The notes under the pieces were generated by a model. It was not told where the DNA came from. It saw only the letters and a program-made list of their open reading frames with translations, and did no database searches. Shown here in pieces: positions 1 to 34,339 of a DNA stretch of 34,339 nt (the first letter of the stretch is position 1; every line of letters starts with the position of its first letter). This stretch comes from Candidatus Zipacnadia bacterium (lineage in GTDB: Bacteria > Armatimonadota > Zipacnadia > Zipacnadales > Zipacnadaceae). The DNA is taken from contig JALGTU010000013.1 in assembly GCA_029821195.1 (NCBI GenBank), positions 1-34,339 on the forward strand. The letters run 5' to 3'. Made by a program: the position numbers and the translations under genes.

Positions 1-558
1 CGACCACAGGCCCCCACCGGGCGCATACGTCGCCCCGCTCCACTGGCGTGAGAGGATGACCGGCGCCTCGGTGCGCCGCACCGGTTTGATGACAATCCGC
101 TCCTGATGCAGAATGTCTTCGCCGAGCGGGCCGGGAATCAGCCAGCGTACCCCGACATAATCCTCCAGAAACTGGCAGACCGCCCAGTAGGTGGACCAGT
201 CGCGGGGGCCGGCCAGAAAAGCGCGGCTGTCCTCGATAACGATCGTAAAGCCGTCGCGGTCAATTTTGGCCAGCTCTTCCCCCAGCACTTGCTGGGTGAC
301 CTGGCAGCTTCCCACGTAGAGGGGAAATTTGCCCGTTGCGGGTAAAAAGTCGTCCTCGGCTACCGTCGCGAATTCTCGCCCCGTGGACTTCTTGAGGTAT
401 TCGGCCAGTTCCTTATAAGCTTGTGCTTCGTATCCTGCTGCCGCCGGGTTGTAGACAATCGTCGCCTGGCGATCGCCGTCGAGGACCGGGAAGTCGGCGG
501 CTGCCGGCAGCCCTCCTAAAGTCAGAATCGTGGCAATCAGTAGTAACCATGTTCGCAT
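1..558 (-). CDS. DUF4838 / GH67-N-like secreted protein, N-terminal part (runs off window start)
   Basis: Not in ORF track because it has no stop in the window. Reverse strand reads MRTWLLLIATILTLGGLPAAADFPVLDGDRQATIVYNPAAAGYEAQAYKELAEYLKKSTGREF...YWAVCQFLEDYVGVRWLIPGPLGEDI; signal peptide followed by a typical DUF4838 N-terminal pattern (AAxELxxYLKKxTG..., FLEdyxGvRWlxPG). Confidence 0.8.
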   Translation of the reverse strand, partial: MRTWLLLIATILTLGGLPAAADFPVLDGDRQATIVYNPAAAGYEAQAYKELAEYLKKSTGREFATVAEDDFLPATGKFPLYVGSCQVTQQVLGEELAKIDRDGFTIVIEDSRAFLAGPRDWSTYWAVCQFLEDYVGVRWLIPGPLGEDILHQERIVIKPVRRTEAPVILSRQWSGATYAPGGGLWS

Positions 559-671
559 GGTATGGCCTCCCCACTATCGCTTGTGTTGGTGATTGATTTG
601 TGTGGAAATGATCGTTAAGTGTACGCTTCGCCCTGCGGTAGCCCATTCCTCCCCCAAAGCGCCCCGCGTTT

Positions 672-1789
672 TCAGACCTGGTTCGCCGCGCGCTCGTCGG
701 CAGGTGGCATTGCAGTGTACTGTTTGTGCTCGGGCGTGTTGCAGTGTACTGTTTGTGCTCGGGCGTGTTCTGATACCAGTAGGCCACGCTGGACCAGTCG
801 TCGCTGCGGTTGTTGGCGTGCCCATGCTCGATGCCCATCACCAGTGACTTGGTGAACGGCACCGGGTCCAGCAGGTGCAGGCGATACATTGTCCAGAAGC
901 CAACCCAGTCAGCGGCATCACCCGGTGCGCTGGGATTGTGCGGCGCCCAGAGGCTGACGCCGTGGTAGAGGGCCTGATTGTTCTGCATCCCCCAGGCGTG
1001 GCCGAAGTAGTCTTCGGTGCCCGTACCGTGCAGGTCGGGCGGGAATTGCTGGCCGTCCACGAAGAACATATCATCGCCTTCACCCCACCAGCCGCGGTAG
1101 TGGTTGTAGACGGAGAGGTTGCAGCCGACAAAGTGGCCTTCGCCCTCGGCATCCAGCACCACGTAGTTGCCCTTGCCGTCAAGGTTTTTGCCCTCGGGGC
1201 CGGCCCGGCGCTTGCTCCAGGCTGGCGAGTGCCAGATGGAGCCCGGCCCCGTCCAGCCGTCGCAAGGATTCTCCCGCTTCCACTGGGCGTGGAGGTAGAA
1301 GATGTCGTCGTCCAGCGCGTTCTGCTGCCGGTAGTCCACGTAGTAGTAGAACGATCGCACATCAGCCTCAGACTCGTTGGCGATCTCCACGCGGGCGTGC
1401 TCGCGGAAGGGCATCGGCAGCCAGCAGTTCATCGCCATGCGGCCGCCGAGGCGTTGGTCGGCGGTGCTGGTGCTGAAGGCGGCGCAGGAGTGGGTAGCGC
1501 TGAAGCTGTGCCCGACGTTGAAGAAGTCGCCCACCGGGCTTTCAATGCCCGGGCGCTCGGCGCCGTCCCAGTAGACCCGCAGTAGCAGCTTACGCAGGTA
1601 GTGCAGGTCGTCCTCGCAGGCGATGGTGAACCAGATGTGGCTTATTGCGCCGGGGCCATCGAGCTCGGCGATGGTCTTAGTCTCGCCGCTATCGAAGGAG
1701 ATGAGATCGGCGTTATCCCCGGAGCGGTCGTAGCTGCTTTCCCGTTTGGCGCAGAAGTTCTTGCGGCGGGCCAGGTCGAGGTCAGTCAT
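672..1789 (-). pseudogene. DUF2961 family protein, C-terminus frameshifted by a 29-bp tandem duplication (ORF track 413..1804)
   Basis: MTDLDLARRKNFCAKRESSYDRSGDNADLISFDSGETKTIAELDGPGAISHIWFT... matches DUF2961 style. Removing one copy of the 29-bp repeat gives ...WYQNTPEHKQYTAMPPADERAANQV* with a stop at 672-674; as given, translation runs on to 413 and into the neighbouring gene. Confidence 0.7.
712..769. repeat. Perfect 2 x 29-bp tandem direct repeat
   Basis: gcagtgtactgtttgtgctcgggcgtgtt at 712-740 and again at 741-769, identical and adjacent. Confidence 0.97.
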
Positions 1790-2175
1790 AATGATTTCTC
1801 CCATCTCAGATTACCGACAAGAAGTCGCGGCGTATGCTTGCTGCATAGCTCGGGCGCACTTGCGGCTGAACTCAATCATTCAGTCGGTACCAGGTAAGCC
1901 GGCGCTACTGCCAGCAACGCAGGGCTAGTGAGCAGCGGAATTGTCACCAGCCTGGCGGACTCCATCGGTTTGCCTCCGGCATCGTACTTTCGGCATCGGG
2001 GCGGTGTCTTCCTGCGCAGAGCTGGCTCGACTTGCGAATCCCCCGGTCTTTGCGTTGCGCCAATGACCGAATCAGCGCCACCAGCTTACTCCTGCAGGTA
2101 GAAATCCCGGAGGGTAACTGTTCCCGTTTCATCTTTACATCCCTCCTCGCAGAGCATTGCAGTAGGCTGGTGGGC

Positions 2176-2204
2176 TTGACTGCAGTCGGCGGCTCTGGTA
2201 GCAT
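2176..2204 (+). promoter_or_regulatory. Putative sigma70-type promoter for the lyxose isomerase-like gene
   Basis: TTGACT (2176-2181) - 17 bp - TAGCAT (2199-2204), 44 bp upstream of the ATG at 2248. Confidence 0.5.
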
Positions 2205-2247
2205 CAACATAAGCTTATGGTAGCCTGTCAGTTTGGGAGGCAGAATC

Positions 2248-2928
2248 ATGAAGCGTTCTGAGATAAACCGGGCAATTGAAGAAGCTGCCCAGTTCTTCGA
2301 TAGGAGGAGCTTTGCGCTGCCGGAGTTTGCCTTGTGGACACCGGAAGACTGGGATAAAACCGGATCGGAGGCTGATGAGATCCGCGATTGCATGCTTGGC
2401 TGGGATGTCACCGATTTTGGTAGCGGGGCTTTCGCTTGCATCGGGCGTACTCTCTTCACGCTGCGTAATGGCCTCCATGATGACCCGCACTACCCTAAGG
2501 TCTATGCGGAGAAGATTATCTACAATCCGGAAGGGCAACGTGCTCCGCTCCATTTCCACAGATCCAAGATGGAGGACATTGTCAATCGGGGTGGGGGCAA
2601 TATTCTGATTGCTCTCTGGCAAGCTGGGCCTGACAATCAGCCCAGCGATGAGGAGTTCTCTGTCTCCGTGAGTGGCCTACGGCGCAAGGTTGCTCCGGGT
2701 GAGACTGTGCGCCTCGAGTCGGGTGACAGTATCTGTCTGCCGCCGCGCATTATCCACCAGTTTTGGGGCGAGGAGGGCACCGGCCCGTCGATGAGTGGTG
2801 AGGTCTCCAGCGTCTGCGATGACCGCTCCGACAACTACTTCCTGGAGAGTTGCGAGCGGTTTCCCGGTATCGAGGAAGACCAACCGCCCTTGCGTGTGCT
2901 TTGCCACGAGTATCCAGCCAGTCAATAA
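2248..2928 (+). CDS. D-lyxose ketol-isomerase family (cupin) protein
   Basis: MKRSEINRAIEEAAQFFDRRSFALPEFALWTPEDWDKTG... FHRSKMEDIVNRGGGN... characteristic of the Lyx_isomer family. ATG at 2248 preceded by GGGAGG. Confidence 0.85.
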   Translation: MKRSEINRAIEEAAQFFDRRSFALPEFALWTPEDWDKTGSEADEIRDCMLGWDVTDFGSGAFACIGRTLFTLRNGLHDDPHYPKVYAEKIIYNPEGQRAPLHFHRSKMEDIVNRGGGNILIALWQAGPDNQPSDEEFSVSVSGLRRKVAPGETVRLESGDSICLPPRIIHQFWGEEGTGPSMSGEVSSVCDDRSDNYFLESCERFPGIEEDQPPLRVLCHEYPASQ

Positions 2929-2976
2929 GATCGCCCAAAGCGTAGTTGGCTTCTGCGGTGTTCGGCGCGAGTACGG

Positions 2977-4188
2977 CTATGGGGACACAATTTCGGATAG
3001 CGCTACGCAGCTCACCCAGATATCCCGCTTGCTAGCTGAGTATATCACGTACAGCTTGTCTTCGTGCACAATCGCGGTGGGGTAGGCGTAGCCCGGCTCG
3101 GAGTCCGGAATGCCCTCGATGCGCGGTGCAGGGGAACCGGCGCGCAGCGCATAGACCTCCGTGAACAGATAGCCATCGCGGCTGACTGCTACCGTCAGCG
3201 GGTTGCGCTTGTAGTGTTTCGCCTCGTCCGCGTTGTCGAAATCGGGCGCCACCTGGTTGCCGATTAGCAGGGTCGTGCCGTCGTCGAGGGCCAGCGTGGT
3301 TGACTTGCTGGGCGAGTCGGGGATGTCAGTGGGCACCGCGTCGGGCCAGGTCTGGCCGTCGTCGGTAGAGATGCTTACATACAGGCGATGGCTGTAGCTA
3401 TCGTCGCGCAGCAGCATCACCAGGTTGCCGTCGGGCGTGGGGTAGACCGTTGGTTCGCAGGGGTGGATGGGGTCAACGCTGCCTGGCTCATTCAGAGCGT
3501 CGTCGAAATTCCACGGGGGCATGTTCGCTGGCTGGCTATACTCCTCGGCAACACCCCGCGCAGTCTGAGCGATAGCCGGGTCATCCGGCCGGAGCACTTC
3601 AACCTGCAGCTCGCCTGGCTCGGGCAGGTTATCCCAAAGGGCGAAGATCGGCCCCAGCCCCCCGTCCGGCCCGATTTCACGGGCCACCGGGCTGTAGCCG
3701 TGCCGCGCGCGGTGGCGGTGGTCGGCGTCGCGGTGCTCCTGGCGCTCAGTGCGCGCGATGTTCTCCCAGCCGATGTTCTTGTGTAGGCCGGCGATCGCGA
3801 AGAGTCGGCCCTGGGTTGCCAGGAACTTGATTGCGGTGAACGCTATGCCTATAGTCGTTCTCTCTTGGACCGGCACTGGCGAAGGGAATAGCTCCTGCCA
3901 GTGCGTCCAGGTCGCAGCGTCGGGCGAGGTGGACCAGTAGATGCGCTGACCGGGGCCGTCCTCGCCGTCGGGCTGGTCGCTCCACATTGCCACGAAGCGC
4001 GCCTCGTGCCAGGTAAGCGCCGGATGGTGATTGTACCGGCCGGCCTCCTCGGTAGCGTGATAGATTTCCCGGTGCTCAGCATTCGCCAAAATCGGGAAGC
4101 TGGCGGCGGGCCTGGTCAGGTCGGGCCGCGGGCAGTCCCACATGTGTTTTACTGGCGTGCCGCGATTGGTCGTCGTCATCTCTGCCAT
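2977..4188 (-). CDS. Sialidase/BNR-repeat-like exo-hydrolase
   Basis: RFVAMWSDQPDGEDGPGQRIYWSTSPDAATWTHW..., LYVSISTDDGQTWPDAVPTDIPDSPSKSTTLALDDGTTLLIGN: Asp-box-like beta-propeller pattern. Confidence 0.7.
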   Translation of the reverse strand: MAEMTTTNRGTPVKHMWDCPRPDLTRPAASFPILANAEHREIYHATEEAGRYNHHPALTWHEARFVAMWSDQPDGEDGPGQRIYWSTSPDAATWTHWQELFPSPVPVQERTTIGIAFTAIKFLATQGRLFAIAGLHKNIGWENIARTERQEHRDADHRHRARHGYSPVAREIGPDGGLGPIFALWDNLPEPGELQVEVLRPDDPAIAQTARGVAEEYSQPANMPPWNFDDALNEPGSVDPIHPCEPTVYPTPDGNLVMLLRDDSYSHRLYVSISTDDGQTWPDAVPTDIPDSPSKSTTLALDDGTTLLIGNQVAPDFDNADEAKHYKRNPLTVAVSRDGYLFTEVYALRAGSPAPRIEGIPDSEPGYAYPTAIVHEDKLYVIYSASKRDIWVSCVALSEIVSP

Positions 4189-4241
4189 CTAGATCACTCC
4201 TGGTGTGTAGACAGGCGGGACGCCTATCCTACCGACGGCCC

Positions 4242-6530
4242 CTAACGAGCCAGTATGTTCACCCAGATCGGGCTGGTGTAGGCGCGGGGGCCGGCGGCCG
4301 CCGCGATGTTGTGCGGAAAGGTCTTGATTTCCCCCTGTTGCCGCACTTCCACGCGGTAGAAGTGCTCACCGGGGCCCGCTTCCTCGTCTGCGTGCTCCCA
4401 CTCCAACTCGCGGGCGTCGGGGCGCAGCTCCGCGATAACGGCTTCGTCGCGCAGCACCGTCACCCGCGCAATTGCGTGCGGGCTGACGATGCTCAGTTCC
4501 AGATGCGGAGGCCCGGTGCACTCCAGCTCGCTGCCCATCATCCGACCGTTCACGCGGAAATCTACCAGCAGCCGGCAGCCGGTCGTGGCAAAGCAGCGGC
4601 GCTGCTTCAGGGCTTCGACGATGCCTGCGCGAGTGCGCTCGCGGACAAACAGGCCAGTGAGCGCGCCGCCCATCCCCGGTACGATACGGTGCCCGTCACA
4701 GGCTCCGGTCAGGCCAAAGCGGAAGCCCTGCTTCAGGTGGCGCTGCACCACGTCGCTGACCTGCATATAATCGTGCCAACCCGCGCAGCACTCCACATTC
4801 TCTTCCTGGGGATGGCCGAACAGCTCCCATTCTTCGTGGTGGGCGTGCCAGAGGCTGGCACTGCCGCCCATGATCTGCACGAAGGCCTCGTGGCTTTTGC
4901 CGTCCGTGTCGCAGCGTCGGGCCATCGGCTGATCGCGGTCGTAGTAGACCACGGCGCGGTGGTTCTTGGGGAAGCGCTCACCCGTAGGCTCGTGGAAGGT
5001 GTACTCGTAGCCCCAGAAAGCGACGAAGCGCTCGTCGGTCAGCGCCTGGGCGACGGCGTAGAGGTAGTCCACCGCGCTGCGGCTCATCACGATGTCGGGG
5101 TAGTAGTCGTTGTCGAGAAGGCAGCAGAAGTCCAGCCCGCCCCGATCCCGCGCCCACATGAGCAGCTCAAGCGGCTCGCCCTCGGCATCGGGCGAATAGT
5201 ACGAGTGGTTGTGCAGGTCGCCCCAGATCAGCTCGAACTCTTCGCCTCCGCACGTCACCCGGTAAGGGGTACGTGGCCCGGTGATGTCCGTCGGCAAGTC
5301 AACCGGCTCCCAGCCGGCCCACAGTTCGCGCGGGTATTCCTTGAGAGGCGCTATCTGAGAACGCGAGCGCTCGAAAAAGCCGATGTCAACGAGCCGCTGA
5401 GCCGGTGGCCGCTTCGCGGCGAAAATGAGGGCCTCATCAGGCTGGCGACTGTTGCTGTCTACGGTGAAGCACGAGTTGCCGTCGCAGATGAGGTAGCTAT
5501 CCGACCAACCGCTGCCGTCGTGGTACTTCCCGCAGAATTGGCCGTTGGCCACGCGTTGGGCGGCGCTTTGCTCGTCGCGATGCCGCTCCCACAGCAGCCA
5601 GATGCCACCACTGTCCGCTGCCAGTTGGGGCCGCCGTCGCAGCCCGTTGTAGCCCCAGTAGGTCTTCACCGGGAGCATGCCCCAGTCCAGGTGCGTGACC
5701 GTCAAGTCGTCGCCTCCGGGCGGCGTTGCCCAGCCCGAGCCGTCCCAGCGGGCGCAGTTGAGGTCGGTCTGGCGGCCAACCACGCCGTCGCGGGTGACGT
5801 CGGTGCAGGTTAGCCACGCCAGCCAGGCTGTGCCGTTCGCATCCACGCAGAGGGTGGGGAAGAGGTCATCACCAGCGGGCGTGCCGGGCAGCACCGTCAA
5901 ATCAGTGAGCTCAGTCGAGTTCGCCGACAGGCTTGCGGTGACCACCCGCCAGGAACCGTCGTGGTAGACATCGGCAGCGAGCCAGACCTTGCCATCGCTG
6001 CCGGCTGCCAGGCGTGGCCGCATCTGCGGGCCGGTTAGTGCGGCGAAGGTGAGTGGCGCTGACCAGCCCTGGCTATCGAAGAAGTGCCGGCAGTGGATTA
6101 CGGGTGTTGCGCCTTCGTCCCAGGCAGTGTAGGTCAGCCAGATATGCCCGGCAGCATCCGCGCACCCGGTCACGTGGAACACAAACTCTTGATCCGTGGG
6201 CAGGATGGTCGGCTCGCCCCACTGGTCGTCGCGCACACGCGCCACCAACTGCCACTTGCCCTCGTGGCGACTGACCCAGACGCACCACAGCGTTCCGTCG
6301 GGCGTGGCTATCAGTGCCGGCTCGAAGTTGAGGCCGGGGCGGCAGATAACCTCTGACTGGGGACAGGCCTCTGGCGACAGGACGCGGATGACCTCGAGGG
6401 GGCCTTCGGTAGCGTGCCAGGCAGCCCACGACCGGCTGGCAGCATCCCGGCATGCCGAGAACAGGCGCGGGGAATAGGTCGGGCGCCCGGAGGGTTGGTG
6501 AAAGTCGCGTTCTCGGCTGCTCGAGGTCAT
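4242..6530 (-). CDS. N-terminal beta-propeller fused to C-terminal PHP / CehA-McbA-like metallohydrolase domain
   Basis: Start moved to MTSSSRERDF (6530); upstream residues in the track overlap the next gene. Repeats such as GTLWCVWVSRHEGKWQLV, GHIWLTYTAWDEG, GKVWLAADVYHDGSW, GTAWLAWL, GGIWLLWE; then ELIWGDLHNHSYYSPDAEG, FVAFWGYEYTFHEPTGE, GLTGACDGHRIVPG. Confidence 0.75.
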   Translation of the reverse strand: MTSSSRERDFHQPSGRPTYSPRLFSACRDAASRSWAAWHATEGPLEVIRVLSPEACPQSEVICRPGLNFEPALIATPDGTLWCVWVSRHEGKWQLVARVRDDQWGEPTILPTDQEFVFHVTGCADAAGHIWLTYTAWDEGATPVIHCRHFFDSQGWSAPLTFAALTGPQMRPRLAAGSDGKVWLAADVYHDGSWRVVTASLSANSTELTDLTVLPGTPAGDDLFPTLCVDANGTAWLAWLTCTDVTRDGVVGRQTDLNCARWDGSGWATPPGGDDLTVTHLDWGMLPVKTYWGYNGLRRRPQLAADSGGIWLLWERHRDEQSAAQRVANGQFCGKYHDGSGWSDSYLICDGNSCFTVDSNSRQPDEALIFAAKRPPAQRLVDIGFFERSRSQIAPLKEYPRELWAGWEPVDLPTDITGPRTPYRVTCGGEEFELIWGDLHNHSYYSPDAEGEPLELLMWARDRGGLDFCCLLDNDYYPDIVMSRSAVDYLYAVAQALTDERFVAFWGYEYTFHEPTGERFPKNHRAVVYYDRDQPMARRCDTDGKSHEAFVQIMGGSASLWHAHHEEWELFGHPQEENVECCAGWHDYMQVSDVVQRHLKQGFRFGLTGACDGHRIVPGMGGALTGLFVRERTRAGIVEALKQRRCFATTGCRLLVDFRVNGRMMGSELECTGPPHLELSIVSPHAIARVTVLRDEAVIAELRPDARELEWEHADEEAGPGEHFYRVEVRQQGEIKTFPHNIAAAAGPRAYTSPIWVNILAR

Positions 6531-6538
6531 ACTTGATG

Positions 6539-7654
6539 CTACTCGGGTGCGTCGCCCCAGTCGGGGATCTTGAGCAGCTCCCCGCCGCGCATCGCCGACT
6601 CGTGCGCCATTATCCCCGGTACCAGGTAGCGCATTGCCTCCCAGACGTTGATGCGGGGCAGGCGGCCGGTGTTGCAGGCGTCCACAAACTCGTGGGCCAG
6701 GTAAGCGTGCGAGCCGCCGTGACCCGTGGGCAGCTCCTCCAACTCCCGTGGCAAGGGCTCGGCCACCGACTCCAGCTCCACCTCTTCCCAGTCGTCCTTG
6801 GTTGTCCACTTCGGGCCCGTCAGGTCTCGCTCGAACGAGCCTTCGGTACCGTAGATGCGTATGGGGCCCTCGCGGTTGGGATGGCCCACGCGCCGAACCT
6901 CAGAGACGCGCGCCGCGGCGCCGTTGCTCATACGGAACAGCGCCGTCTCGTTGCAGAACGGGCAGGCGTTTATGGTGTCTTCCCGCCACCAGTCGTCATT
7001 GGGATATGTATAGCCCTGGCAGGAGACCTCGGTCATATGCGCGCCCATTACCGACACCAGGGCGGATACCGAGTGGGTGGGATAGTACATTGGCGTGCTC
7101 CCGGTCTTGTCGGGCCCGAACTGGTCACCCCAGCGGCGTTTTATCACTTCGTACAGCCCGTGGGAGAGGTCGTGTAGATACTCGGCCTCGCCGTAGACAA
7201 ACTCGCCGAAGGCACCTTCAGCAGCCTTCTGCCGGCAGAACATCGTCTCTTTGCGGAAAAAGGTCGTCTCGCCGAGCATATAGAGCTGCCCGGTGCGTCT
7301 GACGGTTGCCACGAGCTTGTCGCAAAGCTGCAGGGCCTCGTCGGTATTATTGCCGAAGATCCACAGCGGTGGAACGGCGCTGTAGACATGCTTGCCCGCC
7401 TCCAGGGCCTGGATCGTCTGCGGCCCGTGCAGCCAGTGCTGAGTGATAATTGCCAGCGCGTCGAGGTCTGACTTGCAGATCTCGTCGAGGCTGGCGTAGG
7501 TCTCGGCTATCTCGAACTCCTTCGCCCGTTCGGCCAGACGCTCTTCGTTCAGGTCACACAGGGCTATCCGGCTGACATCAGGATGCTGCTTGAACAGCGG
7601 AATGAAACTCTTCCCAAAGCTGCCCACACCGACCATACCGATGCTGATGCTCAT
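6539..7654 (-). CDS. Gfo/Idh/MocA family oxidoreductase
   Basis: MSISIGMVGVGSFGKSFIPLFKQHPDVSRIALCDLNEERLAERAKEF... N-terminal Rossmann fold plus GKHVYSAVP motif. Confidence 0.9.
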   Translation of the reverse strand: MSISIGMVGVGSFGKSFIPLFKQHPDVSRIALCDLNEERLAERAKEFEIAETYASLDEICKSDLDALAIITQHWLHGPQTIQALEAGKHVYSAVPPLWIFGNNTDEALQLCDKLVATVRRTGQLYMLGETTFFRKETMFCRQKAAEGAFGEFVYGEAEYLHDLSHGLYEVIKRRWGDQFGPDKTGSTPMYYPTHSVSALVSVMGAHMTEVSCQGYTYPNDDWWREDTINACPFCNETALFRMSNGAAARVSEVRRVGHPNREGPIRIYGTEGSFERDLTGPKWTTKDDWEEVELESVAEPLPRELEELPTGHGGSHAYLAHEFVDACNTGRLPRINVWEAMRYLVPGIMAHESAMRGGELLKIPDWGDAPE

Positions 7655-7702
7655 TGCACCCTCCTGCGACGCATGATTCTCAACTGGTGGTGATACTCAC
7701 GA

Positions 7703-9082
7703 CTACAGCCAATTCTCCACGATCTTGACTTTCGCCTCGTCGGTATCTATCTGACGCAGGAAGCTGACGAATTCACTGTGCAGCCGGCTCGCCACCTCGG
7801 GGCGCTCGGCAATGACGTTGTTCTCCTGGGCGGGGTCGGAGGGCACATGATATAGCTCCGAAACGCCGTCTTGTTCCGCGCGCAGGTGCAGAGTCCACTC
7901 GTCATCGCGGATGGTTGGCCCCGAGATGTCATGGTCCTCGTCTGGCAGCGGCATGGAGCTGAAGGCATACCGGCGGCCTCCTGCGGCTTGCGGACTGTGG
8001 ACGACCTCGGCGAAGGACTGCCCCTGGACGCTGGGCGGGATCGGCACCTCCAGCAGCTCCAGCAACGTCGGCATTATGTCCGGCGGTTGGATAAGCGCAT
8101 CGCTGCGCCGGCCGCCGGCGATGCCGGGCACACGGATCATGAAGGGAATGTGCGTTATCTCGTCATACAGGGGCCAGGGGCCACGCTCGTCGGCCTCGCT
8201 GATGTTGCTCTTGCCCGTCCGGTCGTGCTCGCCCAGGTACATGCCGTGGTCGGTAGTGAAGACGACGATAGTGTTTTTATCGAGCTGCAAGTCCTCGATT
8301 TTGCGCAGGACGTGCCCAATCCACTTGCTGACCAGGGTGGCCTCAGCGGCATAGTGCGCCGCCAGGTTCTTTAGCTCAGCCTCGGTGTAGGCGGAGGCGT
8401 GGCCGTAGTTGGGATGGAGCATAGGTGTGCCCTGGTAATCCGGGTCGTACAGGTCCACCAGATACTCGGGCGGATTCCAGGGCTCGTGCGGATCGAAGAA
8501 GTCCACCCACAGGAAGAAGTCCTCCCGCTTGTAGTTCTCTTCCAGCCACTTGCTGACGTGCCGGGCGGTCACCGCCGGGAAGCGGTCTTCCTCCCACGTC
8601 CACTCGCGGTTGGTCCAGGCGTTGAGGTTGGGATACGGCATTCTCATTGCTGCCGGGCCGGCGATGCGGGACTTGTCCGCGGGCACCAGATCAGGAAACG
8701 GGTAATTGAACCGGGTAAACGGGATGTCACCTTCCTGGCCGCGGCTGAAATACCAGCCGGTGAAGCCCTTGTAGAAGTTGTTCTTGAGCAGGTGCACGGT
8801 GTCGGCAATGAGCTGGGTGGCAAAGCCGGCTTCGCTCAGGACTTCGGCGAGGACGGTGTCTTCGGCCTGGAGGGGGCCCCAACTGCGATAGGGAAAGGCA
8901 TACCGCCCCGTCATCAGGTCGGTGCGCTGGGGGATGGTCGGGAAGCTGGCGGAGTGGAGCCGGTCGAAGCAGACGGCTTCCTGCGCGAACTTGTCCAGCT
9001 CCGGTGTCTTGATCCACGGGTTGCCGTTGGCACCCACATGGTCGTAGCGGAATGTGTCCGAGACTATCAATATAACATTCAT
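7703..9082 (-). CDS. Sulfatase-like hydrolase (alkaline phosphatase superfamily)
   Basis: Start at MNVILIVSDTFRYDHVGANGN (9082). ASFPTIPQRTDLMTGRY, TTDHGMYLGEHDRTGKS motifs. Confidence 0.9.
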   Translation of the reverse strand: MNVILIVSDTFRYDHVGANGNPWIKTPELDKFAQEAVCFDRLHSASFPTIPQRTDLMTGRYAFPYRSWGPLQAEDTVLAEVLSEAGFATQLIADTVHLLKNNFYKGFTGWYFSRGQEGDIPFTRFNYPFPDLVPADKSRIAGPAAMRMPYPNLNAWTNREWTWEEDRFPAVTARHVSKWLEENYKREDFFLWVDFFDPHEPWNPPEYLVDLYDPDYQGTPMLHPNYGHASAYTEAELKNLAAHYAAEATLVSKWIGHVLRKIEDLQLDKNTIVVFTTDHGMYLGEHDRTGKSNISEADERGPWPLYDEITHIPFMIRVPGIAGGRRSDALIQPPDIMPTLLELLEVPIPPSVQGQSFAEVVHSPQAAGGRRYAFSSMPLPDEDHDISGPTIRDDEWTLHLRAEQDGVSELYHVPSDPAQENNVIAERPEVASRLHSEFVSFLRQIDTDEAKVKIVENWL

Positions 9083-9116
9083 TCTACTCACCTCGGTCAG
9101 ATTGGTTAAAAACCGC

Positions 9117-11129
9117 TCAGGGCTTGTACAGCACCTCACGGTACAATGTCTTGGTGTTGCCGTCACCGTCGCTGAACTCAATGGGTATCAGATTCATGCC
9201 GGGTGCCAGGTGGTGTGACTCATCGAAGATGTACGGCTTGTCCTCGGAGTACGTGCTAACGGACTGTCCGCCGATTATCACCTTTACACCTGCATCGGCT
9301 ACGCCGCGGACCTCGACGGCCTCGTCGGTCGAGATCCAGCCGAAGTCGGGCTCGAGGTCAACCAGCGCCAGCGGCGGCGTGAGGATATTCTCGATCTCGT
9401 GCGCCAGGAGCTGGCGGAAGCGGTGGATGTATTGCTTCTCAGCGCGGTAGGTCTGAAGGCGGAACTCGCGGGAGAGCAGCGACCCCCACCAGCGCATCGC
9501 CTGGTCAGCGGTGAAGCCGGGGTAGTCGGCCACCGGCCCCAGCGAGCGGAGCACTCGCTGCCATCGCTGGCGCAGCAGTTGCATCATCTCGTATTCGTCA
9601 ATGCCCTGCCGGTAGTTCTCCCAGCGCAGCGACGAGTGCCAGAACGGTTCCTCGTCGGTGGGCGGGTAAAAGAGATAGCCACCCCCATAGAGCCGCTTGT
9701 CACCGTCCTCCTTGCCCTGGGTGACCAGCCCCTTCCCCCACGGATTCTGCACCTCGCCCGCTACCTTGTAGTAGCTGAAGTGCCACCAGACCACGCCCTC
9801 GAAGCCGTACTTGGCGCAGACTGTCGGGAAGAAGCGCAACGCGCCGGGATTCCAATCGGCGTTGATAATGTACGCTGAGTTCATATAGCACCACAGCTTC
9901 AACCCCCGCGCGCGCAACTCGTCCCAGCGGTGGACGTCCTCGGGCCGGGTGATGAAGAAATGCCACGGTACCACCCAAATGTCTATTGCCCCGGCCAGTT
10001 CGTCGGAGGCCTTGTTGGTGGTAACAAGCACCTGCAGTTCGGGAAAGACCTGCTGGCTGCGCCGCCCTAGCTTGGCCACCAGGGGATGGTACTCCTCGCG
10101 AATCTCGTCAACGATGTAGAATACTACGTTATCCTCCCAGCCGTGCGCCCGGTAGAAATCGCGCATCTGGGTGAGGTACTGGTCATAGACCGGCCAGAAT
10201 TCGTCGCTGCCTACGGGATAGCCCGTGCTCAGGTAGCTCTTGCTCATCTGCTTCTGGCTCCCCAGAAGACTCGGCGGCAGACACACGGAGTGAAAGCCGG
10301 CCTCGTCCACGACTCGCTTCATGCTCTCCTCGTAACTCCTAGTGTCCAGCTTGAGTTTCCCACTCTCTCTGTCAAAACTGTACTTCACCCCTCTGGCCCC
10401 GTATTTCAAGCTGGTCACCTTGGCATCCTTCAGGAACTTGAACACCTCCGGCTCGGAGGACATCTGGTGCCCGTTGGTCGCAAAGGTCGGCTCGGTGGGC
10501 AGAGCAAAGCCCCAGACGGTCAACTGCACCGGTATACTGGCTGGGGGGATGCCTTCGCCCCGCAGCTCAATCGAGCCAGCGTAGCTGCCAGGCTGGGCAT
10601 TGGCCGGGACGCTCACTTCCACTATCATGGTACTGTTCTCGTCGGCCGGTGCGGTGAAGGGCCTGCCCGCCTTGAGGGGATCGGGGATCATCCCCGTCTC
10701 CCAGCCGCCCGTCCCATAATACAGAGTCGGTTTCTTGATATGCACCGATACTACCCGCTGCCACGACCACGCTTCGGCGGGGATGGTCGCGCTCGGTGAC
10801 GAAAGCGCGCTAAACTGCAGTGACACCAGCGGGATGTCTTGAGTCGGTCGAATCACCAGCTGGGCCTGCTCGGACTCGTTGCTGCACGCCGCCAGCTCCA
10901 GCCCGTCTGCGCGGATGAGGTCCTCGCTGGCCGAGAGGTCGGCTTTCGGGAAGACCTTGCGCGTGGGACTTTGGGCGAAGACCTGCATATTGGCGTCCTC
11001 GTGCAGCAGCACCGGATGTACCAGCATCGGCTCGGGCAGCTCGGCCGCTAGTGGCGCATCGGACCACGCAACGGCACCTGTTAAGAGTATGACGGATAGG
11101 ATTATGCAGGCTCTGTGGGGCATTACCAT
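9117..11129 (-). CDS. DUF4091 domain-containing secreted glycoside hydrolase-like protein
   Basis: Signal peptide; LKLWCYMNSAYIINADWNPGALRFFPTVCAKYGFEGVVWWHFSYYK ... LRWENYRQGIDEYEMMQLLR typical of DUF4091. Confidence 0.85.
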   Translation of the reverse strand: MVMPHRACIILSVILLTGAVAWSDAPLAAELPEPMLVHPVLLHEDANMQVFAQSPTRKVFPKADLSASEDLIRADGLELAACSNESEQAQLVIRPTQDIPLVSLQFSALSSPSATIPAEAWSWQRVVSVHIKKPTLYYGTGGWETGMIPDPLKAGRPFTAPADENSTMIVEVSVPANAQPGSYAGSIELRGEGIPPASIPVQLTVWGFALPTEPTFATNGHQMSSEPEVFKFLKDAKVTSLKYGARGVKYSFDRESGKLKLDTRSYEESMKRVVDEAGFHSVCLPPSLLGSQKQMSKSYLSTGYPVGSDEFWPVYDQYLTQMRDFYRAHGWEDNVVFYIVDEIREEYHPLVAKLGRRSQQVFPELQVLVTTNKASDELAGAIDIWVVPWHFFITRPEDVHRWDELRARGLKLWCYMNSAYIINADWNPGALRFFPTVCAKYGFEGVVWWHFSYYKVAGEVQNPWGKGLVTQGKEDGDKRLYGGGYLFYPPTDEEPFWHSSLRWENYRQGIDEYEMMQLLRQRWQRVLRSLGPVADYPGFTADQAMRWWGSLLSREFRLQTYRAEKQYIHRFRQLLAHEIENILTPPLALVDLEPDFGWISTDEAVEVRGVADAGVKVIIGGQSVSTYSEDKPYIFDESHHLAPGMNLIPIEFSDGDGNTKTLYREVLYKP

Positions 11130-11177
11130 GCTCCTTATTCTCGTGACCGTCTGCGGCGGCGAGCTTGGTCGCGGCGG

Positions 11178-12209
11178 TCAGTCGGGATTCTCTGAGATTT
11201 GCACCAGCGCCTTTACGCATTTGCGCTGCACCACGGCCTCGAACGCATCGCAGATGCACTCGAGGGGGAAGGGATGCGCCAGGTCCAACCACAGACCGGC
11301 ATCGAGTTTGCCCTGCTGGATGAAGCTAACGACCTGCTCGTGAGCCTCCTCCTCATCGTAGCCACGGTCGGAGTAGGTAAAGCTGCCGCGGGCGTGGACC
11401 GGGTTGATTAGACACGAACCGTAGTCGTCCACGCCATAGATAGTCACCGTCCCACCATCTTTCGCGTGAGGAAGCGCTGCGTCGAGCAGTCCCTGCTTGC
11501 CGACGGCGTCAATAATGAAGTCGAAGCCCTCCGGATAAGCTTCCTTGATCGCAGTTTTCAGGTTTTCTGCCTTATAGTCGAAATAGTCTGCTACACCCGC
11601 CGCGCGGGCAGTCTTCTCGCGCTGAGCGTTGCCGATCATCGCCACAGAAGAGGCCCCCAGGTTGACGCCATGCGCCGCAAAAGAAAGCCCGTTGCCCCCC
11701 GAGCCGATGACCAGCAGGCTGGCGCCGGCGCCGAAACCCATACGGGTGATATAGCTGAGCGTCTCGCGCCAGGTGATAATCATGGTGGCGCTGGCGGGGT
11801 CAATTCCGGAGGGTACGTGCTGGTTCCAGCGCGAGCCACGCCACTCCTCGGTGGGGCGATCGTCCTCCCGGGCGGCCCAGTGATCGCAGGCGAGGCCGAA
11901 CTCGGCGAAGCCACCCCAGTTGACACTGTACTCGCCTACCGGTGGGGTGCCCACACGGGTGATGATGTCGCCGACCCGGAAATTTCGCACCCGGGCACCG
12001 ACCTCGATCACCCGGCCGACGCTCTCGTGTCCCAGCACCGTGGGGTAGGCAACGGGTATGTGGAAGCAGCCCGCGATGATGTGGGTATCGGTGCCGCTGC
12101 AGGTTGCCCCCCACAGGATCTCGCACAGGGCATCGTACTCGCCCATCTCCGGCAGCGGTATGTCCCGGACGACCAGCACTTCCGGTTTCTCCACAATCGC
12201 GGCTTTCAT
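11178..12209 (-). CDS. Zinc-type medium-chain dehydrogenase/reductase
   Basis: CSGTDTHIIAGCF..PTVLGHESVGRVIEVG; SLLVIGSGGNGLSFAAHGVNLGA nucleotide-binding motif. Confidence 0.85.
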   Translation of the reverse strand: MKAAIVEKPEVLVVRDIPLPEMGEYDALCEILWGATCSGTDTHIIAGCFHIPVAYPTVLGHESVGRVIEVGARVRNFRVGDIITRVGTPPVGEYSVNWGGFAEFGLACDHWAAREDDRPTEEWRGSRWNQHVPSGIDPASATMIITWRETLSYITRMGFGAGASLLVIGSGGNGLSFAAHGVNLGASSVAMIGNAQREKTARAAGVADYFDYKAENLKTAIKEAYPEGFDFIIDAVGKQGLLDAALPHAKDGGTVTIYGVDDYGSCLINPVHARGSFTYSDRGYDEEEAHEQVVSFIQQGKLDAGLWLDLAHPFPLECICDAFEAVVQRKCVKALVQISENPD

Positions 12210-12221
12210 AGCTTAGTCCTC

Positions 12222-13214
12222 CTACCGAGTAGCCCGACCCGGGCCTTGGTAGTCGCGCAAAAAGGGCAGGCCGAACGGCTCTTCGAAGGGGCGGAAGGGC
12301 ACCAGGGCGTAGATCTCGTCAAGTTGCGCCAGCACATCAGAGGGCAGCGGGCCCTTCTCGACGGCGGCAACATTTTCATCGGCCTGCTGGGGACTCCGCG
12401 GGCCCATCAAGACGCAGGAGATATCGGGATTGGAGATGACGAACCGTATGCACAGCTCAGCGATGCCCATATCTAGCTCATCGAGCAGTCCGTACAAGGC
12501 CTGGTACTGCTCGCGGCGGGGCGGGCTAAGCCACCGGGCGCCCTCGTTGATCTGCTCATCATAACGCTGGGATAGTGCGCCCTGCTGGAGTGGTGAGCCG
12601 CAGACGATGCCCATATTATTCGCCTTCGCCGCCGGGATTACGGCGATCTCTGCCTCCCGCCACAGCAGGCTGTAGTTGAATGCAGTCAGCACCACATCAA
12701 ACTTGCCCGTATTGATGACGTGGGGCAGTTCGTATGCGGTCGTGCCGCCCAGGCCGGTGAAGCCGATGACGCCATCGTTCTTCAGCTCATCCATCACGTC
12801 GAGCACCGGGCCGGTGAAATCCTCCCAGTTCAGCCACCAGTCGTACTGGCGGGGACGAGCCGGCTCGTGGATCATCAGGATGTCTATGTAGTCGCGGCCC
12901 AGGAGTCGGAGGCTCTCCTCGACCGAAGCACGCAGGCCTGCGGGGTCCTGGGGATCGAAGGGTTGCGGGCGTCCGCCCAACTTGGTGGAGATTATGACCG
13001 GCGCCTCAACATCCTGGAGCGCGTAGCCTATCATTTCCTCGCTGTCGCCATAGCTTGGGGCGGTATCAATATAGTTACAGCCCAGTTCGATGGCTCGATG
13101 GATGGTGGCTCGGGACTGGTCATATCCCCCACTGCCCTTGGACGTGACAAATGCCCCGCCCAGCGCCAGTTCGGATACGGCCAGATTAGTCCGGCCCAAG
13201 ACGCGTTTTCTCAT
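12222..13214 (-). CDS. Aldo/keto reductase
   Basis: MRKRVLGRTNLAVSELALGGAFV...AIELGCNYIDTAPSYGDSEEMIGYAL...; AKR N-terminal and DTAxxYG motifs. Confidence 0.92.
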   Translation of the reverse strand: MRKRVLGRTNLAVSELALGGAFVTSKGSGGYDQSRATIHRAIELGCNYIDTAPSYGDSEEMIGYALQDVEAPVIISTKLGGRPQPFDPQDPAGLRASVEESLRLLGRDYIDILMIHEPARPRQYDWWLNWEDFTGPVLDVMDELKNDGVIGFTGLGGTTAYELPHVINTGKFDVVLTAFNYSLLWREAEIAVIPAAKANNMGIVCGSPLQQGALSQRYDEQINEGARWLSPPRREQYQALYGLLDELDMGIAELCIRFVISNPDISCVLMGPRSPQQADENVAAVEKGPLPSDVLAQLDEIYALVPFRPFEEPFGLPFLRDYQGPGRATR

Positions 13215-13274
13215 CGCAATTAGCTTTCTCCTGTGGTTTGCCAATCTAGCACGCCTTGTAGCGCATCAGCGACT

Positions 13275-14309
13275 CTATCGCTGTTCTCCCCTCCAGTCGA
13301 AGACAATGCCCAGAAAGTCCTCGGTGTTCTGCTCAATCATCCGGTAGATCTGCGGGGCCTCGGCGGGGCTGACTAGGTGCGTGATCAGACTCGCCACGTT
13401 GAGTTTGCCCTCTGCTGCCCAGCGCATCGCTGCGGACACGCACGAATCATTGTGCGAGCAGGGGAAGTAGCAGGTCGGCATCACGCTGTGTATGGCATTG
13501 ATGTCAATCGCCGAGGGCGGCGGATACCAGCCCTGGAAGACAAACTTGCCCCGGTGACGCAGCAGCGGAAAGAGACCGTTTACTACCTCCGGCACACTGG
13601 AGGTATCAATGATGATATCGAAGCCGGGCGGCGCGATTTCCTGTTGTACTTCGGCCAGGTTCTGTTGGGCCGGATTCACCGCCCAGTCAGCACCGAGATT
13701 GCGGGCTAGCTCCAGCCGGCTCTCGTTGACCTCGGCCACGCAGACCTGCGCGCCCTTGAGCCGCACCACCTGCGCTGCATACTGGCCGATCAGCCCCAGC
13801 CCGCAAACCAATACCTTCGCGCCGACCGGAATACCGGCCATCTCGATGCCGCGCAGTGCTACCGCGCACAAACCGGTCAGGCTGGCCTCGCGGGCAGAGA
13901 GACCCTGGGGCACGGGCACACAGCCGTGTACGTCCAGGGCATCCGGGGAGTATTCATAGTTGACGTTGACCACCGCCCGAGCCAGATGGGTGCTCATCCA
14001 GCTTCCGTCGTACGGCGGCAGCACCCGGCTGCGGGAGAAATTGACGCGTTGCCCTTCTACGTAGCCGCATTCCGCCGCTTTCTTTCCCGCCTCGATTACC
14101 TTCCCGATGCCCATATACCCGGGCACGAAGGGGAAGGTCATCTCCGCCCGCTTGCCGATATATGCCCAACGCTCGGTGCCCACGCTTACGCCGGAGGCTT
14201 CCGTCTCAACCACCAGGTCGTCAGCCGTGGGTTCGGGCAGGTCAATCTCCCCGACAACTGCCTTGCCGACTTCTTCGAAGATTATGGCTTTTGTGCGCAG
14301 AGCTGACAT
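13275..14309 (-). CDS. MDR dehydrogenase, BchC-like subgroup
   Basis: MSALRTKAIIFEEVGKAVVGEIDLPEPTADDLVVETEASGVSVGTERWAYIG...FPFVPGYMGIGKVIEAG; VLVCGLGLIGQYAAQVVRLKGA. Confidence 0.82.
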   Translation of the reverse strand: MSALRTKAIIFEEVGKAVVGEIDLPEPTADDLVVETEASGVSVGTERWAYIGKRAEMTFPFVPGYMGIGKVIEAGKKAAECGYVEGQRVNFSRSRVLPPYDGSWMSTHLARAVVNVNYEYSPDALDVHGCVPVPQGLSAREASLTGLCAVALRGIEMAGIPVGAKVLVCGLGLIGQYAAQVVRLKGAQVCVAEVNESRLELARNLGADWAVNPAQQNLAEVQQEIAPPGFDIIIDTSSVPEVVNGLFPLLRHRGKFVFQGWYPPPSAIDINAIHSVMPTCYFPCSHNDSCVSAAMRWAAEGKLNVASLITHLVSPAEAPQIYRMIEQNTEDFLGIVFDWRGEQR

Positions 14310-14416
14310 CGCAGTGCCCCCGACTTGATTTGGTCTCCTTGGCGCCACCGATTCACCGGCATATTACTTTCGCTCCCGATAGGCAGCAGGCCTTCACCAG
14401 TTAGTGGCAGGCACAG

Positions 14417-14448
14417 AAAAAAGCCCCCAGCCCGGTGACCGGGGGCTT
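14417..14448 (-). terminator. Rho-independent terminator after the transaldolase-like gene
   Basis: Minus strand AAGCCCCC-ggtcaccgggct-GGGGGCTTTTTT; 8-bp stem followed by T tract. Confidence 0.8.
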
Positions 14449-14476
14449 GAGATACGGGATTGTGGGCGACGTTGGA

Positions 14477-15904
14477 CTAGCTGGCCACCCAGGCCACGAA
14501 GTCGTCAAATTGCTCCGAGAAGCCCTGGTTGGTGCGGACGACCGGCAGATAGGTGTCAAACTCGTCCACAGTCATTCCATCGGGTTCGTAGCCCATCCGG
14601 AAGAGCTTGCTCTTATAGAGCTTCTCCATAATGTCCTTCGGAACGGGAGTCCACATCCCATCGGGATTGAGTTCACGCGGCTCACTGTCGAACTCCTCCT
14701 GGCGGTTGGGGAAGACGGTGATGAAGCACGAGACCTCCGGCTCGCGATGGATTGAGCGCAAGATGTTCCACGGACCCCGGCCGGACGCCGGCAGCATATG
14801 AGTCTTCTTCAGGCCCATCCCGCCGCGCAGCGGATCCATACACAGCAGCCGGTATTCGCGCTGGCGAATGGCGGTCGTGCACCAGGTTTTGACTTCCTCC
14901 CAATCGCTGACGCCGGCCTCCTGGAGTTCTTCACCGACCGGGTCGTCAACCCGACCGTCCATCTGGGTGCGGAAGCTGACCGGCGCGGTGCTGTTCTTCT
15001 CGATGATTGCGCCGAAGGCGATCTGCTGGGGCAGCGAGTAGTTGACGGTGATATTCACGCCTCTACGCTTGCTGGTAATCTCGGCAGCGGCGGTAAGGCC
15101 GGCCTTGGTGCCGGGGACCTTGAATACGGTGTTGGGCGTCCCGCCGAGAGCTTCCTCCAGCAGCGGCCAGACGTAGTCGGCCTGCTCGATCATGCTATCA
15201 GCGTCGAAGGAGTTCTTGGGGTTGAGTTGGAGGCTGACGTAGCCGATGCGTTCATTGGTAAGCTCCCAGATGGGGCGTAGCAGCTTAGCGTTGGCCACGA
15301 CGACCTCGACCGTCATCTTGTAGGCCAGCTCGAGCGCGTCCATGTTGGGATTCTCTGCGCGGATGCGGTCGCGCACTGGCGTCCAGTATTCCGGGTCTTC
15401 CTCGCGGGCGATGTTGACCAGTTGCGGATTGGTGGTAACCAGGCTGGCCCCTTTGCGCATGGCCTCGCGCAGATGGGCAGCATAGTCATTGCCCCAGAAG
15501 GTATTTGTCTCGCCCTGCAGTGCCATCCGTTCCAGGCGGGCCAGGTTGCTATTCTCGATCTCGGCGGCGGCCTCCTTGGCCTTGGTCACCAGATCGTCCC
15601 ACCCCCACTGGGCCAGCAGTGCGTAGTTCTTGCCCGCCTCGGCGGCCAGCTCGTCGTCGGTCAGCTTCTCCTCATCGCCGGAGTCAACGACGACGTTGCT
15701 TCTTAGCCGCCAATCGGCCAGCACGGAGCGCAGATCAATGGCGTTCTCGCAGAGCAGCTCAGCAATCTCGCCCTGCCGCTCCTGGGAAGCGCCAGCGTAT
15801 TCGTTGTTTAGTTCCCGCCGCCAGTCATCGAGTGTGCTCGACAGGTCACGGGGCCTGGTCTTGAAGATCAGATCTTGCAGAACTTGGATGTCCTGGTCAG
15901 TCAT
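14477..15904 (-). CDS. Transaldolase family protein (475 aa, N-terminally extended)
   Basis: GASLVTTNPQLVNIA, YVSLQLNPKNSFDADSMIEQA, NTVFKVPGTKAGLTAAAEITSKRRGVNITVNYSLPQQIAFGAII. Confidence 0.82.
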   Translation of the reverse strand: MTDQDIQVLQDLIFKTRPRDLSSTLDDWRRELNNEYAGASQERQGEIAELLCENAIDLRSVLADWRLRSNVVVDSGDEEKLTDDELAAEAGKNYALLAQWGWDDLVTKAKEAAAEIENSNLARLERMALQGETNTFWGNDYAAHLREAMRKGASLVTTNPQLVNIAREEDPEYWTPVRDRIRAENPNMDALELAYKMTVEVVVANAKLLRPIWELTNERIGYVSLQLNPKNSFDADSMIEQADYVWPLLEEALGGTPNTVFKVPGTKAGLTAAAEITSKRRGVNITVNYSLPQQIAFGAIIEKNSTAPVSFRTQMDGRVDDPVGEELQEAGVSDWEEVKTWCTTAIRQREYRLLCMDPLRGGMGLKKTHMLPASGRGPWNILRSIHREPEVSCFITVFPNRQEEFDSEPRELNPDGMWTPVPKDIMEKLYKSKLFRMGYEPDGMTVDEFDTYLPVVRTNQGFSEQFDDFVAWVAS

Positions 15905-15998
15905 AGGAATTGTCTCCTTCAGCTAGTGTTTTGGGTAGGTGAGCGTAACTGGCCTCGGACCGCAATCGTCCCCGAGTTGACCTCACCGGCAAGCAAGG

Positions 15999-17231
15999 CT
16001 ACACGGCCAGCACTTCGGCAAGCTGCGGGCCGATCTGCCAGGAGCCCGTGCCCTCGTAGCGGCGTAGTACCTCCTCGTAGACGCCTTTCAGATAGATATG
16101 GGTTTCCACGTTGGTCCCACAAATCTTCTTGTCGCCGGCTCTGACCTTCTCGGCATGCTCACTCATATACTCAAAGCGCGCCTGGGTGCCGGCAACCAGG
16201 TAGCAGGTGTTCAGGTTGGTCTTGCCGATCAGGCTGCGTGGCACGTCGGCAGCGCCGGTTCCTCCGTGCTGGGCGAACGGAGCGTACACGCCCGTTTCCT
16301 CGATGATGGTCCGCTGGACAACCTCGAGCTTATTGGCGTCGGTGGGGTGCTTCTCGCCGGCTTTGGCGGCGTGCTTCATTCCAATGTCATAGGCGACGCC
16401 CTCGGCGCCAGTGTAACCGACGAAGGCGGCGGCCAGATGCGCGAACTCGTCAAGTTCCGCGCCTGACATTGCCTCATATTCGACTTCATCCCCGCTGGTA
16501 CCGGTTGCGCCCAGCTCGGCCTCCAGCATCATATCGTTGTTGTTAAGGTCGGTGCGAACACCAAGGGTGATATCCTGGGTAATAATAAAGTCGAGCACCG
16601 GCGCGATACCCTCGGTGTCAATCATGCCCCAGGCCGGGTGCATAGTTCGCACAGTATCCAGGAAGTCGGCCCGGAAGCATTGATACTCAACGCTCCGCAG
16701 GTAGCTGCTATACGCGGCGAAGAGAGTGTTGTCCACCTCAGCGGCGAACTTGTCGAGTCCCTTGCTGCGTAAGTAGCTGATGGCCGCCTCAATCTTCTCT
16801 TCGTAGTTGACCGGTGTCGCTGCCTGCTCGTAGTCGGCATCGGCAGCGAATTTGGGCACCTTGAAGTGGTCCAGGGAAATGGCGACAAAGTCAGCGCCCC
16901 AGGCGTCGGCCTCCATTTCGATCCAATCGGCCATGGCTTTGGCGCCATTGATCACCGGGTTGGCGTAGTAGCTGACGCCATCGGGGACGAAGATCGTCGT
17001 CGGGTCTCCGCCGACCTTGGTGTTGGAGTTGTACGAGAACTGAACGATCACCGGCGACTGGTCGCCCTGGGCGGCGGCCTGGACGAACGCACGGGTCTCC
17101 CACCAGTTGTTGGAATTGTTGGCCACTAGCGTGGCCCGCTCCTCCACGGGCCGGAGGGTGCCGGCCTCGTCAAAGGGGCAGTAGTAGTCGAAGATCTTGC
17201 GCAATTGTCTTCCAGTCAAAAGCTTACCCAT
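15999..17231 (-). CDS. Class II fructose-bisphosphate aldolase-like protein
   Basis: ATLVANNSNNWWETRAFVQAAAQGDQSPVIVQFSYNS..., WGADFVAISLDHFKVP, FAQHGGTGAADVPRSLIGKTNLNT. ATG at 17231 after GAGGAG. Confidence 0.75.
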   Translation of the reverse strand: MGKLLTGRQLRKIFDYYCPFDEAGTLRPVEERATLVANNSNNWWETRAFVQAAAQGDQSPVIVQFSYNSNTKVGGDPTTIFVPDGVSYYANPVINGAKAMADWIEMEADAWGADFVAISLDHFKVPKFAADADYEQAATPVNYEEKIEAAISYLRSKGLDKFAAEVDNTLFAAYSSYLRSVEYQCFRADFLDTVRTMHPAWGMIDTEGIAPVLDFIITQDITLGVRTDLNNNDMMLEAELGATGTSGDEVEYEAMSGAELDEFAHLAAAFVGYTGAEGVAYDIGMKHAAKAGEKHPTDANKLEVVQRTIIEETGVYAPFAQHGGTGAADVPRSLIGKTNLNTCYLVAGTQARFEYMSEHAEKVRAGDKKICGTNVETHIYLKGVYEEVLRRYEGTGSWQIGPQLAEVLAV

Positions 17232-17451
17232 GCAATTTGCTCCTCGATTCAATTATCACTGCGCCCCAGGCACAGCCATCGGCTGGGACGCTTCGGGTGA
17301 TGCGAAAAGCTGTCTTGTCCAGTCGGACTCAGAGAGATGCGTCTTAGCGCTCTATTCCCACAATCCGTCCCCCAGCAAGTTGAGTGGAGGACAGTTGATC
17401 GAGTTGTTCTGGCACAATAGCGCCGTCCCGGCGGATGCTTCAATTATCCGG

Positions 17452-18501
17452 TTACTCTCGGGCGTACTTGTTGCGTTTCATTACGTCGGCGACAGCATTG
17501 GCGAGTTCCAGAGCATCAGGTATCGGTACGCCCCAGAAGTTGCGCCCGATGATGCGGCCTTCGCCGCCTGCATCCATGATTATTTCGGTGGACTCTGTGA
17601 GCGCAGCCTTGGCATCACCCGTTATCCTCGGTCCACCCGAGTAGATTACCACGGTTCGCGTGCCCGCGCCAGTAACTATCTTGGCTCGTTCGATGTGCTG
17701 TTCCTTGGTCAGGAGCGAATCGTAGTTGGGCTTTTCGCCTTCGGCCAGGTTGGCCTGATATTCTTCAAGCTGCTCACGCGTCGGCTCAAGGTCCAGATAG
17801 TGGACAACCTCCGGCAGTCGCGGCGCGTATTCGTTAAGAATGAAATCCTCGTAGGCATCGCGCTGCTTTGGTGGAACTACTGCCGGGAACTTCGTCTTGA
17901 TTATATCCGCACCCAGAGATTCACCTGCGGAAACTGCATAGTGACACCACAGCAGGCTGTCGGCCTTTGTCGTACCGGGCAGTGGCCCGCGTGGGTAGCA
18001 CCACACCACCAGCGGCAGCTCAGCCTGATGCGCTTCTTCACGAATCTTCCCAATCCGCTCGACATCCTCTCCGGTCTGCTGAGAACCCAGATAGAAGCTC
18101 AGGCCAACGCAGTCAGCACCTGCCTGGACCGCTTCCTCTACTGTGCCAAACATAGTGTGGCGCGGGTAGTTGGCATCATTGACCTTCCCCGTGGTGAAGT
18201 GCCCATCAAGTTTCATAAGCAGCGGAATCTCGATGTCGTGCTGGTACTTTATTGCCTGGCCGACAGATAGAACTACTACCGAAAATGGCCCAGTATTGGC
18301 TAGTTCTATTACCGAGGCGGGCTTGGCGCATCCCTCCCATTTGAACTCGTGGCCGGGGCCGTGCTCGACCAGTTGGTCAAACGGCAAGCCCAGAAGCGTA
18401 CCGTTTCCCGGGCCGTAATCATACATCATTCGGTGCATTTTGTTAGCTATGCCGGCACTCAAATAAGTGAAATTGGCAAGCGTTGGACGTTCGGCAGTCA
18501 T
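17452..18501 (-). CDS. Class I (DhnA/FbaB-like) aldolase
   Basis: VGQAIKYQHDIEIPLLMKLDGHFTTG, AGADCVGLSFYLGSQQTGEDVERIGKIREEAHQAELPLVVWCYPRG, GADIIKTKFPA, VVIYSGGPRI, GRIIGRNFWG. Start moved from 18543 to MTAERPTL at 18501, since 18543 lies within the apparent -10 box. Confidence 0.8.
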   Translation of the reverse strand: MTAERPTLANFTYLSAGIANKMHRMMYDYGPGNGTLLGLPFDQLVEHGPGHEFKWEGCAKPASVIELANTGPFSVVVLSVGQAIKYQHDIEIPLLMKLDGHFTTGKVNDANYPRHTMFGTVEEAVQAGADCVGLSFYLGSQQTGEDVERIGKIREEAHQAELPLVVWCYPRGPLPGTTKADSLLWCHYAVSAGESLGADIIKTKFPAVVPPKQRDAYEDFILNEYAPRLPEVVHYLDLEPTREQLEEYQANLAEGEKPNYDSLLTKEQHIERAKIVTGAGTRTVVIYSGGPRITGDAKAALTESTEIIMDAGGEGRIIGRNFWGVPIPDALELANAVADVMKRNKYARE

Positions 18502-18541
18502 CAGATTCACCTCGACTTGGATAAACCTAGGAGCTATTTGC

Positions 18542-18570
18542 ATTTTAGCAGAACTATCTTAAGTTGTCAA
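18542..18570 (-). promoter_or_regulatory. Near-consensus sigma70 promoter driving the aldolase run
   Basis: Minus strand TTGACA (18570-18565) - 17 bp - TAAAAT (18547-18542). Confidence 0.75.
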
Positions 18571-18592
18571 ATAAGCTAAATTTTCCCCTGTA

Positions 18593-19681
18593 CTAGCCGC
18601 ACCGGAGCTCGGCGATAATGGCGTCAGCCATTTCGCTGGTGCCTGCGGCGGTAGGGTCATCCCGGCTCGGTTTCAGGTCGTAGGTGACTTGCTCGCCTCG
18701 GCGCGTGACCGTGGCTACGGCCTGTTCGAGCCGGTTGGCAGCTGTTTCTTCGTCCAGATAGCGCAGCATCATCACCGCCGAAAGAATAGTCGCGGCGGGG
18801 TTAACCTTGTTCTGGCCCTTGTACTTGGGTGCGCTGCCGTGAGTCGGCTCGAATACGGCGACACTATCGCCGATATTGGCGCTCGGTGCCACGCCCAGGC
18901 CCCCGACCAGCCCGCAGGCCAGGTCGCTGATGATATCGCCGTACAGGTTAGGCAGGACCAGCACGTCGTACAGTTCGGGCTTCTGCACGAGCTGCATACA
19001 CATATTGTCAACGATGCGGTCCTCGAATTGGATGCCGCTGTCGGCGTACTCCTCTGCGACCTTCCGGGCGGTTTCCAAAAATAGCCCGTCGGAGTGCTTC
19101 ATGATGTTGGCCTTGTGGACGGCGGTAATCTTCCGGCGGCCGTTGGCCAGAGCGTATTCAAAGGCGAACCGTACAATGCGGGCGGAAGCGAACTCGGAGA
19201 TCGGCTTGATGCTGATGCCCGAGTCCTCGCGGATGCGGGTGCCGGTCAACCGATGAATCCGTTCGATTATCTCAGCGCACTCCTGCGTTCCGCGGGCAAA
19301 TTCAATGCCTGCATAGAGGTCCTCTGTATTCTCCCGGACGATGACCAGGTCCACATCAGGATAGCGGGACTTGACCCCTTCGTAGTACTTGTAGGGGCGC
19401 AGACAGGCGTAGAGATCGAGCTGTTTGCGCAGCGCGACATTTACGCTGCGGAAGCCGGTGCCCACCGGCGTAGTAATGGGGCCCTTGATGGCCACCTGGT
19501 TCTTCTGTATCGAATCCAGTACCGACCGGGGCAGCGGGGTACCCTCTGTCTCCATTACATCAGCGCCGGCCTGCTGGATATCCCACTGGATAGGTACCCC
19601 TGTGGCTTCCACGCATCGGCGCATGGCCTCGGTGACTTCCGGGCCAGTCCCATCACCAGGAATCAGCGTTATGGTATACAT
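18593..19681 (-). CDS. NAD-dependent isocitrate dehydrogenase / isopropylmalate dehydrogenase family
   Basis: [28 protein letters not shown]..., [62 protein letters not shown]. Confidence 0.9.
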
Positions 19682-19790
19682 GCTTCTATCTCCTCGGCAA
19701 GGTCAATCTTGACAGAGTGACGCAAAAATAGTACCGTATGGTTCAACTGACGTCTCAAGCCTATTCACGGGCGGCGAGGGCCCGCCGCAG

Positions 19791-20498
19791 ATGAGTTGCA
19801 CGGACATGTCAAGCACTTATACCACGCCCAAAACTACACCTGACACGCGCACTATTCGGGAAAGCAATTACGAAGCTGACAGGATAGTGGCCGGTTTTGA
19901 GACACCGTCTGATAGCTTTCTGCGTCAGCATCGCGGTAAGTTGCACCTGCTGGCTTTCTTGGTGGCGCTTATCTGGGCTACACCATGCTTCCCCCAGGTG
20001 CTGCTGGGGCTGCCGCTGGTTGTCATTGGCCTGGCTATTCGGGCTTGGGCCGCCGGATGCCTGGCCAAGAATACCGAAGTTTGCACCGCCGGGCCCTACG
20101 GCTATTGCCGGCATCCGATGTACCTGGCCAACTTCATTATCGTAGTGGGCATACTGCTGGCCGCAAATAACTTCTACCTGACGGCGCCAGCGCTGCTCGC
20201 TACCATTCTGATCCAGGCCTTCGCTGTTCGGCGCGAGGAGGCCCTGCTGCATTGCTTGTTTGGCGATGACTATGTGCGCTACTGTCAGTCCACACCGCGC
20301 TTGCTGCCCTGGCCCCGGCGTTCGCCGATTCCCCCATGCCAGTTCACCTGGGGGCTGGCCAAGTACAATCAGATTGTGGAACAGACCGCCGGTGTGCTGC
20401 TGCTGATCGTTCTGTTTGCTGTGAAGGCTGTAGTAATGGCCCACTACGGCTATCTTTACCCGGTGACGTACGGACTGTGGCCCGTGCCGCCGGGCTAG
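19791..20498 (+). CDS. Isoprenylcysteine carboxyl methyltransferase / PEMT-like membrane methyltransferase
   Basis: IRAWAAGCLAKNTEVCTAGPYGYCRHPMYLANFIIVVGILLAANNF...RREEALLHCLFGDDYVRYCQSTPRLLP. Confidence 0.8.
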   Translation: MSCTDMSSTYTTPKTTPDTRTIRESNYEADRIVAGFETPSDSFLRQHRGKLHLLAFLVALIWATPCFPQVLLGLPLVVIGLAIRAWAAGCLAKNTEVCTAGPYGYCRHPMYLANFIIVVGILLAANNFYLTAPALLATILIQAFAVRREEALLHCLFGDDYVRYCQSTPRLLPWPRRSPIPPCQFTWGLAKYNQIVEQTAGVLLLIVLFAVKAVVMAHYGYLYPVTYGLWPVPPG

Positions 20499-20525
20499 TT
20501 AGTCCGATTTCCCCGCAAAGTCCGG

Positions 20526-21713
20526 TTAGGCACCGAGCGCTGCTTTCAGGCGCTCAACTCCCCGCTTGATGTCCTCCACCGAGCAAGCGAAGCTCAGGCG
20601 CAGAAAGCCCTCCGCCCCGAAGGCTGAGCCGGGCACGGTGCTGATCAGGCTGTCCTCCAGCAGGTACTCGGCTAGTTCCAGTGACGTAGCTATCTTCCTG
20701 CCGGCCAGTTCGCGGCCCAGATAGGCCGAGATGTCCGGGAAGACGTAGAAAGCGCCGGGAGGCATATTGCACTCGATGCCCTCGATCTCGCGCAGGGCCC
20801 CGACAAAGAAGTCCCGACGCTGCTCGAACTGCTCGCGCATCTGAGCCACGCAATCCTGTGGCCCGGTTAGGGCAGCCAGTGCGGCGTACTGGGAGATTGA
20901 GCAGGGATTGGAAGTCTCCTGGCTCTGGATGCTCCCGGCCTTGGCAGCAAACTGCTGGGGCCCGACCAGCCAGCCGATCCGCCAGCCGGTCATTGAATAG
21001 CTCTTGGCGACCCCATCGGCAAGGATGGTGCGCTGCCTGGTCTCTTCATCGAGCATAGCGATGCTCAGGTGCTCCCGGCCTTGGTATATCAGATGCTTGT
21101 AGATTTCGTCGGAGATGATGGTCAGATCGTGCTCGGCGGCAATGGCGGCGAGCCCTTCGAGTATTTCTCGTTCGAAGATTCCGCCCGTCGGGTTGCTGGG
21201 GCTGTTAATCAGTATGGCCACGGTCCGGGAAGTTATCGCCTCGCGCACCTCGTCCAGATCGGGCTGAAAGCCGCGGCTGCTGTTGGTCATTATGATGACC
21301 GGGTGGCCGCCGCACAGCTCAATCTGGACCGGGTAGCTGACCCAGTACGGCGCGAATACGATGACCTCGTCGCCCGGGTCCAGCATTGTCTTCCAGATGT
21401 TCATCAGCGCGTGCTTGCCCCCGTTGCTGATGCAGACCTGGTCAGCGTCGTAATCCAGGCCAAACTCCGTCTGCAGGCGGCCGACGATAGCCGCTTTGAG
21501 TTCAGGGATGCCCGAGGCAGCGGTATACTTCGTGTGACCCGCCTCCAGGGCCGCGCAGGCCGCCGCACAGATATGCTCCGGGGTGGGGAAGTCCGGTTCG
21601 CCGACGGCAAATGATATCACGTCGAGTCCTTCGCCAATCATCGCCTTAGCCCGCGCGGCCATACCAATAGTGGGCGAAGGCTGGATATGGGAGGCTCGTT
21701 GGGAGATCTTCAT
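20526..21713 (-). CDS. PLP-dependent aminotransferase (aspartate aminotransferase-like, fold type I)
   Basis: MKISQRASHIQPSPTIGMAARAKAMIGEGLDVISFAVGEPDFPTPEHI...NSPSNPTGGIFERE...SDEIYKHLIYQG...GVAKSYSMTGWRIGWLVGP. Confidence 0.93.
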   Translation of the reverse strand: MKISQRASHIQPSPTIGMAARAKAMIGEGLDVISFAVGEPDFPTPEHICAAACAALEAGHTKYTAASGIPELKAAIVGRLQTEFGLDYDADQVCISNGGKHALMNIWKTMLDPGDEVIVFAPYWVSYPVQIELCGGHPVIIMTNSSRGFQPDLDEVREAITSRTVAILINSPSNPTGGIFEREILEGLAAIAAEHDLTIISDEIYKHLIYQGREHLSIAMLDEETRQRTILADGVAKSYSMTGWRIGWLVGPQQFAAKAGSIQSQETSNPCSISQYAALAALTGPQDCVAQMREQFEQRRDFFVGALREIEGIECNMPPGAFYVFPDISAYLGRELAGRKIATSLELAEYLLEDSLISTVPGSAFGAEGFLRLSFACSVEDIKRGVERLKAALGA

Positions 21714-21733
21714 AGCAGTACCTCTTGTCGCTG

Positions 21734-22651
21734 TCAGGATGGCTGCTGGGAATGATGGTGGTCCTCGACGCGCGCATGCCACGGTGGGGCTAGTTCCCAG
21801 TGGAGGCTACGCAGTTCGTGAACGACCTCTGGGTAGTGGGGCCGAATCTGTAGCGCCTGGCTCAGTTCGCGGGTGGCCTCATCCCGGCGCCCCAGGCGGG
21901 CGTAGGCGGCACCGAGGTGGTAGTGCAGTTCGGCGTTGAGCTGGTGCAGTGACTGGCGCACCGCCCGCTCCAAGAAAAACGTGGCATTCTTCAGGTCACC
22001 CAGCTTGTAGTAGGCCCACCCCAGGCTGTCAACAAAGGCGGCATTCAGCGGCGCCAACCCGGCGGCCTGTGTCGTCAGTTTCAGCGCCAGGTCGAGCTTG
22101 ACACCCGCTTCGGCGTAGGCGTAGCCCACATTGTTGAGCTCACCGGCGTAAGCCAGTGCGGGGATTCTTCTCGCAGTGTAGCCGAACTTGGTTATCTGCA
22201 AATGCGCAGACAAGAGCTTGTGGCCAAGCTCGGGCTGCCCGGTATGCAGGTAGGCCGTGCCCAATTCGTAGTAATAGGGGCGATCGGTCAACAGGTGCGC
22301 TTTTTTCAGCGCGGAGATCGCGGGCTTGTAAGCCCCCACGTACACGTATATACGACCGGCTCGCTCGAGCACTGCTGGGTTATCGGAAGCCAGCTCTACA
22401 GCCCGGTTAGCGCAGCGCACCGCCCGCCCAGCGCGGACCGGTTCGCTAGCTGCTTCCGTTGCCTGCTGGATGTAGCGCAGGGCGATGAAGTCGGTGCGGA
22501 GTTCGTCGAGCTGCGCCAGCGGCTGGCAACCACTCAGTGTGACCACGAGCACCGTGCCCCAGACTACCAGAATCCCGCGTGCAAGCCCTCGGCACAGCCC
22601 GGGCTGATCGCCGCCAAACGACGGGTTACTGAGGTGTGAAGGCCGATACAT
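21734..22651 (-). CDS. TPR-repeat lipoprotein
   Basis: Hydrophobic leader with lipobox (GILVVWGTVLVVTLSGCQPL), then TPR-like repeats (FVDSLGWAYYKLGDLKNATFFLERAVRQ, AELHYHLGAAYARLGRRDEATRELSQALQIRPHYPE). Confidence 0.8.
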   Translation of the reverse strand: MYRPSHLSNPSFGGDQPGLCRGLARGILVVWGTVLVVTLSGCQPLAQLDELRTDFIALRYIQQATEAASEPVRAGRAVRCANRAVELASDNPAVLERAGRIYVYVGAYKPAISALKKAHLLTDRPYYYELGTAYLHTGQPELGHKLLSAHLQITKFGYTARRIPALAYAGELNNVGYAYAEAGVKLDLALKLTTQAAGLAPLNAAFVDSLGWAYYKLGDLKNATFFLERAVRQSLHQLNAELHYHLGAAYARLGRRDEATRELSQALQIRPHYPEVVHELRSLHWELAPPWHARVEDHHHSQQPS

Positions 22652-25600
22652 AATAATAGGCGATACCGATGTAAAGAGTGGCTTCGGCCACGGCTGGTGT
22701 CGAGTAGACGCCGTAGACGGTGCGGTGCTCCCATTTTACCTGGCCGTCGGCCAGATCCAGGGCGTATAGGACCCCATCCTTGGAGCCGATGTAGACAATA
22801 TCCCCGGTAATCACCGCCGAGGCCAGTACTTCTTCGCCGGTTTGGTATTGCCAGATTTGCTTACCATTCGCGGTGTCCAGGCAATATACCTTGCCGTCGG
22901 CACAGCCGACTACCAGACGGTCGCCGGCGATCGCCGGCGCGGACCTGACCATTCCACCCAGCTCTGCTTGCCACTTTATCTGGCCGCCGGCCAGGTCAAC
23001 GGCATACATCGAGGAGTCATCGGAGCCACAGAAGACTGTTGAGCCGGATATTGCCGGTGCCGACGAGATGGAGCCGTTGGTGTCCAGTCGCCAGCGCACC
23101 TGGCCATCGGCGGTGTGGGCGGCGTACAGTCCGTTGTCCCACGAGCCCACCACCACCAGATCACCACTGACAGCCGCAGAGGCAACGATCTGCTGCTCGG
23201 TCGGCAGCTCCCAGTTTACGTCGCCCCGGCTCCAGTCAATCGCCCATAGGCTGCCGCTTTCGTCGCCCACGAAGAGCTGGCTGCCGTGCACCGTGCCGGC
23301 TGACCGGACGCCAGCGCCCAACTCGTGCTGCCACTGCTGCTGGCCGGTAGAGCGATGCAGGGCGTGGAGCCGGCCGGCGAGGGTGCCAAAGATCACCAGG
23401 TCCTCGACTACCACCGCTGCCGCTTCAATCTGCTCCCGGCCCTCCCGAGTCCAGCGGATATGTCCTTCCTGGCTGTCGAGGGCGTAGAACACACCATCGC
23501 GCGAGCCAATGTAGACAATATGGTCGCTGACCACCGGGGAGGCTACCACGGGCGCGCCGGTGCGCACCGACCACAACTCGCGCAGCGGGGGAGCGAGGGT
23601 CTGTTCGGCAAAGGCACCGTGCTGAGCACTCCCCCCAAACATCGGCCATTGGTTCCCTGGGGTCGCTTGCTGCTGTTCCGCCTCGATTGTGTCCAGAGCG
23701 CGGTTGATGTACTGCTCAGCAGTCGGAGTGGCACTAAGGGCGCTCGCCTGGTTCAGGCTCTCCCGCGCCTGGTCAAATTCCCGTCGCAGGATCTGGGCCA
23801 GGGCCTGCGCATAGTGTAGCTGAGCGAGGCGCGGATGGTTGCGCAGTGCCTGTCCAAGCTGGCCGAATTGAGTATCCGCGGGCGAAAGATGCCCCAGCAC
23901 GTCCCCGGCTGCCCACGGCGCATCCGCTTGCGAGGTAATCCGGTTAATGAGCATAGTAGTGTTACGCGGGTTGTCAACCCTCTTCAGAGCCTGGGTGATA
24001 TGCTCGGTAAGCTGGGGGTTGTCATCACTGAGGACCTCGATCAAAGCCGAGGCCGAGCGCGGATCATCAGCACTTATTCGGCCCAGGGCCTGCGCCGCCG
24101 CGAGCTGCTGGTGCCGGTCGCCGGATCGCAGCCAGGTGGTCAGCTCACGTTTCATCAACTCCAGATAATCTGCGGCCAGACGGCGCACTTCGATCTGGTC
24201 GTCATCCAGGCCGGCCACCAGCGCCGGAATCAGGTCCTCGTGCAGGAGGTCGGCCAGATTCCGGTACGTTACCCGGCGAATCTGAGGCGACTCATCCGTG
24301 AGCAGTGAGGTCAGGATGGGGGACATAGCAGCTTCCAGTTCGTCGGCGCGGCAGAACCAGTACTCAGTCTCGGTATCGTTGGCTGCGGCACTGCGGATGA
24401 TCAGCTCCATCTCCTCGGGGGAGATGCTCAGTTCCTCGCGATGGTCATCAATGATGTGCAACTCCTCGTTGCCCATCAGCAGGCCAAACTTCTGGAAATT
24501 GTTCAGTTCGCGGGTGAGGAGGTCCTGGACGTCGCGCAGCTTCAGCGCTTCCTCGGATACCCAGTCGTCAACTTGCTCGGCAAGCTGCTCGTGGACCAAC
24601 TCGTAGTTGCGCTGCTTGTCCTTGCTCAGCCCGCGTACTAACCGGAAGTCCACCATCTTGGCCAGAACGCGCTCGACGGTGCGGCGGTCCTGGCCGACTT
24701 CCTGGGCGATTCGCTCCAGCGAGCGCGTCGCCTTCAGCTCCGAGGAAACCGCCATCCGCTTGAGGATGGTGCGGGCGATACCCCGCTCGAGCATCGGCAG
24801 TTGGCGGAGGGCGTCGTGCAGATAATCGCGCAGGATCGTCGCGGCGCGGCCCAGCTTCTCGTAGTTGCGCTGGGTGATGACCTCTGCGTCCGCGGGCATC
24901 TCTTCGTACAGTCGGTGGCAGACGATCTGGAGTTGTGCGGGCTCGATCCCCTCGCGGGTGAGGTCCTCGAGCAGTTGGTCAACTAGCTTCCGCTCGACTT
25001 GTAGGCCAAAGTTCACTGCCGGCTGGACGATTGCTTTCTCCGCCTGAGTGCGGTCGAGCTTGTGCAGCCGGTAGACGTTTTGCATTACTTCGGGCAGGTC
25101 GTCGCGCAGCTCGTAGAGCTCGCCCACGTAGTCTTCGCGGATGCTGAGCAGCACGCGCAATTCGTCGTCTTGCGCTGCCAGAGCCTCCTTGACTTGCTGA
25201 ACGAAGGTGTCTCTAACCCGACCTCCCAGCTTCACGAATAGCTCTTCAGCCTCGTCCAGGAATACGACCACGCGCTTGTGGGAAGTGGCGGCGACGTGGG
25301 TGAGCAGATCACAGAGGCTGGCATCGCGGCTGATCTCGCCCAGCTCGCAGCCCTCTTCTTCCGCGGCCCGGAGGGCAGCCTCGCGAATACTGGCCACGGG
25401 ATCGTCCTCGCAACGGGCATATACCGCCAGCCAGGTGCCGGCTTCGTCGAGGTGTTCCTCGTCCCGTCCCTGCATTCGCGCCATCACGCCGGCTTTGATC
25501 AGGGACGACTTGCCGATCCCGGAGCGCCCAAACAGCACCGTCATAGGCTGGCGGGCAATCAGGTCAATGAGATCCTGGATCTCCCGCTCGCGGCCGAAGA

Positions 25601-26576
25601 AGAGCTCGCTATCCTCGGTGTCAAAGTAGTCGAGGAACCGGTAGGGGCCGCCGCGCAGCACGCTCAGGTCCTTGGTCTGCCGCCGGCTGGCGTGGTGGCG
25701 GTACTGGAAGCGATCGTGCAGCCGGGCAAAGAAATCGTTGAACGAGCCTGCCTCGCGCACCAGCAGGTGCCGCTGCGACTGGCGCTGCTTTAACCAGTTG
25801 ATCACCTTGGGCTGGAGACGGTGGTATGCCACGCTCCCCGGGCTCTCCAGCTTCAACTCGGTGTACATCTTTGCGTCAGCCACCGGCACCTGCGGGTTGA
25901 CCCAAAAGATTTTGCCGCCCTCCGCAGGCATGAAGTCCAGGAACGGCTCGTCGCGGTCACTGTAGGCGGTGAAGATAGACAGCACACGGAAGGCCTGATT
26001 GAGCAGGGCGCGCGTTGGCTCCAGGCCGGCGCCAATCTCCTCAGGAGTCAGGGGCAGGTACTTCCTGGCCAGATCGCCCCCGCACTTTACTACTACCACC
26101 CGCGAAGACCCCTCCAGCGCTACCGACATTATCTCGGGATCGTCAACTCCGGCCACCAGAAGGTGATAGTCGGCTTCCGGCTCCAGGTGCTGAGTACTGA
26201 GAGCCTGCTCGAGCAGATTGTGCGGCTCCATCGTGAAGATGGTAGGGAAGTAGCCGTCCTGGACCAGATGAGCCAGTTGGATGTGCCCCTCGGAGGGCCG
26301 GGCGTCGGCCAGCCGGGCCCGCAGTAGTTGGCAACGGCGGTCGTCTGCCGGCACCTGGCGGGCAAACTCGGCCAGGGCAGCGGGACCGCGGCGCTCCATG
26401 GGCAAGTGTTGGAAAGACTCGCCAACCTGCTCGCGCGCCAGCTCCTGGAGAATCTGACACATAGGTAGGTCGCTGGGCGGTATGCGTACCTCGCTGCCAA
26501 TGAACAGCACGTGGCGCCCCAGCCGGTGCCGCCGCGACATAATGTGATCGGCGATGATGCCTAGCATTGCTATCAC
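22626..26576 (-). CDS. Multidomain STAND NTPase: SIR2-like N-terminus, nSTAND1-type NTPase, winged-helix, HEAT-like repeats, C-terminal PQQ-like beta-propeller
   Basis: VLFIGSEVRIPPSDLP...YHLLVAGVDDPEIM...VVVVKCGGDLARKYLPLTPEEI...IFTAYSDRDEPFLDFM (SIR2-like order of motifs); FFGREREIQDLIDLIARQPMTVLFGRSGIGKSSLIKAGV (Walker A); KRVVVFLDEAEELFVKL (Walker B); SPQIRRVTYRNLADLL (HEAT-like); repeats of the type IVYIGSKDGVLYALDLADGQVKWE (PQQ-like). Likely start MLGII at 26567. Confidence 0.85.
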   Translation of the reverse strand: MIAMLGIIADHIMSRRHRLGRHVLFIGSEVRIPPSDLPMCQILQELAREQVGESFQHLPMERRGPAALAEFARQVPADDRRCQLLRARLADARPSEGHIQLAHLVQDGYFPTIFTMEPHNLLEQALSTQHLEPEADYHLLVAGVDDPEIMSVALEGSSRVVVVKCGGDLARKYLPLTPEEIGAGLEPTRALLNQAFRVLSIFTAYSDRDEPFLDFMPAEGGKIFWVNPQVPVADAKMYTELKLESPGSVAYHRLQPKVINWLKQRQSQRHLLVREAGSFNDFFARLHDRFQYRHHASRRQTKDLSVLRGGPYRFLDYFDTEDSELFFGREREIQDLIDLIARQPMTVLFGRSGIGKSSLIKAGVMARMQGRDEEHLDEAGTWLAVYARCEDDPVASIREAALRAAEEEGCELGEISRDASLCDLLTHVAATSHKRVVVFLDEAEELFVKLGGRVRDTFVQQVKEALAAQDDELRVLLSIREDYVGELYELRDDLPEVMQNVYRLHKLDRTQAEKAIVQPAVNFGLQVERKLVDQLLEDLTREGIEPAQLQIVCHRLYEEMPADAEVITQRNYEKLGRAATILRDYLHDALRQLPMLERGIARTILKRMAVSSELKATRSLERIAQEVGQDRRTVERVLAKMVDFRLVRGLSKDKQRNYELVHEQLAEQVDDWVSEEALKLRDVQDLLTRELNNFQKFGLLMGNEELHIIDDHREELSISPEEMELIIRSAAANDTETEYWFCRADELEAAMSPILTSLLTDESPQIRRVTYRNLADLLHEDLIPALVAGLDDDQIEVRRLAADYLELMKRELTTWLRSGDRHQQLAAAQALGRISADDPRSASALIEVLSDDNPQLTEHITQALKRVDNPRNTTMLINRITSQADAPWAAGDVLGHLSPADTQFGQLGQALRNHPRLAQLHYAQALAQILRREFDQARESLNQASALSATPTAEQYINRALDTIEAEQQQATPGNQWPMFGGSAQHGAFAEQTLAPPLRELWSVRTGAPVVASPVVSDHIVYIGSRDGVFYALDSQEGHIRWTREGREQIEAAAVVVEDLVIFGTLAGRLHALHRSTGQQQWQHELGAGVRSAGTVHGSQLFVGDESGSLWAIDWSRGDVNWELPTEQQIVASAAVSGDLVVVGSWDNGLYAAHTADGQVRWRLDTNGSISSAPAISGSTVFCGSDDSSMYAVDLAGGQIKWQAELGGMVRSAPAIAGDRLVVGCADGKVYCLDTANGKQIWQYQTGEEVLASAVITGDIVYIGSKDGVLYALDLADGQVKWEHRTVYGVYSTPAVAEATLYIGIAYYYVSAFTPQ

Positions 26577-26618
26577 CTGAGGCCTGGTGGTTACTACTTA
26601 AGCCTCAGCAATATTAAA

Positions 26619-26665
26619 ACCACTCCTGCGAGTGCAGATCAGAGCTGACTCAAATGGGGAGTGGT
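26619..26665 (-). terminator. Possible terminator/structured 3' element after the tRNA
   Basis: Minus strand ACCACTCC ... GGAGTGGT followed by TTTAAT; 8-bp stem, long internal region, weak T tract. Confidence 0.35.
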
Positions 26666-26683
26666 GTAGGTGAAGAATTCACT

Positions 26684-26758
26684 TGGTGGGCCTGGGCGGA
26701 TTCGAACCACCGACCGATCGGTTATGAGCCGACTGCTCTGCCGCTGAGCTACAGGCCC
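26684..26758 (-). tRNA. tRNA with CAT anticodon (elongator Met or Ile2)
   Basis: Minus strand GGGCCTGTAGCTCAGCGGCAGAGCAGTCGGCTCATAACCGATCGGTCGGTGGTTCGAATCCGCCCAGGCCCACCA: 7-bp acceptor stem, anticodon loop CTCATAA, T-loop TTCGAAT, encoded CCA. Confidence 0.93.
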
Positions 26759-26796
26759 GTACGCTGCCCTTCCTTCGTCAATTGTTTACTGGGCAC

Positions 26797-26825
26797 ATTA
26801 TAGCCGACTTACTTGCTTTGTGCAA
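26797..26825 (-). promoter_or_regulatory. Promoter of the tRNA gene
   Basis: Minus strand TTGCAC (26825-26820) - 17 bp - TATAAT (26802-26797), about 40 bp upstream of the tRNA. Confidence 0.65.
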
Positions 26826-26915
26826 GTTCACAACGGGCCGTGATCTGGGAGCTATATTGACTGCTGGAGAGCAGGCAGTTTCCGGCACTGGGGTGGTGCT
26901 GGCCCAATTGCAGCA

Positions 26916-26944
26916 TTGACATGCACCAGTTGTGAATCTATAAT
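26916..26944 (+). promoter_or_regulatory. Perfect-consensus sigma70 promoter upstream of ribB-like gene
   Basis: TTGACA (26916-26921) - exactly 17 bp - TATAAT (26939-26944). Confidence 0.8.
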
Positions 26945-27013
26945 GGCGCTGCGTTAGCAGTCAGACCCGCGACAGCCTATTTGTGGACCCAGATTCGCAG
27001 GGGAAGAGCAACT

Positions 27014-27646
27014 TTGGCTACCGTACCTAGTCGGATACATGACGTGGCTGAACATTTCCGCACTGGCGGGTTCGTGGCGCTGCTGGATTCGCCGCAACGC
27101 GAGGGCGAAGCCGATCTGCTGCAAGCTGCCGAGCACGTAACCGGCGAGAGCATAAACTTTATGGTCACACACGCCCGCGGGCTGATTACCGTGGCAATGA
27201 CCTCAGAGCGGCTCGGCGAGCTGCAAATTCCAGTATTGGATCAGCAATTTGGCGTTGAGAATATGCCGCGGTTTACCATGCCGGTAGACTACACGCCGGC
27301 AGTGACCACGGGTGTATCGGCGTTCGATCGCGCCGCGACTATCCGGGCCTTGCTCGACCCTGGTGCTCGTCCTGAAGACTTCGCGCGACCCGGCCACGTT
27401 TTCCCCCTGGCGGCGGCGGAGGGTGGCTTGGCAGAGCGTGCCGGTCACACCGAAGGCGCCGTCGGTCTCGCCCAACTGGCTGGGTTGCGGCCGGTGGTGG
27501 TGATGTGCGAGATTATGGCCCCCGACGGTTATATGGCCAGCGGCCCGACGCTGGAACGGTTCGTCCACATCCACGGCATCCCGCTCATTACTGTGGAACA
27601 GATCGCCGCAGCCCTGTGTGTCGAGCCGGCGCCAGACGATGAATAG
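27014..27646 (+). CDS. ribB: 3,4-dihydroxy-2-butanone-4-phosphate synthase (monofunctional)
   Basis: GGFVALLDSPQREGEADLLQAAEHVTGESINFMVTHARGLITVAM...AVTTGVSAFDRAATIRALLDPGARPEDFARPGHVFPLAAAEGGLAERAGHTEGAVGLAQLAGLRPVVVMCEIM. No ATG start evident; TTG at 27014 follows GGGGAAG (ORF track uses TTG at 26981). Confidence 0.88.
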   Translation: MATVPSRIHDVAEHFRTGGFVALLDSPQREGEADLLQAAEHVTGESINFMVTHARGLITVAMTSERLGELQIPVLDQQFGVENMPRFTMPVDYTPAVTTGVSAFDRAATIRALLDPGARPEDFARPGHVFPLAAAEGGLAERAGHTEGAVGLAQLAGLRPVVVMCEIMAPDGYMASGPTLERFVHIHGIPLITVEQIAAALCVEPAPDDE

Positions 27647-27652
27647 CGGTAC

Positions 27653-28642
27653 CTATGCAGGTAAGGACTCCGGGGGGCGATGGTGCGCGAGGTAGGTGCC
27701 GTAAAGGGTTACTGCGATACCGGCGAGTTGCCAGGGCGTGGGATGTTCGTGCAGGAAGACCACCGCTGCGCCCACCGCCACCAGCGGCACCAGGTATTGG
27801 TAGACGGCGGTGCGGGCGGCTCCATGCATATTGATGCTCCGATACCACATACCCATTCCGTAGACCATCCCGGCAAATATGGCAAAGGCCAGCAGGGCCC
27901 AGTGTAGAGAAGTCAGATCGCGCCACGGCGCATTGATCAGCTGATGCAGGCCCAGGGGCAGGACTATGACATTGCTGAAGAATAGAGCGACAGCGGTTAC
28001 CGTCAGTGAGCCGTGGCGTTGCATCAGGGGCCGGCTCAGGACCATATACAGCCCATAGAGGAAAGCCGAGCTGATCATTATCAAATCGCCGGTAATCCGG
28101 TGGGGTGCTGACCCGGTGCCGACTGACGTGGCCCCCAGTACCACCATCGCTACCCCGCCCAGGGCCACAAGGATGCCCAGCCAGTTCCTCGGATAGATAA
28201 CCTCGATGCGCGTTGCCGCGACGATAACAGTCGTCCACACCGGCGCGGTGCTAATCAGTAGGGAGCCTTCGGAGGCGTACGTAAGCTTGAGCGCGTAGAA
28301 GAAGGCTAGCATCTGCACGCCCATCATTAGTCCCGCCCCCAGCAGGTAACCGAGGCTTGCGGACAACGCCGCACGTAGATTGCGGCCCAGCGCCACGACC
28401 AGCGCCAGCAGACTAACCCCTGCCACCACCCCGCGCAGGCATTGCAGGGCCGATGGCGTGAACGTATCGAGCAGGAATTTCTGGGTGACATTGTTGATAC
28501 CCCAGATGATAGCTACGGAGAGGGCACCAAAGTCTATCCGCGAAAGGAGGTTGGCGACAGGATAATGGGAGCTGTTTCGCTCCTCCTGAGGCTCTGGCAT
28601 GGGTTTCGGCTTCTCGCAGTTGTCTGGGAGGGTCATCAGCAC
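27653..28642 (-). CDS. EamA/DMT-superfamily transporter
   Basis: About ten hydrophobic segments; GALSVAIIWGINNVTQKFLLDTFTPSALQCLRGVVAGVSLLALV and the C-terminal repeat ARTAVYQYLVPLVAVGAAVVFLHEHPTPWQLAGIAVTLYGTYLA. Confidence 0.9.
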   Translation of the reverse strand: MLMTLPDNCEKPKPMPEPQEERNSSHYPVANLLSRIDFGALSVAIIWGINNVTQKFLLDTFTPSALQCLRGVVAGVSLLALVVALGRNLRAALSASLGYLLGAGLMMGVQMLAFFYALKLTYASEGSLLISTAPVWTTVIVAATRIEVIYPRNWLGILVALGGVAMVVLGATSVGTGSAPHRITGDLIMISSAFLYGLYMVLSRPLMQRHGSLTVTAVALFFSNVIVLPLGLHQLINAPWRDLTSLHWALLAFAIFAGMVYGMGMWYRSINMHGAARTAVYQYLVPLVAVGAAVVFLHEHPTPWQLAGIAVTLYGTYLAHHRPPESLPA

Positions 28643-28763
28643 TACTGGTATTCTGCCTCGCAGGCGCTACTATGAGGCAAACTTGGAGTTTGGTTCTGAA
28701 CAAGTTGAGGATCTGAGGAGCAACGCTGCCAGCCCTGGCGATGCTCCACAAGCAAATTGTACT

Positions 28764-30098
28764 TTACTCGGGCTCAGGCCGGTTCATCGGGATTATGATG
28801 CGGATGGTTGTGCCGACTCCCACTTCGCTTTCTATCTCGATTGATCCATCGTGTACCTCAACTACATTGGCGACAATGCGGGTACCCAGGCCGGTGCCCA
28901 TGGGCTTGGTGCTGACTGCATTTTCCGTAAACAGCTTGGCGCGGATCTCCTCGGGTATCCCGGGGCCGGTGTCGGCACATTCGATGACGAGCTGGGCTGG
29001 CTCAGCCGGGGCCCTGGTGCTCAGTCGCAGGGCCACCGAATCACCGGACTCGCAGGCGTCAATAGCATTGTTAATCAGGTTGTACATGGCATTATAGATC
29101 TGCTTGGCGTCCACCATCGCCTCGGGGATATCGCCGGCGGTCTCCAGGGCAAGTTCGATCCCCTGGCTCTGCGCGTACTGTTGGAGCATACTGATGACTC
29201 GCTGACCAATGGCGGCCACATCAGCCTGCTCGAAATGCGGTTCCGAGACTATGCCCTTGACGGCGGCGGAGATCTCCGCCATGCGCTGCTGGACGACATC
29301 GGTTCCCTCGAGTATCAGTTCCACCATTTCCGGGTAGATCTCGCGCAATTCGCTCATAACCTCGGGCACCGCCTGGGCCGCCGCGGGCGCTTCGTGCAAC
29401 TGCGCGGCCAGCTCGTCAAGTTGCGCATAGGCGTCGTCGGCAATCATCTGTAGTGTCTCTGCGCCGGTTTGCACGGGCGTGACCATATTCTTGACGTCGT
29501 GACTGATGTTGCCAATAAATTTGACGACTTCGGCCAGCCGAGCCTCTTTGTGCAACCGTGCATTCTCGATGGCAACGGCGATCTGCGCCGCCAGGATGTC
29601 AATCAGGCTTACGTCGTTCTCGTCAAAGGGCCCCGCCCTTTTGTTGAGTACTTCGATAACGCCGAACGGCTTACCGGCGGAGGATTTCAGCGCCACCGCC
29701 ACCATGTTTTGCGTTACGTAGCCCAGCTTCTCGCCGATATCGCGGCGGTGCGCCCGCTCGGTGGTGACATCTTCGGATATATGGCTCTCTCCGCTCTGTA
29801 AAACCAGGCCGGCAATGCCCTGGTCGGGGGCGATCTCCATGCCGATTAGCTCGTCGGCCTTCTCCCCGACGACATATTCGAAGCGCAGTTTGTCGCTCTC
29901 TGGGTCGTAGAGCAGAATTGAGCCGGCATCGGCCTCGGCGATCTCCAGGCAGATATCCAGGGCCTGCTGCACCAGCTCTTCCACGTTGGTTATCGAGCTT
30001 AGCCCCACGGCGATCGTATGCGTGGCGTCAAGTTGCCGCCTGAGCTCGCGAACTTCGGCAGGCAAATCGGTGGTGCGCTCGTTGTTGGTGCTTGTCAT
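28764..30098 (-). CDS. GAF-domain sensor histidine kinase
   Basis: GAF (ADAGSILLYDPESDKLRFEYVVG...IAPDQGIAGLVLQSGE), H-box FIGNISHDVKNMVTPV, N-box NLINNAIDACESGD, DTGPGIPEEIRAKLF, GTGLGTRIV. Start MTSTNN at 30098. Confidence 0.88.
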   Translation of the reverse strand: MTSTNNERTTDLPAEVRELRRQLDATHTIAVGLSSITNVEELVQQALDICLEIAEADAGSILLYDPESDKLRFEYVVGEKADELIGMEIAPDQGIAGLVLQSGESHISEDVTTERAHRRDIGEKLGYVTQNMVAVALKSSAGKPFGVIEVLNKRAGPFDENDVSLIDILAAQIAVAIENARLHKEARLAEVVKFIGNISHDVKNMVTPVQTGAETLQMIADDAYAQLDELAAQLHEAPAAAQAVPEVMSELREIYPEMVELILEGTDVVQQRMAEISAAVKGIVSEPHFEQADVAAIGQRVISMLQQYAQSQGIELALETAGDIPEAMVDAKQIYNAMYNLINNAIDACESGDSVALRLSTRAPAEPAQLVIECADTGPGIPEEIRAKLFTENAVSTKPMGTGLGTRIVANVVEVHDGSIEIESEVGVGTTIRIIIPMNRPEPE

Positions 30099-30151
30099 CT
30101 TCCTATCCTCCCGGTGCAGGTGACCAAAAGCAGTAGGGCTGAGCAATAATA

Positions 30152-31135
30152 TTATCGGTTAGGGGCAGACGGCGGCTGCCGCCGGGGCTTGGGCCCAACC
30201 CGGACGGCGAAAGCGGCTGCTTTCTTGGCCTCCGCCTCGTGGCCGGCACGTTGCAGGGCCGTGGCGAACAGCGCCCAGATGCGATGATTGAAAGGATGGC
30301 TGCGAGCTGCGTTTTGAATCGTCTTGAGGCCCTCTACCTCTTCGCCTTCCAGAAACAAGGCCCAGCCGGCGGTGGCCTCGGCAGTACCATCCCCGGGCTC
30401 GAGCCGGTGGGCCTCTTTGGCCAGCTTGTGGGCTTCTTGCAGAAACTTATTGTGGCGGGTGAGCAGTTGGGCCAGCCGGAGCTTGGCCGCAGCCATATCA
30501 GAGTCCAGCTCGATGGCCTGGCGATAATGCTCTTCCGCCGCGGTATCCTCTCCGCATATCTCCAGGATATCGGCGTAGGCAAAATGGGCCGCTGCCTGAT
30601 CCGGCAGAATCTTGACCGCGCGAGCGGCGGCCCCTCGCGCCGCCTGTCGGTCGCCAGTGACTTTGTAGGCCGAGACCAGGTTGAGTTGGGCAGCGCCGTA
30701 CTCGGGGTCAATGCGCAGGGCTTCCTTGAACAAGGGGATCGCGGCGTGGGGATCGCCGCTGGTCATCTTAAGCGCCCCGTGTAACTCCGCGGCCTTCGCC
30801 GACTCAGGGTCTATTGCCCGCGCCCGTTCGATCCAGCTCAGGCCGGTATGCGGATCGTTGAGCCGTAGCGACGTATAGGCGAGTTGGTAAGCGATCTCAG
30901 AGGAGCTGGAATCAATCTCCCAGGCGCGGCGAAAGTGGATGAAGGCCTCGTTATACTCCTCTTCGGCTGCGTATGCCTCGGCCAGCTTCATTAGGGCCTG
31001 GACGGAATTGGGATTAGCGTGCACCTGCTGCCAGGCGGTGTCAAGCGGCGAGGGCTTCTGGCCCCGGCAGCCCGCACTCAAGAAAATCACCAGGGCAGTC
31101 ATCAACACAAGTACGACGGTCCTCGACCAGGCCAT
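30152..31135 (-). CDS. TPR-repeat lipoprotein
   Basis: Signal/lipobox VVLVLMTALVIFLSAGCRG and multiple TPR motifs. Confidence 0.83.
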   Translation of the reverse strand: MAWSRTVVLVLMTALVIFLSAGCRGQKPSPLDTAWQQVHANPNSVQALMKLAEAYAAEEEYNEAFIHFRRAWEIDSSSSEIAYQLAYTSLRLNDPHTGLSWIERARAIDPESAKAAELHGALKMTSGDPHAAIPLFKEALRIDPEYGAAQLNLVSAYKVTGDRQAARGAAARAVKILPDQAAAHFAYADILEICGEDTAAEEHYRQAIELDSDMAAAKLRLAQLLTRHNKFLQEAHKLAKEAHRLEPGDGTAEATAGWALFLEGEEVEGLKTIQNAARSHPFNHRIWALFATALQRAGHEAEAKKAAAFAVRVGPKPRRQPPSAPNR

Positions 31136-31223
31136 ACCATGTAACCTCTTTCCGACGACCTGTGGTATGCGATCACTCTGCGCTACGCGACCGCCGCTCG
31201 GCGTTGACTATCCCAACCTGATC

Positions 31224-32453
31224 CTAGGCGCTCAACCGGCGCATATCCTCGAGAAAACCGGCGAACAAATAGCTCGCGTCATGAGGGCCGGGCGCGGCTT
31301 CGGGATGGAACTGGACCGAGAAAATGGGTAGCTCCTCGTGGCGCAGCCCCTCAGCGCTCATATCGTTAAGGTTAATGTGGGTCAGCTTTAGGCCGGTATC
31401 TGCAATGCTGTCGAGGTCAACGCAGAAACCGTGATTCTGAGTAGTGATGTCTATCTGCTCGGTCTGGAGGTTCTTCACTGGGTGGTTGCAGCCGCGGTGC
31501 CCGAACTTCAGCTTGTAAGTCTTGCCGCCGAAGGCCAGCGCCAGGATCTGCTGGCCCAGGCAGATGCCGAATATGGGCAGCTTGCCGATCAGACTGCGGG
31601 TCGTCTCAATAACGTACGTCAGCGCCGCGGGATCGCCGGGGCCGTTGGACAGCACGACGCCGGCCGGTTCCCAGGCCAGGATCTCTTGCGCAGTTGTGGT
31701 GGCCGGCACCACTATCGGCTCGCAGCCTCGTCGGTACAGATGCCGCAGGATGTTCTGCTTCACGCCGCAGTCAATTACCACCACCCGGTAGGTCTCCCAG
31801 TAGCCGCGCAGGCTGCTGACCGCCCCGGGCGCGTCCGCCGGCACCCAGCGCCGCGGCGGTGCGGAAATCTCCAGGCTGAGCTGCCCTGCCGGCGGCAGAT
31901 CCTCTTCATATCCGTTTTGTCCCCATCGGCGGGGTTGGCGACAGCTCACTTCCTGCACCAGGTCACGACCAACCAGCCGCGGGGCCGCGCGCGCCTTCTC
32001 GACCACGCTATCAGGGTCAAGATCTTCGGTCGAGATGATGCCAATTTGTGCCCCCGCATCCCGGATGTGTTTGGTCAGCATCCGGGTGTCAATATCCTCA
32101 ATGCCGATAATACCGTGCCGGCGCAGATATTCGCTCAGGCCCTGGTCGGCGCGCCAGTTGCTGTGTATCGGCGAGTTTTCCCGCACCACGAACCCCTCCA
32201 CCCAGGGCTGCCAGGACTCGACATCTTCGGAGTTGATGCCGTAGTTGCCTATCTGCGTGTAGGTCATCGTGACGATCTGGCCGCGGTATGACGGATCGGT
32301 GAGTACCTCCTGGTAGCCGGTCATGCCGGTATTGAAGACCACCTCGCCACTGCGTTCGCCCTCCGCCCCGAAGGCATGGCCGCAGAAGACCGTACCGTCC
32401 TCCAGGGCCAGGATTGCTGGCTGGTTGTCCGTTCGTCTACTCATCCCTGGCAC
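31224..32453 (-). CDS. carA: Carbamoyl-phosphate synthase small (glutaminase) subunit
   Basis: AILALEDGTVFCGHAFGAEGERSGEVVFNTGMTGYQEVLTDPSYRGQIVTMTYTQIGNYGIN..., PIFGICLGQQILALAFGGKTYKLKFGHRGCNHPVKN, FSVQFHPEAAPGPHD. Confidence 0.95.
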   Translation of the reverse strand: MPGMSRRTDNQPAILALEDGTVFCGHAFGAEGERSGEVVFNTGMTGYQEVLTDPSYRGQIVTMTYTQIGNYGINSEDVESWQPWVEGFVVRENSPIHSNWRADQGLSEYLRRHGIIGIEDIDTRMLTKHIRDAGAQIGIISTEDLDPDSVVEKARAAPRLVGRDLVQEVSCRQPRRWGQNGYEEDLPPAGQLSLEISAPPRRWVPADAPGAVSSLRGYWETYRVVVIDCGVKQNILRHLYRRGCEPIVVPATTTAQEILAWEPAGVVLSNGPGDPAALTYVIETTRSLIGKLPIFGICLGQQILALAFGGKTYKLKFGHRGCNHPVKNLQTEQIDITTQNHGFCVDLDSIADTGLKLTHINLNDMSAEGLRHEELPIFSVQFHPEAAPGPHDASYLFAGFLEDMRRLSA

Positions 32454-32487
32454 CTTGTGGCACTGTCAGCCCGGCGCTGTGTTACCA

Positions 32488-33828
32488 TCATAATGTCTTA
32501 GGTTCCTCGGCGGGCAGCAGCTCTCCTTCTCGCATCACGAATTGGCCGCCGACGATCGTGCCCCAGGGCCGGCCAGTCAGGCGAGCCCCGGCGAAAGGCG
32601 TATTGCGGCCCTTGGAATGGAATTGGTCCGGATCCACCACCCACGACTTGCTGGGGTCAATGATGGTCAGGTCGGCCACACTGCCTGGCTCCAGCGTGCC
32701 GCCGGGCAGGTTGAGCAGCCGAGCGGGGTTACAGGTCAGCTTGGCCAGGATTTCCGGGAGACTCAAATAGCCGGAATGGAACAGGTGCGTGAGCACTACA
32801 CCAACGCAAGTCTCCAAGCCCACCATACCATTAGGGGCGTCGCGCAGTCCTTCGGCCTTCTCGTACGGGGCGTGGGGAGCATGATCGGTAGCGACTATCG
32901 GGATGTCGCCAGCAATGAGGCTCTCGAGTACCGCTGCCCGGTCCGTCTCGGTGCGCAGGGGCGGGTTGGTCTTGGCGTTAGCGCCAAACTCGGTGATGGC
33001 GTCTTCGGTGAGGCAGAAGTATTGTGGCGCAGTCTCCGCTGTCAGTGACTTGAAGCGGCCAGCCTCCCACAGCGCGTGCAACTCCACCACTGTTGCGGCT
33101 GTGCTCAGATGTAGTACGTGGAGGCGGGCGTCGTCCAATCCGGCAGCGGCCTCGGCCCAGCGGCGGAGCGCCGCCACTTCGGAACAGGCGTCCTGGCCGG
33201 ATACCCCTAACTCTTCGCTCACCTGCCCCCGATTCATTACCCCGGCCGCGCTCAGCTCTTCCAGTTCGAGATGCGCCAGAAAGGGAAGCCCGGTGCCGGC
33301 CAGTTGCTGGAGCGCCTCGCGCATCTGCGCAACGGATTGCAGCGGCACGGCGTCGTCGGTAATGGTCGGGCAACCAGCGCCCAGCAGGGCCGCAAAGTTG
33401 GTCAGTTCGCGGCGCTGATTGTCCAGCGTGGCGGCCGCGAGCACGTAGACGTTGCACCAGGCGTCGCGGGCAATTGTTTCCTGAAGCTGGCGGATACGGT
33501 CGGGCCGATCCAGGGCGGGATTGGTGTTAGGCATGCAGCAGACGGTAGTGAAGCCGCCGGCCACTGCCGCCTGCGCGCCAGTAGCAATCGTCTCTTTGTG
33601 GGGGAAACCGGGTTCGCGCAGGTGGACGTGAATGTCTACCAGGCCGGGGCAGACGACCAGTCCGCCCACGGGTATTTTCTCGCCCAGCGAAGATGAGCCG
33701 GGCGGCTTGATCCAGGCAATCTTGCCATCCTCGACGCCCAGGTCGCCGATTCCGTCCCGCCCGCTGGCGGGATCAATGAGCCGGCCACCGGTCAGGGTGA
33801 AGGCCGAGGGGGTCTGTTGTCTGCTCAT
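32488..33828 (-). CDS. pyrC: Dihydroorotase
   Basis: Start MSRQQTPSAF (33828) after AGGAG. LVVCPGLVDIHVHLREPGFPHKETIATGAQAAVAGGFTTVCCMPNTNPALD..., PIVATDHAPHAPYEKA, KGRNTPFAGARLTGRPWGTIVGG. Confidence 0.94.
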   Translation of the reverse strand: MSRQQTPSAFTLTGGRLIDPASGRDGIGDLGVEDGKIAWIKPPGSSSLGEKIPVGGLVVCPGLVDIHVHLREPGFPHKETIATGAQAAVAGGFTTVCCMPNTNPALDRPDRIRQLQETIARDAWCNVYVLAAATLDNQRRELTNFAALLGAGCPTITDDAVPLQSVAQMREALQQLAGTGLPFLAHLELEELSAAGVMNRGQVSEELGVSGQDACSEVAALRRWAEAAAGLDDARLHVLHLSTAATVVELHALWEAGRFKSLTAETAPQYFCLTEDAITEFGANAKTNPPLRTETDRAAVLESLIAGDIPIVATDHAPHAPYEKAEGLRDAPNGMVGLETCVGVVLTHLFHSGYLSLPEILAKLTCNPARLLNLPGGTLEPGSVADLTIIDPSKSWVVDPDQFHSKGRNTPFAGARLTGRPWGTIVGGQFVMREGELLPAEEPKTL

Positions 33829-33842
33829 AGCCTGACTCCTGC

Positions 33843-33872
33843 AAAAAGAGCCTTCCCGACCGGGAAGGCTCT
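33843..33872 (-). terminator. Strong intrinsic terminator (possible attenuator) immediately upstream of pyrC
   Basis: Minus strand AGAGCCTTCCC-GGTC-GGGAAGGCTCTTTTTGC: 11-bp perfect stem plus T tract. Confidence 0.9.
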
Positions 33873-33907
33873 GGAAGTCGCCTCTTGTGGCATCGCGTTG
33901 CTTGTCA

Positions 33908-34339
33908 CTATTCCACCTTGACTTTGATGGTATCCGTTCGGGGCTGGAGTCGGCCCTGGCTATCAACAACTCGCAGCGTTGCCACGTAATAGCCCGGTTC
34001 GGGGAATTGATAGCTGACTTTCTCGCCGTAGCCGTCTACCCCCAGGCCGTCAAGATCATCGAAGTCCCACTGGTAGCTGGCGTTTACGCCTTCGTGCTGC
34101 GGCTTGGCAGTGAACTCAGCCGGTCGGCCGGCCGGGACGGTGCGGACCTCGGGGCCTTCGATCTCGGCCACCAGGGGCTTATCTTCCTGGATGATCTGCA
34201 GGCTCGCGAAATAAATCTTGCCGTTGCGGTTGCCGGTCAGCACGACGCGCTCCAGCGTGGCGCCGGCCAGGTCCGCCGGTCTGCGGAAGTCCGAGAGCAC
34301 CGCGCTGAGGCGCAGCCACTCATCCTCAAATACCAGGTT
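33908..34339 (-). CDS. PKD-domain-containing protein, C-terminal part (runs off window end)
   Basis: Reading frame is open to the window edge (NLVFEDEWLRLSAVLSDFRRPADLAGATLERVVLTG...). EVRTVPAGRPAEFTAKPQHEGVNASYQWDFDDLDGLGVDGYGEKVSYQFPEPGYYVATLRVVDSQGR is PKD-like. Confidence 0.75.
   Translation of the reverse strand, partial: NLVFEDEWLRLSAVLSDFRRPADLAGATLERVVLTGNRNGKIYFASLQIIQEDKPLVAEIEGPEVRTVPAGRPAEFTAKPQHEGVNASYQWDFDDLDGLGVDGYGEKVSYQFPEPGYYVATLRVVDSQGRLQPRTDTIKVKVE

What the first reader, a model, noticed from the sequence alone, without database searches (positions are those of the whole stretch)
22626..26576. SIR2-like / STAND NTPase / HEAT / PQQ-propeller fusion: candidate undescribed Avs-like sensor-effector
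The single 1316-aa protein has, in order, a SIR2-like N-terminal domain (about 26567-25760), a GREREI...GRSGIGKSS STAND NTPase (Walker A about 25503-25531, Walker B about 25229-25275), a winged-helix-like region, HEAT-like repeats (about 24360-23940) and about eight PQQ-type repeats (about 23660-22630). Effector + STAND + C-terminal repeat sensor is the plan of Avs-type antiphage STAND proteins, where SIR2 effectors occur. Inference: a PQQ-type propeller in the sensor position would suggest a different ligand class from the known TPR-like Avs sensors. Function is unproven; it could equally be a housekeeping signalling protein.
Basis: partly seen in the sequence, partly recalled or inferred. 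Interest (0 to 1): 0.85.

Follow-up and report, generated by a model that had tools for sequence, protein, structure and literature searches.

The report
Core STAND protein with dead SIR2
A large switch-type protein that looks like a bacterial antiviral sensor is in fact a single-copy, vertically inherited core gene of a whole bacterial class (Ca. Zipacnadia), and its 'toxic' NAD-cutting domain has lost every catalytic motif, so it probably does a constant cellular job instead of killing infected cells.

Summary
The anatomy is confirmed. One ORF (start ATG at 26567, not GTG at 26576) encodes an N-terminal SIR2 fold, an nSTAND1 ATPase, HEAT repeats and an eight-bladed BamB-type propeller. AlphaFold models are confident, and Foldseek's best hits for the N-terminus are all defence SIR2s (SPARSA, KomC, DSR2, ThsA, EfAvs5). 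The Avs-type sensor-effector reading is not supported. The STAND-HEAT part is in 46/46 genomes of the class Ca. Zipacnadia (Armatimonadota), and the SIR2-like part was found in 45/46, always once. Its tree follows taxonomy and RpoD, and it has fixed neighbours: a TPR lipoprotein, an aminotransferase and often isocitrate dehydrogenase downstream, dnaG-rpoD upstream in many families. No homologue of the SIR2-like part was found outside the class, in plasmids or in phages. In 43/43 distinct SIR2-like domains the catalytic Asn (TTNxD), the His/Asn of HG/NG and the Ser of GAGxS are replaced, although the domain is under strong purifying selection. Eight of eight ordinary SIR2 proteins from the same class keep TTNxD and HG/NG but are patchily distributed. 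I read it as a core STAND switch or scaffold with a pseudo-SIR2 module. What it senses or controls is unknown.

The parts
22626..26567 (-). whole gene: pseudo-SIR2 / nSTAND1 / HEAT / eight-bladed propeller protein, 1313 aa from the conserved ATG
25722..26567 (-). SIR2-like N-terminal domain, catalytically dead by sequence
   Evidence: AF2 pLDDT 90.7, Foldseek to SPARSA/KomC/DSR2/ThsA/EfAvs5, PADLOC profile in 26/26, motif loss in 43/43
26226..26228 (-). codon of Glu114 (ATG numbering), at the place of the catalytic Asn of TTNxD
26079..26081 (-). codon of Gly163, at the place of the catalytic His of HG
24495..25646 (-). nSTAND1 NTPase (PF20703) with its helical/winged-helix part
25506..25529 (-). 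Walker A GRSGIGKS
   Evidence: GK and the second S invariant in 26 homologues
25251..25271 (-). Walker B VVVFLDE
   Evidence: Asp invariant
23622..24329 (-). HEAT repeats, the fastest evolving part
22629..23525 (-). BamB-like eight-bladed propeller
21734..22651 (-). TPR lipoprotein (VTLSGC lipobox), overlaps the end of the main gene; conserved next gene in 24/24 loci of families f1-f8
20526..21782 (-). class I aminotransferase (aspartate type), conserved neighbour in 24/24 loci of families f1-f8
18593..19681 (-). isocitrate/isopropylmalate-type dehydrogenase, conserved neighbour in 19 loci
26684..26758 (-). tRNA-Met (CAT) upstream of the gene in this genome

Best explanation
It is a class-wide core STAND switch or scaffold of Ca. 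Zipacnadia whose effector-position SIR2 domain is a conserved pseudoenzyme. Proposed working: the HEAT repeats and BamB-like propeller hold a constant host protein partner; ligand binding and NTP exchange on the intact nSTAND1 ATPase drive oligomerisation; the pseudo-SIR2 domain then acts as a self-assembly or partner-binding (possibly nucleotide-binding) module, not an NADase. The output serves a constant cellular function, perhaps linked to the envelope through the co-encoded TPR lipoprotein. Shown here: fold, intact ATPase motifs, motif loss, single-copy vertical inheritance, conserved neighbourhood, purifying selection. Inferred: oligomerisation, non-enzymatic output, envelope link, non-defence role.
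For: SIR2-like part once in 45/46 class genomes and in 0/245 other phylum genomes. STAND+HEAT part in 46/46. It is the only nSTAND1 protein in nearly every genome: G029 and G045 have one more, and the two hits in G031 are pieces of one broken gene. Gene tree keeps every sampled GTDB family together; 13/18 splits shared with RpoD against 0.2 in shuffles, distance r = 0.87. TPR lipoprotein and aminotransferase directly downstream in 24/24 loci of f1-f8; rpoD, within about 1.7 kb, upstream in 20 genomes of five families. Motifs lost in 43/43 but kept in 8/8 ordinary SIR2 proteins of the same class, which are patchy, 17/46 genomes. SIR2-like dN/dS 0.12-0.17, among the lowest of the domains. Propeller length fixed and conservation (41%) close to that of the ATPase (44%).
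Against: No expression, knockout or biochemical data. A core gene can still be immune. Conserved gene order among vertically inherited genes need not mean shared function, and the neighbours differ in f9/f10 (mreC downstream). The related protein of the sister lineage has another N-terminal domain on the same STAND-HEAT-propeller body, a modularity typical of conflict systems.
Confidence: 0.6

Rival explanations
1. It is a fixed core innate-immune protein: an Avs-like STAND that senses phage through HEAT and propeller, and acts through the pseudo-SIR2 domain by recruiting or assembling a separate effector.
For: Architecture matches effector-STAND-sensor; the SIR2 fold is closest to defence SIR2s; nSTAND1 is named from bacterial conflict systems (PMC8195603); HEAT is the fastest evolving domain.
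Against: Universal, single copy and vertical; no PADLOC-type neighbours in the window; absent from plasmids and phages; propeller not diversifying; neighbours are dnaG-rpoD and metabolic genes.
Confidence: 0.2
2. The SIR2-like domain has a changed but real catalytic activity, for example cleavage of another nucleotide, using the family-specific invariant Ser154, Arg156, Lys161 and Tyr106, and is switched on by the STAND part.
For: Strong purifying selection on the domain and a set of invariant polar residues around the old HG position.
Against: All three NAD motifs are lost, and the residues that replace them vary freely (Asn place: E, D, S, G, C, A, T; His place: G, A, L, C, P), which does not look like a new catalytic residue at those places.
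Confidence: 0.12
3. Avs5-type NAD-depleting defence gene.
For: Same domain order SIR2-STAND-repeats; EfAvs5 is among the structural matches (9jap, E 8e-6).
Against: Asn and His/Asn of the active site missing in 43/43, residues that Avs5 needs (PMC12931631); core distribution; different sensor.
Confidence: 0.04

Closest known systems
Avs5 (AVAST type 5, SIR2-STAND)
   Same: N-terminal SIR2 fold, central STAND ATPase, C-terminal repeat region; EfAvs5 is a structural match of the SIR2 part
   Different: catalytic Asn and His/Asn absent, sensor is HEAT plus eight-bladed BamB-like propeller, core single-copy gene of one class instead of a patchy defence gene
SIR2-APAZ / SPARSA, ThsA, DSR2, KomC SIR2 NADases
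   Same: SIR2 fold; PADLOC SIR2-Argonaute profile hits 26/26; alignment to SPARSA SIR2 shows TTNFDD facing lttalDD and KIHGD facing KLLGD
   Different: GAGxS, TTNxD and HG/NG motifs lost; fused to nSTAND1 instead of APAZ or SLOG
nSTAND1 proteins of bacterial conflict systems (Kaur et al. 2021, PMC8195603)
   Same: PF20703 ATPase with intact Walker motifs, N-terminal signalling module, C-terminal repeats
   Different: universal in the class, fixed architecture, no EAD or protease partner seen in the window
BamB / PQQ-repeat eight-bladed propellers
   Same: fold and sequence (Foldseek E 1e-24; PF13360 E 1e-48)
   Different: fused to a predicted cytoplasmic STAND protein without signal peptide or clear membrane segment
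STAND-HEAT-propeller protein of a sister Armatimonadota lineage (UBA5419 and relatives, G258-G262)
   Same: STAND and HEAT alignable at 30-36% identity; propeller too where complete
   Different: N-terminal domain is not SIR2-like (HD-like by eye, no Pfam hit)

Membership tests
Avs / Avs5 antiphage STAND | tripartite effector - STAND ATPase - C-terminal repeat sensor | tested here: met
Avs / Avs5 antiphage STAND | catalytic SIR2: TTNxD plus HG or NG | tested here: not met
   0/43 Asn, 0/43 His or Asn; requirement from PMC12931631
Avs / Avs5 antiphage STAND | patchy, defence-associated genomic distribution | tested here: not met
   46/46 class genomes, no PADLOC neighbours in the window, vertical tree
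Avs / Avs5 antiphage STAND | phage-protein recognition and protection | not testable with these tools
   needs phage challenge
SIR2 NADase | SIR2 (DHS-like) fold | tested here: met
   AF2 pLDDT 90.7 and Foldseek
SIR2 NADase | GAGxS NAD-binding motif | tested here: not met
   first Gly 43/43, Ser 0/43
SIR2 NADase | catalytic Asn and His (or Asn) | tested here: not met
   positive control 8/8 ordinary SIR2 of the class keep them
nSTAND1 NTPase | PF20703 over curated cut-off with Walker A and B | tested here: met
   195 bits against cut-off 27.1; motifs in the alignment
BamB-like propeller | eight-bladed fold and PQQ_2 / BamB profile | tested here: met
BamB equivalog | NCBIfam TIGR03300 cut-off and secretion as lipoprotein | tested here: not met
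   170 bits against 285; no signal peptide seen

The most novel reading that the evidence does not exclude
An NLR/Avs-like STAND protein was domesticated into an essential housekeeping switch of a bacterial class: its SIR2 domain lost NADase activity and became a nucleotide-sensing or filament-forming regulatory module that reports on NAD+/ADP-ribose state or envelope assembly through a BamB-like propeller and a co-encoded TPR lipoprotein.
Probability: 0.3. Interest if true: 0.8.

Novelty: new variant of a known kind. Interest (0 to 1): 0.56.

Why it matters
STAND proteins and SIR2-like domains of this kind are now almost automatically read as immunity genes. This family is a strong counter-example: a defence-looking architecture that is core, single copy and non-diversifying, with a dead effector domain kept under purifying selection. 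It offers a natural case for asking what a SIR2 fold does besides NAD+ hydrolysis (assembly, ligand sensing), and how immune STANDs and housekeeping STANDs turn into each other. It also warns that fold or profile hits to defence SIR2s need a check of the catalytic motifs.

Tried and rejected
Fusion of the main protein with the TPR lipoprotein in G020 (L075, 1597 aa frame): rejected, the join lies at an ambiguous base, so it is probably an assembly artefact. Apparent loss of the TPR gene in L061 and L078: rejected, antisense shadow ORFs hid it; tblastn finds it. Apparent absence of the gene in G022: rejected, the STAND part is there but cut by the contig end. Plasmid and phage copies of the SIR2-like part: none. 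Defence island around the window gene: no PADLOC hit of weight in 13 neighbours (one weak PrimPol hit to a TPR protein). PDB profile search with the N-terminal alignment alone was too weak to prove SIR2 homology (ThsA E 0.32); the structure search decided it. Pfam on the window's own N-terminus gave nothing.

Full report
What is there. The ORF at 22626-26576 (minus strand) is real and uninterrupted. All homologues start at the ATG three codons downstream of the GTG, so the protein is best taken as 1313 aa from 26567. Its order is SIR2-like domain, nSTAND1 ATPase, HEAT repeats, propeller. AlphaFold2 with the family alignment gives the N-terminal 310 residues at pLDDT 90.7; the Foldseek matches listed against the PDB are all defence SIR2 proteins: SPARSA, KomC, DSR2, ThsA, SIR2-HerA and EfAvs5. 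The C-terminal 617 residues model at pLDDT 92.7 as HEAT-type helices followed by an eight-bladed propeller with an exact 40-residue period, the eighth blade closed by a strand from the start of the propeller. Foldseek places it with designed Cake8 and with BamB. There is no sign of a bound PQQ role; 'PQQ' is the name of the repeat.

Where it occurs. The SIR2-like part was found exactly once in 45 of 46 genomes of the class, and in none of 245 other genomes of the phylum. The STAND+HEAT part is in 46 of 46; the missing one (G022) is cut by a contig end. Record titles of the same contigs name Candidatus Zipacnadia, candidate division WS1 and Armatimonadetes; the class is described in PMC10290634, where the words 'defense' and 'phage' do not occur. 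As a control for how such genes usually behave, the ordinary SIR2_2 family is patchy in the same genomes (17 of 46, different places), whereas the only nSTAND1 hit in 43 of 46 genomes is this gene (G029 and G045 have one more, and G031's two hits are pieces of one broken gene).

Inheritance and context. A tree of the protein keeps every sampled GTDB family together. Against RpoD of the same 21 genomes it shares 13 of 18 splits (0.2 expected after shuffling labels), and patristic distances correlate at 0.87. The five unshared splits include two well supported in the protein tree that agree with GTDB families, so RpoD is the noisier marker there. A TPR lipoprotein gene follows with overlap or near overlap, then a class I aminotransferase, in 24 of 24 loci of families f1-f8 with enough contig; an isocitrate-type dehydrogenase follows in 19. 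rpoD lies directly upstream, within about 1.7 kb, in 20 genomes of families f3, f4, f5, f6 and f8, with dnaG before it where looked at. In the outer families f9 and f10 the downstream neighbour is mreC. PADLOC finds no defence neighbours of weight in the window, and tblastn finds no plasmid or phage copies of the SIR2-like part.

The SIR2 domain is dead by sequence. HMMER alignment to the SPARSA SIR2 chain puts TTNFDD opposite 'ttalDD' and KIHGD opposite 'KLLGD' in the most distant members, fixing the registers. In 43 distinct homologous domains the Asn of TTNxD is E 22, D 10, S 4, G 3, C 2, A 1, T 1; the His of HG is G 23, A 12, L 4, C 3, P 1; the Ser of GAGxS is never Ser; yet the first Gly, the Lys before and the Gly after the His are 43/43. 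The Avs5 paper reports that N110A, D112A and E202A, and replacement of the NG-motif Asn153 by Ala or Gln, abolish immunity (PMC12931631). Eight of eight ordinary SIR2 proteins taken from the same class keep TTNxD and HG or NG, among them one in this very genome (L169). The domain is nevertheless among the best conserved parts (45% mean pairwise identity), with dN/dS 0.12-0.17 between close relatives. dS is high in two of the three pairs, so those values are approximate; the closest pair (G006/G004, dS 0.09 for this domain) gives 0.17.

The sensor side. The propeller has an almost gap-free alignment and 41% mean identity, near the ATPase (44%); HEAT is lower (32%) and has the highest dN/dS in the closest pair. 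This is not the behaviour of a sensor diversifying against phages, though a slowly evolving sensor for a conserved phage protein cannot be excluded by these numbers. Outside the class, a sister lineage (families f39 and f40, e.g. UBA5419) has the same STAND-HEAT-propeller body with a different N-terminal domain, so the effector-position module has been exchanged or replaced once at a deep level.

Mechanism. Best supported: a core ATP-dependent switch or scaffold, with HEAT and propeller as partner-binding surface and the pseudo-SIR2 as a non-catalytic assembly or ligand-binding module. SIR2 domains of ThsA, KomC and Avs5 are known from helical assemblies (titles of PDB entries), so an assembly role without catalysis is plausible; this is inference. 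The TPR lipoprotein suggests, but does not show, an envelope link. Rivals are a fixed immune sensor with a separate effector (0.2), an altered enzyme (0.12) and a classical Avs5-like NADase (0.04).

Verdict. I rate it a new variant of a known kind (STAND protein with an unusual, dead SIR2 module and core status), with real interest as an unexplained class-defining protein.

Noticed in passing
L063:5533-7674 (+), L060:12004-14085 (-); in this genome G000:C200:4473-6566 (L145): RpoD of the class carries about 300 aa of Big_5 (Ig-like) domains inserted between sigma region 1.2 and region 2 (Pfam). The insert is present in 44 of 46 class genomes, and full-length RpoD aligns through it. Ig-like repeats in a primary sigma factor are very unusual; weak matches in five other phylum genomes were not examined.
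   Followed up: partly
L164:4227-6824 (+) and L165:2845-5529 (-): In the sister lineage the STAND-HEAT-propeller gene is preceded by a conserved 865-894 aa protein with an N-terminal cold-shock domain (NCBIfam hit to a retron Se72-type effector domain).
   Followed up: partly
L164:6827-10633 (+), L162:4076-7921 (-): The N-terminal domain of the sister-lineage STAND proteins looks HD-like by eye (H..HD pattern) in f40 but seems to lack the pattern in f39; no Pfam hit.
   Followed up: no
L071:12995-13960, L071:11994-13028, L072, L069:11612-12490: In the outer families f9 and f10 the gene sits directly upstream of mreC (two mreC-like genes in f10), a cell-shape locus.
   Followed up: partly
L169 (G000:C207:1-3500): The same genome has an ordinary SIR2 protein (followed by TPR-like sequence) with intact TTNFD and LHG motifs, a more likely real NADase defence gene.
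   Followed up: partly
window 26684-26758 (-): A tRNA-Met gene lies about 115 bp upstream of the gene in this genome; not tested for conservation.
   Followed up: no
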